Positions 1 through 64,000 of a stretch of 64,000 nt of DNA are shown here, piece by piece. Origin of the DNA: Sulfitobacter sp. JL08 (GTDB lineage: Bacteria; Pseudomonadota; Alphaproteobacteria; Rhodobacterales; Rhodobacteraceae). The position numbers and the translations under genes were made by a program. The notes beneath the pieces were generated by a model. It worked only from the letters and a program-made list of their open reading frames with translations. It had not been told where the DNA came from and did not search any database. The stretch spans positions 2,604,001 to 2,668,000 of the forward strand of contig NZ_CP025815.1 in NCBI RefSeq assembly GCF_003352045.1, given 5' to 3'. Each line of letters starts with the position of its first letter. Within the stretch, counting starts at the first letter, position 1.

Positions 1-208
1 TCACCGCCAGAACCAGCCAGAACGTGTGCCCGGTCTGATAAGTGATCCACGCAATCGCCCAGCCGGCCAGGACATAAAACCCCGCAAACGCCAACCCGTA
101 AAGCGGGGCGCGGCGGATATCCTGCCATCCACGCGCCAAAGCTTCGCGCAGCATCGCGCCGTTGACAGGGGCCAGTGGCGGAACGCCAAGCTCAGGTGTC
201 TCTGCCAT
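1..208 (-). CDS. DUF2189 family membrane protein, N-terminal part
   Basis: The gene runs off the left edge; 69 codons are visible from an ATG at 208, preceded by GGGAGG at a good distance. The translation begins [14 protein letters not shown] and contains a short soluble segment ([19 protein letters not shown], about residues 20-38) followed by a hydrophobic stretch (about 39-56) and the start of a second one. This soluble-then-membrane layout matches DUF2189 inner-membrane proteins, whose function is unknown. It lies downstream of the amidase on the same strand with a gap of about 107 bases. The family call rests on a short fragment, so it is likely rather than certain. Confidence 0.65.
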
Positions 209-315
209 ATGTTGCGCCTCCCCGCGCGATCAGTGCCTTTTCGCGCGCACCCGCCATAGTTACCGACAGAAAAAACGGTTCGCGCCCCAAGATCAAGCCC
301 CTGCTGAAATGCCCG

Positions 316-1737
316 TTACATCTTTGGCGGCTGAGTATTCGGCCAATCCGTGGCGCGGTGATAGGCGTGGCCCAGTTGCAGCGCGCCCAGATCATCACCG
401 AACGCCCCGAACATCTGCATGCCCATGGGCAATCCGGTCGCGCCAAAGCCAACAGGAATATTCAGGCTGGGCAACCCGATCAGACTGACCGGCACGACAC
501 ATTCCATCCAGCGGTGATAGGTATCCATCTTGACCCCGTTGATGCCCTGCGGATACCGCCAGTCGATCGGAAACGGCCAGACCTGCACAGATGGCATGAT
601 CAGCGCATCATAGGTTTCAAACAGCGCCGCTGCCGCCCGAAACCAGTCTGACCGGATTTCGCTGGCACGATAAATATCGGCCGTGCTTTGATTTTGGCCA
701 CTTTCGATTTCCCATAGGGTTTCATCTTTCAAAAGCGCCCGTTTGGCCGGGTCTTCATAAAGCGCCCGCATCGACCCGGCGCGCGCAAAGCCCCGCAATG
801 CGCACCAGCTGTCCCACAGGGCGCTGGCGGAAAACGGTGCCGGTACCTCTTCGACCTGACAGCCCTGAGCGACAAAGACGTTCAGGGCCGCACGCCCGAT
901 ATCAAGGATTCCCGGTTCGACCTGAAAGGCGCCGCCCCAATCCCCCAGCCATCCGATCCGCCGCCCGCGCACTGGTGCCTCCAGTTGCGGGCCAAGCGCG
1001 GTATGGGCCATCCCGTGCGGCTGGCGCGGGTCCGGCCCCGCGATGACATCCAGCAGTGCTGTCAGATCCGCAGGCGAGCGCGCCATCGGTCCATCCGTCA
1101 CCAGTTGGTTCAGATACATATCGCCTGCCGGTTCGTTGGGCACCCGCCCCCAAGTCGGGCGGAACCCGTAGACATTGGCCCATGCCGCCGGATTGCGCAG
1201 GCTGCCCATCGCATCAGACCCGTCTGCCAGCGCCAGCATCCGCGTCGCCAGCGCCGCAGCAGCCCCGCCCGAGGATCCGCCAACGCTGCGGTCCGGCGCA
1301 TAGGGATTTCGCGTCGCGCCATAGATCGGATTGAACGTATGAGAGCCCATGCCAAATTCCGGCACATTGGTTTTGCCAATGAATATCGCACCCCCCGCCC
1401 GCATCCGTGCTGCCAGCACCTCGTCCGTCTGTGGAACATGATCGGCAAACAACGGCGATCCGGTGGTAGACCGGATGCCTTGCACCTCGACCGTGTCTTT
1501 CACAGCCATGGGCAGGCCGTGCAGCACGCTTTTTCGCGGCGCAGTCGATATTTCTGCATCCGCTGCCCGCGCCTCGGCCAGCAGGTCATCGGCGTCGCGC
1601 AAAGCAACAATGGCGTTGATGTCCGGATTGATCCGGTCAATCTGCGCCAGCGTGGCGCGCATCAGTTCTTCTGCACTGATCTCCTTGCGGTCCAACCGGT
1701 CGGAAAGATCACACGCCGTCGTGTTCAGCACGTCCAC
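316..1737 (-). CDS. Amidase signature family enzyme
   Basis: A 473-residue member of the amidase signature family, which hydrolyses carboxamides with a Ser-cisSer-Lys triad. The triad is visible as K80 (in MAVKD), S155 (in GGSSGGAA) and S179 (in DAMGSLRNPA); the 24-residue spacing between the two serines is that of the family. The start is a GTG at 1737 behind GAAGGGG. The usual GTDIGGSIR around the nucleophile reads GSDAMGSLR here, as in several uncharacterised proteobacterial amidases. The substrate cannot be told from sequence: GatA is unlikely because no gatB/gatC is nearby. It lies about 100 bases downstream of prfB on the same strand. Confidence 0.85.
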   Translation of the reverse strand: MDVLNTTACDLSDRLDRKEISAEELMRATLAQIDRINPDINAIVALRDADDLLAEARAADAEISTAPRKSVLHGLPMAVKDTVEVQGIRSTTGSPLFADHVPQTDEVLAARMRAGGAIFIGKTNVPEFGMGSHTFNPIYGATRNPYAPDRSVGGSSGGAAAALATRMLALADGSDAMGSLRNPAAWANVYGFRPTWGRVPNEPAGDMYLNQLVTDGPMARSPADLTALLDVIAGPDPRQPHGMAHTALGPQLEAPVRGRRIGWLGDWGGAFQVEPGILDIGRAALNVFVAQGCQVEEVPAPFSASALWDSWCALRGFARAGSMRALYEDPAKRALLKDETLWEIESGQNQSTADIYRASEIRSDWFRAAAALFETYDALIMPSVQVWPFPIDWRYPQGINGVKMDTYHRWMECVVPVSLIGLPSLNIPVGFGATGLPMGMQMFGAFGDDLGALQLGHAYHRATDWPNTQPPKM

Positions 1738-1839
1738 ACCACATCCCCTTCTAAAGTTCAGCGAACGATAGAAGCCGCGCCCACGCAGCGCAACATCCCG
1801 AAAAGATGTTCAATGCTGATCGGTCTTGTGTGGTGGCGT

Positions 1840-2967
1840 TCAGTCCGCGCCGCGCGCCTCGGCACGGGATTTGCCGCTGGCATTCAACGCCAGTGTGGCC
1901 CCCATCAACCCGTCCAGATCGCCGTCAAGCACGCCCTTGGTATCGGATGTTTCGTAGTTGGTGCGCAAATCCTTGACCATCTGATAGGGCTGCAACACGT
2001 AAGATCTGATCTGGTTGCCCCAGCCTGCGTCACCCTTGTTTTCATGGGCTTCGTTGATGGCTGCGTTGCGTTTGTCCAGTTCCATCTGATAGAGGCGCGA
2101 CTTCAGGGCCTTCATCGCGATATCACGGTTCTGATGCTGCGATTTTTCCGAAGATGTCACTACGATCCCGGTCGGATGGTGGGTAATGCGCACCGCCGAA
2201 TCCGTGGTGTTCACATGCTGCCCGCCCGCGCCCGAACTGCGATAGGTATCGATCCGGATATCAGCCGGATTCACCTCGATTTCGATATTGTCATCGACAA
2301 CGGGATACACCCAGACCGAACAGAATGACGTGTGCCGCTTGGCGGCGCTGTCAAACGGGCTGATGCGCACCAGCCGGTGCACGCCGCTTTCCGATTTTAG
2401 CCAGCCATAGGCGTTCAGGCCGGAAATCTTGTAAGTCGCCGATTTGATCCCGGCCTCTTCGCCCGCACTTTCGGACTGAAGTTCAACCTTGTAGCCCTTG
2501 CGTTCGGCCCAACGCACATACATGCGTGCCAGAATGTTGGCCCAGTCACAGCTTTCCGTACCACCCGCACCGGCGTTGATTTCCAGAAACGTGTCATTTG
2601 CATCGGCTTCGCCATCCAGCAGCGCCTCAAGCTCTTTCTGCGCGGCCTTGATCGCAAGCGCCTTCAGTGCGACCTCGGCTTCGGCAACAACGTCCTGATC
2701 GTCCTCCATCTCGCCCAGTTCGATCAGTTCGATATTGTCACTCAACTCCTGCTTGATGCTGGAATAGGTCTCCATCGCGTCCACAAGCGCCTGCCGGTCC
2801 CGCATCAGCTTTTGCGCGGCTTCGGGGTTGTCCCACAGGTTCGGATCTTCAACGCGGGCATCAAATTCTTCCAGCCGGAACGGTGCCGTTTCGACATCCA
2901 GCCGCTGCCCCAGCAGGTCCAGCGACTTCTGAATTTGATCCACAGTGTTTTGGGCGTCTGCGCGCAT
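1840..2967 (-). CDS. prfB: Peptide chain release factor 2
   Basis: Class I release factor, 375 residues. It recognises stop codons UGA and UAA on the ribosome and triggers release of the finished peptide. The stop-recognition tripeptide SPF (203-205) identifies RF2 rather than RF1, and the GGQ catalytic motif is at 248-250. The reading frame is continuous from the ATG at 2967, so the programmed +1 frameshift known from E. coli prfB is absent, as is usual in Alphaproteobacteria. It follows mrcA on the same strand with an 88-base gap, a common order in Rhodobacteraceae. Confidence 0.97.
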   Translation of the reverse strand: MRADAQNTVDQIQKSLDLLGQRLDVETAPFRLEEFDARVEDPNLWDNPEAAQKLMRDRQALVDAMETYSSIKQELSDNIELIELGEMEDDQDVVAEAEVALKALAIKAAQKELEALLDGEADANDTFLEINAGAGGTESCDWANILARMYVRWAERKGYKVELQSESAGEEAGIKSATYKISGLNAYGWLKSESGVHRLVRISPFDSAAKRHTSFCSVWVYPVVDDNIEIEVNPADIRIDTYRSSGAGGQHVNTTDSAVRITHHPTGIVVTSSEKSQHQNRDIAMKALKSRLYQMELDKRNAAINEAHENKGDAGWGNQIRSYVLQPYQMVKDLRTNYETSDTKGVLDGDLDGLMGATLALNASGKSRAEARGAD

Positions 2968-3055
2968 CCGGCAATAACCTGTCCTAGAGTGATGGAAATG
3001 CGGTGATAAACCAGCCCCGCAGCGCGGGCAAGCGGTGCCGGTCGCTTAAATGGGT

Positions 3056-5614
3056 CTAGTACAATCCACCGGAACTGACCGTGCCGAAATCCGCCTTGGG
3101 TCCGACCACCGCCGTTTCACCGGACGATGTCGTGACCTGTCGTCCGCTTTCGATCACTTCTTCGAACAACGGCAGGTTCGATCCCATGGCAAATCCGCCA
3201 TCAAATGTCAGGCCGAATATCGGTTCTTCCCCGTCACGGAAATACTCTGCGACAACATTGGGGCCGGACGCTTCATTCGGCAGGCGGGCACCGGTGAAAC
3301 GATCGATCTTGATGAATGTCCCGCCAGGCGGGATGGCAAACTGACCGCCGCCATATTTGGCCGTCGCCTCGGTCATGAATTCCTGAAACACAGGACCGCA
3401 CATTGCGCCGCCAAACGCGCTGCGCCCCATCGGGCGCGGCCTGTCAAAGCCGATGTAGCAACCGGCAACGATGTTGCTGGTAAACCCGATAAACCAGACA
3501 TCGCGCGCATCGTTGGTGGTTCCGGTCTTGCCCGCAACCGGCACACCCAGCTTGACATATCCGCTGGCAGTGCCGCGTTCCACAACGCCGGTCATCATCG
3601 ATGTCAGCTGATAGGCCGTGACCGCGTTCATGATCTGGTCGCGGTTGGACACGATGCGCGGCCCCAGCCCGCTGCGAATGTCGGGATCGGAACAATCCGA
3701 ACACACGCGCTGGTCATGGCGGTAAATGGTTTTGCCGTACCGGTCCTGTACCCGGTCAACCAACGTGGGCTGCAGCCGTTCGCCACCATTGGCAAACATC
3801 GCATAGGCCGTCACCATCTTGTAAAGCGTCGTTTCTTCGGACCCAAGCGCGTTGGCCAGAAACTGGCCCATATAGTCGTACACGCCGAACCGTTCGGCAT
3901 AGGCCGCCACAACATCCATCCCGACCTCTTGCGCCAGCCGGATAGTCATCAGGTTGCGCGACCGTTCAATACCTGTGCGCAGCGGCGTTGGCCCGTAATA
4001 CTGATTGGACGCATTGCGCGGACGCCACAGCCCCTGGGGTGTGTTGATCTCGATCGGGGCATCAATCACGATCGTCGCGGGGGAATACCCGCTGTCAAGT
4101 GCTGCGGCATAAACGAACGGCTTGAACGAAGATCCCGGCTGGCGCTGTGCCTGGGTGGCGCGGTTGAACACGGAATGCTGGTAGGAAAACCCGCCCTGCA
4201 TCGAAATCACCCGTCCTGTATTGACGTCCATCGCGACAAAGCCGCCCTGCACTTCGGGCACCTGACGCAGGGTCCAGCGGATAAAACTGCCATCGCTGTC
4301 ATCCGTCATCCGGCGCACCAGAACAACATCGCCGACCTCGACCAGATCACCTGCAACCTTGGCCTTGCTGGAAAGCGATCCGTCCGGACGCCGCTTGCGC
4401 GCCCATTGTACATCCTTGGCCGGAATGAAATGGCCATCGGCGTCGTCTTCCACACCTTCGATGCCGATGCGCGCATCATTGTTGCCCACCTCAAGCACCA
4501 CAGCCGGATACCACTGGCTCTCAAGGTCAACATCGCGCGCCACTTTCACCTTCGCCAATGCAGCGCGCCAGCTTTCCTCGTTCGCCAACAGTGCCGGATC
4601 GATCTTCTTGCCGGTGCCGCGCCAGATACCGGTTCCACGGTCATATTTTTCCAAACCGCGCCGCAGGGCATTGGCCGCAATCGGTTGCATCTGCGCATCG
4701 ATGGTCGCGCGCACGGTCAACCCGCCGGTGAAAAACTCGCCCTCGCCGAAATCCTCGCTCAGCTGCCGGCGGATTTCGTCGGTAAAATAATCGCGCGGCG
4801 GCAAAGCAGTGCGGAAGCTTTCGAAATCGCCATTCTGCACCGAACGCAACGGCGCCGCGCGTTCCGCCTCGTAGGTTTCCTTGTCCAGATAGCCGTTTTC
4901 GAACATCTCTTTCAGCACGAAATCACGGCGCGCCAACAAACGCTCCTTTTCGCGCACCGGATGATAGTCCGATGGCGCCTTGGGCAAAGAGGCCAGAAAC
5001 GCCGCTTCATGCGGTGCCAGCTCGCTCAGGCTCTTGTTGAAATAGGTCTGCGCAGCGGCCGCCACGCCATAGGAATTCTGGCCCAGAAAAATCTCGTTCA
5101 GATAAAGTTCCAGAATGCGCTCTTTGTCCAAGGTTTCTTCCAGCCGCGCGGCCAGAATGATTTCCTTGATCTTGCGCTCTGCCTGACGGTCCCCCGACAA
5201 AAGGAAGTTCTTCATCACCTGCTGCGTGATCGTCGATGCGCCGCGCACGGTCTTGCCGCGGGTCTTGATCGCTTCGAACCCGGCGGCCGCAATGCCGCGC
5301 GCGTCATAACCGGCATGGGTATAGAAATTCTTGTCTTCGGCAGAAATGAACGCCTGTTTCACCAGATCTGGGATCGACTCGGCCGGAACGAACAAACGCC
5401 GTTCACGGGCAAATTCATCGATGATCTCGCCCTCGCCCGAATAAATCCGGCTGATCGTGGGCGGTTTATACTGTGCAAGGGATTCATGGCTGGGCAGATC
5501 GCGCCCATACATCCAGAAGATGCCCCCGATGGTCAGCGCAACAGCGGCGATGCCTAGCGTCAGAACGCTGAAAATCGCACCGAAAAATGACAGGATGAAT
5601 CGAAACACGCGCAC
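3056..5614 (-). CDS. mrcA: Penicillin-binding protein 1A
   Basis: Bifunctional peptidoglycan synthase of 852 residues anchored in the inner membrane by one N-terminal helix (about 8-36). The glycosyltransferase 51 domain carries EDKNFY with catalytic E93. The transpeptidase domain has the SxxK serine at S495 (GSSFKPF), SRN at 552-554 and KTG at 696-698. An OB-like insert lies between the two domains. The likely start is a GTG at 5614, with another GTG two codons on; AAGGTAAGG precedes them. A good sigma-70 type promoter sits directly upstream. Together with the neighbouring cell-wall amidase it forms a small peptidoglycan block. Confidence 0.96.
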   Translation of the reverse strand: MRVFRFILSFFGAIFSVLTLGIAAVALTIGGIFWMYGRDLPSHESLAQYKPPTISRIYSGEGEIIDEFARERRLFVPAESIPDLVKQAFISAEDKNFYTHAGYDARGIAAAGFEAIKTRGKTVRGASTITQQVMKNFLLSGDRQAERKIKEIILAARLEETLDKERILELYLNEIFLGQNSYGVAAAAQTYFNKSLSELAPHEAAFLASLPKAPSDYHPVREKERLLARRDFVLKEMFENGYLDKETYEAERAAPLRSVQNGDFESFRTALPPRDYFTDEIRRQLSEDFGEGEFFTGGLTVRATIDAQMQPIAANALRRGLEKYDRGTGIWRGTGKKIDPALLANEESWRAALAKVKVARDVDLESQWYPAVVLEVGNNDARIGIEGVEDDADGHFIPAKDVQWARKRRPDGSLSSKAKVAGDLVEVGDVVLVRRMTDDSDGSFIRWTLRQVPEVQGGFVAMDVNTGRVISMQGGFSYQHSVFNRATQAQRQPGSSFKPFVYAAALDSGYSPATIVIDAPIEINTPQGLWRPRNASNQYYGPTPLRTGIERSRNLMTIRLAQEVGMDVVAAYAERFGVYDYMGQFLANALGSEETTLYKMVTAYAMFANGGERLQPTLVDRVQDRYGKTIYRHDQRVCSDCSDPDIRSGLGPRIVSNRDQIMNAVTAYQLTSMMTGVVERGTASGYVKLGVPVAGKTGTTNDARDVWFIGFTSNIVAGCYIGFDRPRPMGRSAFGGAMCGPVFQEFMTEATAKYGGGQFAIPPGGTFIKIDRFTGARLPNEASGPNVVAEYFRDGEEPIFGLTFDGGFAMGSNLPLFEEVIESGRQVTTSSGETAVVGPKADFGTVSSGGLY

Positions 5615-5637
5615 AGCCTTACCTTGGGGACTGCCTC

Positions 5638-5666
5638 TATATAGGGTGCCACATGCGGGGCGTCAA
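5638..5666 (-). promoter_or_regulatory. Predicted sigma-70 promoter of mrcA
   Basis: On the minus strand TTGACG (5666-5661) and TATATA (5643-5638) are separated by exactly 17 bases. The -10 ends 23 bases before the mrcA GTG, giving a short leader. This is a sequence match only; the transcription start is not known. Confidence 0.6.
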
Positions 5667-5794
5667 AACACGAGTGTGGCGCGCGCGGCCATTTCCCGCC
5701 ACGTCACACTCCACCTATAATATCAAAGTCATTAAGCCGCGTTTCTTTTTGCCGAAAATAAGGAACCGACGGTAGCATCCGGGACAAAGCAGGG

Positions 5795-7015
5795 TTATTG
5801 CCGCACAAGGTCTCGTACCGCCTCGTCCAGCACCGCCCAGTCCTGCAATCCCTGCCGGATACCGCGCGCCATACGGGCGCGCCATTCCGGATCACGCAGA
5901 TTGTCCAGATCGCGATTGCTTGACAAAAATCCCAGCTCGATCAGTACAGACGGGATATCGGCGGCTTTCAGCACGGAAAACCCGGCATGGCGGATGGCAC
6001 GGTTGTTCATCGGTCCGCCCGCCTTTTCCATGGCGTCCGCCAGCGCCCGCGCAAGCGCTTTGGTTCTGGGCTTGGTTTCCTGCCGCGCCAGTTCCAGCAG
6101 AATGCCGGTTACCTCGTCATCCGACCCCGACAGATCGACACCCGCCAGAACATCCGCTCGGTTGTGACGCTGAGCCAGACCTTCCGTTGCCTTGTCCGAT
6201 GCCTCGTCCGACAGCGTGTAGATCGTCGCGCCGTGCGCCTGCCCTTCCGATAGGGAATCCGCATGAAGCGAGAGGAACACATCCGCACCCGCGCGATGGG
6301 CAATGGCGATGCGTTCCTGCAGCGACACAAAAACATCCGCATCCCGCGTCAGCACCACTTCAAATCCGCCCGAACGCACCAGAACCTCGCGCAACTCGCG
6401 CGCGAACTGAAGCATCAAAACCTTTTCCACATCACCATCGCGTTCGGCGCCGGGATCAACGCCACCGTGACCCGGATCGATCACCACGATCAGCGGATCA
6501 TCGGCGGTGCGCGGCGCGCGCGCGGGCAGATCGGCAGGCGCCGGCAAGGCCCATTGCAGATCGGACGGTGCCCCCGACCGGGCGGCATAGGTATCCGCGT
6601 CAGTTGTTCGCAGTGTAATCCGCAGATGCGCGGTTCCGGTTGTGATGTCGGTGTCCAGCCCGGCCTTGTCCAGAACCATCGGCTCTGTCAGATCGGCAAT
6701 CAGGCGCGACCATCCGGGCCGGAACGGACCGAACCGCACATCGCTGATGCGCTTGCTGTCAAGCAGTGCGTCCTGCGACACTCCGGACCAGTCGACCTCT
6801 TGAAAATCAATCACCAGACGGCGCGGATCAGCAAGGCTGTAAACCCGATAAGGCACCGCCTGACTAAGGTGCAGATCGATATTGGTGGTGCCCCACCACC
6901 CGTCCGTGATGGCACTTTGATCGCTATCGACACGCGCCAGCGCGCTCAGATTCTGCGCGACACCGCTGAGCGGCCACAGGCCGAATGCCAATAGGAAAAG
7001 AAAAAGCCTGATCAT
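5795..7015 (-). CDS. amiC: N-acetylmuramoyl-L-alanine amidase with AMIN domain
   Basis: Periplasmic zinc amidase that cuts the bond between MurNAc and the stem peptide, needed for daughter-cell separation. From the ATG at 7015 it has a signal peptide (MIRLFLFLLAFGLWPLSGVAQ), an AMIN domain over roughly the first 140 residues and an Amidase_3 catalytic domain. Counting from the alternative ATG at 7030, the zinc and catalytic residues are H188 (DPGHGG), E202, H256 (SLHAD) and E365 (IELGFLS). The shorter start is preferred because it gives a normal signal peptide. AMIN plus Amidase_3 is the AmiC/AmiB layout, though the gene is often left unnamed in this family. About 180 bases separate it from mrcA, which lies downstream. 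Confidence 0.9.
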   Translation of the reverse strand: MIRLFLFLLAFGLWPLSGVAQNLSALARVDSDQSAITDGWWGTTNIDLHLSQAVPYRVYSLADPRRLVIDFQEVDWSGVSQDALLDSKRISDVRFGPFRPGWSRLIADLTEPMVLDKAGLDTDITTGTAHLRITLRTTDADTYAARSGAPSDLQWALPAPADLPARAPRTADDPLIVVIDPGHGGVDPGAERDGDVEKVLMLQFARELREVLVRSGGFEVVLTRDADVFVSLQERIAIAHRAGADVFLSLHADSLSEGQAHGATIYTLSDEASDKATEGLAQRHNRADVLAGVDLSGSDDEVTGILLELARQETKPRTKALARALADAMEKAGGPMNNRAIRHAGFSVLKAADIPSVLIELGFLSSNRDLDNLRDPEWRARMARGIRQGLQDWAVLDEAVRDLVRQ

Positions 7016-7088
7016 CTGCCCGCCGCACATTTGCGTTTTGCCGGCATCCTACCCGAGCACGGCCGCGAATGGAATCGTCCAAAGCTAA

Positions 7089-8243
7089 TTAATTGCTGGC
7101 ATCACGCTGCGCCATGAACACGGTAAGCCGCGCCAGACCCTCCTGCATGTCTTCGGTGGATCCGGCATAGGAAAACCGCAGCGTCGTATGCCCCCGCACC
7201 GGATCGAAATCCAGTCCCGGCGTAACGGCAACACCGGCTTTTTCCAGAATTTCCGCTGCAAAGGCGCGGCTGTCGCTGGTCAGATCCGACACATCGGCAT
7301 AAACGTAAAACGCGCCGTCAGGCGGTGCAAAGCGGGAAAATTCGGCCTTGGGCAAGCCCTTTAGCATCAGGGTGCGGTTCGCCTTGTAAACATCCATATT
7401 CGCTTGCAATTCCGCGTCACAGTCCAGTGCCGCGAGGGCCGCGATCTGGGCCGCATGGGGCGCGCAGATAAACAGGTTCTGCGCCAGCCGTTCTATGGTG
7501 CGCACATGATCCGGCGGCACCACCATCCAGCCGACGCGCCATCCTGTCATGCTGAAATATTTGGAAAACGAATTGATGACATAACATTGATCCGTGATTT
7601 CCAGCGCGCTGACCGCCTTGGCCTGATATTCGATCCCGTGATAGATTTCGTCGGATATGAATGCGGCTGATTGCGCCTGTGTGGCCGTGATCAGATCTGT
7701 CATTGCAGCACGGTCCAGCATGGTGCCCGTCGGGTTGGCGGGCGAAGCCACCAACAGCCCGGCCAGATCCAGCCCAGCAAAATCGGATGGTACAGGTTGC
7801 AGCCGGTTTTCCGGTGCCGTGGGCAGATCGACGGGCTGCAACCCCAGCGCATGCAGGATCTGGCGGTACGAAGGATATCCCGGCGCGCCGATGCCGACAC
7901 GATCCCCGCTATCGAAGAGGGCCGTGAAAGACAGGATAAACGCCCCCGACGACCCGGAAGTGATCACCACGCGTTCCGGATCAAGATCGACATTGTACCA
8001 ATCCCGGTAAAGCTGCGCGATCCGCGCCCGCAAAGCAGGCAGACCCAGTGACACCGTATAGCCCAAAGACTGGTGTTCCATCGCCTTGGCCAGCGCCTGC
8101 GTTGCGCCGCTGGGCGCACCGGTGGCCGGCTGGCCCACTTCCATATGGATGATCCGGCGGCCTGCGGCCTCGGCCCGGCGGGCGGCCTCCATGACATCCA
8201 TCACAATAAAGGGATTAACCTGAGATCGGGTTGAGTTTTTCAC
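7089..8243 (-). CDS. PLP-dependent aminotransferase, class I/II
   Basis: Fold type I aminotransferase of the aspartate/aromatic group, 384 residues. The PLP lysine is K228 in NSFSKYFSMTGWRVGW, and the PLP-binding SPANPTG and SDEIYHG motifs are present. The start is placed at a GTG (8243) because a clear AGGAG (8255-8251) precedes it at 7 bases; an in-frame ATG eight codons upstream has that Shine-Dalgarno inside its own coding sequence. The donor amino acid cannot be told from sequence. The gene is divergent from the M48 protease, and the two start regions almost meet. Confidence 0.88.
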   Translation of the reverse strand: MKNSTRSQVNPFIVMDVMEAARRAEAAGRRIIHMEVGQPATGAPSGATQALAKAMEHQSLGYTVSLGLPALRARIAQLYRDWYNVDLDPERVVITSGSSGAFILSFTALFDSGDRVGIGAPGYPSYRQILHALGLQPVDLPTAPENRLQPVPSDFAGLDLAGLLVASPANPTGTMLDRAAMTDLITATQAQSAAFISDEIYHGIEYQAKAVSALEITDQCYVINSFSKYFSMTGWRVGWMVVPPDHVRTIERLAQNLFICAPHAAQIAALAALDCDAELQANMDVYKANRTLMLKGLPKAEFSRFAPPDGAFYVYADVSDLTSDSRAFAAEILEKAGVAVTPGLDFDPVRGHTTLRFSYAGSTEDMQEGLARLTVFMAQRDASN

Positions 8244-8310
8244 CGGAACACTCCTAAATGCAATCATGGATTTCTGGCGCCCCTTTCACCGCGAAACTGT
8301 CGCTGCGTCA

Positions 8311-9627
8311 ATGCGCGCGCAGGGTGCCTTGCGCCTGTTTTTCGCCTTTGCACTGGCGCTGTTGGTCGCGCTGCCTGCACATGCCGTTCAGCTTTTGCGC
8401 GATCCAGATATCGAACACGCGCTGCGCAAACTGGCCGAACCGGTGTTGCAAGCGGCGGGCCTGAACCCGAACCGGGTGCGTATTCTGATTGTGAATGACA
8501 GTGCGCTGAATGCCTTTATCATCGATTCCGATGCGATTTTCATCAATTACGGGCTGATCCTGAAGCTGGACGAACCCGAGATGCTGCAAGGGGTCATAGC
8601 CCACGAAGCCGCGCATATCGTCAACGGCCATATTTCCCGCCGGATGGCAAATCTGCGCAACGCCCGAACGGTTTCGGGGCTGGGTATGGCCTTGGCAGCA
8701 GTCGCAGCCGCCAGTGGTCAGGGCGAGGCCGCAACAGGGCTGGCTCTGGGCACCAGTTCTTCAGCGCAGCGCAGCTTTCTGGCGCACACCCGCAGCGAAG
8801 AGGCATCGGCCGACCAGTCTGGCGTGCGGTTCCTGAAACGTGCCGGCATCAGCCCCAGTGGCATGCTGAAAGTCCTGCAAATTTTCGAAGGGCAGGAACT
8901 GCTGATTGGCGGGCGGCAGGACCCTTATGCACGCTCGCATCCGCTGAGCCGTGACAGGGTGCGCGCGATGGAAGCCTTTGTCGCGGCCTTTGGCGACACC
9001 AGCACGCCGGATGCGGATCGCAATTATTGGTATGCCCGCGCACGCGGCAAGATATCGGCATTCACCCGCTCGCCCAAATGGACATTCGGGCGCGCCAAGG
9101 AAGGCCCGACACAGGATATTACCCTGATGCGGCAGGCGATCGCGCATCATCGCAATTCCAATGCAACCCAAGCGGTCAAGGCCATCGACGCCGCCATTGC
9201 CCTGCGTCCGTCAGACCCGTTTTTCTATGAACTCAAAGGTCAGATTCTGCTGGAAAGCCGCCAGATCAGTGCCGCTGTGACTGCGTACAAGAAAGCCGTC
9301 GATCTGGCCCCAAAAGATGCCCTGATCCTAAGCAGCTATGGGCGGGCACTGTTGGCCAATGAACAATATGGCGCTGCCCTGCAAATGCTGGAAAACGCCC
9401 GCGCGCGTGATTTCCGCGATACGCGTCTTTTGCGTGACTTGTCAGTTGCATATGCGCGTCAGGGCCAGAACGGGATGGCATCCCTGGTCACGGCAGAACG
9501 TTATGCCCTGCAGGGCCGCCTGAAAGACGCCGAAATACACGCCAAACGCGCATCCGGCCTTTTGCCTGCAGGGTCTGGCCCTTGGCAACGCGCGCAGGAT
9601 GTGATCATTGCTGCCGAACGCAGCTGA
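8311..9627 (+). CDS. M48 family periplasmic metalloprotease with TPR repeats
   Basis: BepA/YfgC-like protease, a family that acts on outer-membrane assembly. From the ATG at 8311 the 438-residue product has a signal peptide ending LPAHA (cleavage after residue 25), a zinc motif HEAAH at 98-102, the downstream E-x-x-AD glutamate region (SEEASADQSG) and a C-terminal TPR region over about the last 150 residues. An ATG at 8266 in the same frame would bury the signal peptide behind 15 polar residues, so it is less likely. Neither start has a strong Shine-Dalgarno. A DsbA-like gene follows after 23 bases, so the two probably form an envelope quality-control operon. Confidence 0.88.
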   Translation: MRAQGALRLFFAFALALLVALPAHAVQLLRDPDIEHALRKLAEPVLQAAGLNPNRVRILIVNDSALNAFIIDSDAIFINYGLILKLDEPEMLQGVIAHEAAHIVNGHISRRMANLRNARTVSGLGMALAAVAAASGQGEAATGLALGTSSSAQRSFLAHTRSEEASADQSGVRFLKRAGISPSGMLKVLQIFEGQELLIGGRQDPYARSHPLSRDRVRAMEAFVAAFGDTSTPDADRNYWYARARGKISAFTRSPKWTFGRAKEGPTQDITLMRQAIAHHRNSNATQAVKAIDAAIALRPSDPFFYELKGQILLESRQISAAVTAYKKAVDLAPKDALILSSYGRALLANEQYGAALQMLENARARDFRDTRLLRDLSVAYARQGQNGMASLVTAERYALQGRLKDAEIHAKRASGLLPAGSGPWQRAQDVIIAAERS

Positions 9628-9650
9628 ACAAACCGGATCGGAGACCCGTC

Positions 9651-10397
9651 ATGAAACGAACACTGACCGCACTGATGGCTTTTCTGATGCTGTCCGCCCC
9701 TGCCCTGGCTTTTGACATGGAAGCCATGTCAGACAGCGAACGCACGGCGTTTCGCGCCGAAATCCGCGCCTATCTGCTGGATAACCCCGAAGTGATCATG
9801 GAAGCCGTTGCCGCGCTGGAAGAAGCGCAGAACCAGGCGCAGGCGCAAAGCGATATCGCGCTGGTGCAGGCCAATGCAGCCGACATTTTCGACGACGGGT
9901 ATTCTTGGGTGGGTGGCAATCCGGATGGCGATATAACACTGGTCGAATTTCTGGATTACCGATGCGGGTACTGCCGCCGAGCCCATGGCGAAGTGGCACA
10001 GTTGCTGGAAAGCGATGGCGATATCCGCCTGATCGTCAAGGAACTGCCAATCCTGGGTGAACAATCATTGCTGGCTTCACGCTTTGCGATTGCCGCGAAA
10101 CAGGTGGCGGGCGATGCTGAATACAAGATCCTGAACGATGCCCTGATGACAATGAACGGCGACGTCAGCGAAACCAGCCTGCGCCGCCTGTCAGACACGT
10201 TGGGATTTGATTCAGACGCGATTATCGCGGCGATGGACTCTGATGCAGTGACACAGGAAATTGCCCGCACCCGTGCGCTTGCACAGCGGTTGCAGATCAA
10301 TGGCACGCCGACCTTTGTGATGGAAGATCAACTGTTGCGGGGATATCTGCCGCTGGACCAGATGCAGGCACTGGTGGCTGATCTGCGCGCGCGCTGA
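9651..10397 (+). CDS. DsbA family thiol:disulfide oxidoreductase
   Basis: Periplasmic thioredoxin-fold protein of 248 residues. It has a signal peptide ending APALA (residue 20), an N-terminal helical segment with LLDNPEVIMEAV (about 42-54, as in Com1/ScsC-type proteins), the active site C105-G-Y-C108 and a cis-proline motif GTPTF. The start ATG at 9651 has GGAG at 9 bases. ScsC-like proteins often multimerise through their N-terminal helices and act as disulfide isomerases; whether that holds here is inference. Linked to the upstream M48 protease by a short gap. Confidence 0.88.
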   Translation: MKRTLTALMAFLMLSAPALAFDMEAMSDSERTAFRAEIRAYLLDNPEVIMEAVAALEEAQNQAQAQSDIALVQANAADIFDDGYSWVGGNPDGDITLVEFLDYRCGYCRRAHGEVAQLLESDGDIRLIVKELPILGEQSLLASRFAIAAKQVAGDAEYKILNDALMTMNGDVSETSLRRLSDTLGFDSDAIIAAMDSDAVTQEIARTRALAQRLQINGTPTFVMEDQLLRGYLPLDQMQALVADLRAR

Positions 10398-10411
10398 CAG
10401 CGACAACAACC

Positions 10412-10434
10412 GGCGGCAGCGTTACTCTGCCGCC
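10412..10434. terminator. Small hairpin between convergent genes
   Basis: GGCGGCAG and CTGCCGCC form a perfect 8-bp stem with a 7-base loop spanning the ispG stop codon, between the convergent DsbA-like gene and ispG. There is no T tract, so termination is only suggested. Confidence 0.3.
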
Positions 10435-11555
10435 TGTTCCGCGACCGCCATTTCAGTTTCGATTTCGGATGCGCGTTTTTCGACCTGTTCGACGATGTGA
10501 TCAATCATCCGATCATTGTCCATCTTGTGGCTTTGCTTGCCCGCAAGATAGACCATGCCCGCGCCGGCCCCGCCGCCGGTAAAACCTACATCGGTCATCA
10601 GCGCCTCGCCCGGGCCGTTCACCACGCAGCCGATGATACTCAGGCTCATCGGTGTCTTGATATGTTCCAGACGCTGCTCCAACGCTTCGACCGTCTTTAT
10701 CACGTCAAAGCCCTGCCGCGCGCAACTGGGACAGGAAATGATGTTGACCCCGCGATGGCGCAGGCCCAGCGACTTCAGGATTTCAAACCCGACTTTGACC
10801 TCTTCCACCGGATCGGCAGACAGGGACACGCGGATCGTGTCGCCAATCCCCATCCACAACAGGTTGCCCAGACCGATGGCGGACTTGATCGTACCGCTGA
10901 CCAACCCACCCGCTTCCGTGATGCCCAGATGGATCGGCGCGTCGGTCGCATCGGCCAGTTTTTGGTAGGCGGCGGCAGACATGAACACGTCAGATGCCTT
11001 GCAGCTGATTTTGAATTCATGAAAATCGTTGTCTTGCAATATCTTGATGTGATCCAGACCGCTTTCCACCATCGCATCCGGGCAGGGTTCGCCATATTTT
11101 TCAAGCAGGTGCTTTTCCAGCGACCCCGCATTCACCCCGATCCGGATGGAACAGTTGTGATCGCGCGCCGCCCTGATCACTTCTTTCACGCGGGCCGGAT
11201 CCCCGATGTTTCCGGGATTGATGCGCAGACAGGCGGCCCCCGCCTCGGCGGCTTCGATGCCACGTTTATAGTGGAAATGGATGTCAGCGACGATTGGAAC
11301 GGGGCTTTCGCGCACAATCTCTTTCAGCGCCTTGGCGCTGTCCTGATCGGGCACCGAAACGCGCACGATGTCCGCGCCCGCATCTGCTGCGGCCTGCACC
11401 TGTGCGATGGTTCCGGGCACATCGGTGGTCAGCGTGTTGGTCATGGTCTGAACGGCAATCGGCGCGTCACCGCCCACCGGCACATTGCCCACCATGATCT
11501 GGCGCGATGTCCGCCGGTAAATGTTTTTCCAGGGCCGTATGTGGTTCAGCGACAT
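10422..11555 (-). CDS. ispG: 4-hydroxy-3-methylbut-2-en-1-yl diphosphate synthase
   Basis: IspG (GcpE) catalyses the reductive step of the MEP isoprenoid pathway from MEcPP to HMBPP using a [4Fe-4S] cluster. The 377-residue protein has the barrel start ([14 protein letters not shown]), the three cluster cysteines C275, C278 (SCPSC) and C310 and the fourth ligand E317 (NGPGE). The ATG at 11555 fits family length. It lies just downstream of the rodZ-like gene on the same strand, an order seen in many Gram-negatives. Confidence 0.97.
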
Positions 11556-11647
11556 GGGCGCAAACCCTTTTTGATTTCGTCTGTAAGTTGAATATTAGGT
11601 AGGGCAGCAGGCCGTTGCGCGCAAGGTTTGCGCCAGCAACGCGCCGG

Positions 11648-12856
11648 TTAGTCCTGAACTGGTACAGGCGTTTGCAATTCGGCCACCATCTGCGCCAGAT
11701 CGCTGTCCTGTTCCAGATCGGCAATCGCATAGGTTTCACTTAGCGCCGTGATCGACAGGGACACATTGGCCGTGACAGACCCGCTTTCGCCAGCCGGGCC
11801 ATAATGGGCACCGTTCATTTCGAAATAGATCGCTCCGGATTCGCCCACGCGCAGGGTTGGCGGTTCCTCGGTGGTTGCCACCTCGTACGTGTCGCCTTTT
11901 TCCATGATCGATTCAAAGATCACAGTGCCGTCAGCGGCCCGTACCCGCACCCAGGACGGACGCACCGCAACGACGCGCAGGCCCGGTGTCGGCGTTTCAA
12001 CCACTTGCGGCACCGCCGTAGCAGGGGTGGCGGCATCCGCAGTCAACACCACAGGATCGGAAATCGCCTGCGGTGAGGTGAAAACACCCGACGCATTCGG
12101 ATCAAGCGTGGAAATCGGTGCATCGCGTGCCACCAGAACCGGAACATCCAATGCTTGCGGGCGGTAAAGCCGGTCAAATGCTTCGGGGGATGGCGGAACG
12201 ATCACATCCGATGTGGATGACACTACATTTGCGGGCGTGGTCTGATCTATCGTCGTATTCAGCGGATCAAGATCAGACAACACCACCGGCGTCTGATCCA
12301 CAGGCGCATACTGCACGCGCTGCACTTCCTTCAGAACCGACCAGCCGCCAAATCCGATGGCACTGATCAGGCCGACCAGAACAATCATTGATCCAACAGC
12401 GCCGGGTTCAATCCGCGTCCAGAGTGCATCACCCGCGGGAACGAAAGGCATCGACGGAGACGAGAACGGATCACGGTTCGCACCGGAAAGCCGCTCTTCC
12501 CGGCTGGGTTTTTTGACGACAGATGCCGCTTCGGACATACCGTGTGCTACGGAAAACCCGCTTTCTTCGCAAAAAGACGCGAAAGCCTTGTCAGGGTCCA
12601 TTTCCAGATAGCGCGCATAGGACCGCACATAACCTGCAATAAAACCGGGTGTGTCAAAGGCGGACGGGTCGCAGTTTTCGATGGCCGCGATATACGCGGC
12701 CTTGATGCGCAATTCACGCTGCACATCCAAAAGTGATTTTCCCATCGTGGCACGCTCACCGCGCATCACATCGCCAAGACGCAGATCGAAATCATCAAAC
12801 CCTTTGGGTTCAACAACGACCTCTGCGGCCTTACGGGATAACCTACGCCCGATCAT
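11648..12856 (-). CDS. RodZ-like helix-turn-helix membrane protein
   Basis: 402 residues with an N-terminal Xre/HTH_25 domain (about 25-95), a polar linker, one membrane helix (about 152-175) and a C-terminal beta-rich DUF4115 domain (about 290-380, with RPSWVRVRAADG). This is the layout of RodZ, which links MreB to the elongation machinery. The periplasmic linker is rich in Pro, Thr and Asp. In rods RodZ sets cell width; the role in a roseobacter is inferred from the family. Upstream of ispG by about 90 bases. Confidence 0.85.
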   Translation of the reverse strand: MIGRRLSRKAAEVVVEPKGFDDFDLRLGDVMRGERATMGKSLLDVQRELRIKAAYIAAIENCDPSAFDTPGFIAGYVRSYARYLEMDPDKAFASFCEESGFSVAHGMSEAASVVKKPSREERLSGANRDPFSSPSMPFVPAGDALWTRIEPGAVGSMIVLVGLISAIGFGGWSVLKEVQRVQYAPVDQTPVVLSDLDPLNTTIDQTTPANVVSSTSDVIVPPSPEAFDRLYRPQALDVPVLVARDAPISTLDPNASGVFTSPQAISDPVVLTADAATPATAVPQVVETPTPGLRVVAVRPSWVRVRAADGTVIFESIMEKGDTYEVATTEEPPTLRVGESGAIYFEMNGAHYGPAGESGSVTANVSLSITALSETYAIADLEQDSDLAQMVAELQTPVPVQD

Positions 12857-12968
12857 ACCTAACTATCCGCCCCCTAAAAACACGCGAAATCGTCCCAACG
12901 ATTCGTACACGCGTGTTTGTTTCCAGAACGCTAACACAAAGCAAGATGCTTTGCACTGTCAGGAAAGG

Positions 12969-14192
12969 CTATCCAGCCATGTTGGCGCGATTTAGCGCAC
13001 AATGTGACCATAGTTTGTCCATGGCGCGCACCAGTGCATCCATCTCTTTCGGGCCATGCACCGGCGACGGGGTAAATCGCAGTCTTTCGGTGCCGCGGGG
13101 CACCGTCGGAAAGTTGATCGGCTGTGCGTAAATACCATGATCCTGCAACAGCATATCGCTCAGTTTCTTGGTATGAACCGGATCGCCCACCATCACCGGA
13201 ACGATGTGGCTGCCATGATCGATGATCGGCAAACCAAGCCCCTTCAGGCGCATCTTCAGTATCTTGGCCTGTGTCTGGTGCTGTTCGCGCAATTCCGGAT
13301 GGCGTTTGAGATAGGCAACCGACGCGGCGGCACCCGCCGCAACAGCAGGTGGCAGCGATGTTGTAAAGATGAAGCCCGGCGCGTAAGACCTTATGGCGTC
13401 ACACATTTTATGCGATGCCGCGATATAGCCGCCCATCACACCATAGGCTTTGGCCAATGTACCGTTGATGATGTCCAGACGGTGCATCAACCGGTCGCGT
13501 TCAGCCACACCAGCCCCGCGCGGGCCGTACATGCCAACGGCGTGCACCTCGTCGATATATGTCAGCGCGCCGAATTCGTCCGCCAGATCGCAGATCGCCT
13601 CGATCGGGCCGAAATCGCCATCCATCGAATAGATCGATTCAAACGCGATCAGTTTGGGCGCGTCGGGATCATCCGCTTCCAGCAGCTCGCGCAGGTGATC
13701 CAGATCGTTATGGCGGAAGATCCGCTTGGCCCCGCCATTGCGGCGCACGCCTTCAATCATGCTGGCGTGGTTCAGCGCATCGGAATAAATAATCAGGCCC
13801 GGGAACAGCTTCGGCAAAGTGCTTAAAGTTGCATCATTCGCGATATAGGCGCTGGTGAACAGCAGCGCGCTTTCCTTGCCGTGCAGATCAGCCAGTTCGG
13901 CCTCAAGCCGTTTGTGATAGACGGTGGTGCCGGAAATGTTGCGGGTGCCGCCCGATCCTGCGCCCGTGGCATTGATCGCCTCGTGCATCGCCGATTGCAC
14001 GACCTCGTGCTGGCCCATGCCCAGATAATCGTTGCCGCACCAGACAGTAATGTTCTGTTCTGTCCCGTCGGGGCGGCGCCAGATCGCGTGCGGGAATGCC
14101 CCGTTGCGCCGTTCGATATCGATAAAAGTGCGGTAACGGCCTTCGTCATGTAGACGGGCAAGCGCCTGATCAAGCTTTGCGGTATAATCCAC
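12969..14192 (-). CDS. hemA: 5-aminolevulinate synthase
   Basis: PLP enzyme of 407 residues that condenses glycine and succinyl-CoA to 5-aminolevulinate, the first step of alphaproteobacterial haem synthesis. The PLP lysine is K248 ([14 protein letters not shown]), the same number as reported for the Rhodobacter capsulatus enzyme, and the DEVHAVG motif with its aspartate is at 214-220. The start is a GTG at 14192 with GGAG 8 bases before it. An FnrL-type box lies about 135 bases upstream, so oxygen control is likely, as known for Rhodobacter hemA. Confidence 0.97.
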
Positions 14193-14326
14193 CCGGCATC
14201 TCCGTTCATCTGGTCTGCCATCAAAGGCAAGTTGTCGGCGGCACGCAACCGCATTCGGTTTTATGAATGGATATAGATCGCGCGCCCTTGGTTCAACCAG
14301 TTAGGCGGGGGCGCGGTGTCGCAGCC

Positions 14327-14340
14327 TTGATCCAGATCAA
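14327..14340. promoter_or_regulatory. FNR/FnrL binding site upstream of hemA
   Basis: TTGATCCAGATCAA is a perfect TTGAT-N4-ATCAA palindrome, the FNR/FnrL consensus. Its nearest end is 134 bases before the hemA start. In Rhodobacter, hemA is a known FnrL target, so control by oxygen is expected; the factor itself is not encoded in this window. Confidence 0.8.
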
Positions 14341-14468
14341 GACCAGTCAAAACAGGGCGGCGATGACGTAGGGTAAGGTTTTCCGGACTGGCGGGGTTTC
14401 AAAATCAGGCGCACACTGATTTTCATAGTAAGTGTAACGATTTTTTGTTTTTAGAATATAATAATCAG

Positions 14469-15642
14469 GGAACGTCTGATCAACGCCTTCGGCTTCGCCG
14501 CCGTGCCGGCTTGAAGGTAGTTTGGGGCGTCAGACGTCCCATTTCCAGCGATTTTCCCGCTGTTTCGGCCGCCTGAGTGGCGGTTTCGGCGTTTTTGGGC
14601 AGACTCTGCCTCATGCTGCCAGCTTTCTCCGGGTCATGAACAGGTTGCCGAGGGCGAAGAGCGTGAACAGATGCGCCCGGTTCTTGGCCAGCCCACGGTA
14701 GCGCGTCTTCACGTGGCCGAACTGGCGCTTCAGGATCCGGAACGGGTGCTCAACCTTGGCCCGGACCTTTGCGATGATCCGGTTGATCTGCACGTCGAGC
14801 GGATCCAGTTCGCCACCTTTGGGTGCCTTGCGCATCACGCCCCAGAACCGGCCTGCATCCTTGGTGAAGGCCGCCTCTCGTTCGGAATGCACGTAGCCCT
14901 TGTCCGCCCAGACGGATGTTTCGTTGCCGTGCAGCAGTTCGTCCCAGACCTGGCTATCGTGGGTCTTGGCAGTGGTGGTCTCCAGGCTGTGGACGATGCC
15001 GCTGTCTGCATCGACGCCAACATGGGCCTTCATGCCGAAGTACCAGTCATTACCCTTCTTGGTGGATGACATCTCGGGATCGCGGGCCTTGGCTTCATTC
15101 TTGGTCGAGGACGGCGCATCGATGATCGTCGCATCCACCAACGTGCCAGAGCGCAGCGTGACGCCCTTGTCGGCAAGATAGGCATTCACCTCGGCAAACA
15201 GCTTCTCGGTCAGCTGATGCTTCTCCAGCAGGTGCCGGAAGTTCAGGATCGTTGTTTCGTCGGGGATGCGGTCATCGCCAAGCTCGATACCGGCAAACCG
15301 GCGCATGGCCTCGCTGTCATACAGGCTCTCTTCGGCCATCGGATCGCTCAGCGCGTACCAGCTCTGAAGGAAATACACTCGCAGCATCGTCTCCAGTGGC
15401 ATCGGTGGCCGACCACCCTTTGACCCAACCTTCGGATAGTGCGGCTCGATCAGCGCCAACAGACGACCCCAAGGCACCACCGCATCCATCTCCGACAGGA
15501 ACTTCTCGCGGCGCGTCACCTTCTTCTTCACCGCATCACCAAGGCCGGGAATGGCAGGCTGTTTGGGCATCGGCGGGCTCCTCTCTCATCCGCAGAAACC
15601 ATACCAAATCAAGCCAAAATGGGGAAGTTCTTCAGAGATTCC
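14469..15642 (-). mobile_element. IS5-family insertion sequence, copy 1
   Basis: A 1,174-bp element. Imperfect terminal inverted repeats GGAACGTCTGATCAAC (left) and GGAATCTCTGAAGAAC (right, read inward) match at 12 of 16 positions. It is flanked by a 4-bp direct repeat TCAG (14465-14468 and 15643-15646), the expected target duplication. It carries one transposase gene. It lies about 128 bases upstream of the FNR box of hemA. Copy 2 at 18579-19752 is nearly identical; the two differences noticed are at 14473/18583 (C/A) and 15612/19722 (A/C). Confidence 0.95.
14611..15570 (-). CDS. IS5-family transposase, copy 1
   Basis: 319-residue DDE transposase of the IS5 group. It has the N-terminal IS5 helical region (YFLQSWYALSDP, IPDETTILNFRHLLEKH) and a DDE core with D146 (LVDATIIDAPS), D223 (WADKGY) and E274 (VEHPFRILKRQFG). 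The reading frame is intact, so the element is probably capable of transposition. The protein is identical to that of copy 2. Confidence 0.95.
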   Translation of the reverse strand: MPKQPAIPGLGDAVKKKVTRREKFLSEMDAVVPWGRLLALIEPHYPKVGSKGGRPPMPLETMLRVYFLQSWYALSDPMAEESLYDSEAMRRFAGIELGDDRIPDETTILNFRHLLEKHQLTEKLFAEVNAYLADKGVTLRSGTLVDATIIDAPSSTKNEAKARDPEMSSTKKGNDWYFGMKAHVGVDADSGIVHSLETTTAKTHDSQVWDELLHGNETSVWADKGYVHSEREAAFTKDAGRFWGVMRKAPKGGELDPLDVQINRIIAKVRAKVEHPFRILKRQFGHVKTRYRGLAKNRAHLFTLFALGNLFMTRRKLAA

Positions 15643-16010
15643 TCAGAGACTTGCGGATTATCGCAACGTTACGTCTATCGCATTTCCACGTGGTTTGTTT
15701 CGCGGAACGCAACGACGGGCCGATCAGGGCAAAACCCCCTGTTCGCACCCGAGGGTGACACCATGAAAAAGACCGGACCGGATGTTCTGCTATTGGAAAA
15801 TGCAGGCCAGCTGTCCAAAGCGGGGGTGCCATGCCAAGGAATCACCTTGCGGATTTCAACAGGCGTAACGGGCCGGGGGGCATTTCTGATTTGCAAGTGA
15901 TCCGGTGCTGCCTTGGTCACGATTGAATGGGTAACGATATCTCATTAGGGGGCTCTGGACTCGGGGTGGCCGCCTGCTACGGTCACCCCGACCAAATTCA
16001 GGAGTCTTCC
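15643..16010. other. Non-coding flank between IS copy 1 and the dipeptidase
   Basis: About 370 bases with no recognisable gene. A 45-codon frame exists at 15763-15900 (starts MKKTGPDVLLLE) with only a weak GAGGGT before it; I do not recognise it and treat it as unproven. A strong 11-bp hairpin (arms 15962-15972 and 15980-15990, CGGGGTG/CACCCCG at the base) stands just upstream of the dipeptidase Shine-Dalgarno. It has no T tract and may be a leader structure or a factor-dependent terminator. Confidence 0.4.
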
Positions 16011-17387
16011 ATGTCCATTGATGCCGTTCTTGCGAAAATCGATCAGGATTTACCGGCCGCCACCGAGCGGTTGCTTGATTTGCTGCGCATCCCGTCCATT
16101 TCCACCGATCCGGCGTTCAAGGCCGATTGCGACACCGCCGCAGACTGGCTGGTCGCTGATCTGGAAAGCCTTGGTATCACGGCAAGCAAACGCCCCACAC
16201 CCGGCCACCCGATGGTTGTTGGTCACGTCGATGGTGCGGCTGACGCACCCCATCTGCTGTTTTACGGGCACTACGATGTACAGCCCGTCGACCCGCTTGA
16301 TCTGTGGGATCGCGATCCGTTTGATCCCGAAGTGCAGGACACGCCGAAGGGCAAGGTTATCCGGGGTCGCGGATCGTCTGACGACAAGGGCCAGTTGATG
16401 ACCTTTGTCGAAGCCTGCCGCGCATGGAAGGCGGTGCACGGCACCCTGCCCTGCCGCATCACGTTTTTCTTTGAAGGCGAAGAAGAAAGCGGTTCGCCCA
16501 GCCTTGTGCCGTTCATGCAGGACAACAAGGACGAACTGAGCGCCGACATCGCCCTGATCTGTGATACCGGCCTGTTCGAAAGCGCAGTACCCGCGATCAC
16601 CACCATGCTGCGCGGGCTGTTGGGCGAAGATTTCACCATCACCGGCCCGTCGCGCGATCTGCATTCGGGCATGTATGGCGGCATCGCGATGAACCCGATC
16701 CGGGTTCTGTCAAAAATCATCGCAGGGCTGCACGATGAAAACGGGCGCATCACCCTGCCCGGCTTTTATGACGGCGTGCCCGAACTGTCTGACGATATCC
16801 GCAGCCAGTGGCAGGGCCTGAACTTTGATCATGCGGCCTATCTTGGCGATGTCGGGCTGAAAGAGCCGGCAGGAGAGGTCGACCGCACCCCGCTGGAAAT
16901 GATCTGGTCGCGCCCCACCTGCGATGTGAACGGCATCTGGGGCGGATACACGGGCGACGGTTTCAAAACCGTGTTGCCATCACAGGCAAGTGCCAAGATC
17001 AGTTTCCGTCTTGTCGGCACCCAGGATCCCGAAGCGATCCGCACCGCGTTCCGCACCTATCTGGAAAACGCGCTGCCTGACGGATTCACGGTTGAATACC
17101 GCACCGAAAAAGGATCGCCGGCCTCACAAATGTCGATCGATCATCCCGCATTTGAAAAGGCGCGCGGCGCCCTGAGCGATGAATGGCCCCGCGCTGCAGC
17201 CTATATCGGATGCGGTGGATCGATCCCGATTGCCGGATATTTCAAGAATATTCTGGATATGGACGCCATGCTGATCGGGTTCGGCAAGGATGACGACCAG
17301 ATCCATTCCGCCAATGAAAAATATGACATGGAAAGCTTTCACAAAGGCATGCGCAGCTGGGCCCGTATTCTGGATGCGCTGACCTGA
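16011..17387 (+). CDS. M20 family dipeptidase
   Basis: 458-residue zinc peptidase of the ArgE/DapE/carnosinase-like M20 group. Metal-site motifs are visible: H87 and D89 (FYGHYDVQP), the bridging aspartate in GRGSSDDKGQ (124-125) and the catalytic glutamate in EGEEESGS (157-158). A dimerisation insert lies in the middle of the chain. The ATG at 16011 has AGGAG at 7 bases, preferred over an in-frame start 28 codons upstream. M20 dipeptidases of this kind cleave short peptides in the cytoplasm; the exact substrate is unknown. The dehalogenase-like gene follows 37 bases later, so the two may be cotranscribed. Confidence 0.9.
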   Translation: MSIDAVLAKIDQDLPAATERLLDLLRIPSISTDPAFKADCDTAADWLVADLESLGITASKRPTPGHPMVVGHVDGAADAPHLLFYGHYDVQPVDPLDLWDRDPFDPEVQDTPKGKVIRGRGSSDDKGQLMTFVEACRAWKAVHGTLPCRITFFFEGEEESGSPSLVPFMQDNKDELSADIALICDTGLFESAVPAITTMLRGLLGEDFTITGPSRDLHSGMYGGIAMNPIRVLSKIIAGLHDENGRITLPGFYDGVPELSDDIRSQWQGLNFDHAAYLGDVGLKEPAGEVDRTPLEMIWSRPTCDVNGIWGGYTGDGFKTVLPSQASAKISFRLVGTQDPEAIRTAFRTYLENALPDGFTVEYRTEKGSPASQMSIDHPAFEKARGALSDEWPRAAAYIGCGGSIPIAGYFKNILDMDAMLIGFGKDDDQIHSANEKYDMESFHKGMRSWARILDALT

Positions 17388-17424
17388 TGGTCCGCCTGTC
17401 GGGGTGGCGCAACCGGGGGCGTGC

Positions 17425-18294
17425 ATGACACAGTTCGCGGATGTGAACGGTCAGCGCATCGCCTATGAGGTCACTGGAACCGGGCCGCCTGTTCTTTTGC
17501 TGCACGGATTCCCGCAAACGCGCGCCATGTGGGGCCGCGTGCTGCCTGATCTGCAGGACAGGTTTACCCTGATCACGTCCGATTTGCGCGGATATGGGGA
17601 ATCCTCGAAACCGCAAGGCGTGATACAGAACAGCTTTCGACCGCTGACAGCTGACCAGATCGCCCTGATGCGCCATCTTGGCCATGAGCGGTTTCATCTG
17701 GTGGGCCATGACCGGGGCGCACGAACAGCGCACCGGCTGGCGCTGGATGCACCCGATGCCGTGCTATCGCTGACCCTGATGGATATCGCGCCAACGCACC
17801 ACGTTCTGGCCGGGCTGGATCACCGCGTCGCGCGCGCCTATTACCACTGGTTCTTTCTGTCCCAGCCGGCCCCCTTTCCCGAAACGCTGATCGGCTATGA
17901 TCCGGACAGCTATTTCGAAAGCTGCCTGCTGGGATGGGGGGCCGCCGATCTGTCCGATTTTGCCCCCGACGCGCTCGAAAGCTATCGCAGGGCGTGGCGC
18001 GCCCCCGCGACGATTACGTCGATGTGCGACAATTACCGCGCTGCGATTGATGTTGATTTCGCGCTGGATGCTGCCGATCTGAACCGGTGCGTGACCTGCC
18101 CTGCCCTGGTCTTGTTTGGCGCGGATGGGGTCGTTGGGCGCAACTATGATGTGGCCGCGATCTGGGCAGACCGCCTTTCTGCCATGCAGGTCGCGGCGAT
18201 ACCGGGCGGTCACTTTTTTGCAGAACAGCACCCACAGGAAACCGCACGGGCATTGGGCGCCTTCCTGACCGAAGTCAGCAGCGGATCACGATAA
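17425..18294 (+). CDS. Alpha/beta hydrolase, haloacetate (fluoroacetate) dehalogenase type
   Basis: 289 residues. The nucleophile is an aspartate, D96 in GHDRGAR, not the serine of esterases. R97 and R100 follow, the acid is D120, H141-W142 and Y204 are in the cap, and H263 is the base. From the nucleophile, the spacings (+1, +4, +24, +45, +46, +108, +167) are those of Burkholderia FA1 fluoroacetate dehalogenase (D104, R105, R108, D128, H149, W150, Y212, H271) as I recall them. H149/W150/Y212 bind the halide in that enzyme. The start ATG at 17425 begins MTQFADVNG. Activity on haloacetates is inferred; epoxide hydrolases share the Asp-His-Asp triad but usually not the H-W-Y set. Confidence 0.85.
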   Translation: MTQFADVNGQRIAYEVTGTGPPVLLLHGFPQTRAMWGRVLPDLQDRFTLITSDLRGYGESSKPQGVIQNSFRPLTADQIALMRHLGHERFHLVGHDRGARTAHRLALDAPDAVLSLTLMDIAPTHHVLAGLDHRVARAYYHWFFLSQPAPFPETLIGYDPDSYFESCLLGWGAADLSDFAPDALESYRRAWRAPATITSMCDNYRAAIDVDFALDAADLNRCVTCPALVLFGADGVVGRNYDVAAIWADRLSAMQVAAIPGGHFFAEQHPQETARALGAFLTEVSSGSR

Positions 18295-18301
18295 AGGAAA
18301 A

Positions 18302-18378
18302 TGGCGCGGTTGACGGGGCTCGAACCCGCGACCCCCGGCGTGACAGGCCGGTACTCTAACCAACTGAGCTACAACCGC
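18302..18378 (-). tRNA. tRNA-Asp(GTC), copy 1
   Basis: 77 nt on the minus strand, with CCA encoded. Acceptor GCGGTTG/CAACCGC, discriminator G, D arm TAGCTCAG, anticodon loop CTGTCAC (anticodon GTC) and T arm with GTTCGAG are all in place. Identical over its length to the copy at 20084-20160. Confidence 0.96.
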
Positions 18379-18578
18379 GCGTGGGATGCGGGATAGGCGA
18401 AGTGGGTTTTGGCGTCAATAGGATTTGTCGCAACCAACGCGAAAGACCGCGTGTGGTCCTGCGCGGTAATTCCGCCTGTCTTGGGAGATTTGGCCTTTCA
18501 TGCTAGGGATGGCACTGCGGGTCAATTACGGCCCGATCACCGGGAGGACAGATTATGTATGCAAGGGTAACGCATTAC

Positions 18579-19752
18579 GGAAAGTCTGATCAACGCCTTC
18601 GGCTTCGCCGCCGTGCCGGCTTGAAGGTAGTTTGGGGCGTCAGACGTCCCATTTCCAGCGATTTTCCCGCTGTTTCGGCCGCCTGAGTGGCGGTTTCGGC
18701 GTTTTTGGGCAGACTCTGCCTCATGCTGCCAGCTTTCTCCGGGTCATGAACAGGTTGCCGAGGGCGAAGAGCGTGAACAGATGCGCCCGGTTCTTGGCCA
18801 GCCCACGGTAGCGCGTCTTCACGTGGCCGAACTGGCGCTTCAGGATCCGGAACGGGTGCTCAACCTTGGCCCGGACCTTTGCGATGATCCGGTTGATCTG
18901 CACGTCGAGCGGATCCAGTTCGCCACCTTTGGGTGCCTTGCGCATCACGCCCCAGAACCGGCCTGCATCCTTGGTGAAGGCCGCCTCTCGTTCGGAATGC
19001 ACGTAGCCCTTGTCCGCCCAGACGGATGTTTCGTTGCCGTGCAGCAGTTCGTCCCAGACCTGGCTATCGTGGGTCTTGGCAGTGGTGGTCTCCAGGCTGT
19101 GGACGATGCCGCTGTCTGCATCGACGCCAACATGGGCCTTCATGCCGAAGTACCAGTCATTACCCTTCTTGGTGGATGACATCTCGGGATCGCGGGCCTT
19201 GGCTTCATTCTTGGTCGAGGACGGCGCATCGATGATCGTCGCATCCACCAACGTGCCAGAGCGCAGCGTGACGCCCTTGTCGGCAAGATAGGCATTCACC
19301 TCGGCAAACAGCTTCTCGGTCAGCTGATGCTTCTCCAGCAGGTGCCGGAAGTTCAGGATCGTTGTTTCGTCGGGGATGCGGTCATCGCCAAGCTCGATAC
19401 CGGCAAACCGGCGCATGGCCTCGCTGTCATACAGGCTCTCTTCGGCCATCGGATCGCTCAGCGCGTACCAGCTCTGAAGGAAATACACTCGCAGCATCGT
19501 CTCCAGTGGCATCGGTGGCCGACCACCCTTTGACCCAACCTTCGGATAGTGCGGCTCGATCAGCGCCAACAGACGACCCCAAGGCACCACCGCATCCATC
19601 TCCGACAGGAACTTCTCGCGGCGCGTCACCTTCTTCTTCACCGCATCACCAAGGCCGGGAATGGCAGGCTGTTTGGGCATCGGCGGGCTCCTCTCTCATC
19701 CGCAGAAACCATACCAAATCACGCCAAAATGGGGAAGTTCTTCAGAGATTCC
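18579..19752 (-). mobile_element. IS5-family insertion sequence, copy 2
   Basis: 1,174-bp element, same orientation as copy 1 and almost identical to it (left end GGAAAGTCTGATCAAC). Its own 4-bp target duplication is TTAC (18575-18578 and 19753-19756). Since each copy has its own intact duplication, both arrived by separate insertions. This copy lies inside a 95-codon gene after codon 8. Confidence 0.96.
18721..19680 (-). CDS. IS5-family transposase, copy 2
   Basis: 319 residues, identical in sequence to the transposase of copy 1, with D146, D223 and E274 as the DDE triad. Intact frame, transcribed opposite to the gene it interrupts. Confidence 0.95.
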   Translation of the reverse strand: MPKQPAIPGLGDAVKKKVTRREKFLSEMDAVVPWGRLLALIEPHYPKVGSKGGRPPMPLETMLRVYFLQSWYALSDPMAEESLYDSEAMRRFAGIELGDDRIPDETTILNFRHLLEKHQLTEKLFAEVNAYLADKGVTLRSGTLVDATIIDAPSSTKNEAKARDPEMSSTKKGNDWYFGMKAHVGVDADSGIVHSLETTTAKTHDSQVWDELLHGNETSVWADKGYVHSEREAAFTKDAGRFWGVMRKAPKGGELDPLDVQINRIIAKVRAKVEHPFRILKRQFGHVKTRYRGLAKNRAHLFTLFALGNLFMTRRKLAA

Positions 19753-20049
19753 TTACCAATTGAAACCTGAATCCATTGAACAGGCCAAAGCCGATCTGGA
19801 AAAGCTGAAACCCAGGATCATGGCAATGCCGGGCATGATCAAATTCATTAACTCTGTGAACGATGATGGCAGTGGCTGCGTCGTTTCGTTGGTTGAAAGC
19901 AAGGAAACTTCCGATGCCAACGCAGAGGCCGTGCTGGCCATGTGGAACGAATTCAAGGATCACCTGAAAAGCGCGCCCATCGCCAAAGGGTTCGAGGTGT
20001 TTGCCGATTGGGGGAACTAGGCACCCCGCCGCACCGGAAGCGCACAAAA

Positions 20050-20074
20050 AAGGCCCCGTAACGGGGCCTTTTCT
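20050..20074. terminator. Intrinsic terminator after the interrupted gene
   Basis: AGGCCCCGT and ACGGGGCCT form a 9-bp palindrome with A-rich sequence before and TTTTCT after it, starting about 30 bases after the TAG at 20020. The shape suits transcription from the left and could also work from the right. Confidence 0.8.
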
Positions 20075-20083
20075 AGGCAGCGG

Positions 20084-20160
20084 TGGCGCGGTTGACGGGG
20101 CTCGAACCCGCGACCCCCGGCGTGACAGGCCGGTACTCTAACCAACTGAGCTACAACCGC
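20084..20160 (-). tRNA. tRNA-Asp(GTC), copy 2
   Basis: 77 nt, minus strand, anticodon GTC, CCA encoded. Identical to the tRNA-Asp at 18302-18378. Without the IS the two copies would lie about 600 bases apart with the 95-codon gene between them. Confidence 0.96.
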
Positions 20161-20278
20161 CCGCTGCACGAACCTTGCGGAACGTTCGGACCTCATATGG
20201 TGCGACCCATGCCCCGTCAAGCGCGGTTTGCAAATTTTGGCAAAAACCGCGGATCAAAGGACGTGCTTCCCCACCTTC

Positions 20279-21217
20279 TCAACGCTCTGGCAACGGGATG
20301 AATTCAGCGTCGTCCCCCGGCGGCAACTGAAACCGGCCATGCGCCCAATCGCCTGCGCGCCATGCTTCTTTCGCCGCATCGATCCGGTCTTTGGCCGACG
20401 CCACGAAATTCCACCAGATATGGCGCGACCCCTCCAGCGTCGCGCCCCCCAGCAGCATCAGCCGCGCGCCCCTGTCACCCGCCGTGGCGCTGATCCTGTC
20501 GCCGGGACGAAAGACCATCATACGCCCCGCTTCGAATGATTGCCCCGCCACGTTGATACTGCCTTCGACAACGTAAATCCCGCGGTCTTCGTGGTTGTCG
20601 GGCAAGGGCAGTTTCGCGGACGGTGCCAGAACCGCATCGGCATAAAACATCTCGGACGCTGTCTTGACAGGCGCGGTCTCGCCCCAGGCATCCTCAAGGA
20701 TCAACCGCACTTCCTTGCCTTCGCCTTCCAGCAACGGCAGCGCCTCTTTGGGGGCGTGCTCAAAGGCGGCAGGCTGGTCTTCGGCGTCCTTTGGCAGGGC
20801 CACCCAGGTCTGGATACCGAAAAACGGCATCGGATCAGTCTGGGTTTCATCGTCAGTGCGTTCGGAATGTGTAATGCCGTGCCCCGCCACCATCCAGTTG
20901 ACCGCCCCCGGTTCGATCCATGCATCCGTGCCCAGCGAATCCCTGTGATGCATCCGGCCCCGGTAAAGATAACTGATGGTCGCCAGCCCGATATAGGGAT
21001 GCGGGCGCACGTCCAGCCCCTTGCCGCGCAGGAATTCGGCTGGCCCCATCTGATCGAAGAAAATGAATGGGCCAACCATCTGACGTTTTGGCGCGGGCAA
21101 GGCGCGACGCACTTCGAAACCGCCCAGATCACGGGCGCGCGGGATGATCAGCGTGTCTATCGCATCGACCGCATCGCCAGTCGGGCAATCGGGATCGAGC
21201 GTCGGGTTCCAGCTCAT
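20279..21217 (-). CDS. Pirin family protein with an altered metal site
   Basis: 312-residue double-cupin protein from an ATG at 21217 with AGGAG before it. Pirins bind iron through His-x-His and His-x-Glu and some have quercetinase activity. Here H73, H117 and E119 (GITHSE) are present, but the second histidine of the HPH motif is Y75 (RPHPYIG, codon TAT). The rest of the N-terminal cupin (IGLATISYL, HHRDSLGTDAWIEPGAVNWMVAG) is typical. The change could weaken metal binding or just alter its affinity. Divergent or parallel partners do not suggest a pathway. Confidence 0.88.
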   Translation of the reverse strand: MSWNPTLDPDCPTGDAVDAIDTLIIPRARDLGGFEVRRALPAPKRQMVGPFIFFDQMGPAEFLRGKGLDVRPHPYIGLATISYLYRGRMHHRDSLGTDAWIEPGAVNWMVAGHGITHSERTDDETQTDPMPFFGIQTWVALPKDAEDQPAAFEHAPKEALPLLEGEGKEVRLILEDAWGETAPVKTASEMFYADAVLAPSAKLPLPDNHEDRGIYVVEGSINVAGQSFEAGRMMVFRPGDRISATAGDRGARLMLLGGATLEGSRHIWWNFVASAKDRIDAAKEAWRAGDWAHGRFQLPPGDDAEFIPLPER

Positions 21218-21362
21218 GTCGATATCTCCTGTTTCGGACAGGTCAGAAGATAGGCCCGAACCGGACAGGAACAAACTGCCGTAATAACACCGGGAATGTG
21301 CGCGTTTGCACACAGTAATGTCAGATGATCTTCCTTTTTCGAAAAATGCACAGACCAGCAGC

Positions 21363-21935
21363 CTAGGTGCGTTTCATAATGTTCAGTTTGGACGTGCCCC
21401 GCCCCATGACACGTAGAAGGCTGACCAATTGATGCGGTAGCAGATCAAGCGTTCTGACGCGATCCCGGGCAACGATTATGGTCGATCCGGACCATGCCGA
21501 TGGCGAACTGGGCAAAAACACAACCACCTTGTCGTCGAGGCGTTCGACCTCAAAGGCAAACTGATCGAAATCATCAAAAGTCACCAGAACCGGCTGCAAC
21601 GGCTTTTCATCCCCCCGATCGCCAACAAAGCCGCCCACCACGCTTTTGATGACGGCATAGCCCGGTACCACGTTGACCAGAAACGCATCCACATTGTGCA
21701 ACCGTTTGGAAAACATGGTTATTTGCGCCAGAACGCCTGCGAGATAACACACAAGTATGATCAGGCAAACCGCCAGTATATCCAGAACGGCCACTCCGAT
21801 GATCCGGTCCACCGGGATCAGGTTCTTGACCGGTTCGGCGATGCGCCGGCAGACTTCAAAGGCTTTGGTCAGGCCGATTGCGATAAACGCAAGCGGGATC
21901 AGAAACAGCACACCCCCCAGAATTGTAGCTTTCAT
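21363..21935 (-). CDS. DUF502 family membrane protein
   Basis: 190 residues with two membrane helices near the N-terminus (about 5-25 and 46-72) and a soluble C-terminal domain (VNVVPGYAVIKSVVGG, VVVFLPSSPSAWSGST). This matches DUF502 (COG2928) proteins of unknown function. It is a single gene, on the same strand as pirin but about 145 bases from it. No clear regulatory site was seen. Confidence 0.8.
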   Translation of the reverse strand: MKATILGGVLFLIPLAFIAIGLTKAFEVCRRIAEPVKNLIPVDRIIGVAVLDILAVCLIILVCYLAGVLAQITMFSKRLHNVDAFLVNVVPGYAVIKSVVGGFVGDRGDEKPLQPVLVTFDDFDQFAFEVERLDDKVVVFLPSSPSAWSGSTIIVARDRVRTLDLLPHQLVSLLRVMGRGTSKLNIMKRT

Positions 21936-22132
21936 TCCTGCATCCCCCGCGCCGCGATCTTGTTACGTAAACCGTAGAATCAATGGTCGGAAAGTCCACC
22001 GGCAAAAGACCACGTTCCGGCCCACAACGAACCGTATAGCTGATCAAATCGCCGATGCGCTGAAAGCTGCGGGTTCGTTAGCGCCCTTGAACGCACTTCG
22101 CCTGACAGCGATGACTTTGGATTTATGGGGAA

Positions 22133-22208
<76 letters not shown>

Positions 22209-22266
22209 GCTTCGGGCGATGTACCCATTCGCGACCGCCCGCGCAAGGGTGTTTCAAGCAAAAGTT

Positions 22267-22634
22267 TCAGATCGCGGCACCGGCATGGTCAAGCACATGC
22301 TCTTGACCGTTTTCAAGAACATAAACACAGCCCTGCCGATTGCCGGAATACCCCATCCCGGAACGGTCCAACCCCGTCACCACGCCACGCAGCACATGCC
22401 CCGGCAATCCATGTGATACGATGACGCTGGGGCCGGTCAGATCTGCCAGGAAATCACACACCCGCGCATGTAATGTCAGGCCACGTTCTGTGCCAGAACC
22501 GGCCGCATGATATCCGCCTGACGAACGGTATCCTTTACACCCTGCGGCGTCAGTTCGGAGTTGAGCTGACCTTGTATGCGCCGCTCTGCGTTCCAAAAGG
22601 TTTCACCATGACGCAGGAACCAGATTTTCGGCAT
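22267..22634 (-). pseudogene. Histidine phosphatase remnant with internal deletion
   Basis: From an ATG at 22634 the frame starts MPKIWFLRHGETFWNAERR, the N-terminus of a phosphoglycerate-mutase-like histidine phosphatase with the RHGE signature, and reaches a TGA at codon 53 (22478-22476). The C-terminal third, with TGPSVIVSHGLPGH and RQGCVYVLENG, follows at once in another frame down to 22267. About 120 codons remain of the roughly 190-200 usual ones; the middle, with the SPLxRAxxTA arginine and the acid residue, is missing. The gene cannot make a working enzyme. It lies between two tRNA-Val genes. Confidence 0.85.
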
Positions 22635-22670
22635 ATCCCGGCGCATCTAACGGCCTGTCCCAGATGGAAA

Positions 22671-22745
22671 TGGTGGGTGATAAGAGATTTGAACTCCTGA
22701 CATCTTCGATGTGAACGAAGCGCTCTACCACTGAGCTAATCACCC
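22671..22745 (-). tRNA. tRNA-Val(CAC)
   Basis: 75 nt on the minus strand with CCA encoded; anticodon stem CTTCG/CGAAG and loop TTCACAT give anticodon CAC, valine. The D loop is one base shorter than in the neighbouring tRNA-Val(TAC). Confidence 0.96.
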
Positions 22746-22764
22746 GCGCGCACCGGTTTTAGCG

Positions 22765-23253
22765 TCAGTCATCCGTGTCTGCAAGCGGCTCTTTGTGCGA
22801 CGTATCGGATGCTGGCTGATCCTCTGCGCCAGTGCCGTGCACGCCGGTGCTTTGGCGCAGTTTGCAGATCATGACCTTGGCGCCGCGTCCGGTTTTGGTG
22901 CGGTTGATCTTGAGCTTGCCAAGCGGTTCAAGGTTCAGCTCTCGCCCGCTGGAAATTGCGTTGCCCAAGACCGACAGCATCGCTTCGATCACCGGCTTGG
23001 CATCGCGTTTCTTGACGCCCGATTGCGCCACAACGGCTTCGATCAGCTCTTTCTTGCGCATCATCGGCCCGGCAAGAACAGGCTGGGCGGTTTCGACAAT
23101 GGTTGGCTTGAACGGGCTGTCCGTTTTGGGCGACGCCACCACCGACGCCGATTTGCTGGGCGCGGATGATTTCGCCGATCTTGTATCGCCCTTGGCGGAT
23201 GGCCGGGCCTTTTTTTCGCTGGACGTGACGGGTTTTGTCGGGGCTTTGCTCAT
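22765..23253 (-). CDS. HU-family DNA-binding protein with a basic N-terminal extension
   Basis: 162 residues. Residues 1-64 are a low-complexity Lys/Ser/Ala/Pro tail (KKARPSAKGDTRSAKSSAPSKS), and about 65-135 form an HU/IHF-type domain (MRKKELIEAVVAQSGVKKRDAKPVIEAML, LNLEPLGKLKINR). The C-terminus is acidic. Extended HU proteins of this kind occur in Alphaproteobacteria, and the tail probably adds DNA-binding strength or self-association. It follows lon on the same strand, separated by a terminator, and ends just before tRNA-Val(CAC). Confidence 0.85.
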   Translation of the reverse strand: MSKAPTKPVTSSEKKARPSAKGDTRSAKSSAPSKSASVVASPKTDSPFKPTIVETAQPVLAGPMMRKKELIEAVVAQSGVKKRDAKPVIEAMLSVLGNAISSGRELNLEPLGKLKINRTKTGRGAKVMICKLRQSTGVHGTGAEDQPASDTSHKEPLADTDD

Positions 23254-23380
23254 GGGGGTGCCTGTTGTTTTCGTTTCTATATTGGAAACAGCTTAACCTG
23301 AATTGCATCAGATAAACAGGGTATGGCGCGGACCGGGTGCGTTTGCACGTCTTAAATTGGCCAAAACAGAAACAGTATGA

Positions 23381-23413
23381 AAAAAGGCGCGCCCGAACCC
23401 GAACGCGCCTTTT
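23381..23413 (-). terminator. Intrinsic terminator of lon
   Basis: AAAAGGCGCG and CGCGCC flank a 12-base loop, with a run of T residues on the minus strand after the stem. It lies about 20 bases past the lon stop. Confidence 0.8.
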
Positions 23414-23431
23414 GAACGTTTGATCTGTGTC

Positions 23432-25843
23432 TTAATGCGCCGTCGCGCTGTCCCCGCTGGAACTGCGCGCGGCAAGGGCTGCGGCCGCCGCTGCATCTTC
23501 GGCGGCCTGATCCCACTCCACAGGCTCGGGTGCGCGCACCAGAGCATGTTTCAGGACATCGGACACGTGCGAAACGGGGATGATCTTCAATCCTTCTTTC
23601 ACATTGTCCGGGATCTCGGGCAGATCCTTTTCGTTTTCTTCAGGGATCAGCACTGTCTTGATCCCGCCACGCAGCGCCGCCAGCAGTTTTTCCTTCAAAC
23701 CGCCAATCGGCATCGCATTTCCGCGCAACGAAACCTCGCCCGTCATGGCGATGTCCTTGCGGACCGGTATTCCGCTCAGCACAGACACGATGGACGTGAC
23801 CATCGCCAATCCGGCAGAGGGGCCATCCTTGGGCGTCGCGCCATCGGGCACGTGCACGTGGATGTCGATCGTGTCGAACACCGGCGGTTTCACACCGATC
23901 TGCGGGCTGATCGAGCGGACATAGGAACTGGCTGCATCGATGCTTTCCTTCATCACATCGCCCAGTTTGCCGGTCGTTTTCATCCGCCCCTTGCCTGGCA
24001 GGCGCAGCGCTTCGATCGACAGCAGTTCACCACCGACCGACGTGTAGGCCAGCCCGGTGACGACACCCACCTGATCTTCCTGTTCAGCCAACCCGTAGCG
24101 GAACTTTTTGACACCCAGAAAGTCCTCGATATTGGCAGCGGTGACATGCACGGTTTCTGCCTCTTTCTTGACGATCCTGGTCAGCGCCTTTCGGGCAATT
24201 TTGGCAATGTCGCGTTCAAGGTTTCGCACGCCTGCCTCGCGTGTGTAGGTGCGGATGATCTCGGTCAGCGCACTGTCGTCGATGCTGAACTCTTTCGACT
24301 TAAGGCCGTGGTTCTTGATCTGCTTGGGCACCAGATGCTGTTTCGCGATCTCGCGCTTTTCATCCTCGGTGTAACCCGACAGCGGAATGATCTCCATGCG
24401 GTCCAGTAGCGGACCCGGCATGTTGTAGCTGTTCGACGTAGTCAGAAACATCACGTTGCTCAGATCGTATTCAACCTCAAGATAGTGATCCATGAACGTA
24501 TTGTTCTGTTCGGGATCAAGCACTTCAAGCATGGCAGACGCGGGATCACCGCGAAAATCCTGACCCATCTTGTCAATCTCGTCCAGCAGGATCAGCGGAT
24601 TGGTGGTTTTCGCCTTTTTCAGCGCCTGAATGATCTTGCCCGGCATTGACCCGATATAGGTCCGCCTGTGGCCGCGAATTTCAGACTCGTCGCGCACCCC
24701 GCCCAGCGAGATGCGGATGAATTCGCGCCCCGTGGCCTTGGCAACCGATTTGCCCAAGCTGGTCTTACCCACACCCGGAGGGCCGACCAGACACATGATC
24801 GGGCCCTTCATCTTGGCGCTGCGTTGCTGCACGGCCAGATATTCAACGATCCGTTCCTTGACCTTTTCAAGCCCGAAGTGATCGTCATCCAGCACCTTCT
24901 GCGCCTTGCCCAGATCCTTTTTGACACGCGATTTCTTGCCCCACGGGATCGACAACATCCAATCCAGATAGTTGCGCACCACGGTGGCTTCGGCCGACAT
25001 CGGCGACATGTTTTTCAGTTTTTTCAGCTCGGCTTCGGCTTTTTCACGGGCTTCCTTGCTGAACTTTGTTTCTGCAATTTTCGCCTCAAGCTCGGCCACT
25101 TCGTTCTTGCCGTCTTCGCCATCGCCCAACTCTTGCTGAATGGCCTTCATCTGCTCATTCAGGTAATATTCGCGCTGGGTGCGCTCCATCTGTGACTTCA
25201 CGCGGGTCTTGATCTTCTTCTCGACCTGCATGACAGACATCTCGCCCTGCATCAGGCCATAGACCTTTTCCAGACGTTCCGAAATGCTCAGGGTTTCCAG
25301 CAGTTCCTGTTTCTGATGCACTTCGATGCCCAGATGGCCTGCGACCAGATCGGCCAGTTTGGCCGGTTCCGAGCTTTCGCCAACGGCCACCAGCGCCTCT
25401 TCCGGGACATTCTTCTTGACCTTGGAATAACGCTCGAACTCGTCCGCGACGGTGCGCACAAGCGCCTCGGTGATGGCAACATCGCCCGGCATTTCGCTCA
25501 GGTATTCGGCCCGCGCTTCGAAAAAGTTTTCGTTGTCCAGATATTCGGTGATGCGCACACGCGCCTGCCCTTCGACCAGAACCTTGACGGTGCCGTCGGG
25601 CAGCTTCAGCAATTGCAGGACATTGGCCAGCACGCCGACCTTGTAGATACCTTCGTCTTCCGGGTCATCAATTGCGGGGTCGATCTGGCTGGACAACAGA
25701 ATCTGTTTGTCGTCCGACATCACCTCTTCCAGTGCGCGCACTGATTTCTCGCGGCCCACAAACAGCGGGACGATCATATGGGGGAACACCACAATGTCGC
25801 GCAGTGGCAACACGGGGTAAGAGGCGTTCAGGGGCTCTTGCAT
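23432..25843 (-). CDS. lon: ATP-dependent protease Lon
   Basis: 803-residue cytoplasmic AAA+ serine protease that degrades misfolded and regulatory proteins. It has an N-terminal LON domain (about 10-200), coiled coil, Walker A GPPGVGKT (354-361), Walker B LILLDEID and a protease domain with catalytic Ser676 in PKDGPSAG and the lysine of GGLKEKLLAA. The ATG at 25843 has AAGGA at a good distance and is preferred over a TTG two codons upstream. The C-terminus is an Ala-rich tail. A HU-like gene lies downstream, as lon-hupB does in E. coli. Confidence 0.98.
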   Translation of the reverse strand: MQEPLNASYPVLPLRDIVVFPHMIVPLFVGREKSVRALEEVMSDDKQILLSSQIDPAIDDPEDEGIYKVGVLANVLQLLKLPDGTVKVLVEGQARVRITEYLDNENFFEARAEYLSEMPGDVAITEALVRTVADEFERYSKVKKNVPEEALVAVGESSEPAKLADLVAGHLGIEVHQKQELLETLSISERLEKVYGLMQGEMSVMQVEKKIKTRVKSQMERTQREYYLNEQMKAIQQELGDGEDGKNEVAELEAKIAETKFSKEAREKAEAELKKLKNMSPMSAEATVVRNYLDWMLSIPWGKKSRVKKDLGKAQKVLDDDHFGLEKVKERIVEYLAVQQRSAKMKGPIMCLVGPPGVGKTSLGKSVAKATGREFIRISLGGVRDESEIRGHRRTYIGSMPGKIIQALKKAKTTNPLILLDEIDKMGQDFRGDPASAMLEVLDPEQNNTFMDHYLEVEYDLSNVMFLTTSNSYNMPGPLLDRMEIIPLSGYTEDEKREIAKQHLVPKQIKNHGLKSKEFSIDDSALTEIIRTYTREAGVRNLERDIAKIARKALTRIVKKEAETVHVTAANIEDFLGVKKFRYGLAEQEDQVGVVTGLAYTSVGGELLSIEALRLPGKGRMKTTGKLGDVMKESIDAASSYVRSISPQIGVKPPVFDTIDIHVHVPDGATPKDGPSAGLAMVTSIVSVLSGIPVRKDIAMTGEVSLRGNAMPIGGLKEKLLAALRGGIKTVLIPEENEKDLPEIPDNVKEGLKIIPVSHVSDVLKHALVRAPEPVEWDQAAEDAAAAAALAARSSSGDSATAH

Positions 25844-26135
25844 GCTCAATCCTTATCTTTGGCAAGACGGGTCTGGTCCCGATGTGCGGCAACGCTCGCC
25901 CGTCTCCTGTTCTTGGAAGAATAAGGTGGGTCAGCAATGCACCTATTTCAACCATGTTCATCTTTTTTATGCGCGCTAGCGTGACGGCCTGCTGCCCCGA
26001 TTGCAAGACGCGATCACAGCTAATATTTGTGATTCTGACTAAAAACGTCATGCACCCGTCGCATTTCCGTAAACAGTTTCAGTTTCAACGCGGGACTATC
26101 CGGAAACCGAAAAAAACCGACAAGAAAGAAGCCTT
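25844..26135. other. Divergent intergenic region between lon and the cysteine hydrolase
   Basis: About 290 bases with no gene I can support. It holds the lon leader and presumably both promoters. I see no convincing heat-shock promoter or riboswitch. Confidence 0.3.
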
Positions 26136-26756
26136 ATGATCCACCAGTTTGCCGACGATACTGCCCTGTTGTTGATTGACGTCCAGAAGGGCGTGCACGT
26201 CCTGACCCACTGGGGCGGCCCGACGGGCCGTATGAACAACCCGGACTGTCAGGATAATCTGGCCGCACTGGTCGATGCGTTTCGCGCGGCAGACCGCCAG
26301 GTGGCTTTCACCCGCCACAACAGCCGCGAGGCGGCCAGCCCTCTCAAGTTTTCGTTGCCGACCGGCGAACAACTGGAGGGGCTTGAAGTTGCCGAGGGCG
26401 ATATCGTCATTCCCAAGGATGTGAACAGCGGCTTTGTCGGCACCAATCTAGAAATCGAACTGCGCCGCGCCGGGATCAAACGGCTGGTGATTGCGGGCTA
26501 TTTCACCAATTTCTGCGTTGAAACCACAACCCGCATGGCCGGAAACATGGGATATGATGTTTACCTGGCCCACGATGCCTGCGCCACGACCAACCGGATC
26601 GGGCTGGACGGCACCGACTACGAACCGGAACTGGTTCATGACATGGCGATTGCATCCCTGAACGGCGAGTTTTGTACAGCTTTGAGCACGCAACAGGTCA
26701 TCGGCCTGCTTAGGGCTGATTCGAAGGATCTCAATCGCGTACAGGGCAACGAATAG
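26136..26756 (+). CDS. Isochorismatase-family cysteine hydrolase
   Basis: 206-residue hydrolase with the family triad D15 (LLLIDVQKG), K94 (VIPKDVNSGF) and C127 (YFTNFCVETTTRMA). Members hydrolyse amides such as nicotinamide, carbamoyl-sarcosine or ureido compounds, or isochorismate. The sequence does not decide which; the H-x-D nicotinamidase metal motif is not evident. It is a single gene with a modest AAGAAAGAAG Shine-Dalgarno before the ATG at 26136. Confidence 0.85.
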   Translation: MIHQFADDTALLLIDVQKGVHVLTHWGGPTGRMNNPDCQDNLAALVDAFRAADRQVAFTRHNSREAASPLKFSLPTGEQLEGLEVAEGDIVIPKDVNSGFVGTNLEIELRRAGIKRLVIAGYFTNFCVETTTRMAGNMGYDVYLAHDACATTNRIGLDGTDYEPELVHDMAIASLNGEFCTALSTQQVIGLLRADSKDLNRVQGNE

Positions 26757-26922
26757 GGCGATTTGCACAGGTTTTCGGGCAAAAACCGAATGAAATCATG
26801 GGTTTTTGGGCAATTCGCTGCCGCATGGGCCTCTGTTTCAGCGCGAACTTGCCTAAATCTATGAAATCATTGCGGTGTTTGCCCTAAATTGGTCACAATT
26901 GCCTTCTACCTGTTTCCAATAA

Positions 26923-26971
26923 GGCAACAAACGATCCGAAGTTGGCAACAAACGAGACTTTCGTTGCCAAC
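26923..26971. repeat. Direct and inverted repeat cluster downstream of tgt
   Basis: GGCAACAAACGA occurs twice (26923-26934 and 26944-26955). The second copy pairs with TCGTTGCCAAC (26961-26971), so that GTTGGCAAC and GTTGCCAAC form a 9-bp stem. It lies in the 270-base gap between two convergent genes. No T tract is present, so it is not a standard intrinsic terminator. Confidence 0.55.
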
Positions 26972-27026
26972 GCTCCAAAGGAAGAAAAGACGTCCGGTCT
27001 TTTGGTCAGAAAACGTTCTGATCCGG

Positions 27027-28199
<1,173 letters not shown>

Positions 28200-28331
28200 T
28201 CAAAAGGCCAAGCCACCGGACCGGTCATGATTGTGACAATTCGGCAACCGGAATTTCGCCGCTTCCCTCGCAAACGCTGTCTCTTGCTTCCGGTTGGCAG
28301 GGTTTTGCGACACATTGTGGCAACTCAAACC

Positions 28332-29207
28332 ATGTTGGACCCGTTCATGGCCCCGAATATGCGACCGGCTGGCACTCTGGCCCTGATTTTTCTGGCAACT
28401 CAGGGCGCGGCCCAAGACACGTCCCTTGAGCTGGAAGGGTCATATGGTCTGTGGGAAAACCGGAACGGCGGCGCCGGCATTACTGACAATGGCGGCCTGA
28501 ACGGCACCGACACCCGCACAATCGGACAGCTTGATTTCAGCCTGGCGCGTCAGTTCACGCCGAACTTTGCGGCAGCCGCAGCCGTTTCTTATGGCGCTTG
28601 GTCGTCGGCAGATTCAGATCTTGACCCGGATGATGCCACGCAATCGACGCTGGATGCGTCCTTGCGCGGCTTCTGGCAAGGCGCCGGCCCCGTCCGTTAC
28701 AGTGCCTTTGCAGGCATAGGTGAACAAAACGATTACGGCGATTCCGATCAGGACATGACATATGTTTTTATGGGCGCCGATGCAGAATGGCAGACAGATT
28801 TTGGAAGCGTTTTCGGACAGGTCGGATATTTTGATTCGTCCGATGAATTCGCCGAAGGTACCCAGAACGCGCCGTTTCTAAGAATAGGCGGCGTCTATGA
28901 ATTCGGTCTGGATTATTCTGCCACGGCGGCCTTTTCGGTCGCCGGCGGCGAAAAATACGTCAACAAGCTCGACAATCGCACCCTGAATATCGAACTGGGT
29001 CTTGAAAAAGATTTCGGAAATTTCGTCGGGTTTGCCCGATACGAATGGACGCAAATCAGCTATAAATTTGGTGGTGATCGCTTTGGCGATACGTTTGAAA
29101 CCCTGTCGCTTGGTGTGCGGCTTGTCGTGGGCGGCAAGGTGAATCACGGGCCAGACATCGCCCCGATCGGGCGTTGGGTTGCGTATAACGCAAATGAAAT
29201 TGAATAG
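28332..29207 (+). CDS. Putative outer-membrane beta-barrel protein
   Basis: About 291 residues from an ATG at 28332; further in-frame ATGs at 28347 and 28359 are possible, and the last gives the cleanest signal peptide (MRPAGTLALIFLATQGAAQ). The mature part is rich in Gly, Asp and aromatic residues in alternating patterns (FAAAAAVSYGAWS, RYSAFAGIGEQ, VFGQVGYFDSS, YEFGLDYSATAAFSVAGG, FVGFARYEWTQISY), as in small porin-like barrels. I do not recognise a specific family. The extreme C-terminus is not the usual Phe-ending strand, so the barrel call is moderate. Confidence 0.6.
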   Translation: MLDPFMAPNMRPAGTLALIFLATQGAAQDTSLELEGSYGLWENRNGGAGITDNGGLNGTDTRTIGQLDFSLARQFTPNFAAAAAVSYGAWSSADSDLDPDDATQSTLDASLRGFWQGAGPVRYSAFAGIGEQNDYGDSDQDMTYVFMGADAEWQTDFGSVFGQVGYFDSSDEFAEGTQNAPFLRIGGVYEFGLDYSATAAFSVAGGEKYVNKLDNRTLNIELGLEKDFGNFVGFARYEWTQISYKFGGDRFGDTFETLSLGVRLVVGGKVNHGPDIAPIGRWVAYNANEIE

Positions 29208-29262
29208 GACACAAGGGCGGACCGATCCGTCCTGCGTGTAAAACCAGTCAGGGAACCCGAAC

Positions 29263-30156
29263 ATGGATTTTGAAACTCTCATTCTGGATGCTGCCGAGGG
29301 GAACCTTGTATACCTCCTTTTGGCCATCCTGTTTATCGTCTTTATTTACAAGGCGGTACAAATCGTTCCTCAATCCGAAAAACATGTGGTGGAACGGTTC
29401 GGGCGGCTTCATTCCGTGCTTGGGCCGGGGATCAACCTGACGGTGCCGTTTCTGGACAAGGTAGCGCATAAAATCTCGATACTGGAGCGCCAGTTGCCCA
29501 CCGCCAGTCAGGACGCCATTACCAAGGACAACGTGTTGGTTCAGGTCGATACATCGGTATTCTATCGCATCACCGAACCGGAAAAGACTGTTTACCGTAT
29601 CCGCGACGTTGACGCCGCCATCGCCACCACCGTTGCAGGTATCGTGCGGGCTGAAATCGGCAAAAGCGATCTGGACGATGTGCAATCAAACCGCGCCGCG
29701 CTGATTGCCACGATCAAGGAATCTGTCGAAGACGCTGTCGACAACTGGGGCATCGAAGTCACCCGCGCCGAAATACTGGACGTGAACCTTGATCAGGCCA
29801 CCCGCGACGCGATGCTGCAACAGCTGAACGCCGAGCGCGCACGCCGAGCGCAAGTTACCGAAGCCGAAGGCAGCAAGCGATCGGTCGAACTTGCCGCTGA
29901 TGCCGAGTTATACGCCAGCGAACAAACCGCCAAGGCGCGCCGCGTTCTGGCCGATGCCGAAGCTTACGCGACACAGGTTGTCGCAAAGGCCATCAATGAA
30001 AACGGGCTGGAAGCCGCACAATACCAGATTGCACTGAAACAGGTCGAGGCGCTGAACACTCTTGGCGCAGGCACCGGCAGCCAGACCATCGTCGTGCCCG
30101 CCAACGCGCTTGAGGCATTCGCGGATGCGTTCAAAATGCTGAAAGGGCGCGGCTGA
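29263..30156 (+). CDS. qmcA: SPFH/band 7 paraslipin
   Basis: 297 residues: one membrane helix (about 15-33), an SPFH domain ([32 protein letters not shown]) and an Ala/Glu-rich coiled coil (about 180-245). This is the QmcA/YbbK-type stomatin layout, a membrane scaffold protein that forms microdomains. It overlaps the nfeD gene by one base (TGATG), and the pair is a classic stomatin-NfeD operon. Confidence 0.92.
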
Positions 30157-30440
30157 TGGATGTGTCATCGCTGTTTTCGCTTTGGTGGGTCTGGCTGGCC
30201 GCGGCGCTGGCGCTCGGGATTCTGGAAATCCTTGTGCCCGGCTTCATTTTCGTCGGCTTCGCCTTTGCCGCCGTTCTGATGGCGATACTGCATCTGGCAT
30301 TCGGCATGGCCATTTCCCTTCCGGCCAAATTCGCCCTGTTTGCCGGTCTGGCCCTTGTCGGCTGGTACGTGATGCGGCTGGTGTTTTCCGGACGCCGCAG
30401 CAGCGTGAAAACCTTCAAGGACGATATCAACGACGGATAA
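30156..30440 (+). CDS. NfeD-like short membrane protein
   Basis: 94 residues with two to three membrane helices (about 10-30, 34-50 and 57-75) and a short cytoplasmic tail. It matches the NfeD1b/YbbK-type partner proteins that always accompany paraslipins. The long NfeD forms carry an extra OB domain, which is absent here. Translationally coupled to qmcA. Confidence 0.85.
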
Positions 30441-30472
30441 ATCCTTCTGTCCGCGCCGTTGCACCACGTGAC

Positions 30473-31012
30473 ATGCCCGACCTGATCCTGTTCAACAAAC
30501 CCTTTGACGTGCTGTGCCAGTTCACCGACAGCGGCGGGCAGCGCCAGACACTGGCCGAGTTCATTGATGCCCCCGGCTACTACCCTGCCGGACGGCTGGA
30601 CAAGGACAGCGAAGGTCTGGTTGTTCTGACCAATGATGGCCGGCTTCAGGCGCGTATTGCCGACCCCAGGCACAAATTGCCCAAAACCTATCACGTTCAG
30701 GTCGAAGGCGTGCCAGATCAACCGGCGCTGGATCGGTTGCGCGGTGGTCTGGCCCTGAAAGACGGGCCGACCAAACCGGCCAAGGCCCGTCTGATCGCGC
30801 CCCCCGATTACATCTGGCCACGCAACCCGCCTGTCAGGTTTCGCAAAACCGTACCCGATTGCTGGATCGAAATCATCCTGACCGAAGGACGCAACCGGCA
30901 GGTCAGGCGCATGACCGCCGCAATCGGTCATCCCACATTGCGGCTGATCCGCTACAGCATCGGCGACTGGACGCTGGCAGGTTTGCAGCCCGGCACATGG
31001 CGCTACGGCTAA
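30473..31012 (+). CDS. rluE: RluE-like 23S rRNA pseudouridine synthase
   Basis: 179-residue RsuA/RluB/E-family synthase without the S4 domain. The catalytic aspartate is D43 in [18 protein letters not shown], and the family basic motif [12 protein letters not shown] is at 137-147. Its short length fits RluE, which makes pseudouridine 2457 of E. coli 23S rRNA; the exact target here is inferred. The ATG at 30473 starts directly at the core [14 protein letters not shown]. Short gap to nfeD. Confidence 0.88.
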
Positions 31013-31152
31013 AGGCCCGAGGTGCGCAGCCCCGTTCTCTGAGGATGGTGGAAACCTTCCCGACACAAGCGGTACCGTCAAACACCGCGCTTGCACTGGA
31101 CGCCCTGCCCGCTAATCCCTATATAATCAGTCAGGAACAGATTGAGGTCGAC

Positions 31153-31515
31153 ATGAACCAAGCCCAGAAACCGCTGGAAGGTGCGCCACTGATCGCGCCA
31201 TCTTCAACAGATCATGACTTGTATGAAGCCGTAGTTGAGGCCTGTCGCACCGTCTATGACCCTGAAATTCCAGTTAATATTTATGAACTTGGCCTGATTT
31301 ACACGATCGATATCAACGATGAAAACGAAGTGCGCATCAAGATGTCCCTGACCGCACCGGGCTGCCCCGTTGCCGGTGAAATGCCCGGCTGGGTCGCCGA
31401 AGCGATTGAACCGCTTGCAGGTGTCAAAACTGTCGATGTGGAACTGGTGTGGGAACCGCCCTGGGGCATGGAAATGATGTCGGACGAGGCACGTCTGGAA
31501 CTGGGCTTTATGTAG
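31153..31515 (+). CDS. SufT-family Fe-S assembly protein (DUF59/MIP18)
   Basis: 120 residues with the DUF59 core: VYDPEIPVNIYELGLIY, the conserved cysteine C71 in LTAPGCPVAGEMP and ELVWEPPWGMEMMS near the end. SufT proteins help mature Fe-S proteins. The ATG at 31153 is within GTCGACATG. A TATAAT (31122-31127) about 25 bases upstream of the start is a good -10 element, though no matching -35 lies at the right distance. Followed 58 bases later by an IscA-type gene, which supports the Fe-S role. Confidence 0.88.
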   Translation: MNQAQKPLEGAPLIAPSSTDHDLYEAVVEACRTVYDPEIPVNIYELGLIYTIDINDENEVRIKMSLTAPGCPVAGEMPGWVAEAIEPLAGVKTVDVELVWEPPWGMEMMSDEARLELGFM

Positions 31516-31573
31516 CCCCTACTTGAGCAACAGAAATGCGCGCCCTATCTAGAGCGCAAAGGAGACAAGTTTC

Positions 31574-31924
31574 ATGTTCGGTATCCCAGGCAAACAGGCT
31601 GTCACCATCACACCAAAGGCCGCGGCCCAGATCGCGCGCCTGATGGAAAAGGACGGCCATTCCGGTCTGCGCATCGGCGTCAAGAAAGGCGGCTGTGCGG
31701 GCATGGAATACACCATGGATTACGCCACCGATATTGATCCCAACGACGAAGTCGTCGAGACAGACGGCGCGCGCGTGATGATCGCCCCGATGGCGCAGAT
31801 GTTCCTGTTCGGAACCGAAATCGACTACGAAACAAGCCTCTTGGAATCCGGTTTCAAGTTCAACAACCCCAATGTATCCGAAGCATGCGGATGCGGTGAA
31901 TCGATCAAATTCAACGACATGTAA
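31574..31924 (+). CDS. A-type Fe-S carrier (IscA/SufA/ErpA family)
   Basis: 116-residue HesB/IscA protein with the three cluster cysteines C41 (KKGGCAGMEY), C105 and C107 (ACGCGES). A-type carriers pass [4Fe-4S] or [2Fe-2S] clusters to apo-proteins. Rhodobacterales usually carry this one next to the suf genes and call it SufA. Here only the sufT-like gene is adjacent; the remaining suf genes are not in this window. Confidence 0.93.
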   Translation: MFGIPGKQAVTITPKAAAQIARLMEKDGHSGLRIGVKKGGCAGMEYTMDYATDIDPNDEVVETDGARVMIAPMAQMFLFGTEIDYETSLLESGFKFNNPNVSEACGCGESIKFNDM

Positions 31925-31986
31925 GCGGATTGTCCTGCAAGGTTGCGACTGCTAGGTAAAGGCAGGATCAACTGCGGGGAATTCAT

Positions 31987-32742
31987 ATGCGGCGCGCTCT
32001 GGCAGCAGGCAACTGGAAGATGAACGGGTCGCTTCGGCAACTGGACGAACTTGACCAGATCGCACAGCAGCATGCGCACAGCGGCATCGACATTCTGGTC
32101 TGCCCCCCTGCCCCCCTTATCGCGCCGGCCATCACGCGCCTGAACGGGTCTGCCTTGCAGATCGGGGCGCAGGATTGCCACGCCGAACCGGCGGGGGCCC
32201 ATACCGGCGATGTATCCGCCGCCATTCTGGCAGATGTGGGCGCAACCCATGTCATCACCGGCCATTCCGAACGCCGGCAGAATCACCATGAAACCGATGA
32301 TATCGTGTGCGCCAAAACCCGCGCTGTCTGGCGCGCCGGTCTCACGGCTATCCTGTGCATCGGGGAAAGTGCCGCACAGCGCAAAGCGGACAACACGCTG
32401 GATATCATTGCCGCGCAACTGTCCGGCTCCGTACCAGACGGCAGCACACCCTCAAACCTTGTCATCGCTTACGAACCGATCTGGGCCATCGGCACCGGTC
32501 TGGTTCCAACGCTGGACCAGATCGAAGAAGTACACGCCTTCATCCGCGCGCGGGTCAAACACCGTTTTGGAGCCGATATCGCAAACGGCATGCGCCTGCT
32601 CTATGGCGGTTCGGTCAATGCCACCAACGCGGCCAAGATATTCACGCTGCCCGATGTGGACGGTGCCCTTGTGGGCGGGGCCAGCCTGAAGGCAGCCGAT
32701 TTCTCGCCTGTCATCTCCGCGCTGGAAAACAGCGCCGCCTGA
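31987..32742 (+). CDS. tpiA: Triosephosphate isomerase
   Basis: 251-residue TIM barrel that interconverts DHAP and glyceraldehyde-3-phosphate. Catalytic residues K11 (GNWKMNG), H93 (GHSERR) and E163 ([11 protein letters not shown]) are in place, as is the phosphate loop [10 protein letters not shown]. The ATG at 31987 gives the normal length. It is convergent with dctM, with a hairpin terminator between them. Confidence 0.98.
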
Positions 32743-32743
32743 C

Positions 32744-32765
32744 CTTCATCTTTTCAAAAATACTT
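32744..32765. repeat. Degenerate copy of the dispersed intergenic repeat
   Basis: CTTCATCTTTTCAAAAATACTT begins one base after the tpiA stop. It resembles the A-rich half of the 35-bp repeat at 43855-43889 and 62932-62966 but lacks the CCGCCGGAGGC half. Confidence 0.4.
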
Positions 32766-32782
32766 GAAAACCATGCTGGCAA

Positions 32783-32816
32783 AAAGGCGTCGCACCCGTA
32801 TGGGTACGCCGCCTTT
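32783..32816. terminator. Bidirectional terminator between tpiA and dctM
   Basis: AAAGGCG and CGCCTTT at the base, with ACCC/GGGT at the top and two mismatches, form a long imperfect stem flanked by A and T runs. It suits both convergent genes. Confidence 0.6.
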
Positions 32817-32846
32817 CCTGTTGCACGGAACCCGTTGGGCACCGCG

Positions 32847-34226
32847 CTATTTCGTTATGATCTCTGGCCCCATCATCAGTGTCGGCAACCATGTGCTCAG
32901 GATCGGGATATAGGTCACCATGATCAGGAACACGAACAGCACCGCCGTAAACGGAAGCGCCGCGCGCACCACCGCCATCATCGGCATGTTGGCCACACCT
33001 GACGTCACGAACAGGTTCAGACCCACAGGTGGCGTAATCATCCCAATCTCCATGTTCACCACCATGATGATGCCCAGATGGATCGGATCAATGCCCAGTT
33101 CGATGGCAATCGGGAACACGAGTGGCGCCACGATCACCAGCAGGCCGGACGGTTCCATGAACTGCCCGCCGATCAGCAGGATCACGTTCACGATGATCAG
33201 AAACACGATCGGACCGAACCCGGCCTCAAGCATGGCCCCGGCGATCTGTTGCGGGATCTGTTCATCCGTCAGCACGTGTTTCAGGATCAGCGCATTGGCG
33301 ATGATGAACATCAGGGTCACGGTCAGTTTGCCCGCCTCGAACAGGGTGTCCCGTGTGTCGCGATGGAAAAACACCGTGATCAGCGACAGCGGCTTTTTCA
33401 GGAACGGGATGTTCTGCGCATCATCGCCTGCCACATGCAACGGCCCCATATCGCGATAGACAAAGCTGGCGATAAAGAACGCGTAAACGGCAGCCACGGC
33501 GGCAGCTTCGGTCGGGGTGAAAATCCCGCCATAAATGCCCCCCAGAATGATCACGATCAGGAACAGGCCCCATCCCGCGTCACGGCCGCTGGCAAACACT
33601 TCGCCCCAGCCATGCCATTCGCCCTTGGGCAAATCGCGGATCTTGGCAATTGCATAGATCGTGACCATCAGCATCGTACCGGCCATCAGGCCCGGAATGA
33701 CCCCCGCCAGAAACATCCGCCCGACAGACACATCCGTGGCCGAGGCATAGACCACCATCACGATAGACGGCGGGATCAGAATGCCCAGCGTACCGGCATT
33801 GGCGATGACACCTGCGGCAAAATCCTTGGTATAGCCAACCTGCCGCATCCCCGCGATCACGATCGATCCGATGGCCACAACCGTGGCCGGTGACGATCCG
33901 CTGAGCGCGGCAAACAGCATACAGGCAAAGACGCCCGCGATGGCCAGCCCGCCGGGCAAGTGCCCGACCAGCGCGATGGAAAACCGGATGATCCTTTTGG
34001 CCACACCGCCCGTCGACATGAACGTCGAGGCCAGAATGAAAAACGGGATCGCCAGCAGGGTGTAGTGCCCCGCCATCGCCTGAAACAACGTCTGCGCAAT
34101 CGATCCAAGCGAGGTATCGCTGAGAACCAGCAGGAAGATGATCGAAGATGTTCCCAGCGAAACGGCGATGGGCACACCGATCAGCATCAGGCCGATCACC
34201 ATGGCAAAAAGTATTACGACTTCCAT
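32847..34226 (-). CDS. dctM: TRAP transporter large permease DctM
   Basis: 459-residue inner-membrane protein with about 12 hydrophobic helices and the DctM hallmarks (GVPIAVSLGTSS, LAIPFFILASTFMSTGG, NAGTLGILIPPSIVMVVYA, PPVGLNLFVTSGV). It couples substrate entry to the sodium or proton gradient. It contains a longer hydrophilic loop around residues 270-305 than minimal DctM proteins. Four bases separate it from dctQ, so the pair is one operon. Confidence 0.95.
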   Translation of the reverse strand: MEVVILFAMVIGLMLIGVPIAVSLGTSSIIFLLVLSDTSLGSIAQTLFQAMAGHYTLLAIPFFILASTFMSTGGVAKRIIRFSIALVGHLPGGLAIAGVFACMLFAALSGSSPATVVAIGSIVIAGMRQVGYTKDFAAGVIANAGTLGILIPPSIVMVVYASATDVSVGRMFLAGVIPGLMAGTMLMVTIYAIAKIRDLPKGEWHGWGEVFASGRDAGWGLFLIVIILGGIYGGIFTPTEAAAVAAVYAFFIASFVYRDMGPLHVAGDDAQNIPFLKKPLSLITVFFHRDTRDTLFEAGKLTVTLMFIIANALILKHVLTDEQIPQQIAGAMLEAGFGPIVFLIIVNVILLIGGQFMEPSGLLVIVAPLVFPIAIELGIDPIHLGIIMVVNMEIGMITPPVGLNLFVTSGVANMPMMAVVRAALPFTAVLFVFLIMVTYIPILSTWLPTLMMGPEIITK

Positions 34227-34230
34227 GTGA

Positions 34231-34911
34231 TCAATCCCCTGCGTTCATATGTTTGACGTCTTCAACGGCGTCTTCGGCCTCGTGGCTGACGATCAGGCTG
34301 CCCGCGTCGCCGCGCCACAGGCGCAACGTGGCCTGTACAAAGCGAAACAGCAGCAGGCCCATGCCGAAGGGCAGGATTGCATAGGGAATGAAGCGTGGAA
34401 TTTTTTCGTAGGCTTCGCCTTCGTTCATGATCGGTTCGATCCAGCGCAGCCAGTCCGGCATCGGAATATCGACAACCTCGTACCATGCCTGATCGCGGCT
34501 GTTTTCAAACCCTGTCGGGAACCAGCGCCCCGATGTGGCATCCAGACCGGCGAACGGCGCCCAGTAATCCCACGCCCCCTTGAACACCAGAAACGCATAG
34601 CTCAGGCAGACCACCGCAGCGGTCAGGGCCAGAACGCGGCGCACGGGCGGCGAAAACAGATTGATCAGGGCATCAACGCCCAGATGGGCCGTCACCTTGA
34701 CCGCATAGCTTGCGCCGAACAGAACCAGCCACGCGAACAGAAATGTGACCGCTTCCAGCCCCCAGATCAGCCCGGTGTTGAACCCGTAACGCAGCACAAC
34801 GTTGATAAAGGTAAGTATCGTCATCAGACCGAGCAGAACCGCGATAACAGTTTCTTCGATCTCGTTCACGATCCGGCCAAGGCCGGTTTTCGCATGATAG
34901 GAATGTGACAT
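34231..34911 (-). CDS. dctQ: TRAP transporter small permease DctQ
   Basis: 226 residues with four membrane helices (starting ETVIAVLLGLMTILTFINVVLRYGF), the DctQ pattern. A large insert between helices 3 and 4 (about residues 115-170) makes it longer than the usual 160-180 residues; such inserts are common in roseobacter dicarboxylate systems. The ATG at 34911 (MSHSYHAKTG), preceded by GGGGA, is chosen over one 13 codons upstream. Confidence 0.92.
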   Translation of the reverse strand: MSHSYHAKTGLGRIVNEIEETVIAVLLGLMTILTFINVVLRYGFNTGLIWGLEAVTFLFAWLVLFGASYAVKVTAHLGVDALINLFSPPVRRVLALTAAVVCLSYAFLVFKGAWDYWAPFAGLDATSGRWFPTGFENSRDQAWYEVVDIPMPDWLRWIEPIMNEGEAYEKIPRFIPYAILPFGMGLLLFRFVQATLRLWRGDAGSLIVSHEAEDAVEDVKHMNAGD

Positions 34912-34977
34912 GTGCGTGTCCCCGGCGCATGATTTCCCCGGCCGGGACACTCCGGCCGGGGATTGGTCTTGACTGCC

Positions 34978-35979
34978 CTAGTGGGTCATATTGATTTTTT
35001 GGGCCGCGTCGATGTTTTCCTGGCCGACATCGCCTTTGAACTCTTCCCAGACGGGTTTCATGGCGGCAACCCATTCTTCGCGGGCCGCACCATCCAACGT
35101 ACGCACCACACCGCCGGCATCGATGATGGCCTGCTTGGCCGCTTCGTTGACGGCCGTGGATTCAGCGTTACGCGCGGCGGTCACTTCGGTCACGATTGTC
35201 GCCAGTTGATCGCGCACATCGCCATCCAGTGAATCCCACCAGTCGGTCGATGTCACCAGCATATAGTCGATGATACCGTGGTTGGTTTCGGTGATGCCAT
35301 CCTGCACTTCAAAGAACTTCTGGCCGTAAATGTTGGACCATGTGTTTTCCTGTCCGTCGACAACGCCGGTTTGCAGCGCGCCATAGACTTCGGAAAACGC
35401 CATCGGCTGGGGCGATCCACCCAAAGCCGCCATTTGCGCCTTCAGAACATCCGAATTCTGCACACGGAATTTCAGGCCATTGGCATCGGTCGGGCTGTTC
35501 AGCGGCACGTTGGCCGACATCTGCTTCATGCCGTTGTGCCAGAACGCAAGGCCCAGCAGACCACGGCGGGTCATGCTTTCCTTCATCGCCTGTCCGGTAT
35601 CGGAATTCTGGAAATCATCCACCGCCGCGATGTTCTTGAACATGAACGGCAGATCGAAGATGCGGAAAACCTTGGTGAACTGTTCGAACTTGGACAGCGA
35701 CGGGGCGGCCATCTGTACGTCGCCCTGCAACAGGGCCTCAAGCACCTGATCATCGTTGTAAAGTGTCGAGTTCGGGAACACTTCCATACAGGCTTTGCCG
35801 TTCATTTCGTCATTGACGCGCTGTTGCAGCAAAGAGGCGGCGATGCCTTTGGGGTGTTTGTCTGTATTGGTGACGTGGCTGAACTTGATAACGATCTCGC
35901 CTTCGTCACAGGCAGCGGAAGCCGCATTTGCAGTCACTGTCAGAGCCAGCGCCGTTGCGGCGGCGGTTACAAATTTCAT
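34978..35979 (-). CDS. dctP: TRAP transporter substrate-binding protein DctP
   Basis: 333-residue periplasmic binding protein with a signal peptide (MKFVTAAATALALTVTANAASA). The mature protein starts ACDEGEIVIKFSHVTN. The specificity arginine lies in NGLKFRVQNSDV, as in C4-dicarboxylate-binding DctP proteins, and the QENTWSNIYGQKFFEVQ motif is typical of them. First gene of the dctPQM operon. Its upstream region holds inverted repeats that match DctD-type sites. Confidence 0.94.
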   Translation of the reverse strand: MKFVTAAATALALTVTANAASAACDEGEIVIKFSHVTNTDKHPKGIAASLLQQRVNDEMNGKACMEVFPNSTLYNDDQVLEALLQGDVQMAAPSLSKFEQFTKVFRIFDLPFMFKNIAAVDDFQNSDTGQAMKESMTRRGLLGLAFWHNGMKQMSANVPLNSPTDANGLKFRVQNSDVLKAQMAALGGSPQPMAFSEVYGALQTGVVDGQENTWSNIYGQKFFEVQDGITETNHGIIDYMLVTSTDWWDSLDGDVRDQLATIVTEVTAARNAESTAVNEAAKQAIIDAGGVVRTLDGAAREEWVAAMKPVWEEFKGDVGQENIDAAQKINMTH

Positions 35980-36146
35980 GGTGGGTCTCCTCCCCGGTTG
36001 TGTGTCTGGCAGCGCCAGACGGCATAATCAGCTTTACCCGTCAAAGAACGGGTTGGCTGTCACAACCAAACCGCAAGTCGCCCTTTCGCTCAAGCTTTTG
36101 TGACCACCGGAACTACAACTTGACTTATTACATTTATAACAGCGCC

Positions 36147-36164
36147 TTAAGCAATATTGCTCAA
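36147..36164. promoter_or_regulatory. Palindrome upstream of dctP
   Basis: TTAAGCAATATTGCTCAA is an 18-bp near-perfect palindrome (one mismatch pair) about 170 bases before the dctP start, between the DctD-type repeats and the gene. It may be an operator for another regulator. The factor is unknown. Confidence 0.45.
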
Positions 36165-36191
36165 GCACGCTTCCTTAAGCCAGTCGCCATC

Positions 36192-36242
36192 TGTGCGAAA
36201 TTCCGCACAAGGTTCGGTTTCAGCTGTGCGGTTTTTCGCACA
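36192..36242. promoter_or_regulatory. Two DctD-type inverted repeats upstream of dctP
   Basis: TGTGCGAAATTCCGCACA (36192-36209) and TGTGCGGTTTTTCGCACA (36225-36242) are 18-bp inverted repeats sharing TGTGCG-N6-CGCACA, with centres 33 bases apart, about three helical turns. Paired repeats of this kind are upstream activator sites of DctD in rhizobia. They lie 210-265 bases before dctP and end 2 bases from the dctD stop. Confidence 0.75.
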
Positions 36243-36244
36243 GA

Positions 36245-37483
36245 TCAGAGCCTGAAATCCTCGGCCCGAATCCCGTAGCGGGCCAGTTTGTCGTAAAAGG
36301 TTTTGCGCGGCAGGTGCAGGTCTTTTGCGGCCGCGCTGGCCTGCCCCTTGGCGCGTTGCAATGCAGCCGCCAGCAATGATCTTTCGACCTGCGCCAGTTG
36401 ATCGTTCAGCCCCAGTGACGCATCCGGCTGCGTCACACCGCCTGCCTCCAGCCCCAGCGCAAATCGCATCGCAACCGACATCAGCGCACGGGCATTTCCC
36501 GGCCAGTCCTGCGCCATCAGCCCGGCCAGAACATTGGGGGTGATTTCCGGCGCGCTCAGACCGGCCTGCTCGCTTGCCAGTGCAACATAGTGGCGAAACA
36601 GCACGGGAATATCCTCGGGGCGTTCGGCCAAAGACGGAATGCGCACCGGCATGACCTGAAGGCGATAGTAAAGGTCGGAGTTCAGCGCACCTTTTTCGGT
36701 CGCATGACCAAGATCGGCAGTGCTGCCACAGATCAGGCGCGCGTCCGCGCCCGTCTCCAGTGCTTCGATCAGGGCAAACTGGCTGTCAGCGGGCATTGCC
36801 GCAATCTCATCGATGAACAGGCTGCCGGCCTGCGCCATCTCAAGCGCGGCAATCAACGCATGCGGTTCAAGCCCGGCCCCTGCCCGTTTCACGAACGGCC
36901 CCTTGGACACGGGTGAACACAGGTGGATCACTTCGGCCACCTTGGAAATGCCGGTGCCCGGATCGCCCAGCACCAGCACTTCGGTGTGCGCGCGGGCCAC
37001 CTGGCGGACATTTTCGCGCAAGGTTTCGGCCTTTTGCGATGTTCCAAACAACATCCGCGCAGCAGCATCCCCGCGTTCCAGCTGCGCACGCAAACGGCGG
37101 TTTTCCAGCACAAGATGGCGGGTTTTGATCGCCCGTTCCAGCACGGCCACCAGATCGGCAGGCGCACACGGCTTTTCCAGAAAATCGAACGCGCCCTGCG
37201 CCATGGCCTTGACGGCCATCGGAATGTCGCCTTCGCCGGTCAGCAGAACAACCGGCAGATCGGGGTCCTGTTGCAGCGCATAATCCAACAGATAAAAACC
37301 GTCGCGTCCCGGCATCCGGATATCGGACAGGATGACCCCTTCAAATGTCGTCGATATATGATCCTTGGCCGCAATAAACGATCCAACAGCGCGCGGCTCC
37401 AATCCGGCCAGGGCCAGCGATTGCGCCAGTGCCTCGCGTACGGCAGCGTCATCTTCGACAATCAGAACAGGGGTTGCGCTCAT
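36245..37483 (-). CDS. dctD: Response regulator DctD lacking the sigma-54 contact loop
   Basis: 412 residues: receiver domain with phospho-acceptor D54 and K104, an AAA+ domain (about 142-310) and a C-terminal Fis-type helix-turn-helix (about 372-405). In the AAA+ part Walker A reads GDPGTGIS (173-180), with Ile where the ATP-binding Lys should be, and the region that normally holds ESELFGHExGAFTGA is absent: the chain goes from GPFVKR through GLEPHALIAALEMA straight to Walker B SLFIDE. Without GAFTGA it should not be able to open sigma-54 complexes. Rhodobacter capsulatus NtrC is a known activator that also lacks the motif and works with sigma-70. The stop is 3 bases from a DctD-type repeat. 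Confidence 0.9.
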   Translation of the reverse strand: MSATPVLIVEDDAAVREALAQSLALAGLEPRAVGSFIAAKDHISTTFEGVILSDIRMPGRDGFYLLDYALQQDPDLPVVLLTGEGDIPMAVKAMAQGAFDFLEKPCAPADLVAVLERAIKTRHLVLENRRLRAQLERGDAAARMLFGTSQKAETLRENVRQVARAHTEVLVLGDPGTGISKVAEVIHLCSPVSKGPFVKRAGAGLEPHALIAALEMAQAGSLFIDEIAAMPADSQFALIEALETGADARLICGSTADLGHATEKGALNSDLYYRLQVMPVRIPSLAERPEDIPVLFRHYVALASEQAGLSAPEITPNVLAGLMAQDWPGNARALMSVAMRFALGLEAGGVTQPDASLGLNDQLAQVERSLLAAALQRAKGQASAAAKDLHLPRKTFYDKLARYGIRAEDFRL

Positions 37484-39231
37484 GCGGCTTTTTCGCCTTC
37501 CCAGCGATCCAGTTCAACGGTAAAAACCGCGCCGCCCTCTGGCCGGTTGGCGCCGCGAATGTTACCGTCAAAGCTTTGCACCAAACCATAAGAGATCGAC
37601 AGGCCCAGCCCCATGCCTTCGGCGGCGCCCACCTCTTTTGTGGAATAGAACGGATCGAAAATCTTTTCCGGCGCGCTGATGCCGGGGCCGGTATCGGCCA
37701 CATCCACGCTGATCCGGTCGCCGGTGTTCAGGGTGATCGTCAGGGCGCGATCCTGCGTCGCCTCCATTGCGTCTGCCGCGTTGGTGATCAGGTTCACCAT
37801 CACCTGCGCCAGACGCACTTCGCCTGCATGCACCCAGACAGGTCCGGATGGGGGCACCCATTGCACCTGCACCGCGTCATCACGCAGCCGCACCGCAGTC
37901 AATTCCAGCGCAGTGTCAATCACGGCAACGATATCCACCCGCGTCAGTTCGCGGGTTTCCTGCCGCGCAAAAGCGCGCAGGTTCTTGATGATGCGCGCCA
38001 TGCGTTCCGCCAGATCGGAAATACGGCCCATATTGGCCGCCGCGACCTGCGTTTCGCCGCGCGCCAGAAACTGCGCGCCGTTTTCGGCAAATGACCGGAT
38101 CGCCATCAGCGGCTGGTTCAGTTCGTGGCTTAACCCCGCCGACATCTGCCCCAGGGCCGACAGTTTGCCCGCCTGCACCAGATCGGCCTGTGCCCGTTGC
38201 AGGGCTGCTTCGGCCTGCCGCCGTTCGGAGACTTCGCGCCGCAGGCTGACGTTGGCATCCTGCAAGGCCGCCGTGCGTTTGGCCACCCGGCTTTCCAGCA
38301 CCGCATTGGCCTGCGCGAGGGTACGGCGCCGTTCGGTTGCCAGAAACAGCATCGCTCCAAAAGCCAGACACAGCGCCGCCACCGCCGAAGCCTGCAAACC
38401 TGCCAGACGGCGCGCGGGGGCCACATCAACCAACACCTCACCCGTCATGCCGATCACCGGCAACTGTTTCACCAGATGCAGCGCCCGCGCCGGCAGATAA
38501 GGCCCCCACCCCAATTGCCACACCTCGTGCGGCCCGGTGAAGCTGGAAGAAAACGGCGGCGAACGACCAGCGGCAGGCACCAGTCCCGCTTCGCCCTTGG
38601 GACGTGTCCAGAACAGCAGTTCGGACCGGTTGGAAATAAACACCTCGCCGCTGCGATCCGTGAAGAATACAGCCGGGTTGGAGCCGCGCCAGTCATCTTC
38701 TAGACGGTCCACATCCACCGCCACCATCAGCACGCCAATCACCCCGCCGCCCACGGCAAAAGACGGCGCTCCGAACACAAATGTCCGCTGGTCAAAGGGG
38801 GGCTTGACCCCGTGATCAATGCCCATCGCCCCGTGCATGGCGCGCGCGAATGCGGCGTTCTGCGAGACGTCCTGCAATGTTGCGTCATGCGCTGAGGCGA
38901 CAACCTGTCCGGCGGGTGATACGAACAGAATATCCAGTGCCGCCGTCTTGTCTGCCGCTGCCAGCAACATCGCCTTGGCCGCAGCTGTTTCGCGCCCGAT
39001 TGCAAGCGCCTGCAACACCGGATGATCCGCCAGTAGAACGGCAATCTCCTGAAATCCCTGCAACTGTCCGGTTAACCGGTCGCTGGCCAGATCCAGATCG
39101 GCCTGCCCGCGCTGCGCCAACTGATCCAGCGCCTGCAAATACCCATAGCGCCATACGGCCGCCGACACCGCCGCAACGGTGATCAAAAACCCCACAACAA
39201 TCAGGGCGCGCTGGTTCCATAATCGCGTCAT
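37480..39231 (-). CDS. dctB: C4-dicarboxylate sensor histidine kinase DctB
   Basis: 583 residues: membrane helix (about 7-30), a periplasmic double-Cache sensor (about 35-270), a second helix (about 275-297), a coiled coil, then the HisKA H-box (GLSHELNQPLMAIRSFAEN) and an HATPase domain (NLITNAADAM, DTGPGI, GLGLSISYG). This is the DctB layout. The ATG at 39231 is used; a TTG six codons upstream is possible. Overlaps dctD by four bases (ATGA), so the pair is coupled. Confidence 0.94.
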   Translation of the reverse strand: MTRLWNQRALIVVGFLITVAAVSAAVWRYGYLQALDQLAQRGQADLDLASDRLTGQLQGFQEIAVLLADHPVLQALAIGRETAAAKAMLLAAADKTAALDILFVSPAGQVVASAHDATLQDVSQNAAFARAMHGAMGIDHGVKPPFDQRTFVFGAPSFAVGGGVIGVLMVAVDVDRLEDDWRGSNPAVFFTDRSGEVFISNRSELLFWTRPKGEAGLVPAAGRSPPFSSSFTGPHEVWQLGWGPYLPARALHLVKQLPVIGMTGEVLVDVAPARRLAGLQASAVAALCLAFGAMLFLATERRRTLAQANAVLESRVAKRTAALQDANVSLRREVSERRQAEAALQRAQADLVQAGKLSALGQMSAGLSHELNQPLMAIRSFAENGAQFLARGETQVAAANMGRISDLAERMARIIKNLRAFARQETRELTRVDIVAVIDTALELTAVRLRDDAVQVQWVPPSGPVWVHAGEVRLAQVMVNLITNAADAMEATQDRALTITLNTGDRISVDVADTGPGISAPEKIFDPFYSTKEVGAAEGMGLGLSISYGLVQSFDGNIRGANRPEGGAVFTVELDRWEGEKAA

Positions 39232-39292
39232 CTTGCAAGACCCTAGCAAACCCGGACTTGCATTGACCAGATCGCACCGCTTTGATGCCGTT

Positions 39293-40474
<1,182 letters not shown>

Positions 40475-40477
40475 CCA

Positions 40478-40945
40478 CTATTGCCCGACCGGCAGCATTG
40501 TGGTCGATTTGATCTCTTCCATCGACAACAGGGCCGTGACGTTGAACACCCGCACTTCCGAAATCAGCGCCTGATAGAAAGCATCATAGGCACGGGCGTT
40601 TTTCACCCGCACTTTCAGAATATAGTCGATGTCCCCCGCCAGCCGGTGCGCCTCTTGCACCTCGGGGCGTTCTTTCAATGCCTTCAGGAATGCGGCCTGC
40701 CACTCGGCCTCATGCTCTGACGTGCGGATAAGTACAAAGAAACACGCCTCAAACCCCAATGCTTCGGGATCCAGCAAAACGGTTTGCCGCCCGATCACCC
40801 CCGCCTTGCGCAATTTGCGAATCCGGTTCCACACCGGCGTCTTGGAACTGCCGACTTTTCCGGCAATATCATCCAGCGACTGGCTCGCATCCTCCTGCAG
40901 CTCGGCCAGAATTTTCCGATCCAGTTCATCTATCTGCGCTGCCAT
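40478..40945 (-). CDS. Lrp/AsnC-family transcriptional regulator
   Basis: 155 residues: AsnC-type winged HTH (about 5-55, LDRKILAELQEDASQSLDDIAGKVGSSKTPVWNRIRKL) and a RAM ligand-binding domain (about 70-145). It is divergent from the siroheme/cysteine operon, and this placement is recurrent in Rhodobacteraceae. It is therefore the likely sensor of a sulfur amino acid for that operon. That role is inferred from position only. Confidence 0.88.
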   Translation of the reverse strand: MAAQIDELDRKILAELQEDASQSLDDIAGKVGSSKTPVWNRIRKLRKAGVIGRQTVLLDPEALGFEACFFVLIRTSEHEAEWQAAFLKALKERPEVQEAHRLAGDIDYILKVRVKNARAYDAFYQALISEVRVFNVTALLSMEEIKSTTMLPVGQ

Positions 40946-41089
40946 TCCTGTTATCCTTGCATATCGGGACTATATTCTATGATTACAGCATTATATAAAA
41001 CATATATTCTTATCTATCGACACATATGGCGTATTGGCGGGAATATTTCCTATATTGCATCTCAAGTCAAACAAGGAAGTCCGCGCGTC
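40946..41089. promoter_or_regulatory. AT-rich divergent control region of the cys operon
   Basis: A 144-base AT-rich stretch in otherwise GC-rich DNA, with several TATA-like words (TATATTC, TATATAAAA, CATATATTC) and a small palindrome GGAATATTTCC (41040-41050). It must contain the promoters for the Lrp-type gene and the cys operon and probably sites for the regulator. The exact promoter is unclear. Confidence 0.5.
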
Positions 41090-41884
41090 ATGGATCAGAA
41101 AATCACTCCTCCCAAGGCCGGAACCGACCCTGTCGGTCACGTCACCTTTGTCGGCGCCGGCCCCGGCGATCCCGATCTGCTGACGATCAAGGCGCTGCGC
41201 GCGCTTGAACAGGCTGATGTGGTGATCCACGATCGCCTGATCAGCGCGGACATTCTGGCGCTGGTCCCGCACAGGGTTCTGTTGATCGACGCGGGCAAGG
41301 AAGGCTTTGGCCCCTCGATGTCGCAGGACGACATCAACGCGCTGATCGTCCTTCACGCGTCAGGCGGGGCGCGGGTCACGCGGCTGAAATCGGGTGATGC
41401 AACCGTGTTCGGACGACTGGACGAAGAAATCGATGCGGTCGATGCGGCCCGGATCGGCTGGCATATCGTGCCCGGCATCACTTCGGCCAGTGCGGCGGTG
41501 GCCGCGATCGGGCAAAGCCTGACAAAACGCACACGCAATTCTTCTGTGCGGTTTCTGACCGGGCACGACATGAAAGGATTTGCCTATCACGACTGGGCGG
41601 CACTGGCGCGCGCGGGCGAGGTTGCGGCGATCTATATGGGCAAGAAATCGGCCCGCTTCATTCAGGGCCGCCTGATCATGCACGGCGCGGACCGCGCCAC
41701 GCCTGTCACTGTGATCGAAAACGCCTCGCGCCCCGATCAGAGGGTGCTGGAAACCACATTGGCGGCATTGCCCGCTGATCTGGCTCGTGCCGAAATGTCC
41801 GGCCCCGCCCTGACCTTTTACGGCCTTGCCCCGCGCGCCGCTGTGCAGGCCACACAAGATCTGCCCCGAAAGGAACGTGCCTGA
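41090..41884 (+). CDS. cobA: Uroporphyrinogen-III C-methyltransferase
   Basis: 264-residue SUMT that methylates uroporphyrinogen III to precorrin-2, feeding siroheme for sulfite reductase. Motifs: VGAGPGDPDLLTIKAL, RLKSGDATVFGR, VVPGITSASAA-like IVPGITSASAAVAA and the YMGKK region. It matches the C-terminal half of CysG, and no dehydrogenase/ferrochelatase domain is attached. The ATG at 41090 has AAGGAAG before it. Its stop overlaps the next start (TGATG). Often named cysG or cobA in this family. Confidence 0.94.
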   Translation: MDQKITPPKAGTDPVGHVTFVGAGPGDPDLLTIKALRALEQADVVIHDRLISADILALVPHRVLLIDAGKEGFGPSMSQDDINALIVLHASGGARVTRLKSGDATVFGRLDEEIDAVDAARIGWHIVPGITSASAAVAAIGQSLTKRTRNSSVRFLTGHDMKGFAYHDWAALARAGEVAAIYMGKKSARFIQGRLIMHGADRATPVTVIENASRPDQRVLETTLAALPADLARAEMSGPALTFYGLAPRAAVQATQDLPRKERA

Positions 41885-42192
41885 TGTCCAAGCCATACAC
41901 CCCCAAAGTCGTAACCGCCAATGCCCTGATCGAAGGTGACGTGATCTATCTGAGCGCCGATGACCAATGGACCCGCGACCTGTCACAGGCCGAAATCATC
42001 ACCGACGAGGCCCACGCCCAACTGCGCCTGTTGCACGCCGAAATGCAAAGCAGCGCCATCGTCGGCGCTTATCTCGCGGATGTGGTGCCCACCAAATCGG
42101 GCGCCGCCCCCACCCATTTCCGCGAAGAATTCCGGGCGACGGGCCCATCCAATTATGCCCACGGCAAACAGGCGGAGCAGGCAAATGTATAA
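41884..42192 (+). CDS. DUF2849 protein
   Basis: 102 residues, matching the small DUF2849 proteins that sit between siroheme synthase and sulfite reductase in Alphaproteobacteria (KVVTANALIEGDVIYLSADDQW, ELIxDEAHAQ-type segment, VGAYLADV). The function is unknown; the fixed position suggests help in sulfite reductase assembly or siroheme delivery. Overlaps its neighbours on both sides. Confidence 0.88.
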   Translation: MSKPYTPKVVTANALIEGDVIYLSADDQWTRDLSQAEIITDEAHAQLRLLHAEMQSSAIVGAYLADVVPTKSGAAPTHFREEFRATGPSNYAHGKQAEQANV

Positions 42193-43849
42193 CTACACAG
42201 ATTTTGACGCCGCGTTTCTGGCAGAGCGCAACGCGCAGTTTCGCGCGCAGGTCGAACGGCGCATTTCCGGCGCGCTGACCGAGGATGAATTCAAACCGCT
42301 GCGCCTGATGAACGGGCTGTATCTGCAACTGCACGCCTACATGCTGCGTGTTGCCATCCCTTATGGAACGCTGAACAGTCGCCAGATGCACAAACTGGCC
42401 GATATCGCCGACCGGTGGGACAAGGGGTATGGCCATTTCACCACCCGCCAGAACGTGCAGTTCAACTGGCCCAAGCTGAACGATGTGCCCGATATGCTGG
42501 ATGCCCTGGCCGAGGTCGACATGCATGCGATCCAGACCAGCGGCAACACCATCCGGAACGTGACGGCAGACCATTTTGCCGGTGCCGCCGCCGATGAAAT
42601 CGCCGATCCGCGCCCTGTGGCCGAACTGATCCGGCAATGGTCTACCGACCACCCCGAATTCCAGTTTCTGCCGCGCAAATTCAAGGTGGCCGTGACCGGA
42701 TCGCCCAACGACCGGGCCGTGACCAAAGCGCATGACATCGGCCTTCGGATGATCACCCGCAACGGCGCACCGGGGTTCGAGGTGATTGTCGGCGGCGGTC
42801 TGGGCCGTAGCCCCATGATCGGCAAGGTGATCCGCGATTTCCTGCCGCGCGCTGATCTGCTGCCCTATCTGGAATCTATCGTCAGTGTCTATAACCTGCT
42901 GGGACGGCGCGACAACAAATACAAGGCCCGCATCAAGATCACCGTGCATGAAAACGGTATCGACGATATCCGCGCCCGCGTTGAACACCGGTTTGCCCAG
43001 ATCCGCCCCACATTTTCCGGCGTCGATCAAACCCTTCTGCCCGCGATCGAGGCGCAATTTGCCCCGCCCGCCTTCAAAGCCGGCGATACCGCGGCCTTCG
43101 ATACGGCCTATAGCAACGATTCGGTCTTTCGCAGCTGGGCCGACACCAATCTGGCCGAACATCGCACAAGCGGCTATGCCATCGTTTCGATCAGCCTCAA
43201 GGCGCATGGCGCCACACCGGGCGATGCCACATCGGACCAGATGCGCGTTATGGCCGATCTGGCGCGCGCTTATGGACATGACGAATTGCGCATCAGCCAC
43301 GAACAGAACGTGATCCTGCCCCATGTGCACCGCTCTGATCTGCCTGCCCTGCATGCAAAATTGCGCGCCCACGGCCTTGCCACTGCCAATATCGGCCTGA
43401 TTTCGGATATCATCGCCTGCCCCGGCATGGATTACTGCGCGCTGGCCACGGCCCGGTCCATCCCTATCGCCCAGGAAATCGCGACCCGGTTCGACGATCT
43501 GAAACTGGAACACGATATCGGGGATCTGAAAATCAAGATTTCCGGTTGCATCAATGCCTGCGGGCACCACCACGTGGCCCATATCGGCATTCTGGGGCTG
43601 GATCGCGCCGGCGTGGAAAACTACCAGATCACGCTGGGCGGGGATCACACCGAAACCGCCGCTGTCGGCGAACGCGCCGGACCCGGCTTTTCCGCGGACG
43701 AGATCATTCCCGCCATCGAACGTCTGGTCGAGGCCTATCTCGACCTGCGCAGTGATGCGGGCGAACGGTTCATCAACACCTACCGCCGTCTGGGCCTTGC
43801 CCCGTTCAAGGCGGCCCTTTACCCCGAGGCACGGGCCGATGCAGCCTGA
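42185..43849 (+). CDS. cysI: Assimilatory sulfite reductase, haemoprotein subunit
   Basis: 554-residue siroheme/[4Fe-4S] reductase that converts sulfite to sulfide with six electrons. The cluster cysteines are C412, C418 (ACPGMDYC), C455 and C459 (GCINACGHHH), the last also bridging siroheme. Two ferredoxin-like half-domains are present (TTRQNVQFNWPKL; SHEQNVILPHV). The protein belongs to the nitrite/sulfite reductase family; the cys neighbours decide for sulfite. The ATG at 42185 overlaps DUF2849 by 8 bases. The electron donor may be ferredoxin reduced by the nearby fpr product. Confidence 0.94.
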   Translation: MYNYTDFDAAFLAERNAQFRAQVERRISGALTEDEFKPLRLMNGLYLQLHAYMLRVAIPYGTLNSRQMHKLADIADRWDKGYGHFTTRQNVQFNWPKLNDVPDMLDALAEVDMHAIQTSGNTIRNVTADHFAGAAADEIADPRPVAELIRQWSTDHPEFQFLPRKFKVAVTGSPNDRAVTKAHDIGLRMITRNGAPGFEVIVGGGLGRSPMIGKVIRDFLPRADLLPYLESIVSVYNLLGRRDNKYKARIKITVHENGIDDIRARVEHRFAQIRPTFSGVDQTLLPAIEAQFAPPAFKAGDTAAFDTAYSNDSVFRSWADTNLAEHRTSGYAIVSISLKAHGATPGDATSDQMRVMADLARAYGHDELRISHEQNVILPHVHRSDLPALHAKLRAHGLATANIGLISDIIACPGMDYCALATARSIPIAQEIATRFDDLKLEHDIGDLKIKISGCINACGHHHVAHIGILGLDRAGVENYQITLGGDHTETAAVGERAGPGFSADEIIPAIERLVEAYLDLRSDAGERFINTYRRLGLAPFKAALYPEARADAA

Positions 43850-44630
43850 CCCCCGGCTTCTTCTGTTGCAAAATATCCCCGCCGGAGGCTCCCCTGCGTC
43901 CGGCGCGGCACCGCACGCGAATTTGGTCCCTCATGTCGCCGCTCTGAACAAGGCATACCGCCATCACAGCGCCACAGACGTGATCCGCGCCGCGTTGCGC
44001 GATCTGGGGCATATTGCGCTGGTCTCCAGTTTCGGCGCGGAATCGGTTGCGTTGCTGCATCTTGTTTCGATGCAGGACCGCACCGCACCGGTGGTGTTCA
44101 TCGACACCGAAATGCTGTTCACACAAACGTTGGTCTATCAGCAGGAAGTTGCGGAAAAGCTTGGCCTGCGCAATGTGCGCATCATCCGTGCCGCGAATGC
44201 AGGCACCGCAGACCCTGATGGCACCCTGCACAAAACCGATCCCGATGCCTGCTGCGCGCTGCGCAAGACTGCGCCGCTTGATCAGGTGCTTGCCGAATAT
44301 GATGGCTGGATCACGGGGCGCAAACGGTTCCAGTCGGGCCGGCGCGCTACACTGGAGTTTTTCGAGGCCGAGCCTGACACCGGCAGGATCAAGGTGAACC
44401 CGCTGGCCCACTGGACGTCACAGGATGTGCAAACCTACATGATCGAAAACCGCCTGCCGCGTCACCCGCTGGTGGCCCAAGGCTATCCTTCGATCGGATG
44501 CGCGCCCTGCACGTCGCCAGCCGCGCCAGATGAAAACCCGCGCGCCGGACGCTGGCGCGATCAAACCAAAGATGAATGCGGCATCCACTTTGTGAATGGC
44601 AAAATGATGCGAACAGGAGAAACGACATGA
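43839..44630 (+). CDS. cysH: Adenosine-5'-phosphosulfate reductase
   Basis: 263 residues from an ATG at 43839 that overlaps cysI. The PP-loop is VSSFGAESV (62-70). The paired cysteines C138-C139 and C221/C224 (GCAPC) mark a [4Fe-4S] APS reductase rather than a PAPS enzyme, and the catalytic cysteine is C247 (ECGIH). The first ~28 residues are not conserved in CysH and are partly the translation of a 35-bp dispersed repeat (43855-43889). A TTG at 43923 would remove them but has no Shine-Dalgarno. So either the tail is real or the start is misjudged. Confidence 0.93.
   Translation: MQPDPRLLLLQNIPAGGSPASGAAPHANLVPHVAALNKAYRHHSATDVIRAALRDLGHIALVSSFGAESVALLHLVSMQDRTAPVVFIDTEMLFTQTLVYQQEVAEKLGLRNVRIIRAANAGTADPDGTLHKTDPDACCALRKTAPLDQVLAEYDGWITGRKRFQSGRRATLEFFEAEPDTGRIKVNPLAHWTSQDVQTYMIENRLPRHPLVAQGYPSIGCAPCTSPAAPDENPRAGRWRDQTKDECGIHFVNGKMMRTGETT
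43855..43889. repeat. 35-bp dispersed repeat, copy within cysH start
   Basis: It matches the reverse complement of 62932-62966 at 33 of 35 positions; only CA/TG at positions 15-16 differ. The right half is AAATATCCCCGCCGGAGGC. It sits between the cysH ATG and the conserved part of the protein. Confidence 0.85.
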
Positions 44631-45031
44631 CGGTCATTGTAACGGATGCAGGGTTTACCCCCGATACATGGACGCACGGTTTTTGCGGGCCCGACGTGGC
44701 CGCCAACGACATCTGCGCCCTTGATCTTCCATCGGATACCGATCCGCAACAGGTTCACCTGACGCCGGGCCTGCAGATGATCCGCGTTGATTTCCCCTCA
44801 AGTGCCGATGGGCGCGGCTTTACCATCGCGCGCCAGTTGCGACTGCGCGGGTACACCGGCCGGTTGCGCGCGCGCGGCCATGTGCTGTCGGATCAATACG
44901 CCATGGCGCGGCGCGCCGGATTTGACGAGGTCGAAATCAGCGATGATCTGGCCGCTCGCCAACCCGAAAAGGAATGGGTGTTTCGTGCCAACTGGCAAGA
45001 CCACGACTATCAGGCTCGCCTGCGCGGCTGA
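44627..45031 (+). CDS. DUF934 protein of the sulfite reduction operon
   Basis: 134 residues with the DUF934 core (VDFPSSADGRGFTIARQLRLRG, LRARGHVLSDQYAMARRAGFDEVEI). These proteins always travel with cysI/cysH and are annotated as possible oxidoreductase partners without proof. The ATG at 44627 overlaps the cysH stop (ATGA), so it is coupled. The end of the coupled operon. Confidence 0.9.
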   Translation: MTVIVTDAGFTPDTWTHGFCGPDVAANDICALDLPSDTDPQQVHLTPGLQMIRVDFPSSADGRGFTIARQLRLRGYTGRLRARGHVLSDQYAMARRAGFDEVEISDDLAARQPEKEWVFRANWQDHDYQARLRG

Positions 45032-45102
45032 TTGTCCCTTTCCCCTGCCCCTCTCACATCTTAAAGAAGGCATGCGAGCCCTGAGCCCGCATGATTTAAA
45101 CC

Positions 45103-45933
45103 ATGACCGAGATCAGACCCTTGAGCGAAGCCACAGCAGTAAAAGTGCCCACCCTGCCCGATGCCCAGACGGTGACATCTGTAACCCACTGGACAGACCG
45201 TTTGTTTTCGTTCCGGGTCACGCGCCCTGCATCACTGCGTTTCCGCTCGGGCGAGTTTGTGATGATCGGCCTGCTGAAAGAAGATGGCCGCCCGCTGCTG
45301 CGCGCCTATTCGATCGCGTCGCCGTCCTGGGATGACGAGCTGGAATTCTACTCGATCAAGGTGCAGGACGGGCCGCTGACCAGCCGCCTGCAACATATCG
45401 AACCCGGGGATCAGATCATCCTGCGTCCCAAGCCGGTGGGCACATTGGTGCACGATGCGCTGTTGCCCGGAAAACGCTGCTGGTTTTTTGCCACCGGCAC
45501 CGGCTTTGCGCCTTTTGCCTCGCTGTTGCGCGATCCGCAAACCTACGAGGATTACGATCAGGTCATCGTCACACACACTTGTCGCGATGTGGCGGAACTG
45601 GAATACAGCCGCCAGCTGATCGAAAGCATCCGTTCCGACGAATTGCTGAACGAGTTGATCGGCACCGAAAACCTGAAGAAACTGACCTATTATCCGACCA
45701 CCACGCGCGAAGAGAGCCCGAAAATGGGCCGTATAACGACGCTGCTGAACGATGGCACCCTGTTCAGCGATCTGGGCATCAAAGGCATTAGCGCAGAAAC
45801 AGATCGCGCCATGGTATGCGGATCACTAGGCCTGAACACCGATCTCAAAGAGATACTGGAAGGCTTCGGACTGGAAGAAGGTGCCAATTCGGATCCCAAA
45901 CACTATGTGGTCGAAAAGGCGTTCGTGGGTTAA
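45103..45933 (+). CDS. fpr: Ferredoxin/flavodoxin-NADP(+) reductase
   Basis: 276-residue FAD enzyme that moves electrons between NADPH and ferredoxin or flavodoxin. The FAD motif is RAYSIASP, the NADP-loop GTGFAPFASL and VCGSLGLN. The C-terminus ends VEKAFVG without a terminal Tyr or Trp, the mark of the Rhodobacter capsulatus-type subclass. About 70 bases after the DUF934 gene on the same strand; it probably supplies reductant to sulfite and APS reduction. A clear Shine-Dalgarno is not seen before the ATG at 45103. Confidence 0.95.
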   Translation: MTEIRPLSEATAVKVPTLPDAQTVTSVTHWTDRLFSFRVTRPASLRFRSGEFVMIGLLKEDGRPLLRAYSIASPSWDDELEFYSIKVQDGPLTSRLQHIEPGDQIILRPKPVGTLVHDALLPGKRCWFFATGTGFAPFASLLRDPQTYEDYDQVIVTHTCRDVAELEYSRQLIESIRSDELLNELIGTENLKKLTYYPTTTREESPKMGRITTLLNDGTLFSDLGIKGISAETDRAMVCGSLGLNTDLKEILEGFGLEEGANSDPKHYVVEKAFVG

Positions 45934-45982
45934 CGTTTAGAACACTGATGACAGGCCAAGCGGCCTGTGCCACCATTCTGGC

Positions 45983-47596
45983 ATGCGCAATGCCAAACAG
46001 CCCAACATCATCCTGATCCTTGCCGATGACATGGGGTTTTCAGACCTTGGGTGTATGGGGTCCGAAATCCGGACCCCCAACATTGATCGTCTTGCAAAAG
46101 GCGGCCAGACTTATACGGCGATGTACAATTGCGCCCGTTGCTGCCCCACGCGCGCATCCCTTCTGACCGGCTTATACCCGCACAAGGCCGGGATCGGGCA
46201 CATGACGGCCAATTACGGAACCCCCGCCTATCAGGGATATTTGCGCAACGATGCCGTCACGATTGCCGAAGTGCTGCGCCTTGCCGGATACCGCACGTTG
46301 ATGAGTGGAAAATGGCATGTCGGCGGCCCCTATGATCCGCGCGACGCGGATACTTGGACACCGGGCGAAGTAGGCCAGCCCACGCCGCGACAGCGGGGGT
46401 TTGACCGGTTTTTTGGTACGTTAGACGGCGCCGGAAGTTTCTTTTTCCCGCATTACATCGGGGAAGACGATTGTGAAATCGAAGTCTCTGACAGTGCTTT
46501 TTATATGACCGATGCCGTCACGGACAAAGCAGTCGAGATGATCGGCAAGGCCAGTGGCGAGGATAAACCGTTCTTTCTGTATCTGGCCTATACCGCCCCG
46601 CATTGACCTTTACAGGCCCACGCGGAAGACATCGCCAGGTATCAGGGAAAATACCGTAAAGGTTGGGATCATCTGCGCACGGCGCGACACGAGGAAATGC
46701 TGGGCCGTGGCCTGTTGCAGGGTAACTGGGATATTTCGCCCCGCGATCCGGATGCCCACGCATGGACTGATGAAAAGAACACCGATTGGGAAGACGCGCG
46801 AATGGCGACCTATGCCGCCATGGTGGATTGCATGGATCAGGGCATTGGCCGCGTTATGGCCAAACTGCGCGCGTTGGGTGTGGAGCAGGACACGCTGGTG
46901 CTATTTCTGTCCGACAATGGCGGTTGCGCCGAATTTCTGGCCGAAGACGGGTGGACCGACAGCTACCCTGCAACCGGATTTAACGGCGAAGAGGTGGTTT
47001 CGGGCAACATCCCCGATCTTGCCCCCGGTCCGGGCACCACGTTTCAAAGCTATGATGTGGCATGGTCGAACGTGTCCAACGCACCCTTCCGTATGCACAA
47101 AAGCTGGGTCCACGAGGGCGGCATTTCGACCCCGCTCATTGTCCATTGGCCCAATGGCGTTGAAGCCAAAGGCGTGATCCATCAGGCGCGCCATGTGGTT
47201 GATATCATGCCTACGCTTCTGGATGTCTCCGGGGCGACCTACCCCAAGGACTTCGACGGGCACGGCATTCAGGATCTGGATGGCGAAAGCCTGATGCCGC
47301 TGTTCTGCAACAATACGGTAGAACGCGAAGCACCGATTTTCTGGGAACACGAAGGCAATTGCGCCGCACGGATTGGTGACTGGAAACTGGTACGCGAATT
47401 CGGCAAGGACTGGGAACTTTATAATATGCGCGATGATCGTACCGAACTACACGATCTCCGTTTCAGAAACACGCCCAAATCCCAGATGCTGATCAGGGAG
47501 TTTGACAACTGGACCGAAAAGATCGGCGTGATTGATTGGGCAATTCTACGCGAACATCCCGACATGGATTGGGTAAAGCCGACAAAACCGGAGTGA
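45983..47596 (+). pseudogene. Arylsulfatase interrupted by one in-frame TGA
   Basis: One open frame of 538 codons, broken only by TGA at 46604-46606 (codon 208). The N-part has LADDMGFSDLG and the sulfatase signature CCPTRASLLTG with the formylglycine cysteine C53, then SGKWHVGGP. The stop falls in YTAPH*PLQA, where the family has Trp (TAPHWPLQA), so TGG to TGA is the simple explanation. Downstream the frame carries the DNGG metal motif and runs to a normal end. It would be a type I sulfatase. The product should stop at 207 residues unless the stop is read through. Confidence 0.9.
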
Positions 47597-47623
47597 CAGT
47601 TTCGTGGGCAAAGCAACTGAAAC

Positions 47624-48439
47624 CTAACGCTCCAACGCCTGCCCTTTCACCGTGATCCGGTGCATCAGACGCGCGTGTCCCTGATAATCAGCCGTTGCAA
47701 AATGCTGCACCGTTCGGTTGTCCCATATCCCGACGCTTCCCGGCGTCCAGCGCACGCGGCAACAATACTGCGGCTGGGTCACGGCCCGATAAAGGTATTC
47801 CAGCAGCGGGCGCGATTCTTCCTCGCTCCAGCCGTCAAAACGGGTGGTGAAATCCCCGTTCACGTAAACTGCCCTTTCGCCCGTTTCGGGATGGCGGATC
47901 AGCACCGGATGCAGGCTGGGCGGGCGAAATGCGGCCGCATCCTTGCCCATATCAAATTCGGACCGGGCGAAACTGCCATCGGTGTGCCACGCAGACAGCC
48001 CCGACAGCGTATCGCGCAACCCTTCCGAAAGACCGGCGCAAGCGGCTGTCATCGACGCAAACAAAGTGTCCCCGCCATAGGGTGGCAATTCGCGCGCCAC
48101 CAGTATTGATGCCATTGCCGGTTCAGGATCATAGGAATGATCGCTGTGCCATGTACCACCGATCACGGTGTTCTGCTCGGCTCTTGTACGCACTTCGGCA
48201 ATCATTGGGTGCGCGGCAACCGGCGTAAAAAACCGGTTCACGTCAATTTCGCCAAAGCGTTCGGCCAGTGCGATATGCGCCTCGGGCGAAAAATCCTGAT
48301 CCCGCAGGACAACGACACCGCGCCTGAACAGGGTATCGCACAACGTTTCAAACTGGCTGTCACTGATCCGGTTCAGATCAACGCCCGAGATTTCGGCGCC
48401 GACCGCGCCGGTCAATCTCGTGACGCTCAGATCAGACAT
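47624..48439 (-). CDS. TauD/TfdA-family Fe(II)/2-oxoglutarate dioxygenase
   Basis: 271 residues. The iron ligands are H98 and D100 (GTWHSDHSY) and H246 (NRTVQHFATADY), followed by the 2-oxoglutarate arginine (RLMHRITVKG). These enzymes hydroxylate substrates such as taurine, alkyl sulfates or aryloxyalkanoates, often releasing sulfite. The neighbouring sulfatase remnant suggests sulfur scavenging, but the substrate is unknown. The ATG at 48439 with AGGAAAGGA is preferred over a start 26 codons upstream. Confidence 0.9.
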   Translation of the reverse strand: MSDLSVTRLTGAVGAEISGVDLNRISDSQFETLCDTLFRRGVVVLRDQDFSPEAHIALAERFGEIDVNRFFTPVAAHPMIAEVRTRAEQNTVIGGTWHSDHSYDPEPAMASILVARELPPYGGDTLFASMTAACAGLSEGLRDTLSGLSAWHTDGSFARSEFDMGKDAAAFRPPSLHPVLIRHPETGERAVYVNGDFTTRFDGWSEEESRPLLEYLYRAVTQPQYCCRVRWTPGSVGIWDNRTVQHFATADYQGHARLMHRITVKGQALER

Positions 48440-48499
48440 TGGCTGTTCCTTTCCTGACTGGTGAAACCCACGCTGCCAGAGGATTGCCCCTTTCCCAAG

Positions 48500-48527
48500 A
48501 AAAAACCGCGCACCCAAAGATGCGCGG
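48500..48527 (-). terminator. Intrinsic terminator of the Ala-rich protein gene
   Basis: CCGCGCA (48506-48512) and TGCGCGG (48521-48527) form a 7-bp stem, followed on the minus strand by six T residues. It lies about 33 bases past the stop of the Ala-rich gene. Confidence 0.8.
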
Positions 48528-48559
48528 CAGTTTTTCAGTACTTCTGAGAAGTCTGTTTT

Positions 48560-49279
48560 TTACAGACCCAGAAGGTTCCTTGCCTCGTCCAGCGCCACTT
48601 TCAGCATGACGGGGCTGTCCTGTGATGCTTCCAGCGTGCTTTTCAGGGTCAATTTCTGCAAATCGTTCAGGTTCGAGCTGTCGATCATTTCCTTTGCCGC
48701 ATCAAGGTTGAACCCCTCTACCGTCATCACGGACGGATCGATTGCAGGCAGCGTCGTCGCCTCCTGCAACGCGCCCGCAACGCTTTCAGCAGCTTCTTGC
48801 GCCGCCTCGACGGCTTCACTTGCCGCCTCGCCTGCCGCCTCTGTCGCTTCGTTTACAACATCGGCCGCGGCATCGGCCGCTTCGCTTGCCGCACTGGTCG
48901 CGGCGTCGCTGGCATCGCTCACGGCATCACTTGCCGCGTCTACCGCATCGCTTGCGCCTTCTGCGACACGCTCAACCGCCTCAACCGCGTTTTCGGCAGC
49001 TTCGCCTGCTGCTTGCGCTGCTTCGCTGGCCTGTTCCACCGCAGCCTCGGCAGCCTCACCCGCCTGTTCAGCAGTCTCGTTAACAGCATCGGTTACCGCT
49101 TGCGCCGCATCGCTGGCCGCCTCTGAAGCTCCTTCAACCGCGTCCGAAACAGCCTCTGTCGCCTGTTCTGTCGTTGTTTCCGCCTGGGTTGCCACTTCTT
49201 CTGCGGTGTCGCCCGTGAACAAAACATAGCCGAGCACAACCACAACGGCCACGCCCGCCAGCACCAATAAATTTCTCAT
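48560..49279 (-). CDS. Membrane-anchored alanine-rich helical repeat protein
   Basis: 239 residues. One hydrophobic helix (about 4-21), then about 145 residues of low-complexity Ala/Glu/Asp/Ser/Val repeats (EAASDAAQAVTD, EAAENAVEAVE, DAASDAVSDASD, EAAGEAASEAVEAAQEAAES), acidic and without proline or aromatic residues until about 175, then a small non-repetitive C-terminal domain (about 178-239). The repeat looks like a long amphipathic helix, as in LEA or apolipoprotein-like proteins. No enzyme motif. I do not recognise the family. Confidence 0.8.
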   Translation of the reverse strand: MRNLLVLAGVAVVVVLGYVLFTGDTAEEVATQAETTTEQATEAVSDAVEGASEAASDAAQAVTDAVNETAEQAGEAAEAAVEQASEAAQAAGEAAENAVEAVERVAEGASDAVDAASDAVSDASDAATSAASEAADAAADVVNEATEAAGEAASEAVEAAQEAAESVAGALQEATTLPAIDPSVMTVEGFNLDAAKEMIDSSNLNDLQKLTLKSTLEASQDSPVMLKVALDEARNLLGL

Positions 49280-49481
49280 CTTCGCATCCTTTAAACACTG
49301 CGCCGTCTGCCTGTTGCAGAAGGTCCGCTATCCTGTGCCAAATGCGGCATCAAAGCAGAAGGTACAATCGAAAAAAATCCCACAAATCGGCAGGGTTCAG
49401 CTTATTTTGCGGCTTGAAGTGTTGCAGGCCCGCGTCTAGGTTAAGGCCTCAAAATTCAGCAATGATCAAAGGAATAAACTC

Positions 49482-50030
49482 ATAGCCCGCAGACCTCATA
49501 ACGCGCCCCCGCAGCGCGATACCGGACCCCGAGTGAACGAAAACATCAGGTCGGATGAAATCCGGCTGATCGGGGCCGATGGTGAAAATGTCGGCGTTGT
49601 CACGCCCGCCCGCGCCATGGTCATGGCCGACGAAGTCGGGCTGGATCTGGTTGAAATATCGCCCAACGCCAACCCGCCCGTGTGCAAGATCATGGATTTC
49701 GGCAAATTCAAATACGAAACCCAAAAGCGCGAGGCAGAGGCCCGCAAAAAGCAGAAGATCATCGAAATCAAAGAGGTCAAGTTCCGTCCCAATACGGACA
49801 CCAATGATTACGATGTGAAAATGCGCAACGTGTTCAAGTTTCTGGACAATGGCGACAAGGTCAAGATCACCCTGCGCTTTCGCGGTCGCGAAATGGCGCA
49901 CCAGAATCTGGGGCGCGAGTTGCTGGAGCGGGTGGCAGAAGACACCAAGGATGTGGGACGTGTGGAAAACATGCCCAAGATGGAAGGCCGCCAGATGATC
50001 ATGCTGATCGGCCCGCTTCCGAACAAGTAA
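49482..50030 (+). CDS. infC: Translation initiation factor IF-3, with an ATA start codon
   Basis: IF-3 binds the 30S subunit and checks the start codon. The conserved rhodobacterial N-terminus [13 protein letters not shown] is encoded in frame from an ATA at 49482, with AAAGGA (49468-49473) 8 bases before it. No ATG, GTG or TTG is in frame there. A GTG at 49533 (codon 18) would delete this part and has no Shine-Dalgarno. The product is 182 residues with the N-domain ([45 protein letters not shown]) and the C-domain ([16 protein letters not shown]). Rare start codons on infC are known (AUU in E. coli) and allow IF-3 to repress its own synthesis. Confidence 0.9.
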
Positions 50031-50040
50031 CCGGAATTCA

Positions 50041-50077
50041 CAAAAAAAACGCCCTCTTTATCACAGGGGGCGTTTTT
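50041..50077. terminator. Terminator between infC and coxM
   Basis: AAAACGCCC and GGGGCGTTTT flank a 12-base loop, with A and T runs on both sides, so it can serve both convergent genes. Starts about 12 bases past the infC stop. Confidence 0.85.
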
Positions 50078-50098
50078 CTGTGCGGCGGGGGCCCGTAT

Positions 50099-50887
50099 TC
50101 AGGCGGCAGCAGCCACCGCGCGTCTGGTGATCACCGATACCAGATGGGCGCGATATTCCTTGGTACCGTGCAGATCCCCGATCATGTTCATCGGATTGAT
50201 CTTCAGGTCCATCAGCGCATCTGCGCGAAACTCTTTGGCTAACGCGGCTTCGGCCTCGGCCCAGCGGAACACACCGTCCTCCGAGGCGCCTGTCACCGCC
50301 ACACGCACACCATCCGCAAATTTCGCAACAAACACGCCCACCAGCGCAAAGCGCGAGGCAGGTTGCAGAAACTTTTCGTAATGCGCCGCCTGCGGCACCG
50401 GAAAGCGGACTTCGGTGATAATCTCGCCCTCTTCTAGTGCGGTTTCGAACATGCCCTGAAAATAATCATCCGCAGCGATCTCGCGCATGTTGGTCACGAT
50501 CGTCGCACCACTGCCCAGCGCCGCCGCCGGATAGCAGGCAGACGGATCATTGTTGGCAAGTGATCCGCCGATCGTGCCACGGTTGCGCACCGCCGGATCA
50601 CCGATATGGCTGGCCAGCGCTGCCAGCGCCGGATAGGCACCCGCCTGCGCGGCCACTGTTGCATGTGTGGTAGCCCCACCGATACTCAGTTGCCCGTCAT
50701 CAAGCGTACACACGCCCTGCATTTCTGCGATCCCCGTCAGCGACACCAGTGTCGCAGGGCTGGCCAGCCGCTGTTTCAGCGTTGGGATCAGGGTCTGCCC
50801 GCCGCCCAGCGCCTGCGCGTCCTCACCGGACATCGCAGCCACCGCATCGGCAAGGCTGGTCGGTTTCAATAGTTCGAAATCATACAT
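50099..50887 (-). CDS. coxM: Molybdenum hydroxylase FAD subunit (CoxM family)
   Basis: 262-residue FAD-binding subunit that passes electrons from the Fe-S subunit to the acceptor. The FAD motifs GGGQTLIP (28-35) and TIGGSLANNDPSA are present, as is the C-terminal CODH_FAD_C region. Third gene of coxS-coxL-coxM. It stands about 110 bases after coxL, and that gap holds a degenerate copy of the dispersed repeat. Confidence 0.93.
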   Translation of the reverse strand: MYDFELLKPTSLADAVAAMSGEDAQALGGGQTLIPTLKQRLASPATLVSLTGIAEMQGVCTLDDGQLSIGGATTHATVAAQAGAYPALAALASHIGDPAVRNRGTIGGSLANNDPSACYPAAALGSGATIVTNMREIAADDYFQGMFETALEEGEIITEVRFPVPQAAHYEKFLQPASRFALVGVFVAKFADGVRVAVTGASEDGVFRWAEAEAALAKEFRADALMDLKINPMNMIGDLHGTKEYRAHLVSVITRRAVAAAA

Positions 50888-50933
50888 CTCTGTTTCTCCT
50901 GCAAGCGGGGGACAGCATCCTCGTCGCTCCCGT

Positions 50934-50967
50934 TTTCATTTGTCCAAAAATACTCGAATTCCGGCGG
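50934..50967. repeat. Degenerate copy of the dispersed intergenic repeat
   Basis: TTTCATTTGTCCAAAAATAC followed by TCGAATTCCGGCGG lies between coxM and coxL. It shares the A-rich run and the CCGGCGG part with the 35-bp repeat but is diverged. Confidence 0.4.
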
Positions 50968-50996
50968 TTGCGCACACACGCCCTCGCCGGAAAAGG

Positions 50997-53366
50997 TCAT
51001 CCGTTCATCGCCGCCCATACCCGCGACGGGCTCAGCGGCATATCGATATGGGTCACGGTGCTGCCTGCGGCGCGCAATGCATCCACGACTGCATTCACGA
51101 CGGCAGGCGGCGATCCGATTGCTCCAGCTTCGCCACACCCCTTCACGCCAAGCGGATTGTGCGTACAAGGCGTGATGCAGCTGTGATCAACGGAATAAAA
51201 CGGCAGATCATCGGCGCGCGGCATGGTGTAATCCATGTACGACCCCGACAAAAGCTGCCCAGTCTCGTCATACGAACATCCTTCCAACAACGCCTGCCCG
51301 ATACCCTGTGCAACACCGCCGTGCACCTGTCCATCCACGATCATTGGGTTCATGACGTTACCGAAATCATCGGCGCAAGTGAAACCGACAACATCGACCT
51401 TGCCTGTATCCGGATCGACCTCAACCTCGCAGGCATAGGCTCCGGCAGGATAGGTAAAATTCTCCGGATCATAAAATGCCGACTCCTCCAGCCCGGGTTC
51501 AAGCGATTCCAAAGGGTAGTTGTGCGGAACATAGGCGGAAAAGGCGATCTCGCCAAAGCCCTTCGCCTTGTCGGTGCCCGCAACAGCGAACTTGCCATCC
51601 TCAAACACTATGTCGTCTTCCGCGGCCTCAAGCATATGGGCTGCGATCTTCTTGCCTTTGTCAATAATCTTGTCCACGGCTTTAACCATTGCCGAGCCTG
51701 CCACAGCCAGACTGCGCGAGCCATAGCTGCCCATCCCGAAGGGTATCTTGGACGTGTCGCCATGCACGATCTCAACGCTGCTTTCAGGTATGCCCAAACG
51801 CTCTGCAACAACCTGCGCAAACACGGTCTCATGTCCCTGCCCATGGCTGTGCGCACCGGTCATCACGCTGATGGTACCTGTCGCATTGACACGTACGGTG
51901 GCGGCATCAAACAATCCGACACGCGCACCAAGAATTCCCACGAGGTTGGACGGCGCGATGCCGCAGGCCTCGATCCAGGTGGACATGCCCAGTCCACGCA
52001 ACTTGCCGCGCTTGGCACTTTCGGCGCGTCGCGCCTCAAAGCCCGCGAGGTCGCCTTTCTCGATCACCTTGTCCAGTGTCGCCTGGTAGTTGCCTGTGTC
52101 ATAGACCAGCCCGACCGGAGAGGCATAGGGGAACTGATCCGGTGTCAGCAGGTTCTTGCGTCGCACCTCAATCGGATCAAGGTCCAGCTCGTCGCACATC
52201 TTGTCGATGATGCGCTCCAGACCGTAGGTCGCCTCAGGGCGTCCGGCACCGCGATAGGCATCCACTGGTGCAGTGTTGGTGAACACGGCCTTTAAGTTCA
52301 CATAGACGTTTGGCGTCTTGTAGGGGCCCGACATCAACGTGCCATGCAGGAATGTTGGCGTTACAGTGGAAAAATTCGACAGATACGCGCCGACGTTGGC
52401 CATAGTGTCTGTGCGAATGCCTATGAAGGTGCCGTCTTTTTCGCAAGCCAGCTCGATCTTTGTAACGTGATCGCGACCATGCGCATCCGACAAAAAGCTC
52501 TCTGAGCGGTCTGCCACCCATTTAACAGGGCGACCGATTGCCTTGGCGGCTGCCAGTACAGCCGCCTCTTCGCCATAATGGTAAATCTTTGAGCCAAACC
52601 CACCACCCACGTCAGGCGAAATCACCGTCAGTTTATTCTCGGCAATGCCCATGACAAACGCGCAGATCAGCAAGCGCGTCAGGTGAGGGTTCTGGCTGGT
52701 GGTGTATAACTTGTAATCGCCTGTGCCCGCTTCATAACAGCCAATGGATGCGCGCGGCTCCAATGCGTTGGGTACCAGTCGGTTGTTGATCAACTGGAGG
52801 GTCGTTACGTGTGGCGCCGCTTTGAACGCGGCGTCGACAGCCGCACGATTGTCTTCAATCCAGCCCCAGTCGAAGCAGACGTTGCCGTCAATTTCGTCGT
52901 GTACCCTGTGCGACGGATCGGCAACGGCTGCTGCCATATCCACAATCGCAGGGAGCTCCGTGATATCTGCCTCGATGGCCATAGCCGCATCGCGCGCCTG
53001 CGCGCGGGTCTCTGCGACAACTACTGCATAGGCATCGCCGACGTGGCGGACTTTGCCGTGCGCCAAAACGGGTCGCTTGGGCTCGCGCATGGCCGAGCCG
53101 TCGCGGCTGGGAATGTGCCAGCCTGCAGGGTTGCCGCCGACATCCGCGAAATCCGCCCCTGTCATGACCGTCAAAACACCCGGCATTGCCTTGGCTTTGT
53201 CGGCGTTAATGCCGTTGATGTAACCGTGTGCGACATCTGATCGCAAGAAATACGCGTGCGCCTGGCGCAGTACGTTGATGTCATCCGTGTAATTTCCCGC
53301 GCCGGTCAAAAACCGCACGTCCTCGCGCCGTTTAGAACTGGCTCCGATGCCTGAATCCTTTGGCAT
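50997..53366 (-). CDS. coxL: Molybdenum hydroxylase large subunit, form II CoxL
   Basis: 789-residue Mo-cofactor subunit. The active-site loop reads AYRGAGR (370-376), the form II signature, not the AYXCSFR of proven aerobic CO dehydrogenase; the base glutamate is E746 (GCGEAGAIG). Form II enzymes are widespread in roseobacters but oxidise CO poorly or not at all where tested, and their substrate is open. The ATG at 53366 has GGGAGGAG before it. It ends 110 bases before coxM and follows coxS by 95 bases. Confidence 0.94.
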   Translation of the reverse strand: MPKDSGIGASSKRREDVRFLTGAGNYTDDINVLRQAHAYFLRSDVAHGYINGINADKAKAMPGVLTVMTGADFADVGGNPAGWHIPSRDGSAMREPKRPVLAHGKVRHVGDAYAVVVAETRAQARDAAMAIEADITELPAIVDMAAAVADPSHRVHDEIDGNVCFDWGWIEDNRAAVDAAFKAAPHVTTLQLINNRLVPNALEPRASIGCYEAGTGDYKLYTTSQNPHLTRLLICAFVMGIAENKLTVISPDVGGGFGSKIYHYGEEAAVLAAAKAIGRPVKWVADRSESFLSDAHGRDHVTKIELACEKDGTFIGIRTDTMANVGAYLSNFSTVTPTFLHGTLMSGPYKTPNVYVNLKAVFTNTAPVDAYRGAGRPEATYGLERIIDKMCDELDLDPIEVRRKNLLTPDQFPYASPVGLVYDTGNYQATLDKVIEKGDLAGFEARRAESAKRGKLRGLGMSTWIEACGIAPSNLVGILGARVGLFDAATVRVNATGTISVMTGAHSHGQGHETVFAQVVAERLGIPESSVEIVHGDTSKIPFGMGSYGSRSLAVAGSAMVKAVDKIIDKGKKIAAHMLEAAEDDIVFEDGKFAVAGTDKAKGFGEIAFSAYVPHNYPLESLEPGLEESAFYDPENFTYPAGAYACEVEVDPDTGKVDVVGFTCADDFGNVMNPMIVDGQVHGGVAQGIGQALLEGCSYDETGQLLSGSYMDYTMPRADDLPFYSVDHSCITPCTHNPLGVKGCGEAGAIGSPPAVVNAVVDALRAAGSTVTHIDMPLSPSRVWAAMNG

Positions 53367-53461
53367 GTTGATCTCCTCCCTAAAGGTTCGACGGATCGTG
53401 TCCGTCTGGAAGGGACAGGCAGACGGGCGGGTTTCAGACCGCCGCTGCGTCCCTTGTTGCT

Positions 53462-53947
53462 TTATTCCGCAGCGATTGCGCTGACGTCCTGACCGGACGC
53501 GGCAAGGATCGCCTTGACGATGTTGTGGTATCCGGTGCAGCGGCAGATATTGCCTTCCAGATAGGCGCGCACTTCGTGTTCTGTCGGCTTGGGGTTTTCC
53601 TTGAGCAAAGCAGCCGCCGACATCACCATACCCGGTGTGCAGAACCCACATTGCAACCCGTGGTGATCCTGAAAGGCCTGCTGGATCACGTTCAGCGTTC
53701 CGTCGGCTTCGGCCTGGCCTTCGATCGTGTCCACCACCGCGCCATCGGCTTCGGCCGCCAACATTGTACAGGCCTTCACCGCCACGCCGTTCACATGCAC
53801 AACGCATGCGCCGCACTGGCTGGTGTCACAGCCGATATGGGTTCCCGTCAGGTTCAAATCCTCGCGCAGGAACGTGGACAGCAATGTCCGCCCTTCCACA
53901 TCTCCAGACGCGGCTTTGCCGTTCACGGTCATCTTGACCTGTGTCAT
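53462..53947 (-). CDS. coxS: Molybdenum hydroxylase [2Fe-2S] subunit (CoxS family)
   Basis: 161 residues with two [2Fe-2S] clusters: the plant ferredoxin-type site C40, C45, C48 and C60, and the helical site C100, C103, C135 and C137 (CGFCTPG; CRCTGY). It carries electrons from the Mo site to FAD. The leading structural gene in the order S-L-M usual for form II clusters. Confidence 0.95.
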
Positions 53948-54058
53948 AACATCCTCCCTTTTGGTCTTTTCGTTTGGCCCGAGTTAACCACGCAAAATAC
54001 CACTTGAAAACAACAACTTTGCGATCACGACATTTTGGGCGCAAAAACCGACGCGTCG

Positions 54059-55069
54059 CTAGACTTTCTTTGTGCGCGGACTGGGGTTTCTGGGTTGCGG
54101 GCGTGTGGGAATTTCCTTGAGCAGGCCGCCAATTCCCATTCCGGCAATATCATCGGCACTGACATGAATGCCGCACGCCACGCGCGACAGCACCCAGTCC
54201 GCCCCGTTCAGCGCGGGCGCACGGGCGCATCCCGGCAGGCCGATGACAGGCTTGTCCGCCATATGCCCCAGAAACAGCAGATTACCGGGATCGACCGGCA
54301 TGCCAAACCGTTCCACCTGTCCGCCCGCCAGACGCAATGCCGCCGGGCCCACATCATTGTCATCCGATGTGGCCGATCCGGTCAGGATCAGAATCACATC
54401 GCCCCTGATACCGGCGATGGCCACCGCCAGCGCATCCTGTCTGTGCGCGATCACCCGAACCTCGGCCATGTCCATGCCCAGCGCCGTCACCCGCGCCTCG
54501 ATCGCGGCGCGCCCTTTTTCACCAGCGCCGCCGGGAATTTCCGTGATGATCAAACCCGCCGTTGCATGGACGGGCCGCGCAAGCCGCACCGAAGCGCGCG
54601 CAATATCGCAGGCCTGTTCCAGCGCGGCGCGCGGCACGGCGTATGATATGATCTTGATCGTGCCCACCATGCCTTTGGCGCGCATCTGCGCAAAGGGCGG
54701 CACCGTTGCCAGCGTGATCATGGGATGCACGCGGTTCAACGCCTCAAGCGCGGGCACATCCAGAACGGCAACACCGGGGCCGTCGGCCAGCAGATTGACG
54801 CGGCCGGTAAACGCATCCGTCACCCGCAGACAGGCTGCCGCCGGATCGGGCACAAGCGCCTGCGCCAGTTGCTGCGCCGCCGCGTTTTCGGGTACATCAT
54901 CGGCATCGAGCGCGGCAACAACCACGTCGTGCACACCGGCCGCCTCCAATCTGGCAATGTGGTCTTTCGTCAGCACCACACCCTTGCGCAACCGTCCCTG
55001 CCCCAGATCGACAGAATGGGCCAGAACCGCGCCCAGCGCCTCCTGTACCGGCACCGTACCAAATTTCAT
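54059..55069 (-). CDS. Molybdopterin-binding (MoeA/MogA-like) protein
   Basis: 336 residues with a MoCF-type binding domain in the second half (ILILTGSATSDDNDVGPAAL, VDPGNLLFLGHMADKPVIGLPGCARAP). Family members bind molybdopterin and insert Mo or add a nucleotide. Such genes in cox/xdh clusters probably serve the dedicated Mo cofactor of the hydroxylase. It starts within the XdhC stop (ATGA), so it is coupled to it. The C-terminus is basic and low in complexity. Confidence 0.85.
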   Translation of the reverse strand: MKFGTVPVQEALGAVLAHSVDLGQGRLRKGVVLTKDHIARLEAAGVHDVVVAALDADDVPENAAAQQLAQALVPDPAAACLRVTDAFTGRVNLLADGPGVAVLDVPALEALNRVHPMITLATVPPFAQMRAKGMVGTIKIISYAVPRAALEQACDIARASVRLARPVHATAGLIITEIPGGAGEKGRAAIEARVTALGMDMAEVRVIAHRQDALAVAIAGIRGDVILILTGSATSDDNDVGPAALRLAGGQVERFGMPVDPGNLLFLGHMADKPVIGLPGCARAPALNGADWVLSRVACGIHVSADDIAGMGIGGLLKEIPTRPQPRNPSPRTKKV

Positions 55070-56034
55070 GCCCCGCCCCGCAATTGCGCGATCATCTGGG
55101 CCAGAACCGAAACAGCAATTTCCGCAGGGCCACTGGCCCCGATATCCAGCCCGACCGGGGCCTTGATCCGTGCGATCTGCTGCGGCGAAAACCCGTCAGC
55201 AGTCAACCTGTCCACACGCTTTGCATGGGTCCGCTTGGACCCCAGCGCGCCAATGTAAAACGCATCTGACACCAGCGCGCGATGCAGCGCCGGATCATCC
55301 AGTTTGGGATCATGGGTCAGCAAAACCAACGCTGTGCGCGCATCAAGGCCCAGCTTATCCAGCGCCTCGTCAGGCCAGTCCTCGACAATGGTTTCACGCG
55401 GAAACCGGGCTTCAGACCCAAAGGCGGCGCGTGGCTCCACGACCACCGGATCAAACCCCGCGATTCGCGCCATCGGCACCAGCGCCTGCGCGATATGCAC
55501 CGCCCCGACCACGATCAGGCGCAGGGGCGGATTGTGGATGGCCACAAACGTATGGCCATCCTCTTCAAAGCCTGAGCGGTCCAGCCGAAAGCGGTCCGCA
55601 TGTCCGGTTGAAACAACACGGCGCGCGCCGCTTTCTGTGTTCACCTCGTAGGCCACAGCCTGCCGCGCGGCCCGCGCCGCAACGATCTGATCCAACACAT
55701 TTTCGGGCAGGACAGCGCCGACCGGTTCTACCAAAACGCGGATCGTTCCCCCGCAGGCCAGCCCGACCGCAAACGCGTCATCGTCACTGACACCATATTC
55801 CAGCAGGCGCATTTCGCCCTTTTCCAGCGCATCCTGCGCCTCAAGAATAACGGCCCCTTCGACACAGCCGCCCGAAACAGACCCGCGCATATGGCCATCC
55901 CCGCTGATCGCCAGTTGCGCGCCCACGCGCCGTGGCGCGCTGCCCCATGTTTCGACAACCGTGGCCAGCACAGCACCGCGCCCGTTCCTGTGCCAGTGCA
56001 GCGCCGTTTCAGGGCAATCGTCAAACCGATCCAT
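55066..56034 (-). CDS. XdhC/CoxF-family maturation protein
   Basis: 322 residues: an XdhC_CoxI domain (VETWGSAPRRVGAQLAISGDGHMRGSVSGGCVEGAV, about 25-70) and a C-terminal Rossmann-type XdhC_C domain (LRLIVVGAVHIAQALVPMA, GALGSKRTHAKR). XdhC binds Mo cofactor and delivers its sulfurated form to the apo-hydroxylase. The ATG at 56034 has AAGGAG. Followed by the MoeA-like gene with overlap. Confidence 0.9.
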   Translation of the reverse strand: MDRFDDCPETALHWHRNGRGAVLATVVETWGSAPRRVGAQLAISGDGHMRGSVSGGCVEGAVILEAQDALEKGEMRLLEYGVSDDDAFAVGLACGGTIRVLVEPVGAVLPENVLDQIVAARAARQAVAYEVNTESGARRVVSTGHADRFRLDRSGFEEDGHTFVAIHNPPLRLIVVGAVHIAQALVPMARIAGFDPVVVEPRAAFGSEARFPRETIVEDWPDEALDKLGLDARTALVLLTHDPKLDDPALHRALVSDAFYIGALGSKRTHAKRVDRLTADGFSPQQIARIKAPVGLDIGASGPAEIAVSVLAQMIAQLRGGA

Positions 56035-56185
56035 TTCAGAACTCCTTTGGCGCAAATTATGGCGCAGGCAGCAGGGGATGTCTGCCCCATTTGCGCGCCG
56101 GCACAGGGTTTGACACCCTGCCGGACGAAAGAAATGCGCCCCAAGGGACGCATTTCAAGTTGATTGGATCAAGTTTGCGGCAAAC

Positions 56186-56776
56186 TTATTCCGCCGCAAC
56201 CGTCCTTGCAGGCTGAGGACGCAACCGTTCGGGCAGCGCAAAGGCCACACCAATAAACGCCAACCCCAGAACGATCCCGACCAGATCACCGGAAAACGAT
56301 GTCAGACCGTCATAGCCCGAATTCGGGACGGTGCCCAAAGTCACCTTGCCCCCAGCCACATCGTTCAGCAGGCCGGATGCTTTCCACATCGGATAGGTCA
56401 TCATATAGGCCGCCGCCCCCAGCAAACCGCCCGCAATGAAAAACACCGCATCCTTGCGTCCCGATGCGGCCGCGCAGACACCTGTGCCAGGACAATACCC
56501 GCTGGCAGCCCATCCGGCCCCCAGCATCAACCCGCCAATGAACACACCGGCATACGCGGCTTTGACCGACATATGCCCCACGTCAACCAGCCCGATCATC
56601 TGGCCACCAAACATCAGGACAGACCCGGTGCCGATCGCCAGCAATATGGCTTTCATGAGGTTCAGGTTCATCAGGTTCAGCATCTTGTCGATATAGGTCG
56701 GGTTGGTGGCCCCGATCCGGTCCAGAACGGCGCCGAATGCAGCACCGATTACGATTGCAAGTATAAGCGAAGACAT
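56186..56776 (-). CDS. YeeE/YedE-type sulfur transporter half 2
   Basis: 196 residues with about 5 hydrophobic helices. The conserved cysteines lie in ASGYCPGTGVCAAASGRKDA. YeeE (TsuA) moves thiosulfate by relay between cysteines; in many bacteria it is split into two short genes, as here. Four bases after the first half on the same strand. Within the cox cluster it may supply sulfur for the sulfido ligand of the Mo cofactor; that is inference. Confidence 0.87.
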   Translation of the reverse strand: MSSLILAIVIGAAFGAVLDRIGATNPTYIDKMLNLMNLNLMKAILLAIGTGSVLMFGGQMIGLVDVGHMSVKAAYAGVFIGGLMLGAGWAASGYCPGTGVCAAASGRKDAVFFIAGGLLGAAAYMMTYPMWKASGLLNDVAGGKVTLGTVPNSGYDGLTSFSGDLVGIVLGLAFIGVAFALPERLRPQPARTVAAE

Positions 56777-56779
56777 GGC

Positions 56780-57331
56780 TCAGGCCTCCTTTTTGAACAT
56801 CAGAATGGACACGGGGATGGCGGCGGCAAAGGCGCCAGCGGCAAAGATGTAACCCGACAGCGCGGTTTGCATCATGCCCGACATCATGTGCCCCGATGTA
56901 CAACCGCCCGCCAGACGCGCGCCGTACAACACGACAAAACCACCCAGAAAGGCAACGGCATAGCGCTGCGCTGCGTTGTCACCGTAATTGGCCCGCCACA
57001 AGGCGGGCATCGTGCGCTCTGCCTTTTCCAGGCCGCCGCGCGCCCATGTGGACAGGAACGCGCCGGCCATCATGGCCAGCACGAAAACAAAGCTGTAGTT
57101 CATCGGGTTGGCCGCGGCCTCGGCATATTTGCCGCCCGATTTGTCAAGATACGCATTGCTTGAGGCAAAGCCGTCACTGGTTTGCGTTACCAGATCGGGG
57201 TTCACCAGATCACCGATGATACCATTCAAAATCACGAATTGGGTGCTGACCCCGATCGGTTTGACCAGCAGCACCGCCATAAAGAAGACAAGGCCCAGAA
57301 GAAGCCCGCCGATTTTCCAGTTCAATGGCAT
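56780..57331 (-). CDS. YeeE/YedE-type sulfur transporter half 1
   Basis: 183 residues with hydrophobic helices starting WKIGGLLLGLVFFMAVLLV, and the conserved motif GARLAGGCTSGHMMSGMMQ. This is the second characteristic cysteine motif of YeeE/YedE. The ATG at 57331 has GGGAG. Together with the next gene it makes one transporter. Confidence 0.87.
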   Translation of the reverse strand: MPLNWKIGGLLLGLVFFMAVLLVKPIGVSTQFVILNGIIGDLVNPDLVTQTSDGFASSNAYLDKSGGKYAEAAANPMNYSFVFVLAMMAGAFLSTWARGGLEKAERTMPALWRANYGDNAAQRYAVAFLGGFVVLYGARLAGGCTSGHMMSGMMQTALSGYIFAAGAFAAAIPVSILMFKKEA

Positions 57332-57401
57332 TTCATTTCTCCCAAAACACATTCATTGGAAGGAATGTATATGACACATTCTGTAAATGGAATGATTTAG
57401 A

Positions 57402-58679
57402 TCAAATCGGGTCCGAAGTGATCTGGGCCATCAATCTGGCCTTTTCGCCCACATCATCGGGGCGCGAAATCGCATGGGCCAGCGCCGCGAGGGAATCTAT
57501 CGAATGGCCTGCGCGAAAACTGTCGACATGGGGCAGCATGGCGCGAATTCCTTGGGCCTTCGGGGCAAACTCGTCCCAGCGCAGCAGCGGGTTCAACCAG
57601 ATCAGTCGCCGCGCCGAAAGATGCAGGCGCTCCATCGCGGCGCTCAAAACCTCGGGATCTTCGCGATCCAGGCCGTCCGTGATCAGCAGCACTACAGCGC
57701 CCTGCCCCATCACGCGGCGTGACCAGTCGCGATTGAACTGGGCAATACAACTGCCGATGCGCGTGCCGCCTTCCCAATCCTGCGCCTGCGCACCGGCGGC
57801 AGCCAGCGCCGCATCCACATCGCGCTGCGCCAGATGGCGGGTGATGTTGGTTAAGCGAGTACCAAAGGTAAAGCCGTGCACCTTGGCCCAGCCTGCCCCC
57901 TTGGCATTGGATACTGCATGCAAGAAATGCAGAACCACGCGGGAATACTGGCTCATCGAGCCGGAAATGTCGCACAAGACCACCAGATTGGGCCAGCGCG
58001 GGCGCGGCGACACATGCGCGATCCGGTGCAATTCTCCGCCGCGCCGCATTGCCGCGCGCAAAGTTGCTCGCCGGTCAATCCGTGCACCGTTGATATCAGC
58101 CATGCTCCGGCGGGACGCGATCGGTTTAACCGGTAGTGTCATCTGCGCCAGCATCCGCTTGGCCTGCGCCATTTCCGCCGTGCTCATCTGCTCGAAATCC
58201 AGCGTGCGCAACCGTTCTTCCTGCGAAATGGTCAGGCTGGCATCAACTTCGATTTCGGTGCCGTCTTCCGGTTGCGTTTCGTCCATTTCAGGCAGATCGC
58301 GTTCCTGCCCGTCCAGCAGTGCCTCGGCCGCCCGCTTTTCTGCCGCCTGCCCCTTGCGGTCTTCCTGAACGCCGCGCACCGCCGGCAACAGCATCGACAT
58401 CATATGTTCCAGATAGCGCGGGTCACGCCAGTACAGCCGGAAAATCTGGGCAAACACAGTGCGGTGTTCGGGGCGCGACACGAAACAGGCCTGCAGCGTC
58501 CAGTAAAAATCGCGTTTTTCGCTGAAGCCTGCGGCCTGTACAGCCGTGATTGCATCCAGAATACGCCCCGTTCCGATCGGCAGGCCGGCGCGGCGCAACG
58601 CGCGCGCAAAATGGGTGATGTTCTGCGCCAGCTTGGGATCGTCAGGCAGTTCCAGCGCGGGATATTCAGGCATGGCCAT
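57402..58679 (-). CDS. coxE: CoxE-like von Willebrand factor A protein
   Basis: 425 residues from an ATG at 58679 (in-frame alternatives at 58700 and 58673). The C-terminal half is a VWA domain with an intact MIDAS motif DISGSMS (D237) and the later T and D (FTFGTRL; ITDGLDREDPE). CoxE works with the AAA+ protein CoxD to build the [CuSMoO2] or related site in CO dehydrogenase. The N-terminal half is helical and acidic in the middle. Overlaps the end of the metallo-beta-lactamase-fold gene by 14 bases. Confidence 0.88.
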   Translation of the reverse strand: MAMPEYPALELPDDPKLAQNITHFARALRRAGLPIGTGRILDAITAVQAAGFSEKRDFYWTLQACFVSRPEHRTVFAQIFRLYWRDPRYLEHMMSMLLPAVRGVQEDRKGQAAEKRAAEALLDGQERDLPEMDETQPEDGTEIEVDASLTISQEERLRTLDFEQMSTAEMAQAKRMLAQMTLPVKPIASRRSMADINGARIDRRATLRAAMRRGGELHRIAHVSPRPRWPNLVVLCDISGSMSQYSRVVLHFLHAVSNAKGAGWAKVHGFTFGTRLTNITRHLAQRDVDAALAAAGAQAQDWEGGTRIGSCIAQFNRDWSRRVMGQGAVVLLITDGLDREDPEVLSAAMERLHLSARRLIWLNPLLRWDEFAPKAQGIRAMLPHVDSFRAGHSIDSLAALAHAISRPDDVGEKARLMAQITSDPI

Positions 58680-59568
58680 ACCATTCCAACGTGCGGGCAA
58701 CGTTCTGGTCGTGAATACGCTGATAAGGCGCGAACCAGTGCAGCACCCCGCTGTCCAGATCGTCCCTTAGTATATCGAACACAGGGGTGTCTGCCCGTTC
58801 GGGGCTGTCGCGCAGATCCATCAGCCAGCGGATATAGCGTTGCGTGGCCGGAATGATTTCGTTCGAATATCCGCCCCTCGCGATGATCGTTTCCGATCCG
58901 TGATCAGGCAGAACATGGCGCGCACCCAAGACGGCAAGCCGATCCAGATCAGCCAGATGAGTGGCGAAATCGGATGGCTCGGCCACATAGGTCACGCAAT
59001 CCTCGACCGTGTCGCCAGCCAGCAGAATGTCGGCATCCGGCAGCCACAACACGGTGGCATCGTCACTGTGAATATTCGCCTCGATCAGCACCACCTTGCG
59101 TGCGCCCAGTTGCAATTCCATCTGCCCGTCAAAGGTGCGGGTCGGCAGAACCAGCGGTGCAATCGCGGGCAGGCCGCTTTCCGTGCCGGCCTCGATCCCG
59201 GCATGGCGCTGCGTCAGATGCTGCGCGGTTCGGCTGTTGGCAATGACAGGGCAATCGGAAAATGCGCCGGTGCCCGCAATATGATCCAGATGCCAGTGGC
59301 TGTAGACAATCGTGATGTCGCGCACGCCCAGATCGTGCAAATGCGCGCGGATCGCCGCACCGTGGTCCAGCGATACATGCGTGTCATAAACCAGCGCCTG
59401 CGAACCCGACACGATCGCATAGGTCGCAATGCCCAGCGCAATCGCCCCATCATCGACCCAGTTCGGCCCGTCCAGAAACCGGTAACCCGCCACCCGCCCG
59501 TCATAATAGGCAAACACGCCAGCATGCGGCTGCAATATCCGGAGATGGGGCGGGCGTTTGCGGGTCAT
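58666..59568 (-). CDS. Metallo-beta-lactamase-fold hydrolase
   Basis: 300 residues with the metal motif H91-W-H93-L-D95-H96 (YSHWHLDHIAG) and later ligands in NIHSDDATV, LLAGDTVEDC and LPDHGSE. The chain is embedded between coxD and coxE with overlaps on both sides (ATGA with coxD), so it belongs to the operon. Its substrate is unknown. Such a gene is not part of the textbook cox set and may process a substrate or product of the form II enzyme. Confidence 0.87.
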   Translation of the reverse strand: MTRKRPPHLRILQPHAGVFAYYDGRVAGYRFLDGPNWVDDGAIALGIATYAIVSGSQALVYDTHVSLDHGAAIRAHLHDLGVRDITIVYSHWHLDHIAGTGAFSDCPVIANSRTAQHLTQRHAGIEAGTESGLPAIAPLVLPTRTFDGQMELQLGARKVVLIEANIHSDDATVLWLPDADILLAGDTVEDCVTYVAEPSDFATHLADLDRLAVLGARHVLPDHGSETIIARGGYSNEIIPATQRYIRWLMDLRDSPERADTPVFDILRDDLDSGVLHWFAPYQRIHDQNVARTLEWYGHA

Positions 59569-60473
59569 GCAGGCGCCAGTGCCGCCTTGGCCTGATCCAG
59601 AATGCGCTTGGCCTCGGAACCTTGCAGTTTCTGAATATCGTCCTGATATTTCAGAACCGCGCCCAGCGTGTCTGCGATCACTTCGGGGCTAAGGTTGATC
59701 ACATCCAGCGCCAGAAGGCATTTCGCCCAGTCGATGGTTTCAGCCACGCCGGGTTTCTTGAACAGGTCTTCGGTGCGCAGCGCCTGCACAAAGGCAACGA
59801 CTTCGCGGCTTAGCGCGTCGGCGGCTTCGGGCGCGCGGGCATGCAGGATTTCAATTTCCCGGTCAAAGTCGGGATAATCCACCCAGTGATACAGGCACCG
59901 GCGTTTCAACGCATCATGCACCTCTCGGGTGCGGTTTGATGTCAGCACCACAATCGGCGGTTTGGGAGCCTTGATCGTGCCCAGTTCCGGGATCGTGACC
60001 TGAAAATCGCTCAGCGCCTCAAGCAGGAAGGCCTCGAACGGTTCATCCGTACGATCCAGTTCGTCAATCAGCAGCACCGGTGCGCCGTTTTCGTCAGGGC
60101 GCATCGCTTCCAGCAGTGGCCGTTCAATCAGATATTCGCGACTGAACAGTTCCTCTTGCAAGGCAGCACGATCTGCGCCGCCTGCCGCTTCTGCCGTGCG
60201 GATCGCCACCATCTGCGCGGGGAAATTCCATTCGTAGACGGCGCTGGACGCATCCAGACCTTCGTAACATTGCAACCGGATCAAACGGCGGTTCAAACCG
60301 GCAGCCAGCGCCTTGGCAATCTCGGTTTTGCCGGTGCCCGCCTCGCCCTCAAGAAACAACGGTCGCCCAAGGCGAAGCGCCAGAAACACCAGAACGCCCA
60401 GTGCGCGGCTGCAAATGTAACCCTGTCCTGCCAGCAACGCCTGAACGTCTTCGATACTATCAATCTTTGCCAT
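59565..60473 (-). CDS. coxD: CoxD-like MoxR-family AAA+ ATPase
   Basis: 302 residues with Walker A GEAGTGKT (43-50), Walker B APVLLIDELDR, sensor 1 VVLTSNRTR and the arginine-rich DALKRRCLYHWVDYPD. MoxR ATPases pair with VWA proteins (CoxE here) to insert metal centres. The first gene of the cluster as transcribed; the ATG at 60473 has GGAAAGGG. Confidence 0.92.
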   Translation of the reverse strand: MAKIDSIEDVQALLAGQGYICSRALGVLVFLALRLGRPLFLEGEAGTGKTEIAKALAAGLNRRLIRLQCYEGLDASSAVYEWNFPAQMVAIRTAEAAGGADRAALQEELFSREYLIERPLLEAMRPDENGAPVLLIDELDRTDEPFEAFLLEALSDFQVTIPELGTIKAPKPPIVVLTSNRTREVHDALKRRCLYHWVDYPDFDREIEILHARAPEAADALSREVVAFVQALRTEDLFKKPGVAETIDWAKCLLALDVINLSPEVIADTLGAVLKYQDDIQKLQGSEAKRILDQAKAALAPA

Positions 60474-60791
60474 GTCGGCCCTTTCCTGTTGCCCCGATAG
60501 GTACACCTTGCGCCGGTGCCGTCAAGAAAAGCACCGACCCCCACATACCTGGGACCAGATCAGCCGGACCGAATAGCTTTTCGAATCGCGAGGTACATCT
60601 GCGCGCGAACGCCCGCCCGGCATTCGCCCAATGGGTGCATTGACCCGACGCGGTTCACCCAGTGCGCGCAGAGCCTGTGGATAAGTCGTTTAAATTGCGA
60701 CGATCAACACTCTGTCGTCAATTTTGGCATATTGACCGCACAAAAAAACCGATACTATCTTTCAACTCGGTTTGTGTCAGGAACGCATGGT
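60474..60791. other. Divergent gap between coxD and the conserved unknown gene
   Basis: 318 bases without a gene I can support. It contains one perfect 9-bp DnaA-box word TGTGGATAA (60676-60684), expected by chance about once per 130 kb when both strands are counted. No clear promoter was singled out. Confidence 0.35.
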
Positions 60792-61751
60792 ATGCAAAAG
60801 GCCCACGAAAGTCTGGAAACACCGATGGTCGGGCTGTCCAAAGGCGACTGGCTGGAGGCACTTGCCACGGCATCGGACGAAATGGGGTTTTTCGAACCTC
60901 TGGGCACCCGCCACTACGCCAGCTTTATCGAAAAGTCTGACACGCTTCTGGTGACCTTTGAAAACCTGCAAGGCATCCAGTCGCTGTCCGAAAACGGCCA
61001 GCCGCTGGGCTGGGACATGGTGCGCGAAAACGGCTGGTCGCATTTATGCCTGATCAGCGATGGCGACACCTGGTTTCGCGACGGGGATGTTTACGAATTT
61101 TTCGATCTTCTTGTGGATGATTGTTTTTTCGACAATTACAGCAAGGTGATCTTTTACGGCGCGGGCCCGTGCGGGTATGCCGCTGCTGCATTTTCGGTCA
61201 GTGCGCCGGGCGCCACGGTTCTGGCCGTGCAACCGCAAGCTACCCTGACCCCTGCCGTCGCGGGGTGGGATGACAGGTTCATTGAAAACCGCCGCATGAC
61301 ATTCACCGATCGCTACGGATTTGCCCCCGACATGATCGAGGCGGCCCAACACGCCTTTATCGTTTTTGATCCCTATCAGCGGCTGGATGCGATGCACGCC
61401 GCCCTGTTCAACGGCCGTAATGTAACGCATCTGCGCATGCCGCATATGGGCGCCGCGCTGCAGGGCAGTCTGATCGCAATGGAAGTGTTCTGGCAGATGC
61501 TGACGGACGCGGGCAACGGCCAGCTGGATGTTCCGTCATTCGCGCAGCTGTTTCGCGCGCGGCGGGAATACCGCCCATACCTGCGATTTCTGCTCGGGGT
61601 GCTGGAACGCGAAGACCGCACCCAGCTTGCCATCATGCTGTGCAGCAACGTCTCGAACAGAATGAACGCGCCGCTGTTTCGCCAGCGCCTGAAAGACCTG
61701 CGCATCAAGCACCGCGCCAACCAACCACAAGAAGCGATCTTTGACAGCTAG
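60792..61751 (+). CDS. Conserved rhodobacteral protein of unknown function
   Basis: 319 residues, ATG at 60792 ([20 protein letters not shown]). A glycine-rich segment [31 protein letters not shown] (about 120-150) looks like a Rossmann-type nucleotide site. Other striking motifs: [19 protein letters not shown] and [16 protein letters not shown] recognise close relatives in roseobacters, sometimes annotated loosely as phosphoadenosine phosphosulfate reductase, but there is no PP-loop or catalytic ECG, so that name is not supported. Possibly a sugar or polysaccharide-related enzyme; unproven. Confidence 0.75.
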
Positions 61752-61846
61752 ACGTAGCCGCCCGGAACGCATGCCGCCCGCAATTTTCCACCTGTTTGCC
61801 CTATCGGCACTGGCGACAGTCAGAACCCTGTGCTAGCCACGCGGGC

Positions 61847-62884
61847 ATGAGCGAAACTCTGACATTGCGCCGCCCCGACGACTGGCACCTGCACCTGCGC
61901 GACGGCGCAATGCTGGCGGCTGTCCTGCCCGAAACCGCCCGCCATTTCGCCCGCGCGATCATCATGCCGAACCTGGTACCACCGGTGGTTCGGGGCGCCG
62001 ATGCGGCGGCCTATCGCGACCGGATCATGGCGGCCCTACCAGAAGGCATGGCGTTCGAACCGTTGATGACGCTATACCTTACGGAAGACACCGATGCCGA
62101 TGACGTTGCCGCCGCACATGCCAGCGGACTTGTGAAGGCGGTGAAACTGTATCCGGCCGGCGCAACAACCAATTCGGCAAGCGGTGTTGCGAATTTTGAC
62201 AAGGTTCGCGGCGTGCTGGAACGGATGGCCGACATAGGGCTGCCGCTCTGCGTGCACGGTGAAGTCACGGATGCGGACATTGATATCTTTGACCGCGAGG
62301 CCGTGTTTATAGACCGGGTGCTGGACCCGATCCGCCAGAATACGCCGGGATTGCGCGTGGTGATGGAACACATCACCACCTCGGTCGCTGCTGATTATGT
62401 GCGCAGCGCATCCGAAAACCTTGGCGCCACAATCACAACGCATCATCTGGTGATCAACCGGAACCATATTCTGGCCGGCGGGATCAAACCGCATTATTAC
62501 TGCCTTCCTGTGGCGAAACGCGAAACCCATCGACTGGCCCTCGTCGCTGCTGCCACATCCGGCGACAGCCGTTTTTTCCTTGGCACGGACAGCGCACCAC
62601 ATACAGACGCCAACAAGTTGCTGCCCTGCGGATGTGCGGGCTGCTTTACCGCGACGAATACAGTGTCGATCCTTGCCGAAGTCTTTGAACGCGCCGATGC
62701 GCTTGACAGGCTGGAGGCGTTCACATCGCTGAACGGCCCGGCGTTTTACCGGCTGCCTGTGAATGCCGACAGCATTACCCTGACCAAGGGGCATCCGGTG
62801 TCCTACCTGAAGAAGATTGCCACGGGTGACGGCGATGTGACCGTGTTTGACCCCGGTTTCGACCTGCACTGGCACGTGGCGTGA
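61847..62884 (+). CDS. pyrC: Dihydroorotase
   Basis: 345-residue zinc amidohydrolase of the class II type that closes carbamoyl-aspartate to dihydroorotate in pyrimidine synthesis. H14/H16 ([10 protein letters not shown]), the carboxylated lysine K100 ([13 protein letters not shown]), H137, H175 and D248 (GTDSAPH) are in place. The ATG at 61847 starts the conserved [12 protein letters not shown]. pyrE follows after about 100 bases that hold a copy of the dispersed repeat. Confidence 0.96.
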
Positions 62885-62931
62885 CAAGGGCGCGATACAG
62901 CAAAAATCCTGTCCCTGCCGCATCTGTGGAT

Positions 62932-62966
62932 GCCTCCGGCGGGGATATTTCACAACAGAAGAAGCC
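62932..62966. repeat. 35-bp dispersed repeat, copy between pyrC and pyrE
   Basis: GCCTCCGGCGGGGATATTT followed by CACAACAGAAGAAGCC. It is the reverse complement of 43855-43889 with only two differences. It begins 48 bases after the pyrC stop. Confidence 0.85.
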
Positions 62967-62987
62967 TGACCTTTTGAAGGAGCCGTT

Positions 62988-63668
62988 ATGATCCCGACCA
63001 GTTATCCCGATGCCTCTGAAATGGCGCGTCTGACGGCCCGCATGCTGCTTGAGATCGGGGCGGTGCATTTGAATGCGGACGAGCCGTTTACACTGGCCTC
63101 GGGCCTGCCCAGCCCGACCTATATTGATTGTCGCAAGCTGATTTCATATCCGCGCATCCGCTCGACCCTGATGGATTTCCTGACCGTTACCGTCATGCGC
63201 AATGCAGGCTTTGAAGCGTTCGACAACATCGCCGGGGGCGAAACGGCCGGTATCCCGTTTGGCGCGCTTGTCGCTGAACGGATGGCTCTGCCGATGAGTT
63301 ATGTGCGCAAGAAGCCAAAAGGCTACGGGCGCAACGCGCGGATCGAAGGCGAAATGACACCGGGCCAGCGTGTGCTGCTGGTAGAAGATCTGACAACGGA
63401 TGGCGGATCAAAGCTGTCATTTGTCGATGCCATCCGCGAAACCGGCGCAACCTGTGCGCATACGGCTGTCATTTTCTATTATGGCATTTTCCCGGGAACC
63501 GAAGAATCCCTGGCCGGCCACGGCGTGCAGTTGCACCATCTGTGTACCTGGTGGGATGTTCTGGCCGAAGCCAAGGCATCCGGTGCGTTTGACGATTCTA
63601 CCCTGGTCGAGGTTGAAACGTTTCTGACCGCTCCGCGTGCCTGGCAAGAGGCACGGCAAAAGACCTGA
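62988..63668 (+). CDS. pyrE: Orotate phosphoribosyltransferase
   Basis: 226 residues; it joins orotate with PRPP to form OMP. The PRPP motif [13 protein letters not shown] lies at about 129-141, the substrate loop with [15 protein letters not shown] precedes it, and the N-terminus carries [23 protein letters not shown] precedes the ATG at 62988. It belongs with pyrC to the pyrimidine pathway. Confidence 0.96.
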
Positions 63669-63679
63669 CGGCGAAATAT

Positions 63680-63742
63680 TGCGCTTAAGCGCAGAGAGAA
63701 ACCGCAAGATGTTGACGCAAGGCACCTGAACAGGGCTATATA
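63680..63742 (+). promoter_or_regulatory. Possible dnaB promoter with upstream palindrome
   Basis: TGCGCTTAAGCGCA (63680-63693) is a perfect 14-bp palindrome. TTGACG (63712-63717) and TATATA (63737-63742) follow with a 19-base spacer, longer than ideal. This is the best promoter match in the pyrE-dnaB gap. Confidence 0.45.
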
Positions 63743-63755
63743 AAGCGGTACGCCG

Positions 63756-63775
63756 GTATCCACAGACTATCCACA
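63756..63775 (+). promoter_or_regulatory. Pair of DnaA-box-like sites before dnaB
   Basis: GTATCCACA (63756-63764) and CTATCCACA (63767-63775) each match the DnaA box TTATCCACA except at the first base. They have the same orientation and lie 11 bases apart, one helical turn, in the dnaB leader. Confidence 0.6.
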
Positions 63776-63844
63776 GAAACATACAATTTGCACCGCGCCG
63801 CCCGACTTGGATAAGATCACCCTTCAAGGGGACAGAACAAAAAA

Positions 63845-64000
63845 ATGAACGAGATTTCGAGCATCAACACCGCCGAAAGCGGCGCGCAATCTGCTGACAC
63901 GATGCCCCATTCGATCGAGGCGGAACAACAGCTTCTGGGCGCGATCCTGACCAATAACGACGTGTTTGACCGCATAGCATCTATCATCGGTCCGCAACAT
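63845..64000 (+). CDS. dnaB: Replicative DNA helicase DnaB, N-terminal part
   Basis: 52 codons before the right edge. After a polar leader (MNEISSINTAESGAQ), DTMPHSIEAEQQLLGAILTN is the standard start of the DnaB N-terminal domain, followed by DVFDRIASIIGPQH. DnaB is the ring helicase of the replication fork. GGGG and A-rich sequence precede the ATG at 63845. Confidence 0.93.
   Translation, partial: MNEISSINTAESGAQSADTMPHSIEAEQQLLGAILTNNDVFDRIASIIGPQH

Follow-up and report, generated by a model that had tools for sequence, protein, structure and literature searches.

Organisation of the dct locus and the lesions of DctD

The window, by which we mean the whole 64,000-nucleotide stretch of Sulfitobacter sp. 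JL08 analysed here, carries the genes of a C4-dicarboxylate TRAP transporter together with their putative regulators, in the order dctB-dctD-dctP-dctQ-dctM that is kept in most of 80 named loci; all coordinates given for this locus refer to the minus strand. The dctD gene (36245..37483), identified from its open reading frame and Pfam domains, encodes a response regulator of 412 aa with a degenerate AAA+ domain and a Fis-type HTH. It overlaps by 4 bp with dctB (37480..39249), a membrane sensor histidine kinase with dCache, HisKA and HATPase domains (open reading frame, Pfam and synteny). The transporter genes comprise dctP for the solute-binding protein (34978..35979; PF03480, 1.3e-102), dctQ for the small membrane subunit (34231..34950; start codon uncertain) and dctM for the large membrane subunit (32847..34226), the last two assigned from open reading frame and synteny. 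Linkage to dctB and to a C4-dicarboxylate transporter, a trait of the DctD of C4-dicarboxylate operons, is thus present. In Ruegeria pomeroyi, dctMPQ (SPO2626-2628) imports fumarate, succinate and malate (PMC10130141).

According to Pfam, DctD contains Response_reg, Sigma54_activat (in two pieces), AAA_lid and HTH_8 domains, which is the receiver, AAA+ and Fis HTH architecture of group I NtrC/DctD bEBPs. The first-pass annotation had described a protein with intact receiver, Walker B (LFIDE) and Fis HTH, in which Walker A reads GDPGTGIS and a segment of about 20 residues, from ESELFG to GAFTGA, is missing, and each of these points held. The domains are recognised, and SLFIDEI at residues 221-227 forms Walker B. 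The degenerate Walker A occupies residues 173-180 (36944..36967), with the lysine replaced by isoleucine, and the acidic residue that follows the lysine position is absent as well. Counted from the F of 'PF' to the last position ahead of Walker B, the stretch has 24 residues, vs 43 in the GAFTGA-bearing relative L144, so that 19 residues are missing from a shortened L1 region (residues 203-220; 36824..36877). In the FRxDLxxRL element the first arginine is also replaced (LNSDLYYRL). Structure prediction, which the first-pass annotation had proposed as a check, gave an AlphaFold model from 47 sequences with a mean pLDDT of 88; the AAA core is kept, mostly above 90, with a plain helix at residues 207-216 where the GAFTGA loop would be expected. 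Foldseek neighbours of DctD were NtrX, NtrC1, FleQ and VpsR, and the AAA core matched the AAA structures of NtrX, FleQ and PspF.

The same lesions recur throughout a clade of 193 distinct DctD orthologues from the family, whose named loci include members of Roseobacter, Sulfitobacter, Ruegeria, Roseovarius, Shimia, Phaeobacter and Leisingera. The Walker A lysine position (179) holds I in 121, T in 37, V in 25 and other residues in the rest, with K in 0/193; a GAFTGA-like string was found in none of the 193, the L1 stretch between 'PF' and Walker B always measures 24 residues, and the residues listed for the clade at the column of the first FRxDLxxRL arginine include no arginine. In the receiver, D11, D54 and K104 never vary, and T82 is kept in 191/193. 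The degenerate Walker A is not simply destroyed, as its glycines, K181 two positions further on (190/193) and E184 (191/193) are conserved, and the Walker B acidic pair is largely retained (D in 186 and E in 171 orthologues). Median dN/dS values (Nei-Gojobori, 13-15 independent pairs) were 0.043 for the receiver, 0.08 for the AAA domain and 0.065 for the HTH, placing the AAA domain under purifying selection. Since all 193 distinct orthologues share the lesions and dN/dS is low, dctD is not a recent pseudogene, and sequencing error and decay of a single gene are likewise ruled out.

Putative operators and predicted promoter upstream of dctP

Two TGTGCG-N6-CGCACA palindromes, 32-33 bp apart, lie between dctD and dctP and are regarded here as putative operators. 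Operator 1, TGTGCGAAAAACCGCACA (36225..36242), has perfect palindrome arms; operator 2, TGTGCGGAATTTCGCACA (36192..36209), lies 33 bp from it, and the genome has no second pair of this kind. With a threshold of at most 5 mismatches of 24, the pair was found within 700 bp after dctD in 166/192 loci, vs 0/192 for control stretches inside dctD. In five loci with genes between dctD and dctP (L093, L098, L112, L126 and L128) it stands directly upstream of dctP. In several Ruegeria loci (L077, L080, L081, L084, L087 and others) about 120 extra bases separate the dctD stop from operator 1, and the distance from operators to dctP is unchanged. A larger regulon was considered and rejected: single palindromes with 1 mismatch occur genome-wide near the control count (21 vs 15), and the 33-bp pair occurs at dctP only. 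Autoregulation of dctB through these palindromes was also discarded, the sole other match in the window with at most 1 mismatch being at 21297, far from dctB. The dctD-dctP intergenic region gave no match on plasmids.

Downstream of the operators lies an IHF-like site, TAAGGCGCTGTTA (36137..36149), recognised by conservation at its position and differing by 1 mismatch from the consensus YAANNNNYTGATW; about 55 bp before the -35, this consensus is present with at most 2 mismatches in 78% of loci, vs 7.5% in shuffles. The predicted -35 of the dctP promoter is TTGAGC (36088..36093), and the predicted -10, TTTGGT (36065..36070), follows after 17 bp, its last T being found in 84% of loci. A TTG occurs at operator 2 +110..121 in 147/166 loci, vs about 34 expected, and the consensus anchored on it is TTGAGC-N17-TTTnCT at about 116 bp from operator 2. 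By its conservation footprint, the region combines a pair of upstream sites with a predicted sigma-70-type promoter a fixed distance away. No strong consensus promoter emerged in the window itself, whose -35 and -10 do not reach the threshold of a simple sigma-70 scan; since TTGAGC and TTTGGT are weak by consensus, it is conservation that supports the promoter call. Measured from the predicted dctP start, the palindromes are about 142 and 175 bp upstream. The predicted -10 and dctP start are overlapped by a short hairpin with a T-rich tail after it (36053-36069), and 3 terminator-like sites occur in 400 bp, vs 0.5 expected.

The first-pass annotation had found no sigma-54 promoter upstream of dctP, and our search agrees: no TGGCAC-N5-TTGC sequence with at most 2 mismatches was present between dctP and dctD. 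Across the loci, the best sigma-54 match in the dctD-dctP region had a mean of 3.55 mismatches, vs 3.53 in shuffles, and a hidden sigma-54 site elsewhere in this region was rejected on this ground.

Distribution of rpoN and history of the clade

The assembly of the window is a single contig of 4.32 Mb, rated 99.99% complete. It contains no rpoN detectable with PF04552 or TIGR02395, searches that were positive in E. coli, B. subtilis and Caulobacter; the presence of rpoN had been named by the first-pass annotation as a point to check. A second DctD with GAFTGA acting at dctP, which that annotation had set out as evidence against its reading, was not encountered either: GAFTGA is absent from all seven NtrC-family proteins of the assembly (DctD, the DctD-like L002 and L003, NtrX (L004), NtrC (L005), L006 and L007), and an extended GAFTGA DNA pattern, which misses GSFTGA variants, had no match in the assembly. 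The Walker A lysine is kept in the six others and lost only in the DctD of the window. The DctD-like L003 (G000:C1:3526787-3528079) has an L1 of near-full length with GVFAHD in place of GAFTGA, its motif having decayed by substitution and not by deletion. L006 (G000:C1:3799572-3800858) is a response regulator adjoining a histidine kinase and a protein resembling a formate dehydrogenase cytochrome b subunit, and L007 (G000:C1:2820427-2821053) is a regulator of the sigma-54-activator type without a receiver domain, directly upstream of a solute-binding protein of spermidine/putrescine-like appearance.

In a survey of 298 genomes of the same family, one per genus, a clear rpoN (E < 1e-20) was found in 90 genomes and a close DctD orthologue in 127. 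The extended GAFTGA pattern matched in 44 genomes, 41 of them with rpoN (Fisher p ~1e-21); the 49 genomes with rpoN and no match perhaps carry GSFTGA or other variants. Among the 127 orthologue-bearing genomes, 26 have rpoN and 101 lack it, and among 33 named genomes with the orthologue 10 have it. Because 26 of these genomes keep rpoN, the lesions of DctD are not merely the result of rpoN loss genome by genome. The palindrome layout is the same in genomes with and without rpoN.

A quick tree search with SH-aLRT support placed the GAFTGA-bearing proteins of L144 and L154 outside a GAFTGA-less group (support 99). Within this group, L138, L139 and L140 keep the Walker A lysine, and nested inside (97) are two derived groups, namely the clade of the window (99), in which the lysine is lost, and another group with seven members (100; L141-L143, L145, L150, L155 and L156), in which a K or R remains at the P-loop but Walker B is not recognisable and GAFTGA is lacking. 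Three of these, L142, L143 and L145, carry a palindrome pair with 41-bp spacing on the side of dctB, adjoining dctP if that gene belongs to the locus. In L138, TTG already appears at operator 2 +116, with TTCTGT 17 bp after it. L144, from a genome with rpoN, combines GAFTGA and an intact Walker A with the same synteny, the same palindrome pair and a sigma-54-like sequence, TGGCATGGATTCTGCA, and is presumed to represent the ancestral pairing of a GAFTGA-bearing DctD with a sigma-54-like promoter. Rhizobial-type DctD and the proteins of L144, L259 and L260 share with the DctD of the window the domain order and similar paired GTGCG-N6-CGCAC-like sites, and L144 also shares the TRAP operon synteny; they differ in keeping both GAFTGA and Walker A, which are lacking in the clade of the window. 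L144 and L260 moreover carry a sigma-54-like site (TGGCATGGATTCTGCA and TGGCATGCATGTTGCT, respectively), whereas the locus of the window has none. These relatives suggest that GAFTGA was lost and the promoter passed to sigma-70 first, and that ATPase residues were lost later, twice; this order is provisional because one or two intermediates carry it.

Proposed mode of action of DctD

The DNA itself shows the protein lesions and their fixation in the clade, an assembly without rpoN, a cis arrangement kept across loci and no sigma-54 site. On this basis we consider it likely that DctD, under the control of DctB, activates sigma-70 RNA polymerase from a distance and independently of ATP, having been remodelled from an ATP-driven activator of the sigma-54 type. 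In this model, DctB would sense C4-dicarboxylates and phosphorylate Asp54 of DctD, as conserved residues and synteny suggest; DctD would bind the two palindromes 33 bp apart, and a bend at the IHF-like site would bring it to RNA polymerase at the weak TTGAGC-N17-TTTGGT promoter, thereby switching on dctPQM. The protein would not bind ATP, and its AAA+ fold would be kept as a platform for oligomerisation or contact and not as a motor. Because the loss is fixed in hundreds of related marine bacteria with a sigma-70-type promoter, we take DctD for a probably functional ATP-free activator rather than the product of a defective gene. Some observations weigh against this proposal. The Walker B acidic residues survive in most orthologues, although this would not be expected if nucleotide were wholly irrelevant; rpoN persists in a part of the orthologue-bearing genomes; and the -35 and -10 of the window fall below the consensus threshold.

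The first-pass annotation had suggested a DctD that works with sigma-70 in the manner of Rhodobacter capsulatus NtrC. By comparison, the sigma-70 part of this suggestion is well supported: the assembly has neither rpoN nor a second GAFTGA-bearing DctD, the sigma-70-type promoter is conserved, and sigma-54 matches do not exceed those in shuffles. The likeness is good but incomplete, since the Walker A lysine is gone. According to PMC10274813, R. capsulatus NtrC (Bowman and Kranz 1998, cited there and in PMC6925177) is devoid of GAFTGA, partners sigma-70 and depends on bound ATP though not on its hydrolysis; PMC6925177 also describes its action with sigma-70 (RpoD). By analogy it is the nearest precedent in mechanism: it is an NtrC-type response regulator from the same bacterial order with a deleted GAFTGA L1 loop, a housekeeping sigma factor as partner and a dependence on phosphorylation (both predicted for DctD). 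It differs from DctD, whose predicted target is dctPQM, in target and operator, and in its need for ATP binding, as the lysine is lost in every member of the DctD clade. An exact equivalence, in which DctD would be a sigma-70 activator that needs ATP bound through an altered P-loop (e.g., with K181) and Walker B, is consistent with the conserved P-loop glycines, K181, E184 and Walker B and with the confidently predicted AAA core and its structural matches. We nevertheless regard it as unlikely, given that the phosphate-contacting lysine is absent in all members and the next acidic residue in the protein of the window, and that the Walker A K178A allele of Caulobacter NtrC fails to support growth (PMC10274813).

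That DctD might instead repress was a second suggestion of the first-pass annotation, and it fits the locus poorly. In such a scheme the GAFTGA-less, unphosphorylated protein would hold dctP down until phosphorylation by DctB released it, as might be imagined for a regulator whose DNA-binding and receiver domains are intact and whose remodelling parts are gone; Caulobacter NtrC has been reported to repress some promoters (PMC10274813). The palindromes do not cover the promoter, however. They stand more than 100 bp upstream of the conserved -35 with the IHF-like site between, and this distal layout together with weak hexamers, as expected of an activated promoter, favours activation over repression; the same palindromes also accompany the GAFTGA-bearing DctD of L144. 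Mutants of R. pomeroyi SPO2630 grow about 97% less on fumarate and 82% less on succinate, as do transporter mutants (PMC10130141). SPO2630 has been named 'C4-dicarboxylate TRAP regulatory protein' (PMC10041152) and 'transport sensor protein' (PMC4809877), lies next to dctPQM, and judged by gene order is probably dctB, so the phenotype tests DctD only indirectly. With the reservation of polar effects, it indicates that dctPQM depends on the DctB-DctD pathway; this agrees with activation, and loss of the kinase would also block growth on C4 acids under a repressor relieved by phosphorylation. Taken together, repression by DctD appears improbable.

An ATP-free sigma-70 activator thus remains our preferred reading. 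A sigma-54 system on a plasmid outside the assembly, with DctD as its helper or a decaying relic, could be imagined from the single-contig assembly, from the several replicons that relatives often have and from the rpoN-bearing genomes with an orthologue, but is very unlikely in view of strong purifying selection in the clade, a layout identical with and without rpoN, the lack of a sigma-54 site and the near confinement of intact GAFTGA to genomes with rpoN.

GAFTGA-less regulators acting with sigma-70 are known as such. About 110 homologues with a defective GAFTGA have been listed, with HupR, TyrR and DhaR named (PMC3162934). HupR, TyrR, DhaR and VpsR resemble DctD as relatives of enhancer-binding proteins that have lost GAFTGA and act with sigma-70 (PMC3162934; PMC10274813), and VpsR is reported to need no ATP (PMC10274813); they serve other regulons and inputs, and none is a family-fixed DctD with such a promoter layout. 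Caulobacter NtrC, also from an alphaproteobacterium, shares the GAFTGA deletion and sigma-70 promoters with DctD, whereas its Walker A and B residues are required, its deletion is smaller and it has both repressing and activating targets (PMC10274813). The library searched contained no description of this DctD clade lacking GAFTGA and the Walker A lysine; because sigma-70 regulators without GAFTGA, R. capsulatus NtrC among them, are known, we view the clade as novel within a known class, the new element being a fixed, apparently ATPase-dead DctD with a seemingly co-adapted sigma-70 promoter.

For the family as a whole, we judge the chances about even that an enhancer-type regulator works on sigma-70 polymerase over a distance of more than 100 bp without binding ATP at all, and that regulator and promoter switched together from a sigma-54 state, in steps still legible in living relatives, with GAFTGA lost and the sigma-70 promoter gained first and ATPase residues lost later, twice, through different lesions. 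The question of how NtrC-type proteins activate sigma-70 without a motor is a live one, as the ATP needs of R. capsulatus NtrC, Caulobacter NtrC and VpsR differ (PMC10274813), and the clade offers hundreds of natural examples with a dead-looking motor and one compact, conserved target promoter. Because it has close relatives with a motor and a sigma-54-like site, the switch of promoter and activator is directly testable. Furthermore, with about 70% of the sampled genomes lacking rpoN, 'sigma-54 dependent' annotations are often wrong in this family.
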